54,854 bases of DNA from Streptomyces roseochromogenus subsp. oscitans DS 12.976. GTDB taxonomy: Bacteria; Actinomycetota; Actinomycetes; Streptomycetales; Streptomycetaceae. The notes under the pieces were generated by a model. That model saw nothing but the letters and a program-made list of their open reading frames with translations. It was not told the origin of the DNA and ran no database searches. Shown in pieces: positions 1 through 54,854 of the stretch. The DNA is taken from positions 5,870,839-5,925,692 of the forward strand of contig NZ_CM002285.1 in assembly GCF_000497445.1 (NCBI RefSeq). The letters run 5' to 3'. The translations under genes and the position numbers were made by a program. How positions within the stretch are numbered: position 1 is the first letter of the stretch; the number at the start of each line of letters is the position of its first letter.

Positions 1-75
1 CTGGCGCTCGCGGCGCTGCCGCTGCCGCTGCCGAGGATCTGTGGCCTGGTGGCGCGTTCACGGAAGGCGCGGTGA
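1..75 (+). CDS. C-terminal end of a membrane-anchored protein (partial)
   Basis: An open frame runs in from the left edge and stops at TGA 73-75. The visible 24 residues are a hydrophobic Leu/Ala/Pro stretch followed by a basic tail (ARSRKAR), the usual ending of a single-pass or sortase-anchored surface protein. The next gene starts 1 bp after the stop, which supports a real co-directional gene. Nothing more can be said about its function because only the tail lies in the window. Confidence 0.45.
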   Translation: MALAALPLPLPRICGLVARSRKAR

Positions 76-76
76 A

Positions 77-1180
77 GTGAGCGGGAAGGTAAGGATGTTG
101 CGGGTCCCAGCGGTGGTGGCGGTGTTTGCGCTGCTTCTGTTGCCGCTCGCCGGCCCGGCGGCCGCTGCGGACGGGCCGGTCGTGAAGCTGTCGGCGACCC
201 AGGCCGGCACTGGCGGCTCGATCACCGCCACCGGCACCGGCTGGCGGCCGCACACGCTGCTGATGCTGCTGGTGTGTGGGCAGGCCACACCGTCCCGGGG
301 TGTCATCGGCGGCACCAACTCGTGCGCCAACGGCGACGGCCGGGCCGTGACCACCGATGCCCAGGGCGCCTTCGGCAAGGAACTCCCAGTCGCGGAACCG
401 CCCGTGCCCTGCCCCTGTGTGGTGCATGTGGCCACGGTCACCGGCGCCAGGGCCGAGGCGGACGCCGTCCTTGAGGTCGCCGGGCATCCCGTCGCCCCGC
501 TGCCCGCCGAGAACACCGACGGCCGGCTGTCGATCCTTTCCGACACCCGGCTGACCGGCTCCGGCTCCCTGCTGACCTGGTTCGGCGCTCCGCCGAGCCG
601 CACCCTGGTCTTCACCGTCGGCAACTCCGGCACCGGCACGATCAAGGACCCGATCTTCCAGGTCGGCTCCGCGCATGGGGTCTTCGCCCCGCAGTGGGAC
701 GACCGGCAGTGGCACGGCACCCTGGCGCCGGGCAAGAAAGCCGAGGTCAGCCTGCCCGTCGAGCTGTCCGCCGGAGCCCACGGCGACTACACCGTGTCCC
801 TGAAGTACGACGGCAAGGTCCTCGCCGAACAGCCGTGGGGAGTGAGCCGCCCCTGGGGCGTGACGCTGTTCTGGCTCCTGCTCTGCGTGGTCGTACCAGC
901 CGCGCTGTTCCGCATCGGCATGGCCGTGGTGGACCGGGTACGGCCTCGCCGCCCGGGCGGCGCTTCCCGCAGTGCCCACCGGCGACTGCCCCGGCCCGCC
1001 CTGCGGCTGCCGCTGTCGCTGCCGCGCTCCCGCACCGCTGAACCGCCCCCCTCGACCCCGACCCTGCCGTGGTTCACCCAGGACTCCGTCCCGGGCGACC
1101 CGGCCGGCCGGCTCTCCGCACCGCACCCCGACAGCCCGACGAGTCCTACGACTCCCACCAGGAAGGGACGACCCACGTGA
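77..1180 (+). CDS. Secreted, C-terminally membrane-anchored protein of unknown function
   Basis: The 367-residue product has an N-terminal signal peptide (basic n-region, Val/Leu core, AAAADG cleavage region). An extracellular part of about 230 residues contains several Cys, and its first ~110 residues faintly resemble the Ig-like neocarzinostatin fold (my impression only). A transmembrane helix (WGVTLFWLLLCVVVPAALF) is followed by a basic, Pro/Ser/Thr-rich cytoplasmic tail. GTG 77 has GGAAGG 9 nt upstream. ATG 95, with GGGAAGG just before it, is an equally possible start. The stop overlaps the next start as GTGA (1177-1180), so the two are probably translationally coupled and work at the cell surface together. 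Function is unknown. Confidence 0.75.
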   Translation: MSGKVRMLRVPAVVAVFALLLLPLAGPAAAADGPVVKLSATQAGTGGSITATGTGWRPHTLLMLLVCGQATPSRGVIGGTNSCANGDGRAVTTDAQGAFGKELPVAEPPVPCPCVVHVATVTGARAEADAVLEVAGHPVAPLPAENTDGRLSILSDTRLTGSGSLLTWFGAPPSRTLVFTVGNSGTGTIKDPIFQVGSAHGVFAPQWDDRQWHGTLAPGKKAEVSLPVELSAGAHGDYTVSLKYDGKVLAEQPWGVSRPWGVTLFWLLLCVVVPAALFRIGMAVVDRVRPRRPGGASRSAHRRLPRPALRLPLSLPRSRTAEPPPSTPTLPWFTQDSVPGDPAGRLSAPHPDSPTSPTTPTRKGRPT

Positions 1181-2457
1181 GCATCCGAAGGAGAGGTACG
1201 GCCGCGGGCGCCGCGCTGGCGCTGAGCGGTGCGGGCGTCCTGCTGGGCCTCGCCGCATCCCCCGCGCAGGCGGCCGAGGTGGCGTTCGCCACCCACTGTG
1301 TGCCGCCGGCGGGCATCAGTCCCGTCGACGGCACCACGAAGGTCGAGATCACCGCGCCGGCCACGGCGAAGGTGGGCGACACCGTGAACGTGGTGTGGAA
1401 GTTCGTCCAGGCCGCGTCCAAGAACCCCGACATCATCGACCTGCCCGCGAACTCGGTCCAGCCGTCCGGCGTGCTCAAGGCGGCCGGCGCGCAGGTCGCC
1501 GACATCGCGATGCAGGGGCCGCGGCAGAACCCGGCGATCCCCAAGGGCGGCGACATGGTGCTGTCCGACATGAAGGGCAGCGTCAAGCTGACGACGGCCG
1601 GCGAGGTGACGCTGACCCCGGACGCGTACACCGTCAACGCGATGTCGACGGACACCAAGTGCACGCCCAAGGAGACCGTGCAGAAGGCGGCGACGATCCA
1701 GGTGACGGGCGACGGCGGGGGCAGCGGCGGCACGTCCGGCCCGACACCGACCTCGTCGACGACGCCGACGCAGTCGAGCACCCCGACCCAGTCGGCCACG
1801 CCCACCGTCACATCCAGCGGCGGCAGCGGCCAGACCGACTTCACCGGCAAGGAGGTGCAGATCCCCTACGCCTGCAAGACCCCGATCGGCGACAAGAACG
1901 CGACCTCGCCGGTGCAGATCAACGCCAAGAAGAACGGCGGGGACTTCGGCGTCACCGTGCAGTTCAAGAAGTCGGTGATGAACAGCCCCGCCGACATCCC
2001 GGCGAACTCCGTGAAGCCGTCCATGGAGGTGGTGCTGGGCGGCGCCGACAAGGGCACCGTGCATGTGGAGGGGCCGACCAACGCCAAGCCCATCAAGTCC
2101 GGCGACCCGATCGAGATCCCGGACCTCACCGGCACCTACAAGCCCGGCGCGAGCGGCAGTTCGACCCTGTCCCCGGGCGTCCTGACGGTCAAGGCGCTCG
2201 GTACGACCACGACGTGCACCCCGACCAGGACGGAGGTCTCGCTCACCCTGGACACCAGCCAGCAGCCGGGCGGCTCGTCCGGAGGCACGTCCACCTCCGG
2301 TGGCTCGACCGGCGGCAGCAGCAGCGGCTCCGGCGGCCTCGCCCAGACCGGCGCCTACGACCACGGAGCCCTGAAGGCCCTCGGCCTGGTGGCCGGCACG
2401 GCGATCCTGCTGGGGGCGGCGGTGTTCACGTTCATGCCCGGGCGGAGGACGCGCTGA
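1177..2457 (+). CDS. Sortase-anchored (LAQTG) surface protein with duplicated domain
   Basis: The 426-residue secreted protein has a signal peptide ending near AQA (residue ~32). Two related ~140-residue domains are separated by a Gly/Ser/Thr/Pro-rich linker. A second low-complexity linker leads to LAQTG at about 388-392, a hydrophobic helix and the tail GRRTR. LAxTG is the motif known for class E sortases of Streptomyces, as used by long chaplins, so covalent attachment to peptidoglycan is inferred. Domain 1 contains DLPANSVQPS and domain 2 contains DIPANSVKPS, which shows the duplication. Each domain carries one Cys near its start and one near its end, which could pair. GTG 1177 is chosen for its AGGAAGGGA ribosome site and GTGA overlap with the preceding gene. 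The domain function is not recognised. Confidence 0.85.
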   Translation: MSIRRRGTAAGAALALSGAGVLLGLAASPAQAAEVAFATHCVPPAGISPVDGTTKVEITAPATAKVGDTVNVVWKFVQAASKNPDIIDLPANSVQPSGVLKAAGAQVADIAMQGPRQNPAIPKGGDMVLSDMKGSVKLTTAGEVTLTPDAYTVNAMSTDTKCTPKETVQKAATIQVTGDGGGSGGTSGPTPTSSTTPTQSSTPTQSATPTVTSSGGSGQTDFTGKEVQIPYACKTPIGDKNATSPVQINAKKNGGDFGVTVQFKKSVMNSPADIPANSVKPSMEVVLGGADKGTVHVEGPTNAKPIKSGDPIEIPDLTGTYKPGASGSSTLSPGVLTVKALGTTTTCTPTRTEVSLTLDTSQQPGGSSGGTSTSGGSTGGSSSGSGGLAQTGAYDHGALKALGLVAGTAILLGAAVFTFMPGRRTR

Positions 2458-2602
2458 CCTTGGGGAACGGACCTCAAATCTTGCTGCCGGATGGGGTGAG
2501 CACTCGCCGGGCAAGTGGCAGAGCGGTGAGGGCGGTTACGCCCTCGGCTGCGCCGTCGCCGCCCTGTGGGGCGTGAAGTGCGGCTGACGCGCCGCTGAGC
2601 GT

Positions 2603-2643
2603 GTGAGAGGGGCGGTCCGGGTTTCCCGGACCGCCCCTCTCAC
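2603..2643. terminator. Bidirectional terminator hairpin
   Basis: Perfect 19-bp inverted repeat (arms 2603-2621 and 2625-2643, loop TTT) between the convergent sortase-substrate and peptide-transporter genes. There is no long U-tract, as usual in Streptomyces. Confidence 0.85.
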
Positions 2644-2662
2644 GTGGGCCTCAGCCCTCGGA

Positions 2663-4165
2663 TCAGCGCACGTCACCCATGAGTGCGATGACCTTCTTGC
2701 GGTAGGCGACGAAACCGAGGCCACCGAGCGCCGCGATGGCGCCCTGGATGGCGAACGAGGTCGTCGACAGGAAGGCATCGCCGATGAGGAGCTGGGTCAG
2801 TGCGGCCAGGCAGTCACCGGCGGTGACCGCGAGGAACCACAGACCCATCATCTGGCTCGCGTACTTCTGCGGCGCCAGCTTGGTGGTGACCGACAGGCCG
2901 ACAGGGGACAGGCACAGCTCGGCCACCGTCTGGATCAGGTACACGGAGCACAGCCACAGCGGCGTGACCTTGGCGTCGCCGGAGGCGGCCGCCATGGCCA
3001 GCATCATCACGCCGAAGGAAACACCGATGCCGATCAGACCGAGGGCGAACTTCACGGTGGTGCTCGGGTTGCGCTGACCGAGCTTGATCCAAAGGGCCGC
3101 GATCACAGGCGCGAGGGCCATCACGAAGAGCGGGTTCAGCGACTGGAACCAGCTGGCCGGGAAGCCGAAGCTCCACAGCTTGTTCGAGGTGTGGTCGCTC
3201 GCGAACAGACTCAGCGTCGAGCCGGACTGGTCGTAGATCATCCAGAAGACCGCGGCGACGACGAAGAACCAGACGTAGCCGGTGATCTTGGACTTGTCGT
3301 CTGCCGTGAGCTCCTTGTCCCGGCGCATGCGGGTGAAGTAGAAGGCAGGCAGCGCCAGACCCGCGAGGGACAGCGGCCACAGGACCCAGTTGATCGTGAA
3401 CGAGCCGGTGGCGGCGACGATGCCGTAGAAGACCGCGGCGGCCGCGGCCCACAGACCCGCCTTCTTCAGCAGCGCGGTCCGCTCGGTGGCGTCCACCGGC
3501 TGCGGCACCTCGTTGCTGATCGGGCTCAGGTGGCGCGTGCCGAGCAGGTACTGGGCCAGGCCCAGCGCCATGCCCACACCCGCCAGTGCAAAGCCGACGT
3601 GCCAGTTGGTGACGTCGGCGACCCAGCCGATCAGCAGCGGGGCGACGAAGGCGCCAAGGTTGATGCCCATGTAGAAGACCGTGAAGGCGCCGTCACGTCG
3701 TGCGTCGTTCCGGTCCGGGTAGAGGTGGCCGACCATCGTGGAGATGTTGGCCTTGAGCAGACCCGAGCCGACGGCGATGAAGACGAGGCCGACGAAGAAG
3801 GTCGCCTTGACCGGCACGGCGAGCAGGAAGTGCCCGATCATGATGATCGTGCCGGCGACCGCCACGGTCTTGCGCGGACCCCACAGCCGGTCGCCGATCC
3901 AACCGCCGGGCATGGCCAGCAGATAGACGGTGGCGTTGTACACCGAGTAGATCGCGGCACCGGTGGCGGCTGCGAACGCGAGCCCGCCCTTGGACGCCGG
4001 GGCGACCAAGTACAGGACGAGCAGAGCCCTCATGCCGTAGAAGCTGAACCGCTCCCACATCTCGGTCATGAAGAGAGTGGCCAGGCCGCGGGGGTGGCCG
4101 AAGAAGGTCTTCTCGGAGCCGGGGGTGCCCGGGCGGACCGAGTCCTTCGTCAGGCTGGACGCCAT
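2663..4165 (-). CDS. POT/PTR2-family proton-dependent oligopeptide transporter
   Basis: The 500-residue polytopic membrane protein should import di- or tripeptides with protons. The POT signature E35-x-x-E38-R39-F40 with FYG follows directly (residues 41-44), and the second PTR2 signature FYMGINLGAF lies near residues 164-173. Length and the run of about 14 hydrophobic segments fit the family. The longer open frame upstream is non-coding in character. ATG 4165 is preferred because AAGGA lies about 8 nt upstream and the protein then starts at the family's usual place. It is divergent from the response regulator, with 536 bp between them. Exact substrate is unknown. Confidence 0.9.
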   Translation of the reverse strand: MASSLTKDSVRPGTPGSEKTFFGHPRGLATLFMTEMWERFSFYGMRALLVLYLVAPASKGGLAFAAATGAAIYSVYNATVYLLAMPGGWIGDRLWGPRKTVAVAGTIIMIGHFLLAVPVKATFFVGLVFIAVGSGLLKANISTMVGHLYPDRNDARRDGAFTVFYMGINLGAFVAPLLIGWVADVTNWHVGFALAGVGMALGLAQYLLGTRHLSPISNEVPQPVDATERTALLKKAGLWAAAAAVFYGIVAATGSFTINWVLWPLSLAGLALPAFYFTRMRRDKELTADDKSKITGYVWFFVVAAVFWMIYDQSGSTLSLFASDHTSNKLWSFGFPASWFQSLNPLFVMALAPVIAALWIKLGQRNPSTTVKFALGLIGIGVSFGVMMLAMAAASGDAKVTPLWLCSVYLIQTVAELCLSPVGLSVTTKLAPQKYASQMMGLWFLAVTAGDCLAALTQLLIGDAFLSTTSFAIQGAIAALGGLGFVAYRKKVIALMGDVR

Positions 4166-4689
4166 GGTCGTTCCTTGCTGGTCGGGACGCGCTGCTGGAG
4201 CGTGGCGCGCCCGGTGGGGGTGCGGCCGGCACCGGCAGGTCGGTCGTCCACCCCCACGCCCAGGGGGAGTCCGTCTCCGGATCACGGAGGCGGCGGACGG
4301 CGACCACCGGGATCCACGCCCCGACGCGTCGATGCGTCCGGAGCCCGGCCAGAGGTCATTCCTTTCGAGGCTGGCGTGCGCCAACCCGCACATGAAAGAG
4401 ACCTTCAGCGTCAGATGCCCGCCAAAGGTCCCCGGATGTACTACAGGCGTTCACGTCACTGTACGGCAGGACACAGCCGGATATGGAAGGACTTGAGACG
4501 CGGATCACAGGTGTCGGGGGAACCGCGGGAACGGATTCGAAGGTCTCTCCTACGATCGCATCCCGGAGTAATGGTTCGGACCAGTAGTGGATCGGCGAGG
4601 GATCAGTGGGGGACCGGCGGGGGACCGGTGGGGTGCGAAGGTAAGAGTTCCTGGAAGCGATCACACCCCAGCACCGCACGCGGGCGGTC
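4166..4689. other. Long divergent intergenic region
   Basis: About 520 bp separate the peptide transporter (minus) and response regulator (plus). No convincing gene or RNA was found. It should contain both promoters, but apart from the -10-like element next to the regulator gene no control site could be assigned. Confidence 0.5.
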
Positions 4690-4695
4690 TACCAT
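4690..4695 (+). promoter_or_regulatory. Candidate -10 box of a leaderless transcript
   Basis: TACCAT fits the TAnnnT form of principal-sigma -10 boxes and ends 6 nt before ATG 4702. No Shine-Dalgarno sequence precedes that ATG, so transcription probably starts at or beside the start codon. No good -35 box is visible. Confidence 0.4.
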
Positions 4696-4701
4696 CACCT
4701 C

Positions 4702-5379
4702 ATGACCCGTGTACTGCTCGCCGAGGACGACGCGTCCATCTCGGAGCCGCTGGCTCGCGCCCTGCGCCGGGAAGGTTACGAGGTCGAGGTGCGCGAGGAC
4801 GGACCCAGCGCGCTCGACGCCGGAATGCAGGGCGGCGTCGATCTGGTCGTACTGGACCTGGGCCTGCCCGGCATGGACGGCCTGGAGGTCGCCCGCCGGC
4901 TGCGGGCCGACGGCCACACCGTGCCGATCCTCATCCTGACCGCGCGGGCCGACGAGGTGGACACCGTCGTCGGCCTGGACGCGGGCGCCGACGACTACGT
5001 CACCAAGCCCTTCCGGCTCGCCGAACTGCTCGCCCGGGTGCGGGCACTGCTCCGGCGCGGCGCCGCGGAGCCGCAGCAGCCGCCGGCCACGCACGGAGTG
5101 CGCATCGATGTCGAGTCGCACCGGGCGTGGATGGGCGACGAGGAACTGCAGCTCACCGCCAAGGAGTTCGACCTGCTGCGGGTGCTGGTGCGGGACGCCG
5201 GCCGGGTCGTCACGCGCGACCAGCTGATGCGCGAGGTCTGGGACACCACGTGGTGGTCGTCCACCAAGACCCTCGACATGCACATCTCCTGGTTGCGCAA
5301 GAAGCTGGGCGACGACGCGGCGAACCCCCGCTACATCGCGACGGTCCGTGGCGTCGGCTTCCGCTTCGAGAAGAGCTGA
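4702..5379 (+). CDS. OmpR/PhoB-type response regulator
   Basis: The 225-residue protein has a receiver domain (1-115) and a winged-helix DNA-binding domain (about 130-225). Receiver residues are canonical: acidic pair D9/D10, phospho-acceptor D52 in VVLDLGLPG, T80 and K102 in TKPF. The effector half contains the typical ending NPRYIATVRGVGFRFEKS. It lies 71 bp upstream of a histidine kinase in the same direction, so the two form a two-component system. The stimulus cannot be read from sequence. The gene appears to lack a ribosome binding site and may be translated from a leaderless mRNA. Confidence 0.93.
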   Translation: MTRVLLAEDDASISEPLARALRREGYEVEVREDGPSALDAGMQGGVDLVVLDLGLPGMDGLEVARRLRADGHTVPILILTARADEVDTVVGLDAGADDYVTKPFRLAELLARVRALLRRGAAEPQQPPATHGVRIDVESHRAWMGDEELQLTAKEFDLLRVLVRDAGRVVTRDQLMREVWDTTWWSSTKTLDMHISWLRKKLGDDAANPRYIATVRGVGFRFEKS

Positions 5380-5450
5380 CCCCTTCCCGGGTGGGTCCCT
5401 CCCCGGGTGGGCCCCGCCCCGGGCCCAGTGATCACTTCAGGTAACGGATC

Positions 5451-6722
5451 ATGCGCCGACGTCTCATCCAGTCCACCCTCGCCGTCGTCCTCGTCGTGAT
5501 CGCGGTCTTCGGCATCTCGCTGGTGATCGTCGAGTCGCGGACGATCAGCAACGGCGCGCAGGAGCGCGTGGATTCCGAGGCCGTACGGCTGGCCAGCATC
5601 GTGGACAGCAGGATCCTCGCCGCCGAGAGCGTCAACGCGGACGTGCTGCGCAACCCGGTCAGCAAGGACCAGTACGCGGTGATCCGCATGCCGGGCCATG
5701 ACCCGATCGAGATCGGCACCAAGCCGCAGGGTGACGTGATTCACGCCACCCAGCAGGGCGAGGAGGGCGAGACGGTCACCGTGCAGGAGCCGCGCTCCGC
5801 GGTGACCCGCGAGGTCGGCCGGACCCTGCTGGTCATCGGCCTGGTGGCGCTGCTCGCGGTGGTCGCGGCCGTGCTGCTCGCCGTGCGGCAGGCCAATCGG
5901 CTCGCCTCCCCGCTGACCGACCTCGCGGAGACCGCCGAGCGGCTCGGCTCCGGCGACCCCCGCCCCCGGCACAAGCGGTACGGCGTCCCCGAGCTGGACC
6001 GGGTCGCCGATGTGCTGGACTCCTCCGCCGAGCGCATCGGCCGCATGCTGACGGCCGAGCGGCGGCTGGCCGCCGATGCCTCCCACCAGCTGCGCACCCC
6101 TCTCACCGCCCTGTCCATGCGCCTTGAGGAGATCACCCTCACCGACGACCCGGACATCGTGAAGGAAGAGGCGAACGTCGCGCTCACGCAGGTCGAGCGG
6201 CTCACCGACGTGGTCGAGCGGCTGCTGACGAACTCCCGCGACCCGCGCACCGGCTCCGCCGTCACCTTCGACCTGGACGAGGTCATCCAGCAGCAGCTGG
6301 CCGAGTGGCGGCCCGCCTACCGCAGTGCCGGCCGGGCCATCGTCAGCTCCGGCAAGCGGCATCTGCAGGCCGTCGGCACGCCGGGGGCGGTCGCCCAGGT
6401 ACTGGCCGCGCTGATCGAGAACTCCCTGATGCACGGTGGCGGCACGGTCGCGCTGCGCACCCGCGTCACCGGCAACCAAGCCGTGGTCGAGGTCACCGAC
6501 GAGGGTCCCGGTGTCCCGGCCGACCTCGGCGCGCGGATCTTCGAGCGGACGATCAGCGGACGGAACTCCACGGGGATCGGCCTGGCCGTCGCCCGGGACC
6601 TCGCCGAGGCCGACGGCGGCCGTCTGGAACTCCTCCAGGCCCAGCCCCCGGTCTTCGGCCTGTTCCTCTCCCGCACACCGCCGGCCCGCAAGGCGGAGGA
6701 GGACCGGCCGACGGTCCGCTGA
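5451..6722 (+). CDS. Sensor histidine kinase, partner of the upstream regulator
   Basis: The 423-residue inner-membrane kinase has two transmembrane segments (about 7-27 and 125-145) flanking an extracytoplasmic sensor of roughly 95 residues, then a HAMP-like linker. The H-box is ASHQLRTPLTAL with phosphorylated H212. The ATP-binding domain follows with N-box (ALIENSLMHGG), G1 (DEGPGV) and G2 (STGIGLAVARDL). All catalytic motifs are present. The gap to the regulator holds two copies of a CCCGGGTGGG-type repeat and no terminator, so co-transcription is likely. The small sensor domain gives no hint of ligand. Confidence 0.93.
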   Translation: MRRRLIQSTLAVVLVVIAVFGISLVIVESRTISNGAQERVDSEAVRLASIVDSRILAAESVNADVLRNPVSKDQYAVIRMPGHDPIEIGTKPQGDVIHATQQGEEGETVTVQEPRSAVTREVGRTLLVIGLVALLAVVAAVLLAVRQANRLASPLTDLAETAERLGSGDPRPRHKRYGVPELDRVADVLDSSAERIGRMLTAERRLAADASHQLRTPLTALSMRLEEITLTDDPDIVKEEANVALTQVERLTDVVERLLTNSRDPRTGSAVTFDLDEVIQQQLAEWRPAYRSAGRAIVSSGKRHLQAVGTPGAVAQVLAALIENSLMHGGGTVALRTRVTGNQAVVEVTDEGPGVPADLGARIFERTISGRNSTGIGLAVARDLAEADGGRLELLQAQPPVFGLFLSRTPPARKAEEDRPTVR

Positions 6723-6740
6723 GACCGGCTGCGAGCCCGG

Positions 6741-7241
6741 CTACGGAACCCGCTGCGACTTCGGCTCGGAGTGCGGCCTCTTCGACTCGGCCACCAGGAT
6801 CGACTCCGCCTCCTGCGTCGGCTGCACGCGGAACACCCAGGTGCGGTACGACCAGAAACGGAACAGGGTCGCGACGCCGATGCCGACGAACTTGGAGATG
6901 TTGCTCTGCAGCGGGCTGTCCCAGCCGAGGCCGTAGGTCGCCAGGTACAGCACGCCGTTCTCGATCACCAGGCCGATCGCGCTGAAGAGGAGGAACAGCG
7001 TGAGTTCCTTGGTGCGGCCGCTCTTCTCGCGGTCCCGGTACGTCCAGTAGCGGAAGCCCACGTAGTTGAACGCGATGGCGACCACCGTCGCGATGATGCT
7101 GGCGCGCACCACCGGCAGATCGGAGACATGGCGGACCAGGTTGAACACGCCGAGGTTGACGAAGATGCCCGCAACGCCGACGGTGCCGAACTTGGCCACC
7201 TCGCGTCCGAGCCGTCGCAGCCCCGAGGAACGAGGTTCCAT
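6741..7241 (-). CDS. GtrA-family membrane protein
   Basis: The 166-residue protein has four hydrophobic helices and the GtrA pattern: KFGTVGVAGIFVNLGVF in helix 1, FNYVGFRYWTYRDR between helices 2 and 3, and RFWSYRTWVF at the end. GtrA proteins are thought to help move polyprenyl-linked sugars across the membrane in envelope glycosylation. A longer frame begins at 7283, but ATG 7241 has a GGGAGC ribosome site and gives the normal family length. It is convergent with the histidine kinase, and 182 bp of divergent promoter region separates it from purK. In this window, rich in glycosyltransferases and LCP ligases, a role in wall-polymer assembly is plausible but inferred. Confidence 0.85.
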   Translation of the reverse strand: MEPRSSGLRRLGREVAKFGTVGVAGIFVNLGVFNLVRHVSDLPVVRASIIATVVAIAFNYVGFRYWTYRDREKSGRTKELTLFLLFSAIGLVIENGVLYLATYGLGWDSPLQSNISKFVGIGVATLFRFWSYRTWVFRVQPTQEAESILVAESKRPHSEPKSQRVP

Positions 7242-7328
7242 GGCCGTGCAGCTCCCGTCGGTAGGTTTTGTCAGCCCCGCCATGCTAACCAGACGGAGTA
7301 GCCGACGCCTCCGGACTGGGTCATAGCT

Positions 7329-7356
7329 CGGAAACAGGTCGGAAAGAGCGCGGAAA
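7329..7356. repeat. Three 11-bp-spaced CGGAAA direct repeats
   Basis: CGGAAA occurs at 7329, 7340 and 7351, exactly one helical turn apart, in the divergent region between the gtrA-like gene and purK. Direct repeats with 11-bp period are the usual binding pattern of OmpR/PhoB-type regulators. No regulator is assigned. Confidence 0.5.
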
Positions 7357-7411
7357 GTGGCGGGTAAGAGATCCCCAGAGGGACGCGAACCGGTCGCCCC
7401 GGCGTGGCCGA

Positions 7412-7417
7412 TACGCT
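7412..7417 (+). promoter_or_regulatory. Candidate -10 box for leaderless purK
   Basis: TACGCT (TAnnnT) ends 6 nt before the GTG start of purK and there is no clear ribosome binding site. This suggests transcription starts on the initiation codon. Confidence 0.4.
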
Positions 7418-7423
7418 AGGGGT

Positions 7424-8575
7424 GTGACGTTCCCGGTAGTCGGCATGGTCGGCGGGGGGCAGCTCGCGCGTATGACGCACGAGGCGGGCATCCCGTTGGG
7501 CATCAGGTTCAAGCTCCTCAGTGACACCCCTCAGGATTCCGCGGCGCAGGTCGTGAGCGATGTCGTCATCGGCGACTACCGCGATCTGGACACGCTGCGT
7601 GAGTTCGCGCGCGGCTGTGACGTGATCACCTTCGATCACGAGCACGTGCCGATCGAGCACCTCAGGGCCCTGGAAGCGGACGGCATCCCCGTGCGCCCGG
7701 GGCCCGACGCGCTGGTGCACGCCCAGGACAAGGGCGTGATGCGCGCGAAGCTCGACGCGATCGGCATCCCGTGCCCGCGGCACCGGATCGTCACCGACCC
7801 GGAGGACGTGGTCCGGTTCGCGGCCGAGGGGGACGGCTTCCCGGTCGTGCTGAAGACCGTCCGCGGCGGCTACGACGGCAAGGGCGTGTGGGTCGTGGAG
7901 ACCCCAGAGGAAGCCACCGACCCGTTCCGGGCCGGCGTCCCGGTCCTCGCCGAGGAGAAGGTCGACTACGTCCGCGAGCTGGCCGCGTGCGTCGTACGGT
8001 CCCCGCACGGCCAGGCCGTCGCCTACCCGGTGGTGGAGTCCCGGCAGGTCGGCGGCGTCTGCGACACGGTCATAGCCCCCGCCCCGGACCTGGACGACTC
8101 CCTCGCGCTGCAGGCCGAGCGGATGGCCCTGACCATCGCCAAGGAGCTGGACGTCGTCGGGCATCTCGCGGTCGAGCTGTTCCAGACCCGCAATGCCGAC
8201 GGATCTTCCAGTGTCCTCGTCAACGAACTCGCGATGCGCCCGCACAACTCCGGTCACTGGACCCAGGACGGCGCGATCACCTCGCAGTTCGCCAACCACG
8301 TCCGCGCGATCCTCGACCTCCCGCTCGGCGACCCGCGCCCGCGCGCCAAGTGGACGGTCATGGTCAACGTCCTCGGCGGCGACTACCCGGACATGTACTC
8401 CGCGTACTTGCACTGCATGGCCCGCGACCCCAAGCTCAAGATCCATATGTACGGCAAGGACGTGAAGCCGGGCCGCAAGGTCGGACACGTCAACACCTAC
8501 GGCGACGACCTGGACGACGTGCTGGAGCGCGCCCGTCACGCAGCCGGCTATCTGAGAGGCACGATCACCGAATGA
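7424..8575 (+). CDS. purK: N5-carboxyaminoimidazole ribonucleotide synthase
   Basis: The 383-residue ATP-grasp enzyme carboxylates aminoimidazole ribonucleotide with ATP and bicarbonate in de novo purine synthesis. The N-terminal [11 protein letters not shown], the ATP-grasp core with [12 protein letters not shown], the acidic metal site around VELF and [14 protein letters not shown], and the length all match PurK. The stop overlaps the purE start as ATGA (8572-8575), so the pair are translationally coupled and supply consecutive steps. GTG 7424 is used because a -10-like box sits just before it and the protein then begins at the conserved beta-strand. Confidence 0.95.
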
Positions 8576-9093
8576 GCCCTGTTGTTGGCATCGTCATGGG
8601 GTCGGACTCCGACTGGCCCGTCATGGAGGCCGCCGCCAAGGCGCTGGACGAGTTCGAGATCGCCTACGAGGTCGACGTCGTCTCCGCGCACCGCATGCCC
8701 CGCGAGATGGTCACGTACGGCGAGCAGGCCGCCGACCGCGGTCTGAAGGTGATCATCGCCGGTGCGGGCGGCGCCGCCCATCTGCCGGGCATGCTCGCCT
8801 CGGTGACCCCGCTGCCGGTCATCGGTGTGCCGGTGCCACTGAAGTACCTCGACGGCATGGACTCGCTGCTGTCCATCGTGCAGATGCCGGCCGGTGTGCC
8901 GGTCGCCACGGTCTCCGTCGCCGGTGCCCGCAACGCGGGCCTGCTCGCGGCCCGCATCCTCGCCACGCACGACGAGGACCTGCAGCACAAGATGCGCGAC
9001 TTCCAGCAGGACCTGAACGACCAGGCCACCGAGAAGGGCAAGCGGCTGCGCGCCAAGGTCGAGGGGTCGAGCGGCTTCGGCTTCGGGAAGTAA
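8572..9093 (+). CDS. purE: N5-carboxyaminoimidazole ribonucleotide mutase (class I PurE)
   Basis: The 173-residue enzyme moves the carboxyl group of N5-CAIR to form CAIR, the step after PurK. GSDSDW near residue 10, SAHRMPREM and [12 protein letters not shown] are the class I PurE signatures that line the substrate site. Start ATG 8572 overlaps the purK stop by 4 bp. The 6-bp gap to the following dipeptidase gene suggests the operon continues. Length is normal for bacterial PurE. Confidence 0.96.
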
Positions 9094-9099
9094 GACGTA

Positions 9100-10278
9100 A
9101 TGACCTCACTGGACGAAGCACGGTCCCTGCTGCGCGAGTTCCCGGTCGTCGACGGCCACAACGACCTGCCGTGGGCGCTGCGCGAACAGGTCCGCTACGA
9201 CCTCGACGCCCGCGACATCTCCGTACACCAGAACGCCCACCTGCACACCGACATCCCACGGCTGCGCGAGGGCGGGGTCGGGGCGCAGTACTGGTCGGTG
9301 TATGTGCGCTCGGACCTTCCGGGTGCGGTGCCGGCGACCCTCGAACAGATCGACTGCGTACGGCAGTTGATCGCCCGGAACCCCGCCGACCTGCGGGCCG
9401 CGCTGACCGCCGCCGACATGGAGGCGGCGCGGGCCGAGGGCCGTATCGCCTCCCTGATGGGCGCGGAGGGCGGGCACTCGATCGGCAACTCCCTCGGCAC
9501 CCTGCGCGGTCTGTACGAGCTGGGCGTGCGCTACATGACGCTCACCCACAACGACAACAACGACTGGGCGGACTCGGCGACCGACGAGCCGAAGGCCGGC
9601 GGCCTGTCGGCCTTCGGCCGCGAGGTGGTCCGGGAGATGAACCGCCTCGGCATGCTGGTCGACCTGTCCCATGTGGCGCCCACGACGATGCACGCCGCGC
9701 TGGACACCACGTCCGCGCCGGTGATCTTCTCGCACTCCTCGGCCCGCGCGGTGTGCGACCACCCGCGCAACATCCCCGACGACGTGCTGGAGCGGCTGCC
9801 CGCCAACGGTGGTGTGGCGATGGTGACGTTCGTGCCGAAGTTCGTGCTCCAGGCGGCCGTCGCATGGACGGCGGCGGCCGACGAGAACATGCGCGCCCAC
9901 GGCTTCCACCACCTCGACACCAGCGCCGAGGCGATGAAGGTGCACCACGCGTTCGAGGAGCGCAATCCGCGTCCGGTCGCCACGGTGTCGACGGTGGCGG
10001 ACCATCTGGACCACATGCGCGAGGTGGCCGGCATCGACCACCTGGGCATCGGCGGCGACTACGACGGCACCGCGTTCACCCCGGACGGCCTCAGCGACGT
10101 CTCCGGCTACCCGAACCTGCTCGCCGAGCTGCTGGACCGCGGCTGGTCCAGGACCGACCTGGCCAAGCTGACCTGGCAGAACGCGGTGCGGGTGCTGGGC
10201 GCGGCGGAGGACGTGGCCCGTGATCTTCAGACCATGCGCGCCCCGTCCAACGCCACCATCGAGTCGCTGGACGGCTGA
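9100..10278 (+). CDS. Peptidase M19 (membrane/renal dipeptidase family)
   Basis: The 392-residue zinc hydrolase of the amidohydrolase fold is expected to cleave dipeptides, including some with D-residues. The metal ligands of the family are all visible: H20 and D22 in VDGHNDLPW, bridging E123 in MGAEGGHS, H191 in VDLSHV and H212 in FSHSS. The closing GIGGDYDG motif is also present. No signal peptide is seen, so it should be cytoplasmic. It starts 6 bp after purE with GGGAAG upstream, so it is probably co-transcribed with purK-purE, although its link to purine synthesis is unclear. Confidence 0.92.
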
Positions 10279-10280
10279 GC

Positions 10281-10485
10281 AAGTACGCGGCCGGGCTGCA
10301 CAGAGAGAAGATCCGGCGGCTGCTGCCCTGCATGCGCGACCGCGACGGCGGACCTCCTCGATCGCCACCCCCGGCTGGTCGCCGACCTCGCCGCCGAACG
10401 CGACCGCAGCGACCACATGATCGCCGGCCTGAAGCGCTCCCGGGAGACCGTGGACGAGGTGATCCGGACGGACAGAGAGGCCTGA
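10281..10485 (+). pseudogene. Decayed C-terminal fragment of a MerR-family regulator
   Basis: The first segment (10281 to ~10350, one frame) reads KYAAGLHREKIRRLLPCMRD, typical of the region just after the MerR DNA-binding domain. The second (10351-10485, shifted by one base) reads LLDRHPRLVADLAAERDRSD and continues to VDEVIR and a TGA, typical of the MerR dimerisation helix. The helix-turn-helix part is absent and the two halves are out of frame, so this is a relic. It lies between the dipeptidase and the VOC genes, neither of which covers it. The family assignment is by eye. Confidence 0.6.
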
Positions 10486-10515
10486 CGACCGAGGAGCCGG
10501 ACGGCCAGGGCTGCC

Positions 10516-10920
10516 TCAGGCGAGTCCCTCCGGCTGCTCGATCCGGCACAGGCAGAACGGATGCCCGGCCGGATCGGCGTACACCTGGAAGTCCTTGGTC
10601 TCCCGGTCCTCCAGATCCAGCGGCCGCGCCCCCAGCGCGAGCACCCGCTCATGGGCCGCGTCGACATCCGCCCAGGTCGGGCCCGCGTCGAAGTCGAGAT
10701 GGAACTGCTGGCCGTTGCGGTCCGCGCGGGGCCACTCCGGCGGGGTGTACCCCTCGACCCGCTGGAAGCCCAGCCGCGGCCCGTCCGGCACCCGCAGCAC
10801 GACCCACTCGTCGTCCTCGGCCTGCGGGCTGCCCCCGGCCACCGCCGCGTAGAAGGCGGCCAGCGCATGCGGATCGGGGCAGTCGAGCACGACGTTACGA
10901 AAACGGGCGACGGACGACAT
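10516..10920 (-). CDS. VOC-family (glyoxalase/bleomycin-resistance fold) protein
   Basis: The 134-residue single VOC module starts RFRNVVLDCPDPHALAAFY and ends DFQVYADPAGHPFCLC, the pattern common in Streptomyces glyoxalase-like proteins. The metal-site positions H75 (QQFHLD) and the C-terminal ADPAGHPF region are recognisable, but enzymatic activity is unproven and many members only bind ligands. A strong AAGGAGGACCT ribosome site precedes ATG 10920. It lies 39 bp downstream of a close paralogue in the same direction, so the two form a tandem pair and likely one transcript. Confidence 0.85.
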   Translation of the reverse strand: MSSVARFRNVVLDCPDPHALAAFYAAVAGGSPQAEDDEWVVLRVPDGPRLGFQRVEGYTPPEWPRADRNGQQFHLDFDAGPTWADVDAAHERVLALGARPLDLEDRETKDFQVYADPAGHPFCLCRIEQPEGLA

Positions 10921-10959
10921 AGGTCCTCCTTCGGGTCGGCTGTCCTTCTTCGGGCCGGC

Positions 10960-11319
10960 TCAGCAGGCACAGAGGCAGAACGGGTGCCCCGCGGGGTCGG
11001 CGTACACGCGGAAGGTCCGCTCCCGGTCCTCGGCGTCCAGTGGCCGCGCCCCCAGCTCCAGCACGCCCTTCTCGGCCGCGTCCAGGTCCTCCACCGTCAG
11101 GTCCAGATGGAACTGCTGGGAGTCCACCGGCGCGGGCCACTTCGGCGGCACGTACCCCGGCGCCCGCTGAAAGGCCAGCGCCGGCCCTCCGGGCACCGCC
11201 AGGTCCACCCACTCGCCGTCCCCCTCCACCGTGCCGCCCAGCACTCCGGCGTAGAAACCGGCCAGCGCACGGGGATCAGGACAGTCCAGTACCACGACAC
11301 CGAGCTTGGCGAGAGCCAT
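10960..11319 (-). CDS. VOC-family protein, paralogue of its downstream neighbour
   Basis: The 119-residue single VOC module is clearly related to the adjacent gene: both contain VVLDCPDP-ALA-FYA, FQR--GY-PP-WP, QQFHLD and VYADPAGHPFCLC. This indicates a local duplication. CCAAGGAGGT precedes ATG 11319. The gene is divergent from a CGNR zinc-finger protein. GTTACC/GTAAC elements in the 83-bp gap suggest shared control. No substrate can be inferred. Confidence 0.85.
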   Translation of the reverse strand: MALAKLGVVVLDCPDPRALAGFYAGVLGGTVEGDGEWVDLAVPGGPALAFQRAPGYVPPKWPAPVDSQQFHLDLTVEDLDAAEKGVLELGARPLDAEDRERTFRVYADPAGHPFCLCAC

Positions 11320-11333
11320 GACTACCTCCTTGG

Positions 11334-11393
11334 GTTACCTATAGAAGCGGGCAACCGGTAACGGTTACTGCATGCTCCCGCATGAGAGGTAAC
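11334..11393. promoter_or_regulatory. Cluster of GTAAC/GTTAC elements (candidate operator)
   Basis: The divergent region holds GTTACC at 11334-11339, the perfect palindrome GTAACGGTTAC at 11358-11368, and GGTAAC at 11388-11393. Three copies or half-sites within 60 bp between a VOC gene and a DNA-binding CGNR protein suggest an autoregulatory operator. Confidence 0.45.
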
Positions 11394-11402
11394 GTCGCAA
11401 GC

Positions 11403-11912
11403 GTGAATGAGAGATCGGCCGCCCCCGGAGCCTTGGCGCTGGTCGAGTCCCTGGTCAACACGCTGGACATCGAGACGGGCCATGACTCGCTGGACACGGC
11501 GGACGGCCGGGCGCGCTTCGGGGTCGCCGAGAAGGAGCTGGCCGAGGCGCGGGAGCTGCGGGAGTCGCTGCGGGCCGCGCTGCTCGCGCACGCCGGGCAC
11601 CGGCCGCACCGCGAGGTGACCCCGCTCGGCGAACTGCTGTCCCGCGTGCCCCTGTACGTCGCCGTCGACGAGCGGGACGGCTCCGCCGGCTTCGCGGCCC
11701 CCGCGGCCGGCGCACCGCTGCTCACCCGGATCGCCGCCGCCGTCGCCGAGGCACTGGTCGCGGGGACCTGGACCCGCCTGAAGGCCTGCGAGGCCGAGAC
11801 CTGCCACTGGGCGTACTACGACCGCAGCCCGGCCGGACGCGGCCGCTGGTGCTCCATGCAGGTGTGCGGGGCGCGGGCGAAGATGCGGCGGTACCGGGCC
11901 AAGGAGGGGTAG
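11403..11912 (+). CDS. CGNR zinc-finger (ABATE-type) probable transcription regulator
   Basis: The ~169-residue protein has an N-terminal helical ABATE-like domain (about 10-115) and a C-terminal zinc finger. The finger has two Cys in LKACEAETCHWAYYD, then WCSMQVCGARAKMRRYR. The usual CGNR box reads CGAR here, a known type of variation. Such proteins are thought to sense a ligand through the N-terminal domain and bind DNA with the finger. GTG 11403 has GAGAGG about 12 nt upstream; ATG 11382 is an alternative start in the same frame. It is divergent from the VOC pair, which are its likely targets. Confidence 0.82.
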   Translation: MNERSAAPGALALVESLVNTLDIETGHDSLDTADGRARFGVAEKELAEARELRESLRAALLAHAGHRPHREVTPLGELLSRVPLYVAVDERDGSAGFAAPAAGAPLLTRIAAAVAEALVAGTWTRLKACEAETCHWAYYDRSPAGRGRWCSMQVCGARAKMRRYRAKEG

Positions 11913-11965
11913 GACACGGGGAGTTCGGCGGCCACGCCCGTGTCCGGTGGTGCAGAATGCCGAAA

Positions 11966-12006
11966 GACGCCGGTTCGGCCGACTGAGCCTCGGCCGAACC
12001 GGCGTC
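11966..12006. terminator. Bidirectional terminator hairpin
   Basis: Perfect 16-bp inverted repeat (arms 11966-11981 and 11991-12006, 9-nt loop) between the convergent CGNR and UDP-glucose dehydrogenase genes. Confidence 0.8.
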
Positions 12007-12019
12007 GCCCGTACCGCGG

Positions 12020-13363
12020 TTATGCCGTCGGGCGGCCCATCGCCCGGTACGTCCAGCCCGCCCGCCGCCACAGCTCCGGGTCGAGGGCGTTGCGGCCGTC
12101 CAGGATCAGGCGGGCCGACGTGACCTCGCCGAGTGCCGCCGGGTCCAGCTCGCGGAACTCCCGCCACTCGGTGAGGTGCAGCACGGCGTCGGCGCCGCGC
12201 ACCGCCTCCAGCGCCGAGCCGGCGTAGCCGAGGGTCGGGAACACCTTGCGGGCGTTGGCCATGCCCTTCGGGTCGTACACCGTGACCTGGCCGCCCTGCA
12301 GATGGATCTGGCCGGCCACGTTCAGCGCGGGCGAGTCGCGGACGTCGTCCGAGTCGGGCTTGAAGGTGGCGCCGAGCACCGCGACCCGCTTGCCGAGGAA
12401 GGAGCCGCCGCCGAGCGCCTCCCGGGTCATCTCCACCATCGCGCCACGCCGGCGCATGTTGATGGAGTCGATCTCGCGCAGGAAGGTCAGCGCCTGGTCC
12501 GCGCCCAGCTCGCCCGCCCGCGCCATGAACGCCCGGATGTCCTTCGGCAGACAGCCGCCGCCGAAGCCGATCCCGGCGCGCAGGAACTTGGCCCCGATCC
12601 GGTCGTCGTGCCCGATGGCCTCCGCCAGCTTCGCCACGTCACCGCCGCCGGCCTCGCACACCTCCGCCATCGCGTTGATGAAGGAGATCTTGGTGGCGAG
12701 GAAGGAGTTCGCGGCCGTCTTCACCAGCTCGGCGGTCGGGAAGTCGGTCACGACGAACGGCGTGCCCTCACCGATCGGGGTCGCGTACACCTCCCGCAGC
12801 AGCTTCTCGGCGCGCTCGCTGCGCACGCCCGCCACGATCCGGTCCGGGTGCAGGGTGTCCTGGACGGCGAAGCCCTCGCGCAGGAACTCCGGGTTCCAGG
12901 CCAGCTCGGCGTCACCGCCCGCCGGCGCGTGCCCGGCCAGGTAGGCGGCGAGACGATCGGCCGAGCCGACCGGCACGGTCGACTTGCCGACGACCAGGGC
13001 CGGACCGTGCAGATGCGGGGCGAGCGAGGAGATCGCGGAGTCGACGTACGACATGTCGCAGGCGTACTCGCCGTGCTTCTGCGGGGTGTTGACGCAGACG
13101 AAGTGCACATCGCCGAACGCGCCGACCTCGGCCCAGTCGGTGGTGAAGCGCAGCCGTCCCGTGGACCCCTCGATACCGGCTACATGCCTGCGCAGCAGCT
13201 CTTCGAGACCCGGCTCGTACATCGGGGTCTCGCCGCGCTCCAGCATGGCGATCTTCTCCGGTACGACATCGAGCCCCAGCACCTCGAAGCCCAGCTCGGC
13301 CATGGCCGCGGCGTGCGTGGCGCCCAGATATCCGGTGCCGATCACGGTGATCTTCAGGCTCAT
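12020..13363 (-). CDS. UDP-glucose 6-dehydrogenase
   Basis: The 447-residue enzyme oxidises UDP-glucose to UDP-glucuronate with two NAD+, a precursor for acidic envelope polymers. The Rossmann motif is VIGTGYLG (7-14, with Leu where Val is commoner). The catalytic Lys is in NSFLATKISFIN (K225) and the catalytic Cys is C271 in FGGGCLPKD. The C-terminal UDP-binding domain includes FKPDSDDVRDSP. A longer frame begins at 13423, but ATG 13363 has GGAGC 7 nt away and starts directly at the nucleotide-binding strand. UDP-mannose or UDP-ManNAc dehydrogenase activity is a less likely alternative. Confidence 0.9.
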   Translation of the reverse strand: MSLKITVIGTGYLGATHAAAMAELGFEVLGLDVVPEKIAMLERGETPMYEPGLEELLRRHVAGIEGSTGRLRFTTDWAEVGAFGDVHFVCVNTPQKHGEYACDMSYVDSAISSLAPHLHGPALVVGKSTVPVGSADRLAAYLAGHAPAGGDAELAWNPEFLREGFAVQDTLHPDRIVAGVRSERAEKLLREVYATPIGEGTPFVVTDFPTAELVKTAANSFLATKISFINAMAEVCEAGGGDVAKLAEAIGHDDRIGAKFLRAGIGFGGGCLPKDIRAFMARAGELGADQALTFLREIDSINMRRRGAMVEMTREALGGGSFLGKRVAVLGATFKPDSDDVRDSPALNVAGQIHLQGGQVTVYDPKGMANARKVFPTLGYAGSALEAVRGADAVLHLTEWREFRELDPAALGEVTSARLILDGRNALDPELWRRAGWTYRAMGRPTA

Positions 13364-13489
13364 GGATGTGCTCCAGATCGGGTACGTCGGGGATGCCGAG
13401 CCGAGCATAGTCGGGCCGCCCACCGGGCAATTTCCCCGCTGTCGCGTAGCTCACGTAGGCGTGCTGCGGGCTGGCCTCTAAAATTTGAG

Positions 13490-13503
13490 TTACTTAACGG
13501 TAA
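13490..13503. promoter_or_regulatory. TTAC-N6-GTAA inverted repeat in an AT-rich promoter island
   Basis: An unusually AT-rich stretch (about 13478-13510) in very GC-rich DNA, 40-65 bp before the acyl-CoA dehydrogenase start, contains TTAC-TTAACG-GTAA. It may be a repressor site or part of the promoter. The assignment is tentative. Confidence 0.35.
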
Positions 13504-13543
13504 TTAGCGTCAGAATCACTGCGTCTTTGGAGCGTGAGACACC

Positions 13544-14701
13544 GTGGCCGGATCGGCTGACTTCGACCTGTACCGCCCGTCCGAGGAGCACGACATGCTC
13601 CGCGACGCCGTCCGCTCCCTGGTCGAGGCGAAGATCGCGCCGTACGCCGCGGCGGTGGACGAGGAGGCCCGCTTCCCGCAGGAGGCCCTCGACGCCCTGG
13701 TGGCCAACGACCTGCACGCGGTGCACGTACCCGAGGAGTACGGCGGCGCCGGCGCCGACGCGCTCGCCACGGTCATCGTGATCGAGGAGGTGGCGCGTGC
13801 CTGCGTCTCCTCCTCCCTGATCCCGGCCGTGAACAAGCTCGGCTCGCTCCCGGTGATCCTCTCCGGCGGCGAGGAGCTGAAGAAGAAGTACCTGACCCCG
13901 CTCGCCAAGGGCGACGCGATGTTCTCGTACTGCCTCTCCGAGCCGGAGGCGGGCTCGGACGCGGGCGGCATGAAGACCAAGGCGGTCCGCGACGGCGACC
14001 ACTGGATCCTCAACGGCGTCAAGCGCTGGATCACCAACGCCGGCGTCTCCGAGTACTACACGGTCATGGCGGTCACCGACCCGGAGAAGCGCACCAAGGG
14101 CATCTCCGCCTTCGTCGTCGAGAAGTCGGACGAGGGCGTCTCCTTCGGCGCCCCGGAGAAGAAGCTCGGCATCAAGGGCTCCCCGACCCGCGAGGTCTAC
14201 TTCGACAACGTCCGCATCCCCGCCGACCGCATGATCGGCGAGGAGGGCACGGGCTTCATGACCGCCATGAAGACCCTGGACCACACCCGCATCACCATCG
14301 CCGCGCAGGCGCTCGGTGTCGCGCAGGGCGCCTTCGACTACGCCAAGGGCTATGTCCACGAGCGCAAGCAGTTCGGCAAGGCGATCGCCGACTTCCAGGG
14401 CATCCAGTTCATGCTCGCCGACATGTCGATGAAGATCTCGGCGGCCCGCGCCCTCACCTACCAGGCCGCCGCCGCCTCCGAGCGCGGCGACGCCGACCTC
14501 ACCTACCTGGGCGCCGCCGCCAAGTGCTTCGCCTCGGACGTGGCGATGGAGGTCACCACGGACGCCGTCCAGCTGCTCGGCGGCTACGGCTACACCCGTG
14601 ACTACCCGGTGGAGCGCATGATGCGCGACGCCAAGATCACGCAGATTTATGAGGGCACGAATCAGGTTCAGCGGATCGTCATGGCCCGCAACCTGCCGTA
14701 G
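13544..14701 (+). CDS. Acyl-CoA dehydrogenase
   Basis: The 385-residue FAD enzyme introduces the alpha-beta double bond into acyl-CoA in fatty-acid or branched-chain degradation, passing electrons to ETF. The three usual domains are present. Family signatures include CLSEPEAGSDAGGMKTKA in the middle domain and the C-terminal GGYGYTRDYPVERMMRDAKI. The catalytic base is E370 in IYEGTNQVQR, the short-chain or general ACAD position. GTG 13544 follows GGAG by about 13 nt. It stands alone with its own terminator. Chain-length preference cannot be read. Confidence 0.93.
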   Translation: MAGSADFDLYRPSEEHDMLRDAVRSLVEAKIAPYAAAVDEEARFPQEALDALVANDLHAVHVPEEYGGAGADALATVIVIEEVARACVSSSLIPAVNKLGSLPVILSGGEELKKKYLTPLAKGDAMFSYCLSEPEAGSDAGGMKTKAVRDGDHWILNGVKRWITNAGVSEYYTVMAVTDPEKRTKGISAFVVEKSDEGVSFGAPEKKLGIKGSPTREVYFDNVRIPADRMIGEEGTGFMTAMKTLDHTRITIAAQALGVAQGAFDYAKGYVHERKQFGKAIADFQGIQFMLADMSMKISAARALTYQAAAASERGDADLTYLGAAAKCFASDVAMEVTTDAVQLLGGYGYTRDYPVERMMRDAKITQIYEGTNQVQRIVMARNLP

Positions 14702-14725
14702 CGGCAAGGGAGTCACCCGCTCGTC

Positions 14726-14751
14726 GAAAGGCGCCCTCCGGGGCGCCTTTC
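14726..14751 (+). terminator. Terminator of the acyl-CoA dehydrogenase gene
   Basis: GAAAGGCGCCC and GGGCGCCTTTC form an 11-bp stem with a 4-nt loop 24 bp after the stop codon. Confidence 0.8.
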
Positions 14752-14770
14752 CGCTGTCCGGGCACACCTG

Positions 14771-14782
14771 CCGACCGGTCGG
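14771..14782. promoter_or_regulatory. CCGACCGGTCGG palindrome upstream of the Cys-rich protein
   Basis: A perfect 12-bp palindrome lies 80 bp before the start of the copper-storage-like gene. It has the look of a TetR-type or other dimeric repressor site. No cognate regulator is adjacent. Confidence 0.35.
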
Positions 14783-14862
14783 TCACATGCGGGGCGGGCC
14801 GCGGGGACGTAGGACGGAAGCACACGGGACCCGTCCCGGGTCCCCGCCTTCGAGGAGGAGCC

Positions 14863-15225
14863 ATGACCCAGCCCGGAACGATGACGCCCATGACCCAGCA
14901 GATGCAGGACTGCGTCAACGCCTGCATGGCCGCGCACACCATGTGCGAGGAGACCATGAGTACCTGCATGCAGAAGGGCGGCCAGGCCCAGATGCAGATC
15001 ATGCGCGCCCTCATGGACTGCTCCGAGACGACCCGTATGTGCGCCGACATGATGATGCGCCGCTCGCCCATGTCGGGCGACATGTGCGCGATGTGCGCCA
15101 AGACCTGCGACATGTGTGCCGACGCGTGTATGGCGATGCCGGACGACCCGCAGATGATGCGCTGCGCGGAGGCGTGTCGCCGCGCAGCGGAGATGTGCCG
15201 CGCCATGGCGGGCGCCAAGATGTGA
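14863..15225 (+). CDS. Cys/Met-rich four-helix-bundle copper-storage-like protein
   Basis: This 120-residue protein contains 14 Cys and 26 Met, mostly with helical spacing (CxxxC, CxxxxxC, and the run MCAMCAKTCDMCADAC). That is the pattern of the four-helix copper storage proteins (Csp/DUF326), whose bundle interior is lined with Cys that bind many Cu(I) ions. No signal peptide is visible, so it is probably a cytosolic Csp3-type store. GAGGAGGAG lies just before ATG 14863. It is monocistronic, with a palindromic element upstream and a long hairpin downstream. Metal identity is inferred from the family; the extreme Met content is unusual. Confidence 0.82.
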   Translation: MTQPGTMTPMTQQMQDCVNACMAAHTMCEETMSTCMQKGGQAQMQIMRALMDCSETTRMCADMMMRRSPMSGDMCAMCAKTCDMCADACMAMPDDPQMMRCAEACRRAAEMCRAMAGAKM

Positions 15226-15227
15226 GG

Positions 15228-15285
15228 CCCGCCTGAACGCGGTCGAGGGCACCCGCGCGGGTGCCCTCGACCGCGTTCAGGCGGG
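15228..15285. terminator. 58-bp perfect palindrome, bidirectional terminator
   Basis: Arms 15228-15256 and 15257-15285 are exact 29-bp inverted copies with no spacer. The palindrome lies between the convergent Csp-like gene (stop 15225) and an LCP gene (stop 15292). Any transcript from either side would fold into a very stable hairpin. Confidence 0.88.
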
Positions 15286-15291
15286 TGTCCG

Positions 15292-16620
15292 TCAGTTGCC
15301 AGAGACGGTGACCTTCTGGTCGTTGTTCAGCTCGTCCACCAGGGTCTTGACCTTCGCCTTGTCCCAGACGAGGTTGCCGCCGACGGAGCCGGAGATCGGC
15401 ATGTTCAGGGACGTGCCGCCACCGCCCTGGACGCCCTTCATCGCCCAGAACATCGAGGCCAGGTCCCACAGGGACATGTCCTTGTCGACGATCAGGGAGT
15501 CCAGGCCCGCGCCCATCACCGGGTAGAACGTGAAGGGGTTCAGGACCGTCGACGGGGTGGCCACCTGGTGGGCCAGCGCCGACAGGAACTTCTGCTGGTT
15601 CTTGGTGCGCTGCAGGTCGGAGGCGGCGAAGGCGTGCCGGGTGCGGACGAAGGCGAGGGCCTGCTGACCGTTCAGGGTCTGCTCGCCCGCCTTGAAGTCG
15701 GCGCCGGACCACTTGTCCTTGAAGCCCTTGTCGATGTTGATGTCGACACCGCCGACCGCGTCCACGATGTTCGCGAAGCCCTGGAAGCCGATCTCCACGT
15801 AGTGGTCGATGTGCAACCCGGTGTTGGCCTCGATCGTGCGGACCAGCAGGGTCGGGCCGTCCTCGGCGTAGGTCGCGTTGAGCTTCTCCTGCCGGCCCTG
15901 CGCCGGGTAGACCTTCCCGGACGTCGAGCCCTTGTACGACGGGACGGTCACGTTCGAGTCGCGCGGCAGCGAGACCAGCGTGTCCCCGTTGTCGCCGACG
16001 TGCAGGATCATCATCGAGTCGGTGCGCTTGCCCTCGGCGGCACCGGTGTGCAGCCTCTGCTCGTCCGCCTTGGTCATGCCCTCGCGGCTGTCCGAGCCGA
16101 CGATCAGGTAGTTCGTGCCCGAGCCCGACGCGGGCCGGTCGATGACCTGGGACAGGTCGACCTCGCGGCGCAGCTTGGAGTCGGCCCAGAAGTAGGTCGC
16201 GACGGATGTGACGACCAGCACGGTCGCCAGCGTGATCACGGTCCACTTGATCCGGCGCCGCCAGTTGGCGCGCGGCCGGTAGTGATCGAGCTCCGGGTCC
16301 GGGTCGTTGTCGTTGGGCACGAAGCCGCCGCCGCGCCGGCCGCCGCCGCCGTACACCTGCCCGGTGTTGTAGCCGCTGTCGTAGCCGGCGCCCTCGTCGT
16401 GTCCCCGGCCGTCCACGTACGACGGCTGCTGCGGGATTGCGGTCCCGTACGGCGGTGCCGCCGGGCCGGGGTCGCCGTACGAGCGCTGGCCGGGCGGTAC
16501 CGCCGGGCCGCGCCGCACCTGACGCATCGCACGCGCGCCCTCCGGCTGCGCGCCGGCGCTTCCGCGTCCGTACCGGGGTCCGCCGTTGTTGTCGGACCAT
16601 CCCTCGGGCCAGTCAGTCAT
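15292..16620 (-). CDS. LCP-family (LytR-CpsA-Psr) protein 1
   Basis: The 442-residue protein has a long Gly/Pro/Tyr/Arg-rich cytoplasmic N-terminus (~125 residues), one membrane helix (WTVITLATVLVVTSVATYFW) and an extracytoplasmic LCP domain. LCP motifs are NYLIVGSDSREG, RTDSMMILHV, VSLPRDS, HYVEIGFQGFANIVDAVGGV and FVRTRHAFAASDLQRTKNQQ. The key Asp and Arg residues of the pyrophosphate site are kept. LCP enzymes move lipid-linked glycopolymers onto peptidoglycan. There is no LytR_C domain. ATG 16620 is chosen over an upstream start in non-coding-like sequence. It is the first of five LCP genes within 10 kb and divergent from a thioesterase. Confidence 0.9.
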   Translation of the reverse strand: MTDWPEGWSDNNGGPRYGRGSAGAQPEGARAMRQVRRGPAVPPGQRSYGDPGPAAPPYGTAIPQQPSYVDGRGHDEGAGYDSGYNTGQVYGGGGRRGGGFVPNDNDPDPELDHYRPRANWRRRIKWTVITLATVLVVTSVATYFWADSKLRREVDLSQVIDRPASGSGTNYLIVGSDSREGMTKADEQRLHTGAAEGKRTDSMMILHVGDNGDTLVSLPRDSNVTVPSYKGSTSGKVYPAQGRQEKLNATYAEDGPTLLVRTIEANTGLHIDHYVEIGFQGFANIVDAVGGVDINIDKGFKDKWSGADFKAGEQTLNGQQALAFVRTRHAFAASDLQRTKNQQKFLSALAHQVATPSTVLNPFTFYPVMGAGLDSLIVDKDMSLWDLASMFWAMKGVQGGGGTSLNMPISGSVGGNLVWDKAKVKTLVDELNNDQKVTVSGN

Positions 16621-16739
16621 GCGCCCCAGTGTGCAGGGCAACGCCGTGTGCCTTACAAGGGCTGTCGGAAAATAGGAGCGGCGCTGTTGCGAAGCCAACA
16701 CAAATTCCGCGATTGTCACATCGGCATAAGGTGGACGGC

Positions 16740-17288
16740 ATGACAGACCAGGTCACGGACCCGGAACCGGACATCCCCGGCAAGCCGACGTCCGCCTCGC
16801 GCACCACTCTCAGCCACATCATGACCCACAACGACACCAACCTCCTGGGGACGGTGCACGGCGGGGTGATCATGAAGCTGGTCGACGACGCGGCGGGCGC
16901 GGTGGCGGGCCGGCACTCCGGCGGCCCCGCCGTCACCGCGTCCATGGACGAGATGGCCTTCCTGGAGCCGGTCCGCGTCGGTGACCTGGTCCATGTGAAG
17001 GCCCAGGTCAACTGGACCGGCCGGACCTCCATGGAGGTCGGCGTACGGGTCCTCGCCGAGCGCTGGAACGAGTCGGCCCCGGCCACCCAGGTCGGCTCCG
17101 CCTACCTGGTCTTCGCCGCCGTCGACGCCGACGGCAAGCCGCGCCCGGTGCCGCCGGTCGTCCCGGAGACCGACCGCGACCGCCGCCGCTACCAGGAGGC
17201 CCAGATCCGCCGCACCCACCGCCTGGCCCGCCGCCGCGCCATCCGCGAGCTACGCGAGAAGAGACTGGCCGAGGGGTTCGAGGACTAG
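16740..17288 (+). CDS. Hot-dog-fold acyl-CoA thioesterase
   Basis: The 182-residue protein has one hot-dog domain of the YciA/BACH type. The signature MTHNDTNLLGTVHGGVIMKLVDDAAG (residues ~26-51) holds the catalytic Asn/Asp and HGG elements, followed by VRVGDLVHVKAQVNWTGRTSMEV. The last ~35 residues form a basic, probably helical tail (RRRYQEAQIRRTHRLARRRA) common in actinobacterial members. It hydrolyses acyl-CoA to free acid and CoA, with unknown chain preference. AAGG precedes ATG 16740. It is inserted between two LCP genes but transcribed the other way, so no functional link to them is implied. Confidence 0.88.
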   Translation: MTDQVTDPEPDIPGKPTSASRTTLSHIMTHNDTNLLGTVHGGVIMKLVDDAAGAVAGRHSGGPAVTASMDEMAFLEPVRVGDLVHVKAQVNWTGRTSMEVGVRVLAERWNESAPATQVGSAYLVFAAVDADGKPRPVPPVVPETDRDRRRYQEAQIRRTHRLARRRAIRELREKRLAEGFED

Positions 17289-17314
17289 GGCCTGTCCGGC
17301 CCCGCAGACAGCGC

Positions 17315-18844
17315 TCAGCAGAGCACCTCGTCGCCGCGCAGCACGTTCTGCTGCGGTTGTGCCGGGTCGTCGAAGCGGACCTTGCGGACGTCCTTGAAGT
17401 CGGCTCCGGCGGTCACCTTCAGCAGGGGGCCCTGGCCCGGCGCCGGGTGCAGTTCGCTGCCCGGCAGGGCGGCGGCCAGGGCGCGGGCGGAGCGGTCCCA
17501 GCGGGGGTCGTAGAAGATCACCGTGTGCGGCACAAGGGCCGGGGCGGTCACCGGCTGGCGGGTCGTGGCGAAGCCGGTCGCCGCGAGCGCCGCGTCGACC
17601 CGCCCCGCGAGGCCGACCGTACCGGTGCCGTTCGCCACCTGGACCCGGATCTGCCGCGGGTCCACGTCCACCGACGCCGGCGCGGGGGTGTGGGCGTGGT
17701 GCGGCTGGTCCCCGGTGAGCGGCTTGTCGTCGCGCAGGGCCGTGAAGAGCTGGTCCGCCTTGGCCTGGTCCCACTTCAGGGTCGAGCCGATGCCCTTGAC
17801 GTCGTAGTTCATCTGCGCGATGGGCACGGTGGTGAACTCGGAGGAGGACGGAGAGAAGTCCCGCATGGCCCGGCCGAGGTCGAGCAGCTCGTCCGCGCCG
17901 AAGCCCTCGTCGGCGCGGACCGAGCCGAGCACCGCCCGGGTGACGTCCCGGAACCGCATCGGGTTCAGCAGCACCCCGGAGGAGGTGGCCCGCTCGATCA
18001 GCGCGGCCAGGAACTGCTGCTGCCGCTTCATCCGGCCCAGGTCGCTCGCCCCGTCGATGTGCCGGGCCCGCACATACTGCAGGGCCTGCCCGCCGGCGAG
18101 GGTGTGGGTGCCCGGGGCGAGGTCGAGGCCCGTGTAGGAGTCCTTCAGCGGGGTCGCCGTACAGATCTTCACCCCGCCCAGGACGTCCACGGTCTTCATG
18201 AAGCTGTTGAAGTCGACCTCCAGATAGTGGTCGATCTTCACATGGGTCATGTTCTCGACCGTGCGGATCGTCAGCCCGGGGCCGCCCTCGGCATAGGCCG
18301 CGTTGAGCCTGATCGGATGCGATGCGGGCGGCTCTCCGGAGGCGTCGTCGGTGCGCTCGGGCACCTCGGCGAAGGAGTCGCGCGGCAGGCTCACCACGGT
18401 GGCCCGGTCCCGGTTCTCCGAGATGTGCACGATCATCATCGTGTCCGTGCAGTGGCAGGGCACCCCGCCCAGCCGGAACTGCCGCCGCTCCTGCTCGGTG
18501 ATCTTGTCGCGGCCGTCGGTGCCGACCAGCAGCACGTTCGTGCCGTGGCCCGCGCTGGGCCGGTTCTTCATGTCCTTGAAGGCGTCGACCCGGGCGATGC
18601 CCGCGTCCAGGCTGCTGATCACCGCGTGCCCGATCCCGGCGGAGGCGAGCACCAGCACGGACAGCGTGGTCACCGCCCGCATCGCCCAGCGGGGCCGCCG
18701 CGGCGGTCGTACGGACCGCACCGGCCGTGCGGGCGGGGGCGGCACACGGCGGGGCGGCTGCGGTCGGCGCTGCGGACTGGGGGCACCTCCCACGCTCCTG
18801 GCAGTGGAGGAGGGGGACCGGGGCGGGCTGGCCAAGAAGGACAC
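17315..18844 (-). CDS. LCP-family protein 2 with LytR_C domain
   Basis: The up-to-509-residue protein has a short Pro/Arg-rich N-terminus, a membrane helix (~55-75), an LCP domain (NVLLVGTDGRD, CTDTMMIVHI, VSLPRDS, YVRARHIDGASDLGRMKRQQQF) and a C-terminal LytR_C domain (~385-480, starting IRVQVANGTG). The usual Arg just before the DTMM motif is replaced: the sequence reads HCTDTMM. The start is uncertain. GTG 18844 abuts GGAG too closely, and the first ~25 codons overlap a GC-rich imperfect inverted repeat (about 18777-18821), so a later start is possible. It is divergent from the glycosyltransferase at 18964. Confidence 0.85.
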   Translation of the reverse strand: MSFLASPPRSPSSTARSVGGAPSPQRRPQPPRRVPPPPARPVRSVRPPRRPRWAMRAVTTLSVLVLASAGIGHAVISSLDAGIARVDAFKDMKNRPSAGHGTNVLLVGTDGRDKITEQERRQFRLGGVPCHCTDTMMIVHISENRDRATVVSLPRDSFAEVPERTDDASGEPPASHPIRLNAAYAEGGPGLTIRTVENMTHVKIDHYLEVDFNSFMKTVDVLGGVKICTATPLKDSYTGLDLAPGTHTLAGGQALQYVRARHIDGASDLGRMKRQQQFLAALIERATSSGVLLNPMRFRDVTRAVLGSVRADEGFGADELLDLGRAMRDFSPSSSEFTTVPIAQMNYDVKGIGSTLKWDQAKADQLFTALRDDKPLTGDQPHHAHTPAPASVDVDPRQIRVQVANGTGTVGLAGRVDAALAATGFATTRQPVTAPALVPHTVIFYDPRWDRSARALAAALPGSELHPAPGQGPLLKVTAGADFKDVRKVRFDDPAQPQQNVLRGDEVLC

Positions 18845-18963
18845 CTCCGGACGAGGCCGTACGTGGGAGCCGTGAGCACCGTAGGCCGATACGATCTCCA
18901 GCCCGGGCCTACGCCCCGGCGGCGCGCACCGGTGTCCCCCGTTCGCGGTAACGTGAGCCCCCT

Positions 18964-20007
18964 ATGAACGCCAAGCCCGACGTGCGGCTCCCCGCTGTTT
19001 CCGTGATCATGCCCGTCCTCAACGAGGAGCGGCATCTGCGCGGGGCCGTCCAAGCGATCCTCGCGCAGGAGTACGCCGGCGAGCTGGAGGTCGTCATCGC
19101 CCTCGGTCCGTCCACGGACCGCACGGACGAGATCGCGGCCGAGCTGGTGCACGAAACCGCAGCCCATGAGAGCAAGCGCGTCCACACGGTCCCGAATCCC
19201 AGCGGCCGCACGCCCGCCGCGCTGAACGCCGCGATCAAGGCCTCCCGGCACCCGATCGTGGTCCGTGTCGACGGCCATGGCATGCTCTCGCCGAACTACA
19301 TCGCCACCGCCGTCCGGCTCCTCACGGAGACTGGCGCGCAGAACGTCGGCGGCATCATGCACGCCGAGGGCGAGAACGACTGGGAGCACGCGGTCGCCGC
19401 CGCGATGACCTCGAAGATCGGTGTCGGCAACGCCGCCTTCCACACGGGCGGCGAGGCGGGCCCGGCCGAGACCGTCTACCTCGGCGTCTTCCGCCGCGAG
19501 GCCCTGGAGCAACAGGGCGGCTACAACGAGGAGTTCATCCGCGCCCAGGACTGGGAGCTGAACTTCCGGATCAGGGAAGCGGGCGGACTCGTCTGGTTCT
19601 CGCCCGAGCTGCGCGTGTCGTACCGGCCGCGGCCCTCGGTGCGGGCGCTGGCCAAGCAGTACAAGGACTACGGCCGCTGGCGGCACGTCGTGGCCCGCTA
19701 CCACTCCGGCTCCATCAACCTGCGCTACCTCGCCCCGCCGACGGCGGTCTGCGCGATAGCGGCCGGGATCGTGGCCGGCGTGGCGCTCACCCCGTGGGGC
19801 TTCGCCGTCCCCGGCGGCTATCTGGCGGCCATCGCCGCGGGCTCCGTCCTGGCGGGCAAGGGGCTGCCCCTGAAGGCCCGGCTGCAGATCCCGGTGGCCC
19901 TGGCCACCATGCACATGTGCTGGGGCTGGGGCTTCCTGACCAGCCCGAAGTCGCTGGCGAAGAAGGTCATCGCGTCACGGCGCCCGGCGGTGCTCAGCTC
20001 GCGCTGA
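18964..20007 (+). CDS. Family 2 glycosyltransferase with C-terminal membrane segments
   Basis: The 347-residue protein has an N-terminal GT-A domain (1-240) with SVIMPVLNEERHL, the ribose/diphosphate region GRTPAALNAA and the metal motif VRVDGHG (DGH in place of DxD). The base region is RAQDWELNFRIREAGG. It ends with two or three hydrophobic segments (~255-320). It should transfer a sugar from an NDP-sugar to a lipid or glycan acceptor on the inner membrane face. Its place inside the LCP cluster suggests it helps build a polymer that the LCP proteins attach. Donor and acceptor are unknown. Confidence 0.88.
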   Translation: MNAKPDVRLPAVSVIMPVLNEERHLRGAVQAILAQEYAGELEVVIALGPSTDRTDEIAAELVHETAAHESKRVHTVPNPSGRTPAALNAAIKASRHPIVVRVDGHGMLSPNYIATAVRLLTETGAQNVGGIMHAEGENDWEHAVAAAMTSKIGVGNAAFHTGGEAGPAETVYLGVFRREALEQQGGYNEEFIRAQDWELNFRIREAGGLVWFSPELRVSYRPRPSVRALAKQYKDYGRWRHVVARYHSGSINLRYLAPPTAVCAIAAGIVAGVALTPWGFAVPGGYLAAIAAGSVLAGKGLPLKARLQIPVALATMHMCWGWGFLTSPKSLAKKVIASRRPAVLSSR

Positions 20008-20038
20008 AGCACGACGTGCACTGACCCCAACGGCCCTC

Positions 20039-20071
20039 AACGGCCCCTCCCGGCTTCCGGGCGGGGCCGTT
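20039..20071. terminator. Bidirectional terminator hairpin
   Basis: AACGGCCCC pairs with GGGGCCGTT (20039-20047, 20063-20071), and inside it CCCGG pairs with CCGGG around a CTT loop. It lies between the convergent glycosyltransferase and LCP 3 genes. Confidence 0.85.
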
Positions 20072-20088
20072 CGGCCACCACTGACCGG

Positions 20089-21738
20089 CTACCACTGATA
20101 CGGCTTGTACACGTCCATGCACTGCGACGAGTCCGACCCGTTGATCGCGTCGGAGCCGCTGGGCAGATCGCCGGCCTTCGGCTTGGACTGCTTCGGAAAC
20201 GCGGTGCCGGTGCGCCAGTCCGCGCCCACGACCACCGTGACCCCCGACACATCGGTCGACCTCTTCACCGCGCTCACCGGGATGCCGAGCGCCTTCGCCA
20301 CCGCCTGCGCGTCCCCCTCCAGATCCGCGCTCGGATACTGCACGACCGTACTGTCCTCGGACAGCGTCCCCGAGGTGTCGGCACTCGCCCGCGTGTAGCC
20401 CTGCTGCGCCAGCACCTGGCTGATGTCGTTCGCCCGCCCCTGGACCGCGCTCTCGGTGGAACTCCGCGTGGCGTTGCGCACCAGCACGCCCAGCCGACCC
20501 GGGTCCGTGGACGGCGTCTTGGCCGCCGTACCCTTGCGCGCGACCTGCTGTGTGTCCGAGGCCTTGCCGTTCTTGTCGAGCGGCACGTCGGCCTGGAGCA
20601 TCTGCCATATCTTGTCGGCGTTGGCCTTGTCCGGCAGCACGTGGTTCCCGGGGTCCTGCGGGTCGTCGACGTTGGGCATCGTCACCGACGTGATGCGGTT
20701 CGACGGCACCGACTTCATCTCCATGGCCAGGTCGTACAGCTTCTTGACCGTGCCGATCTCCTCAGAGACCTTCAGGGACTTGGTGGCCGCCTCGGCCAGG
20801 TTCATCAGCCGGCCGGAGTCGGTGAACACGTTCTGGTGCTGCAGCGTGCGGATCATCGAGTTCAGGTACATGTGCTGGGCGCGGGCCCGCATCAGGTCGC
20901 TGCCCCAGGCGTGCCGCGTGCGCAGCCACTGCAGGGCTTGCACGCCCTGGACCTTGTGCGTCCCGGCCGTCAACTTCAGCCCGGAGCCGCCGCGCTGGGC
21001 CGGCGTCGGGTGGTCCCAGACGTTCTGCCGCACACAGACGTCGACGCCGCCGATGGCGTCCGCCATGCTCACCACACCCGCGAAGTCGATCGTCATCCAG
21101 TGGTCGATATAGACCCCGGTGAGGTTCTCCCAGGTGGCCAGCGTGCAGCCCGCCCCGCCGCGGCCCAGCGTGGTGTTGATGATGTCGTTGGTCGCCGGAT
21201 AGACCTTGCCGGTGTCCGGGTCCGTGCACTTGGGGATGTCGACGCGGGTGTCCCGGGGGATGCTCACCATGGCGGCGCTCTTGCGGTCCGCGGACAGGTG
21301 GATGAGCATCTGCACGTCGGCGTTCCCCGGGGCGCCGACGCTGTCCCTGCTGCCGCCGAGCTTCAGATTCGCCGCGGAGTTACGGCTGTCCGAGCCGATC
21401 AGCAGGATGTTCACCGGCGTCTGACCGGCCGCGTTCGCCGGCGTCTTGTGCGCCTTGGAGTCGTCGCCGCTGCTGCGCCGGCCCTTCTGGATGTTGGAGT
21501 TCAGATGCTGGTAGTAGAGATAGCCGGCACTCGCGCCGCCGAGTATCACCACCGCGAGTACGGTCGCCGACCAGCGCAGAGCCCGCCGTCTGCGGCGCGG
21601 CCGCCCGGTCCGGGAACCACCTGCGCCCCGCCCCCCGCCGTGCCGGCCGGCCCCCTCCGGCGCCTCGCCGTTCCGCGGTGCGAGCGACATCGTGTCGTCG
21701 ACCGCAGGATCCTGCCCTCGTACATCGCTCTGCGCCAA
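20089..21738 (-). CDS. LCP-family protein 3 with LytR_C domain
   Basis: The 549-residue protein has a Gly/Arg-rich cytoplasmic part (~54 residues), a membrane helix, an LCP domain with NILLIGSDSRN, VSIPRDTRVDI, HWMTIDFAGVVSMADAIGGV and LRTRHAWGSDLMRARAQHMYL, and a LytR_C domain (~400-500). The residues before the conserved Asp read NADVQM rather than R-x-D-[ST], and the RxxRQQ helix is altered to RARAQH, so this is a divergent paralogue. The start appears to be TTG 21738, with AGGA about 5 nt upstream; no better ATG or GTG precedes the membrane helix. It lies 95 bp downstream of LCP 4 in the same direction. Confidence 0.85.
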   Translation of the reverse strand: MAQSDVRGQDPAVDDTMSLAPRNGEAPEGAGRHGGGRGAGGSRTGRPRRRRRALRWSATVLAVVILGGASAGYLYYQHLNSNIQKGRRSSGDDSKAHKTPANAAGQTPVNILLIGSDSRNSAANLKLGGSRDSVGAPGNADVQMLIHLSADRKSAAMVSIPRDTRVDIPKCTDPDTGKVYPATNDIINTTLGRGGAGCTLATWENLTGVYIDHWMTIDFAGVVSMADAIGGVDVCVRQNVWDHPTPAQRGGSGLKLTAGTHKVQGVQALQWLRTRHAWGSDLMRARAQHMYLNSMIRTLQHQNVFTDSGRLMNLAEAATKSLKVSEEIGTVKKLYDLAMEMKSVPSNRITSVTMPNVDDPQDPGNHVLPDKANADKIWQMLQADVPLDKNGKASDTQQVARKGTAAKTPSTDPGRLGVLVRNATRSSTESAVQGRANDISQVLAQQGYTRASADTSGTLSEDSTVVQYPSADLEGDAQAVAKALGIPVSAVKRSTDVSGVTVVVGADWRTGTAFPKQSKPKAGDLPSGSDAINGSDSSQCMDVYKPYQW

Positions 21739-21833
21739 AACGTCCTGCCCTCCCCGCCCTTTGCGCGTACCAACGGGCCCGCCCCGCGCCCAGTTAGACG
21801 CACGACGGACCCGCAGGGTTACCTAAGAATTTC

Positions 21834-23591
21834 CTAAGAGGCGCACTTGACCGTGTCCGCCGTGGACTTGTCGACGGCCGGTGCCTTGGCCGGCGCGGTG
21901 AGGGAGACACCCGCACCCTTGAAGTCCTTGCCCAGCGTCAGCGTCATCGCCGGCAGCCCCTGGGAGTTGATCACACTCTTGCCGGGCTTGAGCGCGGCCC
22001 CGGGCAGCCCCATGAGCTGGGCCAGCTCCCTCGCCTGGGCGGCTTGGTCGGGCGCGTACTCCAGCGTGGTCTTGCTCGCGGAGCCCGCGTTGCCCGCGTT
22101 CTCGGACTTCAGCACGCCCTCCTTGGTCTGCAGCCACTGGAGGGTCTCCTGCGCGCTGCCCGCCTCCGCACCGCCGTTGAGGATCCGCACCCGCACATCG
22201 GAGGGCGCGGACCTGCTGCCCTTCAGACGCGCGGCCTCCGCGTCCTTCTCCTCCTTCTGCTTCTTCTTCACCTCGGTGAACGAGACATCGTTCTTGATGG
22301 CGTCGAAGACGGCGGGGGCGGTGGCCTGGTTGACGATGACCGTCTTGTGGACGACGCCGTCGGCCGGGTTGTCGACCACGGGCACGGTCACGAACGAGAT
22401 GTTCTTCGGCGGGACCTTCTTCAGCTCCAGCGCGATGTCCTTGAGCGTGCCCACGGAGCTGATGCCCTTGTCGACGGTCAACGCGTTCGTGGCGGCCTCG
22501 GCGAGGTCGATCAGCTTCGACGGGTTGGTGAGCGTGTCGCTGGAGGACATCTTCCGCATCAGCGAGCCCATGAACTGCTGCTGCACCTTGATGCGGTCGA
22601 GGTCGCCCTGGTTGCCCCAGCTGTGCCGGGTGCGCACGAAGGCCAGCGCCTGCTCGCCCTCGATCTTGTGCTGGCCGGCGCTCAGCTTGAGGTGCGACTC
22701 CTTGTCGTCCACCGCGTGCGCGAGACACACGTCCACCCCGCCGACCGCCGAGGTCAGCGTCTTCACCGCGTTGAAGTCCACCATCATGAAGTGGTCCGGC
22801 ATGATGCCGGTGACCGCCTGCACCGTGCGCATGGTGCAGCCGGGGTCCCGGCCGTCCTGTCCCAGACTGGTGTTGAAGCGCACGTTGTCCGTGCCGGGGA
22901 CGACCTTCTCGCTGCCGTCCGGCTGCTTGGTCGGGCAGTCCGGCACGTTCGTGATCAGGTCGCGCGGAATGCTGAGCGCGGTCGCGTTCGTCCGGTCCTT
23001 GGAGACGTGCAGCAGGATGTTGGTGTCGGCGTGCCCGACGCTGCCCTTGTCGCCGTAGCCCTCGTTGCCCTTGCCGGTGCGCTTGTCGGTGCCGATGATC
23101 AGGATGTTGAAGGCGTCGTCCTTGCTGAAGCCGTTCTTGGCCGCGCTGCCGACGTCCGTCGAGGTGATGTTGCCCTCGAGGTGCTTCAGGTACAGATAGC
23201 CGGCCGTGCCGACGGCGACCAGCGCGAACGCCGTGCCGCCGGCGGTCCACGCCAGGGCCTTCTTGGCCTTCGACGTCTTCTTCACCGGCCGCCGGGACGC
23301 CCGGCGGCCCTGCGGGGCCTCCGGCTCGCCGCCCCGGCGTCGGCCGGACCGCGGCGGCGGTACGGAACCGCTGGGCGTCCTGGGCATCTCACGGGTCTCG
23401 CCGGACGCCGGGTCCTTACGGCGGCGCGGCGCGCCGGCGTTGTCCCGCGGGGCGGGTCTGCGGGGGCGGGGGACCGACGACTGCGGTGCGGAAGGGCTCA
23501 GTCGCAATTCGTATTCGCCGGTGTTCGGATTGAGCACCCACTGATCTGCGGGGTCGATGTTGTCCGCCCGCCCACGGCCTTGCGCGTCCAC
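21834..23591 (-). CDS. LCP-family protein 4 with LytR_C domain
   Basis: The 585-residue protein has a long basic Pro/Ser-rich cytoplasmic region (~105 residues) beginning with DPADQWVLNPNTGEYELRL. A membrane helix follows, then the LCP domain (FNILIIGTDKRTG, HADTNILLHV, LSIPRDL, FVRTRHSWGNQGDLDRIKVQQQF). A charged Lys/Glu segment (VKKKQKEEKDAEAARLK) leads to LytR_C (~440-540). The DPADQWVLNP-type opening is common in actinobacterial LCP proteins. GTG 23591 is weakly served by an upstream GGAGG at a long distance. The 230-bp region upstream contains no other gene and should hold the promoter for LCP 4 and LCP 3. Confidence 0.87.
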   Translation of the reverse strand: MDAQGRGRADNIDPADQWVLNPNTGEYELRLSPSAPQSSVPRPRRPAPRDNAGAPRRRKDPASGETREMPRTPSGSVPPPRSGRRRGGEPEAPQGRRASRRPVKKTSKAKKALAWTAGGTAFALVAVGTAGYLYLKHLEGNITSTDVGSAAKNGFSKDDAFNILIIGTDKRTGKGNEGYGDKGSVGHADTNILLHVSKDRTNATALSIPRDLITNVPDCPTKQPDGSEKVVPGTDNVRFNTSLGQDGRDPGCTMRTVQAVTGIMPDHFMMVDFNAVKTLTSAVGGVDVCLAHAVDDKESHLKLSAGQHKIEGEQALAFVRTRHSWGNQGDLDRIKVQQQFMGSLMRKMSSSDTLTNPSKLIDLAEAATNALTVDKGISSVGTLKDIALELKKVPPKNISFVTVPVVDNPADGVVHKTVIVNQATAPAVFDAIKNDVSFTEVKKKQKEEKDAEAARLKGSRSAPSDVRVRILNGGAEAGSAQETLQWLQTKEGVLKSENAGNAGSASKTTLEYAPDQAAQARELAQLMGLPGAALKPGKSVINSQGLPAMTLTLGKDFKGAGVSLTAPAKAPAVDKSTADTVKCAS

Positions 23592-23821
23592 GGTTGTCCG
23601 AATCCTCCGTCGGGGCCACGCGGCGCCTTCCCCCTCAAAGGCGCTCGGGTCTCGGTGAAACAGTGCACGGCCCCAGGACGGACCTCGCGGCCAGGTGCAC
23701 CGGATCGCTCACACTATCCGGCCAGTTCAGCGTCAAGCGACGCCGGTGACAAATTCCCTTGCCTACAACTGGGCAATCCGCCCCATTTCCCGGAGGGAAG
23801 TCCGGCGTCTTGATGCCCGCA

Positions 23822-25063
23822 CTACTCACAGGTGTGTTCGGCGGCGGTGTTCCCGCGGAACGTGGGCGCGGGGGAGGGATCGCCGTTCGCGGGGGCGGAG
23901 TGGCCGTTCGCTGGGGAGGAGGCGCCGTCAGCGGGTGAGGAGTTGCCCTTTCCATCCGGCTTTCCGTCCTTCTCCGGGCCGTTCCCCGGCGTGTTCCGGG
24001 CCACCGCCACGGGCCGGTCGGCCCGCAGCCGCGCGAACAGCTTCTCGGCTTCCGGCTCCACGAGTTGGTCACGGTTGGCGTCGTAGACGTACGACTCCCT
24101 CGGTACGGTCAGGAACTGCACCCGTTCGGTGGGGATGTCGCGCATCCCGCGCACCAACTGGTACATGCCACGCAGACTGGCCAGTTCCGGATCGGTGGTG
24201 AGCGAGGAGGTCGCCGCGTCCAGCACCGGATACAGCTTCGCCGGGTTCAGCAGGACGTCGTTGCTCTGCATCTTGCCGACGAGCGCGGCGAGGAACCGCT
24301 GCTGGCGTTCCATCCGCTCGGTGTCGCTGCCGTCGCCGAGCGACTTACGGGCCCGCACGTAGCCGAGCGCCTGCTCTCCGTCGAGCCCGACCTTGCCCGC
24401 GGGCAGCTTCAGCTGGGCCGCCTTGTCGTCGATGGGCTCCTTCAGGCAGACCTGCACCCCGTCGACGGCGTCGACCATCTCCTTGAACCCGCTGAAGTCC
24501 ACGACCACGTGGTGGTCGATGCGAATGCCCGTCAGCATCTCGACGGTTCGTATCGTGCACGCCGAACCGCCCACCTGGAAGGCGTGGTTGAACATCGCGA
24601 ACACCGGCTCGCTGCGGCTGCCGTCCGACTGCCGGCAGCCGGGGATGTCCACCATCAGATCCCTCGGCAGCGAGACGGCGGTGGCACTGCGCCGGTTCGC
24701 GGCGAGATGCAGCAGGATCGTGGTGTCCGACCGCTCACTGCCCAGATCCCGCCCGTACCGCGCGTTCCCGTCCCCGGCCCGTGTGTCGGACCCGATCAGC
24801 AGGATGTTCTGCGCGTCCCGCACCAGCGCGGTGGGCCGCTCCCGCTCGTACCGTTCCAGTTCCCGGGCGGCCGCGTCATCGGCGGTGATGTTGTTGCTGA
24901 GCTTGGCGTAGACGGCCCACCCGCCCCCGACGCCCGCCACGACGAGCAGGGCCAGCCCGAGCGCCGCCCTCTTCACCCAGCGCCGACGCCGCCGCCGAAC
25001 CCCTTCCCCGGTGGCCGAGGCCCCGAGCCCGGGACCGAGGGCCTTGCCCACGGAGTCGGTCAC
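23822..25063 (-). CDS. LCP-family protein 5
   Basis: The 413-residue protein has a short basic N-terminus, a membrane helix (~32-52), then an LCP domain with NILLIGSDTRAGDG, RSDTTILLHLAANRRSATAVSLPRDL, HHVVVDFSGFKEMVDAVDGV and YVRARKSLGDGSDTERMERQQRF. The canonical R-x-D-T arrangement is kept, unlike LCP 2-4. The C-terminus lacks LytR_C and instead ends in a low-complexity Ser/Pro/Ala/Asn/Gly tail with repeated SSPADGA/SSPANGH-like units. GTG 25063 is the first start; a good ribosome site is not evident. It is separated from LCP 4 by 230 bp and probably has its own promoter. Confidence 0.88.
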   Translation of the reverse strand: MTDSVGKALGPGLGASATGEGVRRRRRRWVKRAALGLALLVVAGVGGGWAVYAKLSNNITADDAAARELERYERERPTALVRDAQNILLIGSDTRAGDGNARYGRDLGSERSDTTILLHLAANRRSATAVSLPRDLMVDIPGCRQSDGSRSEPVFAMFNHAFQVGGSACTIRTVEMLTGIRIDHHVVVDFSGFKEMVDAVDGVQVCLKEPIDDKAAQLKLPAGKVGLDGEQALGYVRARKSLGDGSDTERMERQQRFLAALVGKMQSNDVLLNPAKLYPVLDAATSSLTTDPELASLRGMYQLVRGMRDIPTERVQFLTVPRESYVYDANRDQLVEPEAEKLFARLRADRPVAVARNTPGNGPEKDGKPDGKGNSSPADGASSPANGHSAPANGDPSPAPTFRGNTAAEHTCE

Positions 25064-25190
25064 GACGGAGGCACCCCCTCATGGCGTACGAGCGTCACGT
25101 CCTGCTCTTACGACCATGGCGGCGGAGGGCGGCGAAGGCGCCCTCAGCTACTCCAATCGGGGGATGGGGCGTTCCCCCGGGGCGCGGGGC

Positions 25191-25946
25191 CTACCGCCGT
25201 ACAGCGGTCACCCTTTCACTTTCGATCCGCTTGGCGAGAGCGTCCTCGTCCAGCCGGTCGAGATTCCTGCAGAGCACGACAGAGCCTCCGGTGGCAAGCG
25301 GCGCGTACAACCCCGCGCTGACCCCTTCCCACGTGTCGTACGACAACCCCGACAGCAACCTCGACCCAGGCCCGGTCAAGTCCAGCGACGGCGCCTCCGC
25401 CAAGGCCCGCTCGGCAACCTCCGCCCCGCTGAACTCCCGCCCGGCCACGATCAGCGCGGGCTCCTCGGGATCCACCGGGGTGAACGGCACGAACCGGTCC
25501 CCCTGCCCCGGCACTTCCACGGCATAGTCGGTGAACCCCTCCGGGGTCCGCGGGAACCGCCCGCCCAACGGCCGCAGCGCCAGCGCCACCCGCTCTCCCC
25601 GGCACGCCCGCGCCGCGTCCAGCGCATCCGGCCCACTGACGACGACGTCCGCCGCGGCCGGATCCCCGCCGAGATCTGCCAGTACGCCCACCGACGAACA
25701 GGCCAGCAGCCACACCGCCGTCTGCCAGTGCGCGGGCAGCAGCAGCGCGACCCGGTCGCCGGGCCCGGCGGAGAGGTCGCCCTGGAGGAGGTTCGCGGTC
25801 TTGGCCACCCAATTGGCGAAGGTGGCCACGGACAGTTCGACGCGTTCGCCCGTGGCGTCGTCGTAGAAGGTCACCAGCGGGCGGCCGGGGTCCGCGGCGA
25901 GCGCGGAAGCCAGCAGGTCGGCAGGGGTGCGATCGGTGGCGTTCAC
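25191..25946 (-). CDS. Short AMP-binding-like (TIGR03089-type) protein
   Basis: The 251-residue protein resembles the first part of adenylate-forming enzymes (RPLVTFYDDATGERVELSVATFANWVAKTANLL, GPGDRVALLLPAHWQTAVWLLAC). It lacks the ATP-binding P-loop core and the C-terminal lid, so it is about half the length of an acyl-CoA synthetase. This compact form is a recognised actinobacterial family (TIGR03089) rather than a fresh truncation, as the frame is clean and ends in a normal stop. It is unlikely to adenylate substrates by itself. GTG 25946 is the likely start. Its role beside LCP and amidase genes is unknown. Confidence 0.78.
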   Translation of the reverse strand: MNATDRTPADLLASALAADPGRPLVTFYDDATGERVELSVATFANWVAKTANLLQGDLSAGPGDRVALLLPAHWQTAVWLLACSSVGVLADLGGDPAAADVVVSGPDALDAARACRGERVALALRPLGGRFPRTPEGFTDYAVEVPGQGDRFVPFTPVDPEEPALIVAGREFSGAEVAERALAEAPSLDLTGPGSRLLSGLSYDTWEGVSAGLYAPLATGGSVVLCRNLDRLDEDALAKRIESERVTAVRR

Positions 25947-26057
25947 CCGGAAAAGGGTACGCGCGGGCGGACCTGCGCCGCGCGTACCGCGGCCACCGGT
26001 TCGGCGGAACGGATACCGACGGTCCGTCAGTTCACCAATGGACAGATTTGTCTGACT

Positions 26058-27506
26058 ATGTCCAAGATCATAAGCATGCGTGGATTCCTGACTTCCTCGA
26101 TCGGCGTCACCTGCGCCACGGCCCTCGCACTTCCGCTGACGACCCTGCCCGCGACCACCGCGTCCGCCGCGACCGCGACTCCGACAGCTCCGCATGCTTC
26201 GACCGCTGCGGACGCCGCGACCGCGATCCCGGGGAGCACCCGCTCGCTGCCCCTGGCTCCGCTCACCGGCCAACGCGTCCTCGGCATCGCCCCGGTGCAG
26301 GGGCTGTACCGGCCCGACGGCGAGCACTTCTCGCTGCTCGGAGTCGTCTGGACCGACCCGGACATCGAGCTGCACGGCCGGGTCCAGGTGCGCACCCGGT
26401 CGGCCGCGACGGGGGAGTGGTCCGGCTGGCAGGACATCGAGACGCACAACGCCGACCACGGCCCCGACCCGGGAACGGCCGAAAGCACCGCGCGGGGGGT
26501 GCGCGGGGCGACCGCACCGCTGTGGGTGGGCGACGCCGAGGGCGTGGACATCCGGGTCCGCGCCGACGACGACGCCGACGCGGGGAGCGCTCCTACAGGC
26601 GGCCCACGGCTGTCGCATCCGGCTCGGCCGCCGCTGCCGTCGGGGCTGCGCCTGGAACTCGTCGACCCCGGCAACGAGGCGCCGTCCGAAGGCACACCGG
26701 CCGACATGCCCCGCACAGGTCTGGACACGGACACGGATACGGACACGGGCCCGGGCACGGACGCGGCGCAAGCGGCTCAGGCCGCCAACGCCGACGTCGC
26801 CCACTTCGGCGCCCTGGAGATCCCGGCGCTGGGCAAGGGAGCCACCGAGCAGGAACTCGCCCACCTGAAGGGGCACGTGAAGGGACATGTGAAAAACAAG
26901 CCGCACATCGGGCCGCGCCCGCGGATCGTCACGCGCCGCGGCTGGGGCGCGGACGAGAAGCTGCGCGGCGGGTTCGCCTACACGAAGAAGGTCAAGGCGG
27001 TCTTCGTGCACCACACGGCCTCCGGCAACAAGTACACCTGCTCCCAGACCCCCTCCGTCATCCGCAGTATCTACCGCTACCACGTCACGAGCATGGGCTG
27101 GCGGGACATCGGCTACAACTTCCTCGTCGACAAGTGCGGAACCCTCTACGAGGGCCGGGCCGGCGGCGTGACCAAGGCGGTCCTCGGCGCGCACACCCTC
27201 GGCTTCAACAACAACAGCACGGGTGTCGCCGTGATCGGCACGTACAGCACGACGAAGCCGTCTGGCGCCGCCGTGAAGGCCATCGCCAAGCTCGCGGCGT
27301 GGAAGCTCGGGCTCTACGGGGTCAATCCGCGCGGCAAGACATATCTCACGTCGGCCGGAGGCAACCTCTACGCCAAGGGCAAGAAGGTACGGCTGAACGT
27401 GATCTCCGGCCATCGGGACGGATTCGCCACCGAGTGCCCCGGCAAGCGGCTGTATGCCAAGCTCGGTACGGCCCGTTCCGGCGCGGCGCGCTATCAGGGG
27501 CGCTGA
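26058..27506 (+). CDS. Secreted peptidoglycan recognition protein (amidase_2 family)
   Basis: The 482-residue protein has a signal peptide (~1-38, ending TTASAATA) and an N-terminal region of ~240 residues with a beta-rich part (LLGVVWTDPDIELHGRVQVR). A Thr/Asp repeat (TDTDTDTG) and KGHVKGHVK follow, then a PGRP/N-acetylmuramoyl-L-alanine amidase domain (~295-475). Zinc ligands are visible: His in VFVHHTA, then His and Cys in ISGHRDGFATECPG. It should cut the lactyl-L-Ala bond of peptidoglycan outside the cell. ATG 26076 is an alternative start six codons later. It is divergent from the AMP-binding-like gene. The setting among LCP genes fits wall remodelling. Confidence 0.9.
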   Translation: MSKIISMRGFLTSSIGVTCATALALPLTTLPATTASAATATPTAPHASTAADAATAIPGSTRSLPLAPLTGQRVLGIAPVQGLYRPDGEHFSLLGVVWTDPDIELHGRVQVRTRSAATGEWSGWQDIETHNADHGPDPGTAESTARGVRGATAPLWVGDAEGVDIRVRADDDADAGSAPTGGPRLSHPARPPLPSGLRLELVDPGNEAPSEGTPADMPRTGLDTDTDTDTGPGTDAAQAAQAANADVAHFGALEIPALGKGATEQELAHLKGHVKGHVKNKPHIGPRPRIVTRRGWGADEKLRGGFAYTKKVKAVFVHHTASGNKYTCSQTPSVIRSIYRYHVTSMGWRDIGYNFLVDKCGTLYEGRAGGVTKAVLGAHTLGFNNNSTGVAVIGTYSTTKPSGAAVKAIAKLAAWKLGLYGVNPRGKTYLTSAGGNLYAKGKKVRLNVISGHRDGFATECPGKRLYAKLGTARSGAARYQGR

Positions 27507-27635
27507 GTCGGTCGGAGCACGCGTTCGACGCAGTCGTCGGGGGCCCCGCCGGTCTCATGCCGGTCTCACACCGTTCTCTCACCGATCTCGTGGGAAACCG
27601 CGCGGTCGTCAAGGGTGCCGCCGCTACGGTCTGCA

Positions 27636-27641
27636 TACACT
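27636..27641 (+). promoter_or_regulatory. Candidate -10 box TACACT
   Basis: TACACT matches TAnnnT and would place the transcript start near 27648, at the left arm of the following inverted repeat. No convincing -35 box is visible. Confidence 0.3.
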
Positions 27642-27689
27642 GACCGGCCGAAACGATTGATACGAGTGATACGAGTAGTTCGGCCGGTC
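27642..27689. promoter_or_regulatory. 11-bp inverted repeat flanking a GATACGAGT direct repeat
   Basis: GACCGGCCGAA (27642-27652) and TTCGGCCGGTC (27679-27689) are exact inverted copies. The 26 nt between them contain GATACGAGT twice in tandem (27659-27676). It lies 24 bp before the nucleotidyltransferase start, so it can act as an operator or a 5'-UTR stem-loop. Confidence 0.5.
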
Positions 27690-27712
27690 CCGGCAGGAAG
27701 CAGAGACGACAG

Positions 27713-28795
27713 GTGACAGAAGCGATCCTCCTGGTCGGCGGCAAAGGCACCCGGCTGCGTCCGCTCACGGTGCACACGCCCAAGCCCATGGTCCCCGCCG
27801 CCGGGGTGCCGTTCCTCACGCACCAGCTGGCGCGCGCCAAAGCGGCGGGCGTGGACCACATCGTCCTCGCCACCAGCTATCTGGCCGAGGTCTTCGAGCC
27901 GTACTTCGGCGACGGCTCCGCCCTCGGCCTGCACATCGAGTACGTGACGGAGGAGGAGCCCCTCGGCACCGGCGGTGCCATCCGCAACGTCGCCTCGCGT
28001 CTGCACTCCGGCCCCGACGACCCGGTGCTGATCTTCAACGGCGACATCCTGACCGGCCTGGACATCAGGGCCTTGGTGGACACCCACCAGTCGACGGGCG
28101 CGGACGTGTCGCTGCACCTCACCAAGGTCTCGGACCCGCGCGCCTTCGGCCTGGTCCCCACGGACGAGTCGGGCCGCGTCCTCGCCTTCCTGGAGAAGCC
28201 GCAGACGCCCGAGGAGATCGTCACCGACCAGATCAACGCGGGGGCGTACGTCTTCCGCCGCTCGGTCATCGACACGATCCCGCTGGGCAGGCCGGTGTCG
28301 GTGGAACGCGAGACGTTCCCGGACCTCCTGGCGGCCGGCGCCCACCTCCAGGGCATGGTGGATTCGACGTACTGGCTGGACCTCGGCACCCCGGCGGCGT
28401 TCGTCCGCGGCTCGGCCGACCTGGTCCTGGGCCGCGCCCCGTCTCCGGCCGTCCCCGGCCGCTGCGGCGACCGGCTGATCCTCCCCACGGCCACGGTGGC
28501 GCCGGACGCCAAGCTGACGGGTGGCACCGTGGTGGGCGAGGGCGCGTTCGTGGCCGAGGGCGCGCGGATCTCCGGCTCGACGATCCTCTCCGGCGCCGTC
28601 ATCGAGCCCGGCGCCGTCATCACCGACTCCCTCATCGGCACGGGGGCCCGCGTGGGCGAACGTACGGTCCTCACCGGCGCGGTCATCGGCGACGGCGCGA
28701 TCGTCGGCGCCGACAACGAGCTCCGCGAGGGAGTACGGGTGTGGTGCGACGCCCGCATTCCAGCGGGGGCGCTCCGCTTCTCTTCCGACCAGTAA
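27713..28795 (+). CDS. NDP-sugar pyrophosphorylase (mannose-1-phosphate guanylyltransferase type)
   Basis: The 360-residue protein has an N-terminal nucleotidyltransferase domain (1-235) with LVGGKGTRLRPLT, EKP (LEKPQTPEE), FNGDIL and YWLDLGTP. A left-handed beta-helix follows (~255-355), visible as repeated hexads such as GEGAFVAEGARISGSTILSGAVIEPGAVI cut by short turns. The product would be GDP-mannose or a related NDP-sugar for envelope glycans. With manA and manB in the same window, GDP-mannose is the most likely product, but dTDP/UDP-glucose specificity cannot be excluded. GTG 27713 has an AGGAAGC/GACAGG region upstream. Confidence 0.87.
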   Translation: MTEAILLVGGKGTRLRPLTVHTPKPMVPAAGVPFLTHQLARAKAAGVDHIVLATSYLAEVFEPYFGDGSALGLHIEYVTEEEPLGTGGAIRNVASRLHSGPDDPVLIFNGDILTGLDIRALVDTHQSTGADVSLHLTKVSDPRAFGLVPTDESGRVLAFLEKPQTPEEIVTDQINAGAYVFRRSVIDTIPLGRPVSVERETFPDLLAAGAHLQGMVDSTYWLDLGTPAAFVRGSADLVLGRAPSPAVPGRCGDRLILPTATVAPDAKLTGGTVVGEGAFVAEGARISGSTILSGAVIEPGAVITDSLIGTGARVGERTVLTGAVIGDGAIVGADNELREGVRVWCDARIPAGALRFSSDQ

Positions 28796-28800
28796 CGGCT

Positions 28801-28823
28801 GTCTGGGGGCTGTGCCCCCAGAC
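28801..28823 (+). terminator. Terminator hairpin after the nucleotidyltransferase
   Basis: GTCTGGGGGC and GCCCCCAGAC form a perfect 10-bp stem with a TGT loop, 5 bp after the stop codon. Confidence 0.85.
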
Positions 28824-28882
28824 CCGCCTGGCTCAGGGCGGCCCTGCCGGAGATGCGCCTGCGGGTGCGTCGTGGCCGATCG

Positions 28883-28912
28883 CGCAGTTCCCCGCGCCCC
28901 TGGGGAACTGCG
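28883..28912. repeat. CGCAGTTCCCC hairpin element
   Basis: CGCAGTTCCCC (28883-28893) and GGGGAACTGCG (28902-28912) form an 11-bp hairpin. The core GCGCAGTTCCCCGCGCCCC is, from memory, a frequent intergenic motif in Streptomyces genomes. Confidence 0.6.
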
Positions 28913-28970
28913 GTGCCGTCGGCCGCGAGGCTCCGCCGCCGTCAGGCCTGGTCTGTGTGCTGCCGTAGCT

Positions 28971-29128
28971 GCGGGCAGTCGTGCCTCCCCCAGTGCCTCA
29001 AGGGGCCTGGGGACCCCCAGGCGGCACGGGTGGGCGGTGGGGGTCCCCCGCTCGAGCGAAGCCGAGAGTGGGGGAGGCGCCCCGCAAGCGCGGGTAAGCG
29101 AAACGCGCCCCCGCCCAGCGGCAGCACC
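28971..29128. repeat. Dispersed intergenic repeat, copy A
   Basis: About 158 bp starting GCGGGCAGTCGTGCCTCCC, with CAGGCGGCACGGGTGGGCGG and GCTCGAGCGAAGCCGAGAGT in the middle, and ending GGCAGCACC. A near copy lies at 39748-39907. The core TCCCCCGCTC...GAGAGTGGGGGA folds into a 10-bp hairpin with one G-T pair. It is non-coding, with no transposase. It sits after the terminator of one gene and before the convergent DNA glycosylase. Confidence 0.75.
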
Positions 29129-29237
29129 CCGCACCCTGCCGGCGCGGGCGAGCGAAACACCCCGTTGCCCGGCTGCAGCACCCGCACATCTCGAACGCCG
29201 GGAAGCGAACCCCAGCCACAGCAAGCGCGGGCTCCCC

Positions 29238-30263
29238 TCAGAGCAACCCGATGTCCACCCGAGGCATCTTCGGCGCCCGCCGCCCCGGCACCTGCCCGCT
29301 CAGCAGAATCAACCGCACCGCCCGGTGCCGCTGCCCCGCATACGGCTCCAGCAACCGCAGCATCCCCGCATCGTCGGCATCCCGGTCCCCCGCCAACGCC
29401 CACCCCACGATCCCCGGCAGATGCAGGTCCCCGACCGTCACCGCATCCGCCGCCCCATGGCTGCGCTGCACCACCTCCGCCGACGTCCACGGCCCGACCC
29501 CCGGCACGACCTCCAACCGCGCCTGCGCCTGATCCGCCGGCATCCCCACCGCCTGCTCCAGCCGCGCAGCGACCCGCACGGCCCGCAGAATCGTCGACGC
29601 CCGCTTGTCGTCGACGCCGGCCCGGTGCCACTCCCAGGAGGGAATCAGCGCCCACGTACGCGGCGCCGGCATCACGAACATCGGCCGCTCGCCCACCCCC
29701 GCGGGCCCCGGCGCCGGCTCCCCGAACCTCCGTACGAGCAGCCGCCACGCCCGATACGCCTCGTCGGTCGTGACCTTCTGCTCCAGCACCGACGGAATCA
29801 GCGACTCCAGCACCAGCCCGGTCCGCGTCAGCCGGAGCCCCGGCCGCCGATGCCGCGCCAGCGCCACCACCCGGTGCCGGGGCACGAACGCCTCGGGCTC
29901 GTCGGCCGCGCCGAGCCACTCGGGCAACCGGTCCAGCAGCCACTGCGCCCCCGGCCCCCACGCCTCACCGAGCACCTCACCGCCGTACGCCCGCAGCCGC
30001 AGCGTGCCCGGCCCGGCGGGCGTCCGGCAGGCCCGCCACACGGATCCGTCCGCGGTGGCCCGGAAGGTGGGGTCGGCGGGTCCGCGGCGCAGCGGTCCGA
30101 GCACCAGCCCGAGATCGAGCGGCCCGTCCGGCACCCATCGCCGCACCCGCGCCGGCGCCGCCGCCTGCCGCGGTATCCCGGCAGCCGCCGGGCCCGCGGG
30201 CACACGGACATGGCCGCCGCGCACAGTCGTACGCGCGGGCCGCTGGGGGAAGCGTCCTGCCAC
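29238..30263 (-). CDS. HhH-GPD DNA glycosylase (AlkA-like)
   Basis: The up-to-341-residue protein has an N-terminal alpha/beta region and a C-terminal helix-hairpin-helix glycosylase domain. The hairpin LEVVPGVGPWTSAEVVQR is followed by the segment ADAVTVGDLHLPG holding the catalytic Asp. It should excise alkylated or damaged bases during base-excision repair. Missing cysteines at the end mean there is no iron-sulfur cluster of the endonuclease III type. GTG 30263 is the first start and later ones are possible, because the first ~35 residues are Arg/Ala/Pro-rich and not conserved-looking. It lies 91 bp downstream of fbiB in the opposite order on the same strand. Confidence 0.82.
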   Translation of the reverse strand: MAGRFPQRPARTTVRGGHVRVPAGPAAAGIPRQAAAPARVRRWVPDGPLDLGLVLGPLRRGPADPTFRATADGSVWRACRTPAGPGTLRLRAYGGEVLGEAWGPGAQWLLDRLPEWLGAADEPEAFVPRHRVVALARHRRPGLRLTRTGLVLESLIPSVLEQKVTTDEAYRAWRLLVRRFGEPAPGPAGVGERPMFVMPAPRTWALIPSWEWHRAGVDDKRASTILRAVRVAARLEQAVGMPADQAQARLEVVPGVGPWTSAEVVQRSHGAADAVTVGDLHLPGIVGWALAGDRDADDAGMLRLLEPYAGQRHRAVRLILLSGQVPGRRAPKMPRVDIGLL

Positions 30264-30354
30264 GGATGAGGTCCTAGGGGAGCCGGTGCTGTCCTACGAG
30301 ACTAGGCGGTCGTACAGGCGCTACGGCCGCGTACGGCGAACTCTTCCCCGCACC

Positions 30355-31671
30355 TCACCGGACCTCGATGAACGCCGCCGCGTCCCGCTCCGGCCGCGGT
30401 CTCGGTTCCTCCGCCGGATGCCCGACCGCCACCGCGCCCATCGGCTCCCACTCCGCGGGCAGCGCCAGCGCCTCGCGCACCACGTCCCGGCAGAACATCG
30501 TGGACGACACCCACGCCGAGCCCAGCCGCTCCCCGGCCAGCGCGACCAGCAGGTTCTGCACCCCGGCGCCCATCGCGACGACGAACATCTCCCGCTCGGC
30601 GCCGTCCCGCCGTGCGTCCCCGTAGTGGTGCGAGCCGTCCATGACGAGGCACGGCACGACCAGATACGGCGCGTTGCGCAGGACATCGCCCCGGCGCACC
30701 CGCTTCGCGATGGACTCCTCGCTCTTGCCGTCCCGGCGCAGATCGGCGATCCAGGCGTCCCGCATCGCGTCCAGCAGCCGGGTCCGCGACTCCTCCGTCT
30801 CCAGCAGCACGAACCGCCACGGCGTGGTGTGGTGCGGGGCCGGTGCGGTCACCGCCGCCGCCACGGCGCGCCGTACCGCTCCGGGGTCCACCGGCTGGTC
30901 GGTGAAGGCCCGGACCGTACGCCGCTGGGTCACCGCCTCCCGGACCGCCTCGGACGTGCCGAGCCGGAACATGTCGGCTCGCGCGTCGCGCACCAGCGCC
31001 CGCGCACCCTCGCCGTCCTCGAAGCCCAGGACGTGGGGCAGCCCGCGTACGACGGCGACCGGCCGCCCGGTCGCCTTGCCCTTGACCAGGTCGCCGGCGG
31101 CGGCCAGTTCGTCGGCCGTGGCCACGATCGTCGCGTGGAGCGGATTGCCGTACGCGTCCGTGCCCCCGCGCAGATCGTCCAGCACGCGCACCCCGGCGGC
31201 GCCGATCGCCACGTCCGTGAGCCCCGAGCGCCAGGGCCGCCCGAAGGTGTCGGTGACGATCACGCCCACGTCGACACCGAGGGCGGCGCGCAGGCCGTCG
31301 CGGATCGCGCGCGCGGACGCGTCCGGGTCCGCAGGCAGCAACAGCACGGTGCCGGCGGGGGTGTTGGAGGCGTCGACCCCGGCGGCGGCCATGACCAGGC
31401 CCTGCCGGTTCTCCACGATGCGCAGCGTGCCACGCCGGGCGACGACCCGGACGGTCTCGGCGTCGATGGCTGCCTCCCGGTCGTCGGCCTGCATGATCCG
31501 GCCCTCGGCCTTGGAGACGATCTTGGAGGTGACGAGCAGCACGTCCCCGTCGGCCAGGTCCGGCTCGGCGGCGGCGATCAGCTTGGCGAGGTCGTCACCC
31601 GGCTGCACCTCGGGAATGCCCGGCAGGGCCCGGACCGTGTACGCCGTGTGCTCGGAGCGTTCCTCGCTCAC
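30355..31671 (-). CDS. fbiB: F420 gamma-glutamyl ligase / dehydro-F420 reductase (FbiB)
   Basis: The 438-residue two-domain enzyme makes coenzyme F420. The N-terminal CofE domain (~10-250; [52 protein letters not shown]) adds glutamates to F420-0. The C-terminal FMN nitroreductase-like domain (~265-430; [57 protein letters not shown]) reduces dehydro-F420-0. This fused arrangement is typical of actinobacteria. GTG 31671 overlaps the fbiA stop as GTGA, so the two are translationally coupled. F420 serves oxidoreductases of primary and antibiotic metabolism. Confidence 0.95.
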
Positions 31672-32627
31672 GCTCCCCGCACCTCCTCGGCCAGCGCCAG
31701 CGCCTCCCGCGCCATCTGCGCGCTCGCGTCGACGTCGGTCATCATCAGCGGTACGGCCCGGCACCGGATCCCGTCCGCCTCGACCCGCTCGACCACGGCC
31801 GCGTCCACGGTGTCGACCAGCCAGCCGTCCAGCAGACCGGAGCCGTAGTGCTCGGCGACCGCGGCGGCCGTGGACTCCACGCCGACCGCGGCGAGCACCT
31901 TGTCGGCCATCCCGCGCACAGGCGCGTCCCCGACGATGGGGGACAGGCCGATCACGGGTACGCCCGCGTCCGCGATCGCCTCCCGGATACCGGGGACGGC
32001 GAGGATGGTGCCGATGGACACGACCGGGTTGGACGGCGGGAAGAGGATGACGTCCGCCGCGGCGATGGCCTCCAGCACGCCGGGCGCCGGCTTGGCCTGC
32101 TCGGCGCCGACCGGCACGATCGCCTCCGCCGGGACCGAGGCGCGCAGCCGTACCCAGTACTCCTGGAAGTGGACCGCTTTGCGCTCGCCCTCGACCTCGA
32201 CGGCGACGTGGGTCTCCACGCGGTCGTCGGTCATCGGGATCAGCTTCACGCCCGGCTTCCAGCGGTCGCACAGCGCCTCGGTGACGGCGCTGAGCGGATA
32301 GCCCGCGCCGAGCATCTGTGTGCGCACGATGTGCGTGGCGAAGTCCCGGTCGCCCAGGCCGAACCAGTCGGGCCCGACCCCGTAGGCCGCCAGTTCCTCC
32401 TTGAGGTGGAAGGTCTCGTCGGCTCGCCCCCAGCCCTGCTCTTCATCGATGCCGCCACCCAGCGTGTACATCACCGTGTCGAGGTCCGGGCAGACCTTCA
32501 GCCCGAAGAGGTGGATGTCGTCGCCGGTGTTGCCGATCACCGTGACGTCCGCGTCCGGCACGGCCCGCTTCAGACCGCGCAGAAAACGGGCACCACCGAT
32601 GCCGCCTGCCAGAACCACAATGCGCAT
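31668..32627 (-). CDS. fbiA: 2-phospho-L-lactate/phosphoenolpyruvate transferase (FbiA/CofD)
   Basis: The 319-residue enzyme transfers a phospho-enolpyruvyl (or phospholactyl) group from the guanosine-activated donor to Fo, giving (dehydro-)F420-0. CofD signatures are the N-terminal [42 protein letters not shown] and the phosphate-binding [17 protein letters not shown] 32627 is chosen because the protein then starts on the conserved strand; ten codons upstream lie in poor sequence. It follows the cysteine dioxygenase by 34 bp without an obvious terminator, so read-through from that promoter is possible. No strong ribosome site is seen. Confidence 0.95.
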
Positions 32628-32661
32628 GGGGACAAGTGTTGCAGGCGGGTACGACAACGCG

Positions 32662-33156
32662 TCAGGCAGTCACCGGACGAGCTTCGCAGTGGGGGGAAGC
32701 GTGCATCGGCATCTCGGTCAGGCCCGGGTGGTACACGTGCAGGCTGACCGCCGGCTCCAGCGTGTCGTTGACCACCTCGTGGACGTACCCCGGCGCGAAC
32801 ACCCTCTGGGCGCCCGCCGTCAACGCGCGCGTGGCGCGCTCGGTGCGCTCGGTGAGTGTGCCCTCCAGGAGGGTGAGGACACCGGAGGAGCGGCCGTGGC
32901 CGTGCAGCCCGCTGCCCTGCCCCGGCACCCAGGACAGCAGCCACACCTCGTAGCCGGGGCCGGTGCGCAGCCGGTGGTACCAGCGGGTGGTCGCGTCGTA
33001 GCGGACGAGGTGGGCCCACTGGGAGCGGTCGGCGGCGATCGAGCGGGCGAGGCCCACGAACTCGGCAACGGTGGCCGGGTGCTCGCGCGGCGGCTGGAGC
33101 AGGTGCGGGACTTCGAGGATGTCGCCGGCGATCTGGAGGTCGTTGTCGCTGTTCAT
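32662..33156 (-). CDS. Cysteine dioxygenase (cupin)
   Basis: The 164-residue cupin-fold iron enzyme oxidises L-cysteine to cysteine sulfinate. The three-His metal site is visible: H85 and H87 in GLHGHGRSSGV, and H126 in YVHEVVN. The spacing and flanking WLLSWVPGQGS are typical of bacterial cysteine dioxygenase. It is the first full gene after a 32-codon poly-Cys leader ORF and hairpin on the same strand, which suggests expression linked to the supply of charged Cys-tRNA. It is followed closely by fbiA and fbiB. A mercaptopropionate dioxygenase specificity is possible in this family, but the cysteine-rich leader favours cysteine. Confidence 0.88.
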   Translation of the reverse strand: MNSDNDLQIAGDILEVPHLLQPPREHPATVAEFVGLARSIAADRSQWAHLVRYDATTRWYHRLRTGPGYEVWLLSWVPGQGSGLHGHGRSSGVLTLLEGTLTERTERATRALTAGAQRVFAPGYVHEVVNDTLEPAVSLHVYHPGLTEMPMHASPHCEARPVTA

Positions 33157-33236
33157 CGGGTGCGTGGTTCCTCGGCGGAAGAGCGGGGGAGTGGGGCCCG
33201 GAAGGGAGGGTGCTGCGAGGTTCTGCGAAGGAAGCG

Positions 33237-33262
33237 GCCGAGTCGGTTCGTCAGGACTCGGC
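33237..33262 (-). terminator. Candidate attenuator hairpin ahead of cysteine dioxygenase
   Basis: On the minus strand GCCGAGTC (33262-33255) and GACTCGGC (33244-33237) form a perfect 8-bp stem with a 10-nt loop, 23 nt after the leader stop and 80 nt before the dioxygenase ATG. A pyrimidine-rich stretch (CGCTTCCTTCG) follows. Three self-complementary CAGCTG elements lie just upstream at 33311-33316, 33290-33295 and 33265-33270. Two of them lie inside the Cys codons, so alternative pairings that depend on ribosome position are possible. Confidence 0.5.
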
Positions 33263-33285
33263 GGCAGCTGGAGCGAGAGTCAGGC

Positions 33286-33384
33286 TCAACAGCTGGAACA
33301 GCGACAACAACAGCTGCAGCGGGACCGGGCAGCACCATGGGACCCGGCGGTGCGGGTCGAGGTGAGTGCCAAGTTCGCGAGCAT
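33286..33384 (-). CDS. Poly-cysteine leader peptide (32 aa), probably leaderless
   Basis: ATG 33384 opens 32 codons ending TGA 33286. The peptide begins MLANLALTSTRTAG and its last ten residues are CSCCCRCSSC, six Cys. Five of the six Cys codons are TGT, which is rare in this GC-rich genome where TGC dominates. No ribosome site precedes the ATG, but a promoter ends 7 nt before it, so the mRNA probably begins at the ATG. Poly-Cys leaderless short ORFs are known in mycobacteria as cysteine-responsive attenuators. The peptide itself is unlikely to have a function; its translation would sense Cys-tRNA. It lies 129 nt ahead of the cysteine dioxygenase start. Confidence 0.8.
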   Translation of the reverse strand: MLANLALTSTRTAGSHGAARSRCSCCCRCSSC

Positions 33385-33391
33385 GCCCACA

Positions 33392-33420
33392 AGGACACCG
33401 GCTCACACCTGAGCTGTCAA
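33392..33420 (-). promoter_or_regulatory. Promoter of the leader/cysteine dioxygenase transcript
   Basis: On the minus strand a perfect -35 TTGACA (33420-33415) and -10-like TGTCCT (33397-33392) are exactly 17 bp apart. Transcription would begin about 7 nt further, on the leader ATG at 33384. Confidence 0.65.
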
Positions 33421-33698
33421 CTCGGCGCCCGATATGTGGGACACGATTCACCTCTTCCGGTTCATCGCACAGGCGAAAGGTTTGTTCATCCGGACCCCGG
33501 GACAGCTGGCGCACATCCGGGCGCTCAGGCCTCGTGCAACGCGATCGAACGCGGGGACGTCCTTCTTCGTACAGAGGTCTGTACGGGTCCGTCCGGCCCG
33601 GGGTCTCGCCTGCGCGTTGAGGTTTAGGCCGATTTGAACACTTTCCGCACGGCCTTGGTTCCGCAGAGTGAATAACGGACCCAATAGCAGATCTCGGC
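33421..33698. other. Divergent region between the cysteine leader and whiB
   Basis: About 280 bp. Apart from one 16-bp palindrome it holds no recognised feature. Short open frames on both strands lack ribosome sites and coding character. Confidence 0.5.
33569..33584. promoter_or_regulatory. GTACAGAGGTCTGTAC palindrome upstream of whiB
   Basis: A 16-bp inverted repeat with perfect 7-bp arms and a GG centre lies about 220 bp before whiB, within the divergent region shared with the cysteine leader. It looks like a dimeric regulator site; none is identified. Confidence 0.45.
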
Positions 33699-33728
33699 TT
33701 GACTCGCCCGGAGCAGCACACTTGTAAT
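33699..33728 (+). promoter_or_regulatory. Likely whiB promoter
   Basis: TTGACT (33699-33704) and TGTAAT (33723-33728) are 18 bp apart, a near-consensus principal-sigma promoter about 70 bp before the whiB start. whiB of S. coelicolor is known to have more than one promoter, so this may be only one of them. Confidence 0.55.
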
Positions 33729-33800
33729 TTCACTCGTGTCGTTCAGCCGAAATCGGTAACGGCAACGCACGGGGACGCGAAAGACAGACGAGGGGCGCAC

Positions 33801-34064
33801 ATGACCGAGCTGGTGCAGCAACTGCTGGTCGACGACGCGGACGAGGAACTCGGCTGGCAGGAGCGCGCGCTGTGCGCCCAGACCGACCCCGAGTCCTTCT
33901 TCCCCGAGAAGGGCGGCTCCACCAGAGAGGCGAAGAAGGTCTGCCTCGCCTGTGAGGTCCGCTCCGAGTGCCTCGAGTACGCCCTCGCCAACGACGAGCG
34001 ATTCGGCATCTGGGGCGGCCTGTCCGAGCGGGAGCGCCGCCGGCTGAAGAAGGCCGCCGTCTGA
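33801..34064 (+). CDS. whiB: WhiB, iron-sulfur sporulation regulator
   Basis: The 87-residue protein appears identical, as I recall it, to Streptomyces WhiB. Four Cys (C25, C48, C51, C57) bind a 4Fe-4S cluster, followed by the GIWGG turn (69-73) and the basic tail ERERRRLKKAAV. WhiB works with WhiA to stop aerial growth and start sporulation septation. ATG 33801 has GAGGGG 7 nt upstream. It is transcribed away from the cysteine dioxygenase unit and followed by a hairpin. The next gene is a large glycosyltransferase, as in other Streptomyces as I recall. Confidence 0.97.
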   Translation: MTELVQQLLVDDADEELGWQERALCAQTDPESFFPEKGGSTREAKKVCLACEVRSECLEYALANDERFGIWGGLSERERRRLKKAAV

Positions 34065-34094
34065 CCGCACATCCACACGAAAACGTCACGAACG

Positions 34095-34131
34095 GCCCGT
34101 CGCATGTGGGTTATCCACAGGCGGCGGGCCG
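34095..34131 (+). terminator. Terminator hairpin after whiB
   Basis: GGCCCGTCGC pairs with GCGGCGGGCC with one mismatch, and TGTGG with CCACA inside it, giving a long stem 30 bp after the whiB stop. The loop happens to contain TTATCCACA. Confidence 0.65.
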
Positions 34132-34244
34132 TCGTCATGGCCAGCCGATAGTGTGGTCGCTCGTCCGAGACGCCCCGCTGTCCCCTCGACCCCGAGAGGG
34201 CGCGGGCGTCCACCGCAGTCCATCGAACCGGGGCCCGTACCTCG

Positions 34245-37200
34245 ATGTCCGTGCACAGTCATACGGCAGGCCAGCAAGACCCCGCTGCCACAGCGGGGTT
34301 CGACCCGTCCCGCCCGGCAGCCTTTGACCCGTCCCGCCCCGCAGCCTTTGACCCGTCCCGCCCCCCCGAGTTCCCGCGTCATGTGGTGACCGCGGTCCTC
34401 GTCTCCCACGACGGCGCCCGCTGGCTGCCCGACGCCCTCGCCGGGCTGCTCGGCCAGGAGCGCCCCGTGCAGTACGCGGTGGCCGCCGACACCGGCAGCG
34501 CGGACGACTCCGCCCGGCTGCTCACCGACGCTCTCGGCGACGCCAATGTGCTGCACCTCGCCCGCCGCACGGGCTTCGGCCAGGCCGTCGAGGAGGCGAG
34601 CCGCACCGCCCCGCTCCTCACCCCGGAAGAGCTGCCGTATCTCAAGCGCCCCAGCGGCTGGGACCCCGTCACCCGCTCCTGGCGCGACGACGCCTACGAC
34701 CTGCCCGAACTGCCGCACGGCGAGCCCATCCAGTGGCTCTGGCTGCTGCACGACGACTGCGCCCCCGCGCCCGACGCCCTCGCCGAGCTGCTCCGGGTCG
34801 TCGACAACGAAATGGAGCTGGGCCGCGACGACGTGGCGGTCGTCGGCCCCAAGCTGCGCGGCTGGTACGACCGACGGCAGCTGCTGGAGGTCGGCGTCTC
34901 CATCGCCAACTCCGGACGCCGCTGGACCGGCCTGGACCGCCGCGAACAGGACCAGGGCCAGCACGACCACGTCCGTACCGTGCTGTCCGTCTCCACCGCC
35001 GGCATGCTCATCCGGCGCGATGTATTCGAACGGCTCGGTGGCTTCGACCGCCGGCTGCCCCTGATGCGCGACGACGTCGACCTGTGCTGGCGAGCCCACA
35101 CCGCGGGACACCGCGTCCTGATCGCCCCCGACGCTGTCGTACGGCACGCCGAGGCCGCCTCCCGCGAGCGCCGCACCGTCGACTGCGTCGGCCGCACCGC
35201 GGCCTCCCCGCACAAGGTCGACAAGGCCGGCGCCGTGTACACCCTCCTCGTCAACACCCGCGGCGCCGCCCTGCCCTGGGCGTTCCTGCGGCTCGTGTTC
35301 GGCACCCTCCTGCGGACCGTCGCCTACCTGGTCGGCAAGGTCCCCGGCCAGGCCGTCGACGAGATCCGCGGCCTGCTCGCCACCCTGCTGCGCCCGGGCC
35401 GGATCTTCGCCGCGCGGCGCCGCCGCGGACCCTCGCAGATCGACAAGGGCGAGCTGCGCCCGCTCTTCCCGCCGCCCGGCGCCACCATCCGGGCCACCGT
35501 GGAACAGCTCGCCGCCAACTTCACCAGCAGCTCCGACGACACCCTCCGGGCCGGCCGGCACGGCGGCGCCGTGGAGTCCGGGCCCGGCGGCGACGACGCC
35601 GAGTTCCTGGAGCTCGAGCAGTTCGCCCGGCTCAAGCGGATCGCCCGCAATCCCGGCCCCGTGCTCTTCCTGGCGCTGCTGGCCATCTCCCTGATCGCCT
35701 GCCGCGCCCTGCTCGGCGGCGGCGCGCTCGGGGGCGGCGCCCTGCTGCCCGCCCCGGCCGGCACCGGCGAGCTGTGGTCCCGCTTCGCCGACTCCTGGCA
35801 TCCGGTCGGCGCGGGCGGCAGCCCGTCCGCCCCGCCCTACCTCGCCGTCATCGCGACCCTCGCCGCGATCCTGTTCGGCTCCACCGGACTCGCCATCACC
35901 GTCCTGCTGGTCGCCTCGGTGCCGCTCGCCGGATTCACCGCCTACTTCGCCTCCCGGCCGCTCGTCACCTCCCGGCTGCTGCGCGCCTGGGCGGCCATCG
36001 CCTACGCCTTCCTGCCCGCCACCACCGGCGCCCTGGCAGCCGGCCGCATCGGCACCGCCGTACTCGCCGTGCTGCTGCCGCTCATCGCGCGCGCCGGTAT
36101 CGCCGCCAGCGGCCTCGCGAACCGGTCCGGCGCGCACGGCAGTTGGCGCGCCACCTGGGCGTACGCACTGCTGCTGACCATCACCACGGCCTTCACACCG
36201 ATCGTCTGGCCGATCGCGCTGCTGCTCGGCTTCGGTGTGCTCGTCCTGCGCCGCGGCGACCTCGTCGCCCACGCCGTGCGCTTCCTCGCCCAGGTCGGCA
36301 CCCCGCTGCTGATCCTCGCCCCCTGGTCGCTGACCCTGTTCCCGGCCGGCTTCTTCAAGGAAGCCGGCCTGGCGTACGGCACCTCGGCCGCCTCCGCGTT
36401 CGACCTGCTCGGCGCGAGCCCCGGCGGCCCCGGCACCGTGCGGGGCCTGATGCTCATCGGCATCGTCCTCGCCGCCCTCGGCGCACTGCTGCGCTCCCAG
36501 CGGCAGCTGGGCATCCGCACCGCCTGGGCGGTCGCCCTGGTCGCCCTCGTCTTCGCCGTCCTGTCCAACAGGTCCGCCTGGGCCGGACCGGCCACGCTCG
36601 TCTACGGCATCGCGCTGCTGGCCGCCGCCGCCCTCGGCGCCGACGGTGCACGCGCGCGTGTGGCCGAGCAGAGCTTCGGCTGGCGCCAGCCCCTCGCCGC
36701 CCTGATCGCCCTCGCCTGCGTCGTGGGCCCGCTGCTGGTCGCCGCCGGCTGGATGATCCGCGGCGCCGACAACCCCCTGAAGCGCCGCGACCCGACCCAG
36801 GTGCCCGCGTTCGTCGCCGAGGACTCCACCACCGGCGACCGGGCCCGCACCCTGATCCTGGACAGCGACTCCACCGCGCGCGTGCGCTACACCCTGGTCC
36901 GCGGCTCCGGCGCCCGCATGGGCGACGCCGAGATCAGCTCCGCCGACGGCCAGAACACCCGGCTGGACAAGGTCGTCGCCAACCTCATCGCGGGCTCCGG
37001 CGCCGACCAGGCCGACGAGCTCGGCGGCTTCGCGGTGCGCTACGTCCTCGTCCACAAGGGCGCACCCCGCGACATCACCCGCGTCCTCGACACCACCCCC
37101 GGCCTGACCCGGCTCAGCCAGCAGAACGGCAGCGCCCTGTGGCGGGTCGACCAGGAGGTCTCCCGCGCCACCCTGCTCCCCGCCGGCGGCTCGGGCACCG

Positions 37201-37991
37201 CCCAGCCGGTCAGCGCGGGACCGGTGGAGATCCACACGACCGTCCCGTCCGGCGCGGACGGCCGTGTCCTGCGTCTCGCCGACACCGCCTCCGCCGGCTG
37301 GACGGCCACCCTGGACGGCAAGCCGCTCACCCGCACCACGGTCGACGGCTGGGCTCAGGGCTTCCAACTGCCCTCCACCGGCGGCAAGCTGGACGTCACC
37401 TACGACGACCCGATCACCCACACCGCCTGGCTGTGGGCCCAGGGCGCGCTCGCCGTCGTCCTGGTCGTCCTCGCCCTGCCCGGCCGGCGCCGCGACGTCG
37501 ACGACGACATGCCCGAGGAGGAGCCGCTGCCCGCCCAGGCCACCGCCGGCGAGGGCCGCCGCGCCCGCCGCCTGCGGGCCCAGGCCGAGGAGCAGGCCAC
37601 CGATGAGCAGCCCGGCGACGAACAGCCCGCCGCACCGCCCCCGCCGACGGAGCCCGCGGCCGCCGTACCCCACCAGCAGTCCTACGAAGAGTGGGACCAG
37701 GCTTCCTACATGAACGCCGGATACCCCGGTTACGGAGCCGACCAGTACCAGAACGCCGGCCAGTACCAGCCCCCCGGCTACGACCAGCAGGCGTACCAGG
37801 CCGCCGACCCCTACCAGACAGGCCAGTACGACCCGTACGCCTACGGCGGTACGGCCGACCAGATGCCCTACGACCCGACGGCCTACCAGCAGGGCTACGA
37901 CCCGGCGTACGACCCCGCCCAGCAGGGCTACGACCCGGCCCAGCACCCCCACGGCACCGGCAGCGAGCGCCCCGACGGGAGCCAGCAGTGA
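34245..37991 (+). CDS. Giant membrane glycosyltransferase (GT2 domain plus multi-pass region)
   Basis: In this 1248-residue protein, residues ~45-330 form a GT2 domain (VTAVLVSHDGARWLPDALAGL, LWLLHDDCAPAPDAL with the DD metal motif, MRDDVDLCWRAHTAGHRV). A linker is followed by about ten to twelve hydrophobic helices (~465-850), then an extracytoplasmic beta-rich part (~860-1060) and a final helix. The last ~150 residues are low complexity, first Glu/Gln/Pro-rich, then Tyr/Gln/Gly/Pro-rich with YDP, YQ and GY repeats. It probably builds or exports an envelope glycan. ATG 34245 is the first start, without a clear ribosome site. The next gene overlaps its stop (GTGA). Confidence 0.87.
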   Translation: MSVHSHTAGQQDPAATAGFDPSRPAAFDPSRPAAFDPSRPPEFPRHVVTAVLVSHDGARWLPDALAGLLGQERPVQYAVAADTGSADDSARLLTDALGDANVLHLARRTGFGQAVEEASRTAPLLTPEELPYLKRPSGWDPVTRSWRDDAYDLPELPHGEPIQWLWLLHDDCAPAPDALAELLRVVDNEMELGRDDVAVVGPKLRGWYDRRQLLEVGVSIANSGRRWTGLDRREQDQGQHDHVRTVLSVSTAGMLIRRDVFERLGGFDRRLPLMRDDVDLCWRAHTAGHRVLIAPDAVVRHAEAASRERRTVDCVGRTAASPHKVDKAGAVYTLLVNTRGAALPWAFLRLVFGTLLRTVAYLVGKVPGQAVDEIRGLLATLLRPGRIFAARRRRGPSQIDKGELRPLFPPPGATIRATVEQLAANFTSSSDDTLRAGRHGGAVESGPGGDDAEFLELEQFARLKRIARNPGPVLFLALLAISLIACRALLGGGALGGGALLPAPAGTGELWSRFADSWHPVGAGGSPSAPPYLAVIATLAAILFGSTGLAITVLLVASVPLAGFTAYFASRPLVTSRLLRAWAAIAYAFLPATTGALAAGRIGTAVLAVLLPLIARAGIAASGLANRSGAHGSWRATWAYALLLTITTAFTPIVWPIALLLGFGVLVLRRGDLVAHAVRFLAQVGTPLLILAPWSLTLFPAGFFKEAGLAYGTSAASAFDLLGASPGGPGTVRGLMLIGIVLAALGALLRSQRQLGIRTAWAVALVALVFAVLSNRSAWAGPATLVYGIALLAAAALGADGARARVAEQSFGWRQPLAALIALACVVGPLLVAAGWMIRGADNPLKRRDPTQVPAFVAEDSTTGDRARTLILDSDSTARVRYTLVRGSGARMGDAEISSADGQNTRLDKVVANLIAGSGADQADELGGFAVRYVLVHKGAPRDITRVLDTTPGLTRLSQQNGSALWRVDQEVSRATLLPAGGSGTAQPVSAGPVEIHTTVPSGADGRVLRLADTASAGWTATLDGKPLTRTTVDGWAQGFQLPSTGGKLDVTYDDPITHTAWLWAQGALAVVLVVLALPGRRRDVDDDMPEEEPLPAQATAGEGRRARRLRAQAEEQATDEQPGDEQPAAPPPPTEPAAAVPHQQSYEEWDQASYMNAGYPGYGADQYQNAGQYQPPGYDQQAYQAADPYQTGQYDPYAYGGTADQMPYDPTAYQQGYDPAYDPAQQGYDPAQHPHGTGSERPDGSQQ
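34299..34370 (+). repeat. Three 24-bp tandem repeats in the glycosyltransferase N-terminus
   Basis: Units 34299-34322, 34323-34346 and 34347-34370 encode FDPSRPAA, FDPSRPAA and FDPSRPPE. The frame is kept because the unit is a multiple of three, so repeat number can change without breaking the protein. Confidence 0.9.
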
Positions 37992-39532
37992 ACCGCACCA
38001 CCCTGTCCCTGATCGCCGCCACCACCGCGCTGGCCGCCGTCACCGCGTTCGCCGCGCTGGACGGCCCGTCCGCGTCCGGGGCCGCCGCCCCCGAGGCGGC
38101 CGCGTATCTCCCGGTGGAGCGCACGAGCCTGCTGTGCCCGGCGCCGAGCATCTCGGACATCGCCGACACGTCGTACACGTCGTTCACCCCCGTCACCCAG
38201 GGCACGGCAAGCAGCGGCAAGGCCCAACTCCAGGCGGTCGACGAGCAGTCCGGGGACGGCACGGACAACTCCCAGACCGGCAAGGGCTCCAAGAACTCCA
38301 AGAACTCCAAGAACTCCAAGGGCGCGAAGAAGACGTCGGACACACCGCTGCTCACCCCGAAGGCACCGGGCACTCCCGTCACCGGCGACAGCTCCGGCGC
38401 CGACACCCCCGCGCTCATCGGCACCGCCGACGGGAGGTTCGCGCCCGGCTGGACCGTGCAGGAGACCACCGAGGTCGCCGCCGGCACCGGCCGTGGCCTG
38501 CAGGGCGTCACCTGCACGGAAGCGGACACCGACTTCTGGTTCCCGGGCGCCAGCACAGCTGCGAGCCGCACCGACTACGTCCATCTGACCAACCCCGACG
38601 ACTCCGCCGCGGTCGTCGACATCGAGCTGTACGGCAAGGACGGCGCGCTCAAGTCCTCGCTGGGGGAGAACCTCACCGTCCCGCCGCACGCGAGCAAGCC
38701 GATCCTGCTCTCCACGCTCACCGACCAACGGCAGCCCGACCTGACCGTGCACGTCAGCGTGCGCAGCGGCCGGGTCGGCGCGTCCGTGCAGGCCCTGGAC
38801 GACAAGGTGGGCGGCGACTGGCTGGCCGCGGCCGCCGACCCGGCCGGCAGCCTGGTCCTGCCCGGCATCCCGAAGGACGCCACCGACGTCCGTCTGATCG
38901 CCTTCACGCCCGGCGGCGACGACGCCGACCTCAAGGTCCGCCTGGCCTCGCCGGACGGCCTGATCACCCCGGCGGGCAGCGAGACCCTGCATGTGAAGTC
39001 GGGTATGACGACCACGGCCGACCTCGGCGCCGTGACCCGCGGCGAGGCGGGCTCCCTGGTCCTGACCCCCACGGACCAGTCGGTCCCGGTCGTGGCGGCT
39101 CTCCAGGTCGTCCGAGGCAAGGGCGACAAACAGGAGACGGCCTTCATCCCGGCCACCGCCCCCGTCGGCACGCGCGCGACCTCGGCCGACAACAGCGCCA
39201 ACGGCACGACCCTCGCCCTGACCGCCCCCACCGCCACCGCCACGGTCAAGGTCACCGCCTCGGCGGGCAGCGAGGGCGGCACGCCGACGACAAAGACGTA
39301 CACCATCAAATCCGGCACCACCGAGGACGTCCCGGCCCCCGTCCCGGCCGGCCTCCAGGGCACCTACGCGCTCACCGTCGAAGCGGTCTCCGGCGGCCCG
39401 GTCTACGCCTCCCGCACCCTCTCCGCCACAGAATCCGGAATCCCCGGCTTCACCATCCAAACCCTCCCCAGCGACCGAGGAATGGTCGCAGTACCAAAGA
39501 CAACCCAGGACCTGTCGGTCCTGCAGAAGTAG
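37988..39532 (+). CDS. DUF5719-type secreted protein, coupled to the glycosyltransferase
   Basis: The 514-residue protein has an N-terminal signal anchor (TTLSLIAATTALAAVTAFAAL) and a Lys/Ser/Asn-rich low-complexity segment near residues 98-115. A long beta-rich extracytoplasmic region follows with FWFPGASTAASRTDYVHLTNPDDSAAVVDIELYG. I recognise it as the actinobacterial DUF5719 family, usually found after this kind of glycosyltransferase. No catalytic motif is visible. GTG 37988 overlaps the upstream stop by 4 bp, so the two are translationally coupled and the proteins probably act together at the membrane. Function is unknown. Confidence 0.82.
   Translation: MNRTTLSLIAATTALAAVTAFAALDGPSASGAAAPEAAAYLPVERTSLLCPAPSISDIADTSYTSFTPVTQGTASSGKAQLQAVDEQSGDGTDNSQTGKGSKNSKNSKNSKGAKKTSDTPLLTPKAPGTPVTGDSSGADTPALIGTADGRFAPGWTVQETTEVAAGTGRGLQGVTCTEADTDFWFPGASTAASRTDYVHLTNPDDSAAVVDIELYGKDGALKSSLGENLTVPPHASKPILLSTLTDQRQPDLTVHVSVRSGRVGASVQALDDKVGGDWLAAAADPAGSLVLPGIPKDATDVRLIAFTPGGDDADLKVRLASPDGLITPAGSETLHVKSGMTTTADLGAVTRGEAGSLVLTPTDQSVPVVAALQVVRGKGDKQETAFIPATAPVGTRATSADNSANGTTLALTAPTATATVKVTASAGSEGGTPTTKTYTIKSGTTEDVPAPVPAGLQGTYALTVEAVSGGPVYASRTLSATESGIPGFTIQTLPSDRGMVAVPKTTQDLSVLQK
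38291..38317 (+). repeat. Three 9-bp tandem repeats (KNS)
   Basis: AAGAACTCC occurs three times in a row, encoding KNSKNSKNS, flanked by the related AAGGGCTCC and AAGGGCGCG. Confidence 0.85.
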
Positions 39533-39631
39533 CCCGAGCCCCTTCGAAGCCCTGGCAACAGAGGCCCCCCGCACGCCGCCGCAGCCAGTCGTACCCCTGA
39601 GCCGGCGCCCACCCGACAGCGCCCGTCGCCC

Positions 39632-39761
39632 CGCGCAGCTGCGGGTTTCCGCACGCCGCCGCTGCGGGCAGTTGTGCGGCAGGTCCGGCGCGCACCCGGC
39701 AGGGGCCGTCGTACCCGCGCAGCTGCGGGTTTTCGTGTGCCGCCGCTGCGGGCAGTTGTGC
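39632..39761. repeat. 46-bp local direct repeat
   Basis: Segments 39632-39677 and 39716-39761 match closely: both begin CGCGCAGCTGCGGGTTT and end GCCGCTGCGGGCAGTTGTGC. The second runs into dispersed repeat copy B. The gap between DUF5719 and the metallopeptidase-like gene therefore consists almost wholly of repeats. Confidence 0.75.
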
Positions 39762-39907
39762 CTCCCTCAGTGCCTTGAGAGCCTGGGGGACCCCCAGGCG
39801 GCACGGGTGGGCGGTGGGGGTCCCCCCGCTCGAGCGAAGCCGAGAGTGGGGGGAGGCACCCCGCCGGCGCGGGTAAGCGAAACGCCCCGTCGTCCAGGGG
39901 CAGCACC
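39748..39907. repeat. Dispersed intergenic repeat, copy B
   Basis: About 160 bp closely matching copy A at 28971-29128, including the CAGGCGGCACGGGTGGGCGG and GCTCGAGCGAAGCCGAGAGT cores and the downstream GCGGGTAAGCGAAACG. It lies between convergent genes, as copy A does. Confidence 0.75.
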
Positions 39908-40005
39908 GGGCATCCCTCAAGCGCGAGCAAGGGAACCCACTTCCGCCCAGCCACAGCGCAGCGGAACCAGGTAGCACAGAGCACCCACACAGGGCTCCGC
40001 CGGGC

Positions 40006-40458
40006 CTAATCCTCCCCGTACCGAGGATCCACAGTCTCCGGAGTCAACCCGAGCAGCTCCGCCACCTGCTCCACGACCACCTCGTGCACCAGCGCGGCCC
40101 GCTCATCCCGCCCCTTGGTCCGGATCTCCACCGGCCGCCGATACACCACCACTCGCGCCCGCCGCCCGTCCCGCGCGGGAACGACCCCGCCCAACGGCAC
40201 GGCCTCCTCACTCCACAGCTGCTCACCCCGCCCCTCCAGCCGGGGCACCTCCAGCACGAGGAAATCGATGTCGGCCAGCTGCGGCCACCGCCGCTCAAGA
40301 CGCTCCACCGAGTCCTGCACCAGGTCCGCGAACACATCGGCGCGGCTGGCCGCCAGCGGCACCTGCGGCGGTGCGATCGGCCCCCGCATGCCCCGCCCGT
40401 GGCGATCACGGCGACGAGGCCCGGGGCCGGCGGCACGGGGCGGTACACGGTTGTCCAT
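40006..40458 (-). CDS. Small metallopeptidase-like (zincin) family protein
   Basis: The 150-residue protein has a basic Arg/Pro/Gly N-terminus and a conserved core (LERRWPQLADIDFLVLEVP, VVVYRRPVEIRTKGRDERAALVHEVVVEQVAELLGL). The helix corresponds to the HExxH motif of small actinobacterial zincins, but the second His is Val (HEVVV), so zinc binding and proteolysis are doubtful. ATG 40458 is chosen over a much longer frame. It is divergent from the DUF3499-type gene across 400 bp that contains nothing else recognisable. Confidence 0.75.
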   Translation of the reverse strand: MDNRVPPRAAGPGPRRRDRHGRGMRGPIAPPQVPLAASRADVFADLVQDSVERLERRWPQLADIDFLVLEVPRLEGRGEQLWSEEAVPLGGVVPARDGRRARVVVYRRPVEIRTKGRDERAALVHEVVVEQVAELLGLTPETVDPRYGED

Positions 40459-40858
40459 CACTGGGGAAGCGTAGTCCTCGCACGCTCTGCCCGCCCGGCC
40501 CCACACGGCGACGGCCTCCGCACCCCCACACCAACCAGCGACTTCCCGCCGCCCCTGTCCGTAGGGGGCGTCCCGCACGTCCCCTCGGCCGATCAGCCCG
40601 CCGCCGATCAGCCCCCACACGACTCCGAACGGCCGCCGCCACCCCCGTGTCACAGGATGACCATTCCGGACAACGTCTGGCGCGTTTCCGTAACCCTCCA
40701 AGACCGCCGAACTCAAGGCAATTGATGGTGTTCGTACCGGCTCGTGACCGTATCGACTCACGCCCCAAACCTGCCGAGACCCCGTCGCCGCAGGTCAACA
40801 GGGCTTCCCCGAAGGGGTGTGTGGGGCGTTTCACAGCACGACACGGTGGAGTGACGTG
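40459..40858. other. Divergent intergenic region with no recognised gene
   Basis: About 400 bp between the metallopeptidase-like and DUF3499-type genes. Open frames here are Pro/Arg-rich shadows. Promoters for both genes are expected, but no clear boxes were found. Confidence 0.4.
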
Positions 40859-41284
40859 GTGGAGAGTCGTCGCGGCCCGCTCAAGAGTGCGGTACCGTCC
40901 AACGTCGTGAGCCCTGTACGTCGCTGTTCGCGCACCGCCTGCGGCCGACCCGCCGTCGCGACGCTGACGTACGTCTACGCCGACTCGACCGCGGTCCTCG
41001 GCCCGCTCGCCACCTACGCCGAGCCGCACTGCTACGACCTGTGCGCCGAGCACTCCGAACGCCTCACCGCCCCCCGCGGCTGGGAGGTCGTCCGCCTCCT
41101 CGACGGCTCCGCTCCCGCGCGGCCCAGCGGAGACGATCTGGAAGCGCTCGCCAACGCGGTGCGCGAGGCGGCCCGCCCCCAGGAGCGCGCGGCCGAAGCG
41201 GGCGGCGGCGGAGCCCGTACGGCGGACCCCATGGAGGTCGCCCGCCGCGGCCACCTCCGCGTCCTGCGTTCACCGGACAACTGA
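40859..41284 (+). CDS. DUF3499-type zinc-ribbon-like protein
   Basis: The 141-residue protein has a conserved first half, VRRCSRTACGRPAVATLTYVYADSTAVLGPLATYAEPHCYDLCAEHSERL. CSRTAC and HCYDLCAEH form a likely metal-binding pair. The second half is acidic and then Gly/Ala-rich and less conserved. GTG 40859 has GGAG 7 nt upstream; GTG 40907, directly before the conserved VSPVRRC, is an alternative start. It lies 134 bp before manB in the same direction. It is a widespread actinobacterial protein of unknown function. Confidence 0.8.
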   Translation: MESRRGPLKSAVPSNVVSPVRRCSRTACGRPAVATLTYVYADSTAVLGPLATYAEPHCYDLCAEHSERLTAPRGWEVVRLLDGSAPARPSGDDLEALANAVREAARPQERAAEAGGGGARTADPMEVARRGHLRVLRSPDN

Positions 41285-41418
41285 TCCGGACACCCGAGCC
41301 ACCCCGGATTCATGCATGCACGGATCACGTCTCGGTGGCCACATGGTGTCCGCACACCTCGCCCTTACCCCCGCCGGGTAGTTTGTGGGCACCCATAGGA
41401 CTTTCAGGAGGGTTGGCT

Positions 41419-42783
41419 GTGACTGCTGATCTGTCGCAGATCGTGAAGGCGTATGACGTACGCGGAGTGGTTCCGGACCAGTGGGACGAGTCACTGGCCG
41501 GGCTCTTCGGCGCCGCCTTCGCGGAGGTGACGGGTGCTTCGGCGATCGTCGTCGGCCACGACATGCGGCCCTCGTCCCCGGGCCTGACCCGCGCCTTCGC
41601 GCGTGGCGCGGCGGACCGCGGTGTGGACGTCACCGAGATCGGCCTGTGCTCCACGGACCAGCTGTACTACGCCTCGGGCGCGCTGAACCTGCCCGGCGCC
41701 ATGTTCACCGCCTCGCACAACCCGGCCCAGTACAACGGCATCAAGCTGTGCCGTGCCGGCGCCGCGCCGGTCGGCCAGGACACCGGCCTCGCGCAGATCC
41801 GCGAACTGGTCGAGCAGTGGCTGGAGTCGGGCGCCCCCGAGCCGGTCGCCGAGCCGGGAACCCTGAGCACCCGCGAGACGTTGGACGATTACGCGGAGCA
41901 CCTCCGCTCCCTCGTCGACCTGACCTCCATCCGCCCCCTGAAGGTCGTGGTCGACGCCGGCAACGGCATGGGCGGCCACACGGTCCCCACGGTCTTCGCC
42001 GGCCTGCCCCTGACCCTCGTCCCGATGTACTTCGAACTGGACGGCACCTTCCCCAACCACGAGGCCAACCCGCTCGACCCGGCCAACCTCGTGGACCTGC
42101 AGAAGCGGGTACCGGCCGAGGGCGCCGACCTCGGCATCGCCTTCGACGGCGACGCCGACCGCTGCTTCGTCGTGGACGAGCACGGTGACCCGGTCTCCCC
42201 GTCCGCGGTCACCGCCCTGGTCGCCGCGCGCGAACTCGCCCGCAACGGCGGCGAGGGCACGATCATCCACAACCTGATCACGTCCCGTACGGTCCCGGAG
42301 GTCGTGCAGGAGAACGGCGGCACCCCGGTCCGCACCCGAGTCGGCCACTCCTTCATCAAGGCCGAGATGGCCCGCACCGGAGCGATCTTCGGCGGCGAGC
42401 ACTCCGCGCACTACTACTTCAAGGACTTCTGGAACGCCGACACGGGCATGCTGGCCGCCCTGCACGTCCTCGCCGCCCTCGGCGGCCAGGAGGGCCCGCT
42501 GTCCGCCCTCGTCGCCCAGTACGACCGCTACACCGGCTCCGGCGAGATCAACTCCACCGTCGCCGACCAGTCCGCCCGCCTCGCCGCGATCCGCTCCGCG
42601 TACGAGGGCCGCGCCGGCATCACCCTCGACGACCTCGACGGCCTCACGGTCGCCGCCCCCGACTGGTGGTTCAACGTCCGCCCCTCCAACACCGAGCCCC
42701 TCCTCCGCCTGAACGCGGAGGCAAAGGACGAGGCCACGATGACCAAGATCAGGGACGAGGCCCTGGCCATCATCAGGGCCTGA
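41419..42783 (+). CDS. manB: Phosphomannomutase
   Basis: The 454-residue enzyme of the alpha-D-phosphohexomutase family interconverts mannose-6-phosphate and mannose-1-phosphate. The phosphoserine loop is TASHNPAQYNG (S99), the metal loop is DGDADRC (~243-249), the sugar loop is GGEHSAHYYF, and the phosphate-binding end is RPSNTEPLLRLNAEA. GTG 41419 has a perfect AGGAGG 7 nt upstream. A Trm112-like gene, an SIS-domain gene and manA follow, forming a mannose-metabolism cluster. Phosphoglucomutase activity is possible but the neighbours favour mannose. Confidence 0.94.
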   Translation: MTADLSQIVKAYDVRGVVPDQWDESLAGLFGAAFAEVTGASAIVVGHDMRPSSPGLTRAFARGAADRGVDVTEIGLCSTDQLYYASGALNLPGAMFTASHNPAQYNGIKLCRAGAAPVGQDTGLAQIRELVEQWLESGAPEPVAEPGTLSTRETLDDYAEHLRSLVDLTSIRPLKVVVDAGNGMGGHTVPTVFAGLPLTLVPMYFELDGTFPNHEANPLDPANLVDLQKRVPAEGADLGIAFDGDADRCFVVDEHGDPVSPSAVTALVAARELARNGGEGTIIHNLITSRTVPEVVQENGGTPVRTRVGHSFIKAEMARTGAIFGGEHSAHYYFKDFWNADTGMLAALHVLAALGGQEGPLSALVAQYDRYTGSGEINSTVADQSARLAAIRSAYEGRAGITLDDLDGLTVAAPDWWFNVRPSNTEPLLRLNAEAKDEATMTKIRDEALAIIRA

Positions 42784-42939
42784 CACACCCCGGGCTCTCC
42801 GGCGGCCGGCCCCGAGCCCAGCGCCTTCGCATACAGCCGCCGGAGCCCCCTGGACGGCACCCGCAGCCCGGCTCAGCCCATCCAGCAGCGGTACGCTGAC
42901 CAGCGGCCGAAGAAAACTCCGCTCTCGAAGGGACACCTC

Positions 42940-43110
42940 ATGCCGCTCGAAGCCGGCCTCCTGGAGATCCTCGCCTGCCCGGCCTGCCACGCCCCCCTCA
43001 AGGAGCAGGACACCGAGCTGATCTGCACCGGCCAGGACTGCGGCCTCGCCTACCCGGTCCGCGACGACATCCCGGTCCTTCTCGTGGACGAGGCCCGCCG
43101 CCCCGGGTGA
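42940..43110 (+). CDS. Trm112/DUF343-like zinc-ribbon protein
   Basis: The 56-residue protein starts [20 protein letters not shown], with Cys at 13, 16, 29 and 34, and ends [16 protein letters not shown]. This is the bacterial YcaR/Trm112 pattern: a small zinc ribbon thought to act as a partner or activator of other enzymes. AAGGGA lies upstream of ATG 42940. It is too short for most gene callers but clearly conserved in form. It sits between manB and the SIS gene, in the same direction. Confidence 0.88.
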
Positions 43111-43229
43111 CGAGACCCATCCCGTCGTAGAACCCCTCGTAGCGAAAGAGGCGCCCGCCGCGCAGCGAAGAGGCGCCACCCCCTGGAAAAGGCTCCGCAC
43201 AGGACGCCAGGCGACCGGAGGCTGCCGCC

Positions 43230-44356
43230 ATGCTGGACGAATCGCTGCTCGACACCCCGGAGGGCCTCGCCGAGGCCGACCGCCGAGGCCTGCTGCGCGG
43301 CGCCGCCGAGGCCGGCGCCCGCGTCCGTACCGCCGTCCGGCACGCCGCCGAGGCCGGCGTCGGCGACCTCAAGCCAGACGGTCGCCCCCGTGCCGTCCTC
43401 ATCGCGGGACCCGGCGCCGCCGCCACCCACACCGCCGACCTCCTCGACACCCTGGCCGGCGTCGGCAGCCCCGTGGTCCGCCTGGCCCCGACCGGCGTCG
43501 CCCCGGCCGCCGGCGCCCTTCGCTGGGAACTCCCGGGCTGGGCCGGCTCCGTCGATCTGCTCCTGATCACCACCCCGGACGGCACCGAACCCAGCCTCTC
43601 CCTCCTCGCCGACCAGGCCTACCGCCGCGGCTGCTCGCTGGTCGCCGTGGCCCCGCCCACACCCCGCTCGCCGACGCGGTCGCCGGCGCCCACGGCCTGT
43701 TCGTACCGATGGCCACAGCGCCGTACGACCAGGAGGAACCGCTCGCCGCGTCCTCCCCGGGCGTCTTCTGGGCGCTGCTCACCCCGCTGCTGGCGCTGCT
43801 GGACCGCATCGGGCTGCTCAGCGCCCCGCCGGACGCCCTGGAGAAGGTCGCCGACCGCCTCGACCACATCGCCGAGCGCTGCGGCCCCGCCATCGCGACC
43901 TACAGCAACCCGGCCAAGACCCTGGCCGCCGAACTCGCCGACGCGCTTCCCGTGGTGTGGACGGAGGGGCCCTCGGCGGGCCCCGCCGGGCACCGTTTCG
44001 CCGCCGCCATCGCCGAACTCGCCGGCCGCCCCGCGCTCGTCGCCGAACTCCCCGAGGCGCTCGCCGCGCACAGCGCGCTGCTGGCCGGCCCGCTGGCCGC
44101 CAGCGCCGACCCCGAGGACTTCTTCCGCGACCGCGTCGAGGAGCCGCCCGCGCTGCACGCGCGCGTGGTGCTGCTGCGCGACCGCCCGAGCAGCGGCCTC
44201 ACCGCCGCCCCAGCCGCCCGTGACCTGGCCCTCAGTCACGACACACCGATCAGCGAACTCGAACCGGAGGAGGGCGGCGAACTGGAGACCCTCGCGGAAC
44301 TGATCGCCGTCACGGATTTCGCCGCCGTTTACCTGGCGCTCGCTTCGAGAGCCTGA
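43230..44356 (+). pseudogene. SIS-domain sugar isomerase-like protein, interrupted by a -1 frameshift
   Basis: The frame starting at ATG 43230 (GGAGG upstream) reads a sensible SIS protein to about 43650 (AVLIAGPGAAATHTADLLDTLAG, VDLLLITTPDGTEPSLSLLADQAYRRGCSLVAVAP). It then becomes Arg/Pro-rich nonsense. From about 43665 another frame continues the protein (TPLADAVAGAHGLFVPMATAPYDQEEPLAA) to the stop at 44356. Restoring one base gives 375 residues, the length expected for this family of bifunctional phosphoglucose/phosphomannose isomerase-like proteins. Either one base is missing from the sequence (GC-rich run GGCCCCGCCCACACCCC) or the gene is broken. Its position between manB and manA fits sugar-phosphate isomerisation. 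Confidence 0.85.
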
Positions 44357-44458
44357 TCTGGCTACGGGCCGGAACACCCGCGCCCACCACCAGCACGGCG
44401 ACCGGCGACGCGGCCGGCGCCGGCGGAGCAGCCGTACGTACGGAGACAGAGAAGACAC

Positions 44459-45610
44459 ATGGACCGCCTCGACAACACCATCCGCCCCTACGCCTGGGGT
44501 TCGACCACCGCCGTCCCGCACCTCCTCGGCGTCGAGCCGACCGGTGAGCCACAGGCGGAGATGTGGATGGGCGCGCACCCGGGCGCCCCCTCGCGCACCG
44601 AGCGCGGGACGCTCGTCGAGGTCATCGACGCCAACCCGGAGGCCGAGCTGGGCAAGGCGGCCGTAGCGAAGTTCGGCCCGCGGCTGCCCTTCCTCCTCAA
44701 GATCCTCGCCGCCGGCGCGCCCCTCTCCCTCCAGGTGCACCCCAACCTGGAGCAGGCCAAGGAGGGTTACGCCGACGAGGAGCGCCGCGGTATCCCGGTC
44801 GACGCCCCGCACCGCAACTACAAGGACGCCAACCACAAGCCCGAACTGATCTGCGCGCTCACCGAGTTCGACGGCCTGTGCGGCTTCCGCGATCCCGTCC
44901 AGGCGGCCGACCTGCTCGCCGGGCTCGGCGTCGACTCCCTCAAGCCGTACGTCGACCTGCTGCACGCCACCCCCGAGGACGCGGCCCTGCGCGAGGTCCT
45001 CACGGCGATCCTCACCGCCGACCCGGACGAGATGGCGCACACGGTCGCCGAGGCCACCGCCGCCGCCACTCGCCTCGGCGGCGCCTACGCCCCCTACGCC
45101 GACATCGCCCACCACTACCCGGGCGACCCCGGCGTCATCGCGGCCATGCTGCTCAACCACGTCCGCCTGCAGCCCGGCGAGGCCCTGTTCCTCGGCGCCG
45201 GCATCCCGCACGCGTACCTGAACGGCCTCGGCGTCGAGATCATGGCCAACTCCGACAACGTCCTGCGCTGCGGCCTGACCCCCAAGCACGTCGACGTCCC
45301 CGAACTGCTGCGCATCGTCCGCTTCGAGGCGAGCGACCCGGGCGTGCTGCGCCCCGAGGCCTCCCCGGACGGAGAGGAGGTCTACGCGACGCCGATCGAC
45401 GAGTTCCGGCTGTCCCGATATGTCCTCCCCGAGAACGGCACCGCCCACGACCTCACCCGCGACACCCCGCAGATCCTGCTCTGCACGGCCGGAGCCGTCC
45501 GCGCCGGCGACCACGAGCTGAGCGCGGGTCAGTCGGTCTTCGTCCCGGCCGGCGAGAAGACGGAGATCTCGGGCGCGGGTACGGTCTTCCGCGCCACTGT
45601 GCTCGTCTGA
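44459..45610 (+). CDS. manA: Mannose-6-phosphate isomerase, class I
   Basis: The 383-residue cupin-type zinc enzyme interconverts fructose-6-phosphate and mannose-6-phosphate. Zinc-site residues are visible in SLQVHPNLEQA (Gln and His), NHKPELICAL (Glu) and GIPHAYLNGLGVEIMANSDN (His). The N-terminal IRPYAWGSTTAVPHLLG is typical. GAGAAG lies before ATG 44459. It follows the SIS gene by 102 bp and completes a manB-manA route from fructose-6-phosphate to mannose-1-phosphate. Confidence 0.95.
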   Translation: MDRLDNTIRPYAWGSTTAVPHLLGVEPTGEPQAEMWMGAHPGAPSRTERGTLVEVIDANPEAELGKAAVAKFGPRLPFLLKILAAGAPLSLQVHPNLEQAKEGYADEERRGIPVDAPHRNYKDANHKPELICALTEFDGLCGFRDPVQAADLLAGLGVDSLKPYVDLLHATPEDAALREVLTAILTADPDEMAHTVAEATAAATRLGGAYAPYADIAHHYPGDPGVIAAMLLNHVRLQPGEALFLGAGIPHAYLNGLGVEIMANSDNVLRCGLTPKHVDVPELLRIVRFEASDPGVLRPEASPDGEEVYATPIDEFRLSRYVLPENGTAHDLTRDTPQILLCTAGAVRAGDHELSAGQSVFVPAGEKTEISGAGTVFRATVLV

Positions 45611-45629
45611 CCGATCGTACGGCCAGGGC

Positions 45630-45649
45630 TGTGGACAGTCTGTGGATCA
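45630..45649 (-). other. Two adjacent DnaA-box-like 9-mers
   Basis: On the minus strand CTGTCCACA (45638-45630) fits the Streptomyces DnaA-box form, and TGATCCACA (45649-45641) differs by one base from TTATCCACA. Same orientation, 11 bp apart, in the 211-bp gap between manA and the cation exporter. A binding role is speculative. Confidence 0.3.
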
Positions 45650-45821
45650 TATGACCGGGGTTGTGTATATCTGACGCGCCGGGGCCCGGCCGGGCTGCAA
45701 GAATGGCCCACCGGCAAAGGCCGGGCAAAGCCGGGCGCACGCCTGGCCGGCACGGACGTACGAGGACCCGTCCGGACGGCGGGACGTACGGGGCGACAGA
45801 GGCGAAGGGACACGCGTACAC

Positions 45822-46802
45822 ATGAGCGCGTCAGGCGGTACGAAGGCGATCGTGGCGGCACTCGGCGCCAACCTCGCGATCGCGGCATCGAAGTTCGTGG
45901 CGTTCGCGTTCAGCGGCTCCTCCTCGATGCTCGCCGAGGGCGTCCACTCGCTCGCCGACTCCGGCAACCAGTTCCTGCTGCTCATCGGCGGCAAGAAGGC
46001 CCAGCGCGAGGCCACCCCGCAGCACCCCTTCGGCTACGGCCGTGAGCGGTTCATCTACGCCTTCCTGGTCTCGATCGTCCTGTTCTCCATCGGCGGCATG
46101 TTCGCCATCTACGAGGGCTACGAGAAGATCAGCCACCCTCACAAACTGGAGAACTGGTACTGGCCGGTGGGCGTCCTGGTCTTCGCGGTCATCGCCGAGG
46201 GCTTCTCCTTCCGCACGGCGATCAAGGAGTCCAACGAGCTGCGCGGCAGACTCTCCTGGGCCCAGTTCATCCGCCGCGCCAAGGCGCCCGAACTGCCCGT
46301 CGTCCTGCTGGAGGACTTCGGCGCGCTCATCGGCCTGGTCCTCGCCCTCCTCGGCGTCGGCCTGTCCGTGCTCACCGGCGACGGCGTCTGGGACGGCATC
46401 GGCACCGTCTGCATCGGTGTCCTGCTCGTCTGCATCGCCCTGGTCCTGGCCGCCGAGACCAAGTCGCTGCTGCTGGGCGAGGCCGCGGGCCTGGACGCGA
46501 TCCAGAAGATCGAGGAGGCGACCGTCGACGGCGCCACGGTCACCGGCGTCATCCACATGCGCACGCTGCACCTCGGCCCCGAGGAACTGCTGATCGCCGC
46601 CAAGATCGCCGTTCAGCACGACGACACGGCCGCCGAGGTCGCGAACGCCATCAACGCCGCCGAGGCCCGCATACGCGCCGCCGTCCCGATCGCCCGCGTC
46701 ATCTACCTCGAACCGGACATCTACAGCGAGGCCGAGGCCGCCAAGGGCCCCGACCCGGAGGCCACCCCGGGCGGCCCGAACCCGCACGCCACCGGTCACT
46801 GA
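45822..46802 (+). CDS. Cation diffusion facilitator (CDF) metal exporter
   Basis: The 326-residue membrane protein has about six helices and a C-terminal cytoplasmic domain (~230-300). Helix 2 carries the metal pair H42 and D46 in EGVHSLADSGNQ, followed by the conserved HPFGYGRERF. Helix 5 carries E164-D165 in LLEDFGALIGL. CDF proteins export zinc, cobalt, iron or manganese in exchange for protons. The HPFGYGRERF form resembles the SLC30A9-like subgroup, and the metal is not certain. It has its own promoter region after manA and converges on the signal-peptidase-like gene. Confidence 0.9.
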   Translation: MSASGGTKAIVAALGANLAIAASKFVAFAFSGSSSMLAEGVHSLADSGNQFLLLIGGKKAQREATPQHPFGYGRERFIYAFLVSIVLFSIGGMFAIYEGYEKISHPHKLENWYWPVGVLVFAVIAEGFSFRTAIKESNELRGRLSWAQFIRRAKAPELPVVLLEDFGALIGLVLALLGVGLSVLTGDGVWDGIGTVCIGVLLVCIALVLAAETKSLLLGEAAGLDAIQKIEEATVDGATVTGVIHMRTLHLGPEELLIAAKIAVQHDDTAAEVANAINAAEARIRAAVPIARVIYLEPDIYSEAEAAKGPDPEATPGGPNPHATGH

Positions 46803-46826
46803 GGCTCTTCAGCCGCAGGAGGGTTC

Positions 46827-47513
46827 TCACCCCTGTGTCGGCTGCACCGGCCACGGCACGGGCGGCACCGGCGGCGCCTTCCGTCGTCGTACGACGACGA
46901 AACCGATCCCCAGCCCGATACCGGTGAGGACCAGCACCGCACCGAGGAGCAGGGCCGTACCCAGCACAACCGCCGCCGAACGGTCGTCGGTCACCCGGCC
47001 CCGCACGGCGTCCACCGGGACCGTCCCGCCGTGGTCCGCGCGGAAGAAGCGCGAGTCCATGGCATCGGCCCGGTGGTCGCCCAGCAGGAAGAGCCGGCCC
47101 TGCGGCACCTTCACGTCGTACGAGAGGTGCACACCGTCGGCATCGCCCCCGCTGACGTAGGGCTCCTTGATCGGCTCGCCGTTCACGGTGACCCGCTCCT
47201 CGCCGCCCACGAGGGCGCAGCAGGCCACCCGGTCGCCGCCCACCCCGATCACCCGTTCCACCCCACCGGACGTGACACGCCCCGGCGCCGTGAACATCAC
47301 GACATCGCCGCGCCGTACCTCGCTGCCGTCGACCTTCTCCCACACGATTTGCTGGCCCGGTGTGTATGTCGGCGACATGCTTCCGCTCGACAGGGTGCCC
47401 CTGCCGTACGCACTGTTCGCATAGACGGCGGTGCCGATCCCCAGCCCAAGCCCCAGCAGCCCCACCACGAGCGCCGCGATCCCAAGTCCCCGTCCCCGTC
47501 CCGAGCCCGCCAT
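46827..47513 (-). CDS. Signal peptidase I-like (S26) protein lacking the usual catalytic Lys
   Basis: The 228-residue protein has an N-terminal membrane helix (~10-32) and a C-terminal helix (~185-215). Signal peptidase box B has Ser S45 in SGSMSPTYTPGQ. Box D reads GGVERVIGVGGD, where the usual KR is ER, putting E86 at the general-base Lys position. Box E GDHRADAMDSR is intact. It may be inactive, use another base, or be a specialised type. ATG 47513 has a GGAGGGCGGGG ribosome site; frames extend further upstream. It lies 131 bp downstream of the PTS gene, same strand, with a CGGCAC/GTGCCG hairpin (47559-47584) between them. Confidence 0.82.
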   Translation of the reverse strand: MAGSGRGRGLGIAALVVGLLGLGLGIGTAVYANSAYGRGTLSSGSMSPTYTPGQQIVWEKVDGSEVRRGDVVMFTAPGRVTSGGVERVIGVGGDRVACCALVGGEERVTVNGEPIKEPYVSGGDADGVHLSYDVKVPQGRLFLLGDHRADAMDSRFFRADHGGTVPVDAVRGRVTDDRSAAVVLGTALLLGAVLVLTGIGLGIGFVVVRRRKAPPVPPVPWPVQPTQG

Positions 47514-47644
47514 GTTCCCCGCCCTCCCCACGCGGCCCATCCGCGGCGCGGAGAATAGCGGCACTCTGTGAACACTTTGTGCCGCAGGACCGCGCACGCG
47601 GGCCCCGCACCGCAAGCGGGGGGACCCGCATCCCTCCGCTCAGC

Positions 47645-49696
47645 TCACCCGACCTCACCGAGCACGTCGAGAACCGCCCGCTCGTCCGGCGCCGCCAGCA
47701 GCCGCTCCCGGAACCCGTCATCCATCAACTTGCGCGAGAGCAGCGCGAGGATCCGCAGATGCTCATCACCCGCGGCCGCCTCCGGCACAGCGATCATGAA
47801 GACCAGCCGGGCCTTCGTACCGTCCAGTGATCCCCACTCGACGCCCTCGGCGGACCGCGCGAACCCGACGACCGGCGCGGTCACCGCATCGGTCTTGGCA
47901 TGCGGGATGGCGATCTCCTCCCCGAGCCCGGTAGTCCCCTGCTCCTCGCGCCGCAACGCGACGGCCACCAATTCATCCACATCACCGACCCGCCCACTAC
48001 GGCTGAGCAGCTCGGCCATCTCCCGTATGGCGGCCCCCTTGTCCCCGGCCCCGAGCCCGACCTTCACCGTCCGCCCACTGAGATACCCGGAAAGCACCTC
48101 GGGCCGACCGGCCGCCGCCTCTCGCCCCTCCGAAACAAGCACCGATTCCGAACCCGCAGGCGCGACCTGCTCAGGCACGACCAACCCCGAACCCGCACCC
48201 GAAAGCGCAGGAACGGCCCCGGCCACCGCCCCTCGCCGCCCCCGCAGCCCACTCACATCGACCAACGTCACGGTCGCCAACGCAGTGACCACCGACCCGA
48301 TCACCACGGCGACAAAGAACATCGGCACCCCACTCACCGCACCCAGCACCGCCACAATCGGCCCCCCGTGCGGCACCGCGTCCTTCACCCCGGCCAGCCC
48401 CGCGACCGCCCCGGCCACCGCCCCACCGAGCATGTTCGCCGGAATGACCTGCGCCGGCCGCGCCGCCGCGAACGGAATCGCACCCTCCGAGATACCGAAG
48501 CACCCCATGAACAGCGCCGCGAGCCCCGTCTCCCGCTCCTGCTCGGTGTACAGCCGCCGACGGATCAGCGTGGCCAGGCCCTGCCCCAGAGGCATCACCG
48601 GAATCGCGGCCGCGCACATACCCATCACCGTCTGGTTGCCGCTCGCGATGAGCCCGGCACCGAACAGGAACGCCGTCTTGTTGACCGGCCCGCCCATATC
48701 GAAGGCGATCATCAGCCCGAGAATCGCACCGAGCAGAATCGCACTCGTCCCCGTCATCCCGCCGAGCCAGCTCGTCAGATGCTCGAACACCCAGGAGATC
48801 GGCTTGCCGATGACATAGATGAAGAACAGCCCGAGCGCCGTCGTCGCCACGATCGGGATCACGATGATCGGCATGATCGGCTGCACGAACTTCGGCACCC
48901 GGACCTTCTTGATCCACAACACCAGATACCCGGCGAGGAACCCGGTCACGATCGCCCCGATGAAGCCCGCGCCCGCCTTGGAGTCGTACAGCTCACCCGT
49001 GTTGGCGATCCAGCCGCCGATCATGCCCGGCACCAGCGCCGGCCGGTCGGCGATCGCGTAGGCGATATAGCCGGACAGGATCGGGATCATCAGCTGGAAG
49101 CCGATCCCGCCGATCGCGTTGACGTGCGCCCAGAAGGTGCCGTCCGGGATCACAAAGCCCTTGGACGTCGCATGCCCGCCGAGCGCGAGCGAGACCGCGA
49201 TCAGCAGACCGCCGACGACCACGAACGGGATCATGTACGACACGCCGTTCATCAGCGCCTTGTACACCGGCCCCCGCTTCTTGCCGCCACCACCGGAAGC
49301 GGCCGCCGCACCCCCGGCGGCCCCGCCCGGCGCGTGCACGGGCGCCGACCGCACCCGCTCGATCAGCTGCTCGGGATGGTGGATGCCCTCGGCGACCCCG
49401 ACCGTGAGCACGCGCTTGCCCGCGAAACGGCTCAGGTCGACGTCCTTGTCGGCGGCCACGATGACACCGTCCGCGCTTCTGACATCGTTGTCATCAAGGA
49501 CGTTCTCGGCCCCGATGGATCCTTGGGTCTCCACTTTCATCTCGATGCCACGGCTCGCGGCGGCCTGCGCGAGCTTCTCCGCCGCCATGTACGTGTGCGC
49601 GATGCCGGTCGGGCAGGCGGTCACCGCCAGCAGCTTCAGCTGCCGCCCCTCGTCATCGCGGCCACCTGTGGAGGGCGGGCCGGCCGGACTGGTCAC
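47645..49696 (-). CDS. Fructose-type PTS permease, domain order IIB-IIC-IIA
   Basis: The 683-residue protein takes up and phosphorylates fructose (or a related sugar) with phosphate from HPr. IIB is N-terminal (~20-115; active Cys C28 in TACPTGIAHT). IIC is in the middle (~145-490), with NGVSYMIPFVVVGG, FDMGGPVNKTAF and FGISEGAIPF. A linker leads to IIA (~535-680), with active H599 in EEIAIPHAKTD. All phosphorylation sites are present. GTG 49696 has AGGAG 7 nt upstream. A very long open frame upstream is not coding. It is divergent from ahcY across 472 bp. Confidence 0.92.
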   Translation of the reverse strand: MTSPAGPPSTGGRDDEGRQLKLLAVTACPTGIAHTYMAAEKLAQAAASRGIEMKVETQGSIGAENVLDDNDVRSADGVIVAADKDVDLSRFAGKRVLTVGVAEGIHHPEQLIERVRSAPVHAPGGAAGGAAAASGGGGKKRGPVYKALMNGVSYMIPFVVVGGLLIAVSLALGGHATSKGFVIPDGTFWAHVNAIGGIGFQLMIPILSGYIAYAIADRPALVPGMIGGWIANTGELYDSKAGAGFIGAIVTGFLAGYLVLWIKKVRVPKFVQPIMPIIVIPIVATTALGLFFIYVIGKPISWVFEHLTSWLGGMTGTSAILLGAILGLMIAFDMGGPVNKTAFLFGAGLIASGNQTVMGMCAAAIPVMPLGQGLATLIRRRLYTEQERETGLAALFMGCFGISEGAIPFAAARPAQVIPANMLGGAVAGAVAGLAGVKDAVPHGGPIVAVLGAVSGVPMFFVAVVIGSVVTALATVTLVDVSGLRGRRGAVAGAVPALSGAGSGLVVPEQVAPAGSESVLVSEGREAAAGRPEVLSGYLSGRTVKVGLGAGDKGAAIREMAELLSRSGRVGDVDELVAVALRREEQGTTGLGEEIAIPHAKTDAVTAPVVGFARSAEGVEWGSLDGTKARLVFMIAVPEAAAGDEHLRILALLSRKLMDDGFRERLLAAPDERAVLDVLGEVG

Positions 49697-51626
<1,930 letters not shown>

Positions 51627-51702
51627 ACCGGCGATCTCCTGATCCCGCTCGCCGGGGAGCACTTCGGTGCACCGCCGCGCTCCCCGGCAGCAGGTCCTCC
51701 GA

Positions 51703-51737
51703 GGCAGGCCCCCGCACCCCCGTGCCGGGGGCCTGCC
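51703..51737 (+). terminator. Terminator hairpin after ahcY
   Basis: GGCAGGCCCCC (51703-51713) pairs with GGGGGCCTGCC (51727-51737), with an inner GCAC/GTGC stem, a CCCC loop and one bulged C, followed by CCTTTGG. Confidence 0.8.
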
Positions 51738-51810
51738 CCTTTGGTCTCCGGCCGGCACCGCACCAGCAGCGCACGGCCGGAGCGTCACCCCGTCAGAATC
51801 CAGGACCCCC

Positions 51811-52425
51811 ATGCCCCGCGGCCGCTATTCGCTCCACGATCCGCACGATCACACCCCCCTCGGTGAAGAACACTTCCAGTGCGCGCCCGGCCCTTCCGGC
51901 TGGCGCTATGTCTCCCGATTGACCGGCCCCGCCGGCGATCACCGCGGCTCGGTCGACCTCGCCCTGGACGACCTCGGCCGCCCCATCCGCCTAGAACTCC
52001 ACGCGGGCGACTGGCAGGTGCGCGGCGCCGCCCTCGACGGCGTCACCTGGGTCCGCACCGACCCCACCGGAACCCACGCCACCGAAGGCAATGTGCGCGC
52101 CCACGCCTTCACCGGCACGTCCCCCGCGTTCCTCGTCGCCACCGCCCGTCTCCTGCGCCTCACCCCCTCGTCCGACGCGACCCGCGTACGCCTGGTCGCC
52201 TTCACGGACCCGGTCCTCGCCCCCCGCACCGTGGATCAGTCCTGGGCCCTGGTGAACAGCGAAGCACACGCCACTGACAACGGCCCCCTGACCGTGGACG
52301 AATACCAGGTCACAGCCCTGGACACCGGCGAACGGCACACCGTCCACATCGCCGGCGACGTCGTCCTGGCCGCACCCGGAATCGAGCTGGAGGACCTCCA
52401 GTCACCGCCGTCGACGTTCCACTGA
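51811..52425 (+). CDS. Hypothetical protein, beta-rich, cytoplasmic
   Basis: The 204-residue protein has no signal peptide or membrane segment. It starts MPRGRYSLHDPHDHTPLGEEHFQC and continues with alternating strands (WRYVSRL, GSVDLALDDLGRPIRLELHAGDWQVRG, YQVTALDTGERHTVHIAGDVVL), suggesting an open beta-barrel or glycolipid-binding-like fold. That structural guess is mine alone. AGGA lies 6 nt before ATG 51811. It is convergent with the RDD gene. The 77 bp after its stop contain repeated GACGAG triplet pairs with a second open frame, probably by chance. Function is not recognised. Confidence 0.72.
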   Translation: MPRGRYSLHDPHDHTPLGEEHFQCAPGPSGWRYVSRLTGPAGDHRGSVDLALDDLGRPIRLELHAGDWQVRGAALDGVTWVRTDPTGTHATEGNVRAHAFTGTSPAFLVATARLLRLTPSSDATRVRLVAFTDPVLAPRTVDQSWALVNSEAHATDNGPLTVDEYQVTALDTGERHTVHIAGDVVLAAPGIELEDLQSPPSTFH

Positions 52426-52502
52426 GCGCCGGAACCGACGAGCCCGACGAGCCCGGCGAGACCGACGAGTTCGCCGGAAACAGGAGCTGAGCGGATGCCG
52501 CG

Positions 52503-53489
52503 CTACGCCGGCGGCGCGAAACCCGTGGCCGGGCGGTCGGCCGACGGGTGATCGTGCGGAGGCACGGCCGGCGGATGGTCGCTCGGCGCTACGGCGGGCG
52601 GTGTGAGCGGAGCCCGTGGCTGCCGAGCCCAGTCCTGGGGCCGATCAGGCTGACCGGGATACTGCGGCCAGGCCTCAGCAGCAGCGGGCGGCTGATTTAC
52701 GGCCGGCGCATCGGGCTCGGCCACCGGTGGGGCGAAGCCACCGGCACCGACAGCCCGCCGGGCCTCACGCGACTGCCGCTCATGCAGGACCGCTGCCAGA
52801 AAGGCGGCCGCCGGGAGATCCCGCGGCACCGAAGCGCCCGTCCGCGCCACGAGGTCGGCTGCCAGCCGCTGGGCCATCCCCAGCGATACCTGCGGATCGA
52901 GCTGCCCCATCCGGCTCAGATACTGCCGGACCGCAAGCCACAGCCCGTCCGGCACCGCCGACAGATCCAGCTCGGCGAACCGCCCTGCGAGCCACGGAGG
53001 CGGCGGCGGAACGAAGGCGGCCCGGCCGGCCGGTATTCGCTCGTGTACGACCAGAGTGCCCGCGAACACGTCCCCGAGCCGCCGCCCTCGTACCGACACC
53101 AGCGAGGCGATGCAGGCGACCACACCGAACGTCAGCAGGATCTCGATCACACCGATCGCGCCCCGCACGAGCGCGTGCCGGAACCGGATCGGTCCACCGT
53201 CGTCCCGCACCACCCGGAGCCCGAAGGCCAGCTTCCCCAGCGAACGCCCGTGACTGAGCGTCTCCACCGCGATCGGTCCGCCGACCAGCACCAGCAGAAA
53301 CGTGGCGATCGACAGTGCCGTCTGCGCGGCCTCGTCCAGAGAAGCGGTCGACATCACCAACACGATGGTGACGACGACGTACCCGATCACAGCCACCACG
53401 AGGTCGAGCAACACGGCCAGCGCCCTGCTCGGCAACTTCGCCGGACGCAGTTCGAGCGCCACCGCCTCGCCCGTCACCAGCTCACTCAC
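52503..53489 (-). CDS. RDD-family membrane protein
   Basis: The 328-residue protein has an RDD domain in the first ~170 residues: ELRPAKLPSRALAVLLDLVVAVIGYVV, then SHGRSLGKLAFGLRVVRDDGGPIRFRHALVRGAIG and RGRRLGDVFAGTLVVHER, with four hydrophobic helices. A soluble helical part follows (~190-265) and then a Pro/Ala/His-rich disordered tail. RDD proteins are thought to be transporters or membrane scaffolds; function is unclear. GTG 53489 begins a conserved start (VSELVTGEAVALELRPAKLPSRALA). It is divergent from the SpoIIM-like gene, a pairing often seen in actinobacteria. Confidence 0.87.
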   Translation of the reverse strand: MSELVTGEAVALELRPAKLPSRALAVLLDLVVAVIGYVVVTIVLVMSTASLDEAAQTALSIATFLLVLVGGPIAVETLSHGRSLGKLAFGLRVVRDDGGPIRFRHALVRGAIGVIEILLTFGVVACIASLVSVRGRRLGDVFAGTLVVHERIPAGRAAFVPPPPPWLAGRFAELDLSAVPDGLWLAVRQYLSRMGQLDPQVSLGMAQRLAADLVARTGASVPRDLPAAAFLAAVLHERQSREARRAVGAGGFAPPVAEPDAPAVNQPPAAAEAWPQYPGQPDRPQDWARQPRAPLTPPAVAPSDHPPAVPPHDHPSADRPATGFAPPA

Positions 53490-53632
53490 GTCCGCCGCCC
53501 TTCCCTGATCTGCCGCCGGAAGCGCAAGTCTGCCAAGCTGTGGGCGCATCGCGCCGCAGTACGACAAGCTGACAGCGATCAAGGGCATCCACGACGGACA
53601 GTCGACGACCAGCCGAGGAGCAGGCAGACCCG

Positions 53633-54640
53633 ATGGACCTGGACGTCTTCGTCTCCGTACACCGAGCCGAATGGGACCGCCTGGACGCTCTGCTCCGCCG
53701 CCGGCGCCGCCTCAACGGTGCCGAGGCCGACGAACTCGTCGCCCTCTATCAGCGCACCGCCACCCACCTCTCCCTCATCCAGTCCAGCGCCCCGGACCCA
53801 CAGCTGACCGGACGGCTCAGCCAACTCGTGGCACGCGCGCGTAGCGCCATCACCGGCACTCGCCGCGCCTCATGGCGCGATGTCACGCGATTCCTGGGCC
53901 AGGGCTTCCCAGCCGCGGTCTACCGAGCACGCCACTGGTGGATACCGACGGCACTGATATCCACCACCACGGCGATCCTCCTGGGCTGGTGGATAGGCAC
54001 CCACCCGGACGTGCAGTCGAGCATCGCGGCGCCCAGCCAGCTCCGTGAGCTGACCCGCCCCGGCGGCGAGTACGAGACGTACTACTCCAGCCACCCCGCG
54101 GCGGCCTTCGCCGCGCAGGTGTGGACGAACAATGCGCAGGCGGCCGCGATGTGCCTGGTCCTGGGCATTTTCCTGGGCCTGCCGGTCCTCTGGATCCTCT
54201 TCGAGAACATGCTCAATCTGGGCGTCGGTTTCGGCCTGATGTCCTCCGCAGGCCGACTCGACACCTTCCTGGGGTTGGTCCTTCCGCACGGCCTGCTCGA
54301 ACTGACCGCCGTCTTCGTCGCCGCCGGTACGGGGCTGCGTCTGGGCTGGACTCTCATAGACCCCGGTCCGCGCACCCGGCGCACCGCCCTAGCCGAGGAG
54401 GGACGCGCGGCGGTCGGCATGGCCATCGGCCTTGCCCTGGTCCTCTTCGTCTCCGGCGCCATAGAAGGCTTCGTCACCCCGTCCGGGCTCCCCACCTGGG
54501 CCCGCATCGGAATCGGCGTCCTGGCCGAGCTGGCATTCCTGACGTACGTCTTTGTGCTGGGCGGACGAGCGGTACGCGCAGGTGAGACCGGCGATCTCGA
54601 GGCAGCCGACCGCAGCGCCTCGGTCCCCACCGCTGCTTGA
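53633..54640 (+). CDS. SpoIIM/DUF95-family membrane protein
   Basis: The 335-residue protein has a helical cytoplasmic N-terminus (MDLDVFVSVHRAEWDRLDALLRRRRRLNGAEADELVALYQ) and about six membrane helices, with WTNNAQAAAMCLVLGIFLGLPVLW and GLVLPHGLLELTAVFVAAGTGLRLG, the conserved SpoIIM core. Bacillus SpoIIM takes part in engulfment. In Streptomyces, which do not engulf, the family usually stands next to RDD, MoxR and DUF58 genes and its role is unknown. ATG 53633 follows GAGGAG at about 15 nt. Confidence 0.87.
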   Translation: MDLDVFVSVHRAEWDRLDALLRRRRRLNGAEADELVALYQRTATHLSLIQSSAPDPQLTGRLSQLVARARSAITGTRRASWRDVTRFLGQGFPAAVYRARHWWIPTALISTTTAILLGWWIGTHPDVQSSIAAPSQLRELTRPGGEYETYYSSHPAAAFAAQVWTNNAQAAAMCLVLGIFLGLPVLWILFENMLNLGVGFGLMSSAGRLDTFLGLVLPHGLLELTAVFVAAGTGLRLGWTLIDPGPRTRRTALAEEGRAAVGMAIGLALVLFVSGAIEGFVTPSGLPTWARIGIGVLAELAFLTYVFVLGGRAVRAGETGDLEAADRSASVPTAA

Positions 54641-54693
54641 TGTGCGTTCCACCCCTCTGAGCTGCTAGTCTCCTCTTCGCCCCACAAGAGCCG

Positions 54694-54722
54694 TTGACAC
54701 GGAGGGCGTGGGGAGGTAGATT
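54694..54722 (+). promoter_or_regulatory. Strong promoter TTGACA-N17-TAGATT
   Basis: A consensus -35 (54694-54699) and a good -10 (54717-54722) with 17-bp spacing, reading towards the right edge. Nothing in the window is downstream except a further promoter-like element. Confidence 0.75.
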
Positions 54723-54740
54723 CAAACAGTTGCCTAGAAG

Positions 54741-54769
54741 TGGACAAGTTCCAGGGCAACCGATAGTCT
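54741..54769 (+). promoter_or_regulatory. Second tandem promoter TGGACA-N17-TAGTCT
   Basis: -35-like TGGACA (54741-54746) and -10 TAGTCT (54764-54769), also spaced 17 bp, 47 bp after the first promoter. Tandem principal-sigma promoters suggest a highly expressed unit beyond the window. ATG 54832 (MSGWFDRP...) is open to the edge but has no ribosome site. Confidence 0.55.
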
Positions 54770-54854
54770 CTACAAGCTACCTGAGAAGTCGCGAATGACA
54801 TCTCGGAGAAGCACCCCCCGATTACTCAGAAATGAGCGGCTGGTTCGACCGGCC

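Follow-up and report, generated by a model that had tools for sequence, protein, structure and literature searches.

The window analysed here, a stretch of 54,854 nucleotides from Streptomyces roseochromogenus subsp. oscitans DS 12.976, carries on its minus strand a gene of the cysteine dioxygenase (CDO) family that is preceded by a short upstream open reading frame (uORF) ending in a run of cysteine codons. The features of this locus, in window coordinates, are the following.

31668..32627, minus strand: cofD, 2-phospho-L-lactate transferase (PF01933, 209 bits)
32662..33156, minus strand: cysteine dioxygenase family gene, CDO_I, 164 aa (PF05995, 66.4 bits)
33157..33285, minus strand: C-rich, G-poor leader from the uORF stop to the CDO start, a possible Rho entry region
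33166..33174, minus strand: Shine-Dalgarno region of CDO, CGAGGAACC, from a 27-locus alignment
33237..33262, minus strand: hairpin H3 (GCCGAGTC...GACTCGGC), group 1 only, no U-tract
33266..33294, minus strand: hairpin H2 (AGCUG-UU-GAGC ... GCUC-CAGCU), spanning the uORF stop, from alignments and predicted fold
33286..33318, minus strand: Cys-codon tail, TGC AGC TGT TGT TGT CGC TGT TCC AGC TGT TGA
33286..33384, minus strand: poly-Cys uORF, probably leaderless, 32 codons, MLANLALTSTRTAGSHGAARSRCSCCCRCSSC, stop TGA
33341..33358, minus strand: hairpin H1 (GACCCG...CGGGTC), inside the uORF, from alignments and predicted window fold
33392..33397, minus strand: candidate -10, TGTCCT, 7 nt before the uORF ATG, proposed from constant spacing
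33415..33420, minus strand: -35-like TTGACA, 30 nt before the uORF ATG
33445..33485, minus strand: conserved block ACAAACCTTTC ... AACCGGATGAGGTGAA upstream of the -35, from the 27-locus alignment

Gene order in the window is phosphomannomutase, glycosyltransferase, whiB, CDO, cofD, cofE, nucleotidyl transferase, with whiB divergent upstream of CDO and cofE (F420 ligase) next after cofD. Lying 34 nt 3' of CDO, cofD is possibly part of the same operon. Cysteine dioxygenases of the PDB match the window CDO at about 40 bits, and a CDO protein match was present in all 199 Streptomyces genomes searched, a few weak matches among them being possible paralogues. Upstream of the uORF, the distance from TTGACA to ATG is 30 or 31 nt in all 129 uORF-bearing loci of the survey described below, and because this spacing is constant the uORF transcript is probably leaderless, starting at or beside the ATG. 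A consensus scan of the window gave no sigma-70 match at TTGACA/TGTCCT, the -10 being poor. The block further upstream is strongly conserved among the 27 aligned loci and might serve as an operator or as another site of control.

The uORF itself extends from an ATG at 33384 to a TGA at 33288-33286, its C-terminal ten residues (CSCCCRCSSC) include six cysteines, and its stop lies 129 nt before the dioxygenase ATG (33156); coordinates and counts of this 32-codon ORF, first pointed out in a sequence-only reading of the same DNA, proved correct on checking. It alone among the short ORFs of the window (up to 60 aa; three nested starts) has at least six Cys per ten residues, and when the intergenic region 33157-33798 was shuffled 2000 times with dinucleotides preserved, a comparable poly-Cys ORF never appeared; together with conservation at 129 of 131 and 80 of 80 loci (below), this excludes a chance ORF. 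Every one of the 129 surveyed uORFs has three to seven Cys codons in a run next to the stop, which is TGA throughout, and the final codon is a Cys codon in 125 and TGT in 123. Summed over these uORFs, TGT (532) far outnumbers TGC (152), giving 78% TGT—a bias opposite to that of four coding sequences in the window, where the ratio of TGT to TGC is 1:12.

We found the same arrangement—TTGACA, 30-31 nt, ATG, and a short ORF whose last 14 residues include at least three Cys—at 129 of the 131 Streptomyces loci surveyed, each from a distinct genome. This sample comprised 30 automatically taken and 60 chosen places from 199 genomes (the weakest places lying outside the list), 26 new loci (with L112 dropped as coming from the same genome as L041), and 16 loci picked because they diverge; L133-L136, four loci from other families, do not enter the count. 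All 80 named loci, which were the 80 best matches and came from Streptomyces throughout, repeat the layout at a spacing of 29-32 nt, and 19 of them duplicate surveyed sequences; the 190 unique leaders that result (129 + 80 - 19 duplicates) divide into group 1 (n = 141) and group 2 (n = 49). All 116 loci of the first survey, in which one genome was counted twice, have at least four Cys among the last 12 residues. The uORFs form two main sequence groups, exemplified by MLANLALTSTRTAGSHGAARARCSCCCCSSC and MPATAALSATHSRGFRSAVQARCCCCCPSC, with MSAPAAATRTPIRGFLCAAQVRCCCCSC as a subtype of group 2; the Cys end is common to all, and the number of Cys differs between loci by whole codons. Streptomyces alignments and surveys thus bear out the pattern suggested as a check in the sequence-only reading, in that ATG, stop, and Cys run are kept amid variable sequence. 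Two loci (L126 and L132) keep TTGACA and the CDO gene while the uORF, the hairpins, and a large part of the leader are gone, and these can be viewed as natural deletions of the control region.

To assess the reading frame, we set the ATG by promoter spacing alone, leaving the ORF itself unused, and took GCTGTTGA as the tail motif. The motif was in phase with the ATG, with zero intervening stops, in 119 of 119 surveyed loci having both elements (of the 131, two lacked the ATG and ten an exact GCTGTTGA), and likewise in 77 of 77 named loci (of the 80, two lacked the 30-31 spacing and one lacked GCTGTTGA). This in-frame Cys tail holds over ATG-to-stop distances of 84-114 nt, and the lengths from uORF stop to gene occupy all three phases (71/68/51 among 190 leaders). 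The N-terminal part behaves differently—pN/pS over codons 2-17 of group 1, calculated after dropping pairs with more than 14 differences, was 1.57 when read in frame with the uORF, as against 0.85 and 0.56 for the two alternative frames, and thus no purifying selection on the N-terminal peptide was seen in this group; third codon positions of the uORF were at least as conserved as the other positions. Because the N-terminal part has no coding signature, the case for coding rests on the start, frame, stop, and Cys codons. What is preserved, judging from these comparisons of sequence, is the start, the frame, the Cys codons, the stop, and the RNA structure, and not the N-terminal peptide.

The predicted fold of the window leader contains all three hairpins, with modest overall stability (z -1.62). 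For base pairing across loci, we built alignment A1 from 63 of the 141 group-1 leaders (all GGCTG rows, chosen as varying, plus L001 and every third remaining leader) and alignment A2 from 41 of the 49 group-2 leaders (L119, L121, L122, L123, and L131 being omitted for odd length, and also L085, L130, and L259). In A1, 97.7% of cells pair, as opposed to at most 48.9% with the partners slid; the corresponding values in A2 are 89.9% and at most 49.7%. A free hairpin search was uninformative for H1 (190 of 190 real leaders vs a shuffled mean of 144 of 190), and its case therefore rests on the two alignments, in which 99.2% of H1 cells are paired in group 1 (63 rows, one with a double change) and 92.3% in group 2 (41 rows, three covarying pairs). 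Covariation in H1 comes mainly from group 2, while H2 covaries in both groups. Among the 190 unique leaders, helix A of H2 is perfect in 164 (against 48.3 on average and at most 61 after shuffling), and 128 combine it with at least three pairs of helix B (shuffled mean 1.7, maximum 5). Where AGCTG has become GGCTG (21 rows shown), the partner is C in 19 and a G-U pair is formed in the other two; the A1 tally of 21 double changes at one pair is enriched by the choice of rows. The inner helix of H2 reaches at least three pairs in 125 of 141 group-1 leaders and in 3 of 49 group-2 leaders, making H2 weaker in group 2. Of the 141 group-1 leaders, 54 have a hairpin resembling H3 (15.2 on average after shuffling), as do 5 of the 49 group-2 leaders (3.8 after shuffling, not above chance), and the T content 3' of H3 averages 2.7 in 8 nt.

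RNA models recovered the leader within the genus. Model R1, run on 41 genomes, gave 24 matches at E <= 1.1e-5, all in Streptomyces and one per genome; 22 lie directly before CDO and one (G008) before a CDO start at a contig end, and for the match in G012 the place of CDO was not among the matches listed, hence 23 of 24 before CDO. Model R2, run on 246 genomes of the class, gave 20 matches at E <= 3.6e-15, all 20 before CDO. Weak matches in G010, G350, and G373 fall within long open frames, and we treated them as noise; the one in G350 is the best outside the genus. At one further locus (G216:C1:5166519-5167022) the CDO match comes in two pieces, which suggests an insertion or frameshift, and R2 still finds the leader element before it. 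In other families, a Cys-rich ORF (at least 3 Cys in 12 residues) lay within about 500 nt before CDO in 11 of 66 loci, compared with 13 of 66 under the laxer test of such an ORF at any position on the reverse strand, indicating no enrichment of Cys-rich leaders at CDO. The source of these 66 loci was the set of 116 non-Streptomyces genomes in which CDO_I was matched—60 chosen and 6 of 8 automatic, L160 and L164 being omitted as too near a contig end. One locus from another family of the same taxonomic order (L133, genome G199) has a CDO relative (51% identical) and a Cys-rich leader of another type, MYQRADRLHHVKLRRVASALCCCLCCRPSL, whose TTGACA-to-ATG layout resembles the Streptomyces one.

Polycysteine leaderless uORFs that act in cysteine-dependent attenuation have reportedly been found in mycobacteria by Canestrari in 2020. 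As far as these mycobacterial leaders and the Ms5788A family are described in the material available, they are likewise leaderless short ORFs with contiguous Cys codons, in actinobacteria and upstream of genes; unlike the Ms5788A family, the window uORF precedes a dioxygenase rather than an assimilation gene, and its leader has H1 and H2. The window uORF gave no match at E <= 1 to the model of that family (NF042933, cut-off 45 bits) and none to NF042934 (cut-off 27 bits), for which a whole-genome search also gave none in the window; three typed peptides of the groups matched neither. NF042934 likewise describes Cys-containing leader peptides in Streptomyces (cis_reg_atten), but its members in this genome share an HxDLxR-type motif that the window uORF lacks. 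Rfam gave zero matches in the window at the gathering score. Seliverstov 2005 listed candidate cys leaders of cys/cbs operons in Mycobacterium, P. acnes, and B. longum which, as here, have Cys runs near the stop and no conserved terminator, with Rho suggested, weakly, for the mycobacterial ones; in the available text of that paper (PMC1262725) the word dioxygenase is absent and the cysteine section has no Streptomyces case. The uORFC-8-2 motif before cysS in Rhodobacterales likewise combines stems and a uORF bearing tandem Cys codons but differs, as described in the accessible part of PMC8632094, in having two conserved Cys codons, an intrinsic terminator, and an alphaproteobacterial distribution. 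Eight leader peptides listed for S. lividans are likewise mostly leaderless amino-acid leaders in Streptomyces, yet none is described as cysteine-dependent or as preceding CDO in the text available, and the metL peptide among that paper's leaders, with three Cys, is interpreted as a methionine leader (PMC8079986). Among the matches listed in open-licence literature on cysteine dioxygenase and leader peptides, no report of a CDO leader family was found. Cysteine leaders are known as a kind, and the Streptomyces CDO leader family is absent from Rfam and NCBIfam; the description of the ORF as previously undescribed therefore holds for this family in the literature matches listed, Rfam, and NCBIfam, and does not extend to Streptomyces Cys leaders at large, which are modelled as NF042934.

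Between the uORF stop and the gene, the leader has more C than G in 129 of 129 loci, and its C/G ratio is 2.06 (189 leaders) as against 1.03 in 66 whiB leaders, although C-richness alone does not prove Rho action. No intrinsic terminator with a U-tract was found before CDO in the window, which, together with H3 exceeding chance in group 1 only, speaks against a classical transcription attenuator with an intrinsic terminator. We then folded 120 of 129 leaders with a ribosome-sized block, nine being dropped for want of a recognisable Shine-Dalgarno site. A block on the stop abolishes H2, which is no independent evidence because those very bases are blocked; a block at the first Cys codon leaves H2 whole in group 1 and partly kept in group 2. 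Comparing ribosomes stalled on the first Cys codon with ribosomes placed on the stop, we obtained a mean difference in Shine-Dalgarno accessibility of 0.001 in group 1 (17 up, 15 down, n = 81) and -0.002 in group 2 (9 up, 8 down, n = 39). Sequestration of this site as a general output was judged unlikely, folding having given no systematic signal across these leaders.

Published transcriptomes bear on the direction of control. In S. coelicolor, 0.15 mM H2O2 raised 28 genes, as far as the available text of PMC4991794 reports, including SCO3035 (6.54-fold) and also cysN, cysD, cysC, cysH, cysI, SCO4164, SCO2910, metN, and metI, and in a mutant lacking HbpS-SenS-SenR no gene exceeded the up-regulation threshold under H2O2. 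SCO3035 is named hypothetical there; we take it as the putative CDO orthologue because the gene order parallels that of the window, sco3028 being manB, sco3034 whiB, and sco3039 encoding GDP-mannose pyrophosphorylase activity according to the sources available in part. In S. shaoguanensis, two CDO genes, either of which may be the orthologue, were near silent to 48 h and by 96 h had risen 21.65- and 6.36-fold. The sulfate-assimilation genes of this strain were down at 24-48 h and variably upregulated at 96 h, with cysM unchanged (PMC12763843, available portion). So far as these sources go, both data sets suggest that CDO moves with cysteine supply and not opposite to it, the first by way of the putative orthologue, though H2O2 treatment is not equivalent to cysteine starvation.

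The reading we favour, at a probability of roughly 0.58, is a ribosome-read cysteine attenuator with output at the level of mRNA, in which CDO rises as Cys-tRNA falls. A ribosome would load without a Shine-Dalgarno site at the uORF ATG, where the spacing places the start of the transcript, and would then meet three to seven Cys codons, mostly TGT, near the UGA. With Cys-tRNA short, it would pause at the first Cys codons and H2 could fold across the stop ahead of it; with Cys-tRNA ample, it would reach the UGA and H2 could not fold, a competition suggested by the geometry. H1 may pause RNA polymerase and so synchronise it with the ribosome. Once the ribosome has finished and gone, the C-rich leader would let Rho stop transcription; as long as the ribosome is stalled, in contrast, the start of that leader would be folded up in H2 (in group 1 also in H3) and polymerase might pass. 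The consequence would be a rise of CDO as Cys-tRNA drops, together with the cysteine-supply genes. Ribosome-gated, probably Rho-dependent attenuation is favoured because the leader is C-rich and G-poor and no intrinsic terminator was found; because H2 is weaker and H3 absent in group 2, the proposed output would not be uniform. A cysteine-degrading enzyme induced by starvation is physiologically odd, and this counts against the favoured sign.

The same sensor could work with the opposite sign, which we consider unlikely and yet the most serious competitor. Ample Cys-tRNA would then bring the ribosome to the stop, where by blocking H2 it would switch CDO on, either keeping polymerase going or freeing the CDO start, and starvation would uncouple the two machines and allow Rho or H2 to shut the gene. 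The physiology is intuitive for an enzyme that degrades cysteine, and the leader geometry permits it. Folding of the window leader points the same way, since predicted accessibility of the Shine-Dalgarno region rises from 0.17 when free to 0.44 with a ribosome at the stop, but the effect is not general over the leaders. To our knowledge, the only poly-Cys leaders studied experimentally derepress on cysteine limitation, which argues against this sign. In feather medium, cdo1 and cdo2 of Streptomyces sp. SCUT-3 were up 50.2- and 8.3-fold (PMC7181669, available text); feather being a cysteine-rich substrate, this is in line with induction by plentiful cysteine, yet it can be read either way. Against it stand the two partly available data sets above, in which CDO moves with cysteine-supply or sulfate-assimilation genes. 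The earlier suggestion that this uORF senses Cys-tRNA is upheld in its anatomy—a genus-wide, in-frame, Cys-terminated leader of CDO with the parts of a sensor—while its reverse logic, by which CDO should go up when cysteine is plentiful, finds no support in the two transcriptomes, where putative CDO orthologues rise with most of the cysteine-supply genes.

Translational attenuation of the mycobacterial type, in which a stalled ribosome frees an otherwise paired Shine-Dalgarno site, seems improbable to us. Citing papers, available in part, attribute this mechanism to leaders of M. smegmatis, and the window site is predicted to be largely paired when free (0.17 unpaired). Yet its accessibility shows no systematic difference between stall and stop across the 120 of 129 leaders folded, folding of the window leader has the site freed by a ribosome on the stop codon and not by a stalled one, and mRNA levels change under H2O2 (PMC4991794, as above).

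Still less probable is that there is no sensor at all and that a conserved RNA or DNA element, protein-binding or structural, carries the Cys codons incidentally. Third positions at least as conserved as the others, a pN/pS highest in the uORF frame, and the covariation that marks H1 and H2 as real RNA structures would all fit such an element; survival of ATG, frame, and TGA through changes of length, Cys counts that change by whole codons, peptide types with different N-termini that have only the Cys end in common, and the rarity of chance tails this dense (0 of 2000 shuffles) do not. The tnaC leader undergoes tryptophan-induced arrest ahead of a catabolic operon, and nascent-peptide arrest of this kind at the stop, induced by free cysteine, could be imagined from the catabolic type of target, the C-rich region past the stop, and the near-constant TGT-TGA end (123 of 129), but is highly improbable given that the sequence before the Cys tail differs between groups and shows no purifying selection in group 1 (pN/pS 1.57). 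A conserved bioactive or TnaC-type arrest peptide was rejected as a candidate, no nascent-peptide sequence being conserved between the groups.

The genome encodes a second CDO, 34% identical to that of the window, and it too has a Cys leader. In 22 of 22 Streptomyces loci (L137-L158), in which leaders were found by motif (HxDLxR-like with Cys), the second CDO has a WRRVHMDLVRYAGCVCRPSC-type leader ahead of it; the copy from the present genome, MTDTFVRLWRRVHMDLVRYAGCVCRPSC (L146 1315-1398), on which alone among second-CDO leaders the profile was run, matches NF042934 at 37.1 bits (cut-off 27). Because only the second-CDO leader fits NF042934, the leaders of the two paralogues are unrelated by model. 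Other NF042934 matches in the genome (L308-L311, L314-L317) precede genes of PALP (cysM-type), nitrite/sulfite reductase, and rhodanese domains, as well as luciferase-like monooxygenase, flavin reductase, and transport (solute-binding, permease) domains; a match below the cut-off precedes a TauD-family gene, and the leader of the rhodanese gene matches both NF042934 and Ms5788A (45.3 bits, cut-off 45). We take these domains to be of sulfur-supply and sulfonate-use types, presumably the kinds of genes that rise with SCO3035. The genes led by NF042934 look as if they form a sulfur-supply regulon, spread over the genome and marked by cysteine leaders. We put forward only tentatively, with the odds against it, the wider idea that both CDO paralogues are switched on by unrelated Cys leaders at low Cys-tRNA, along with cysteine biosynthesis and sulfur scavenging. 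If it is true, the CDOs would be part of a programme for cysteine limitation or oxidative stress, releasing for example sulfite from other thiols, and the view of bacterial CDO as an overflow valve for cysteine would be wrong for Streptomyces.

The known cysteine attenuators that we found, in sources available in part, precede genes that make, import, or load cysteine. Here, throughout a genus of industrial importance, a conserved and unmodelled leader with its own RNA architecture precedes a gene whose annotated role is to destroy cysteine, and what little expression evidence exists points in the "wrong" direction. The outcome would be either an inverted attenuator or a changed view of the role of the dioxygenase, with a bearing on sulfite production in the degradation of keratin (feather), where Streptomyces CDO genes are strongly induced.
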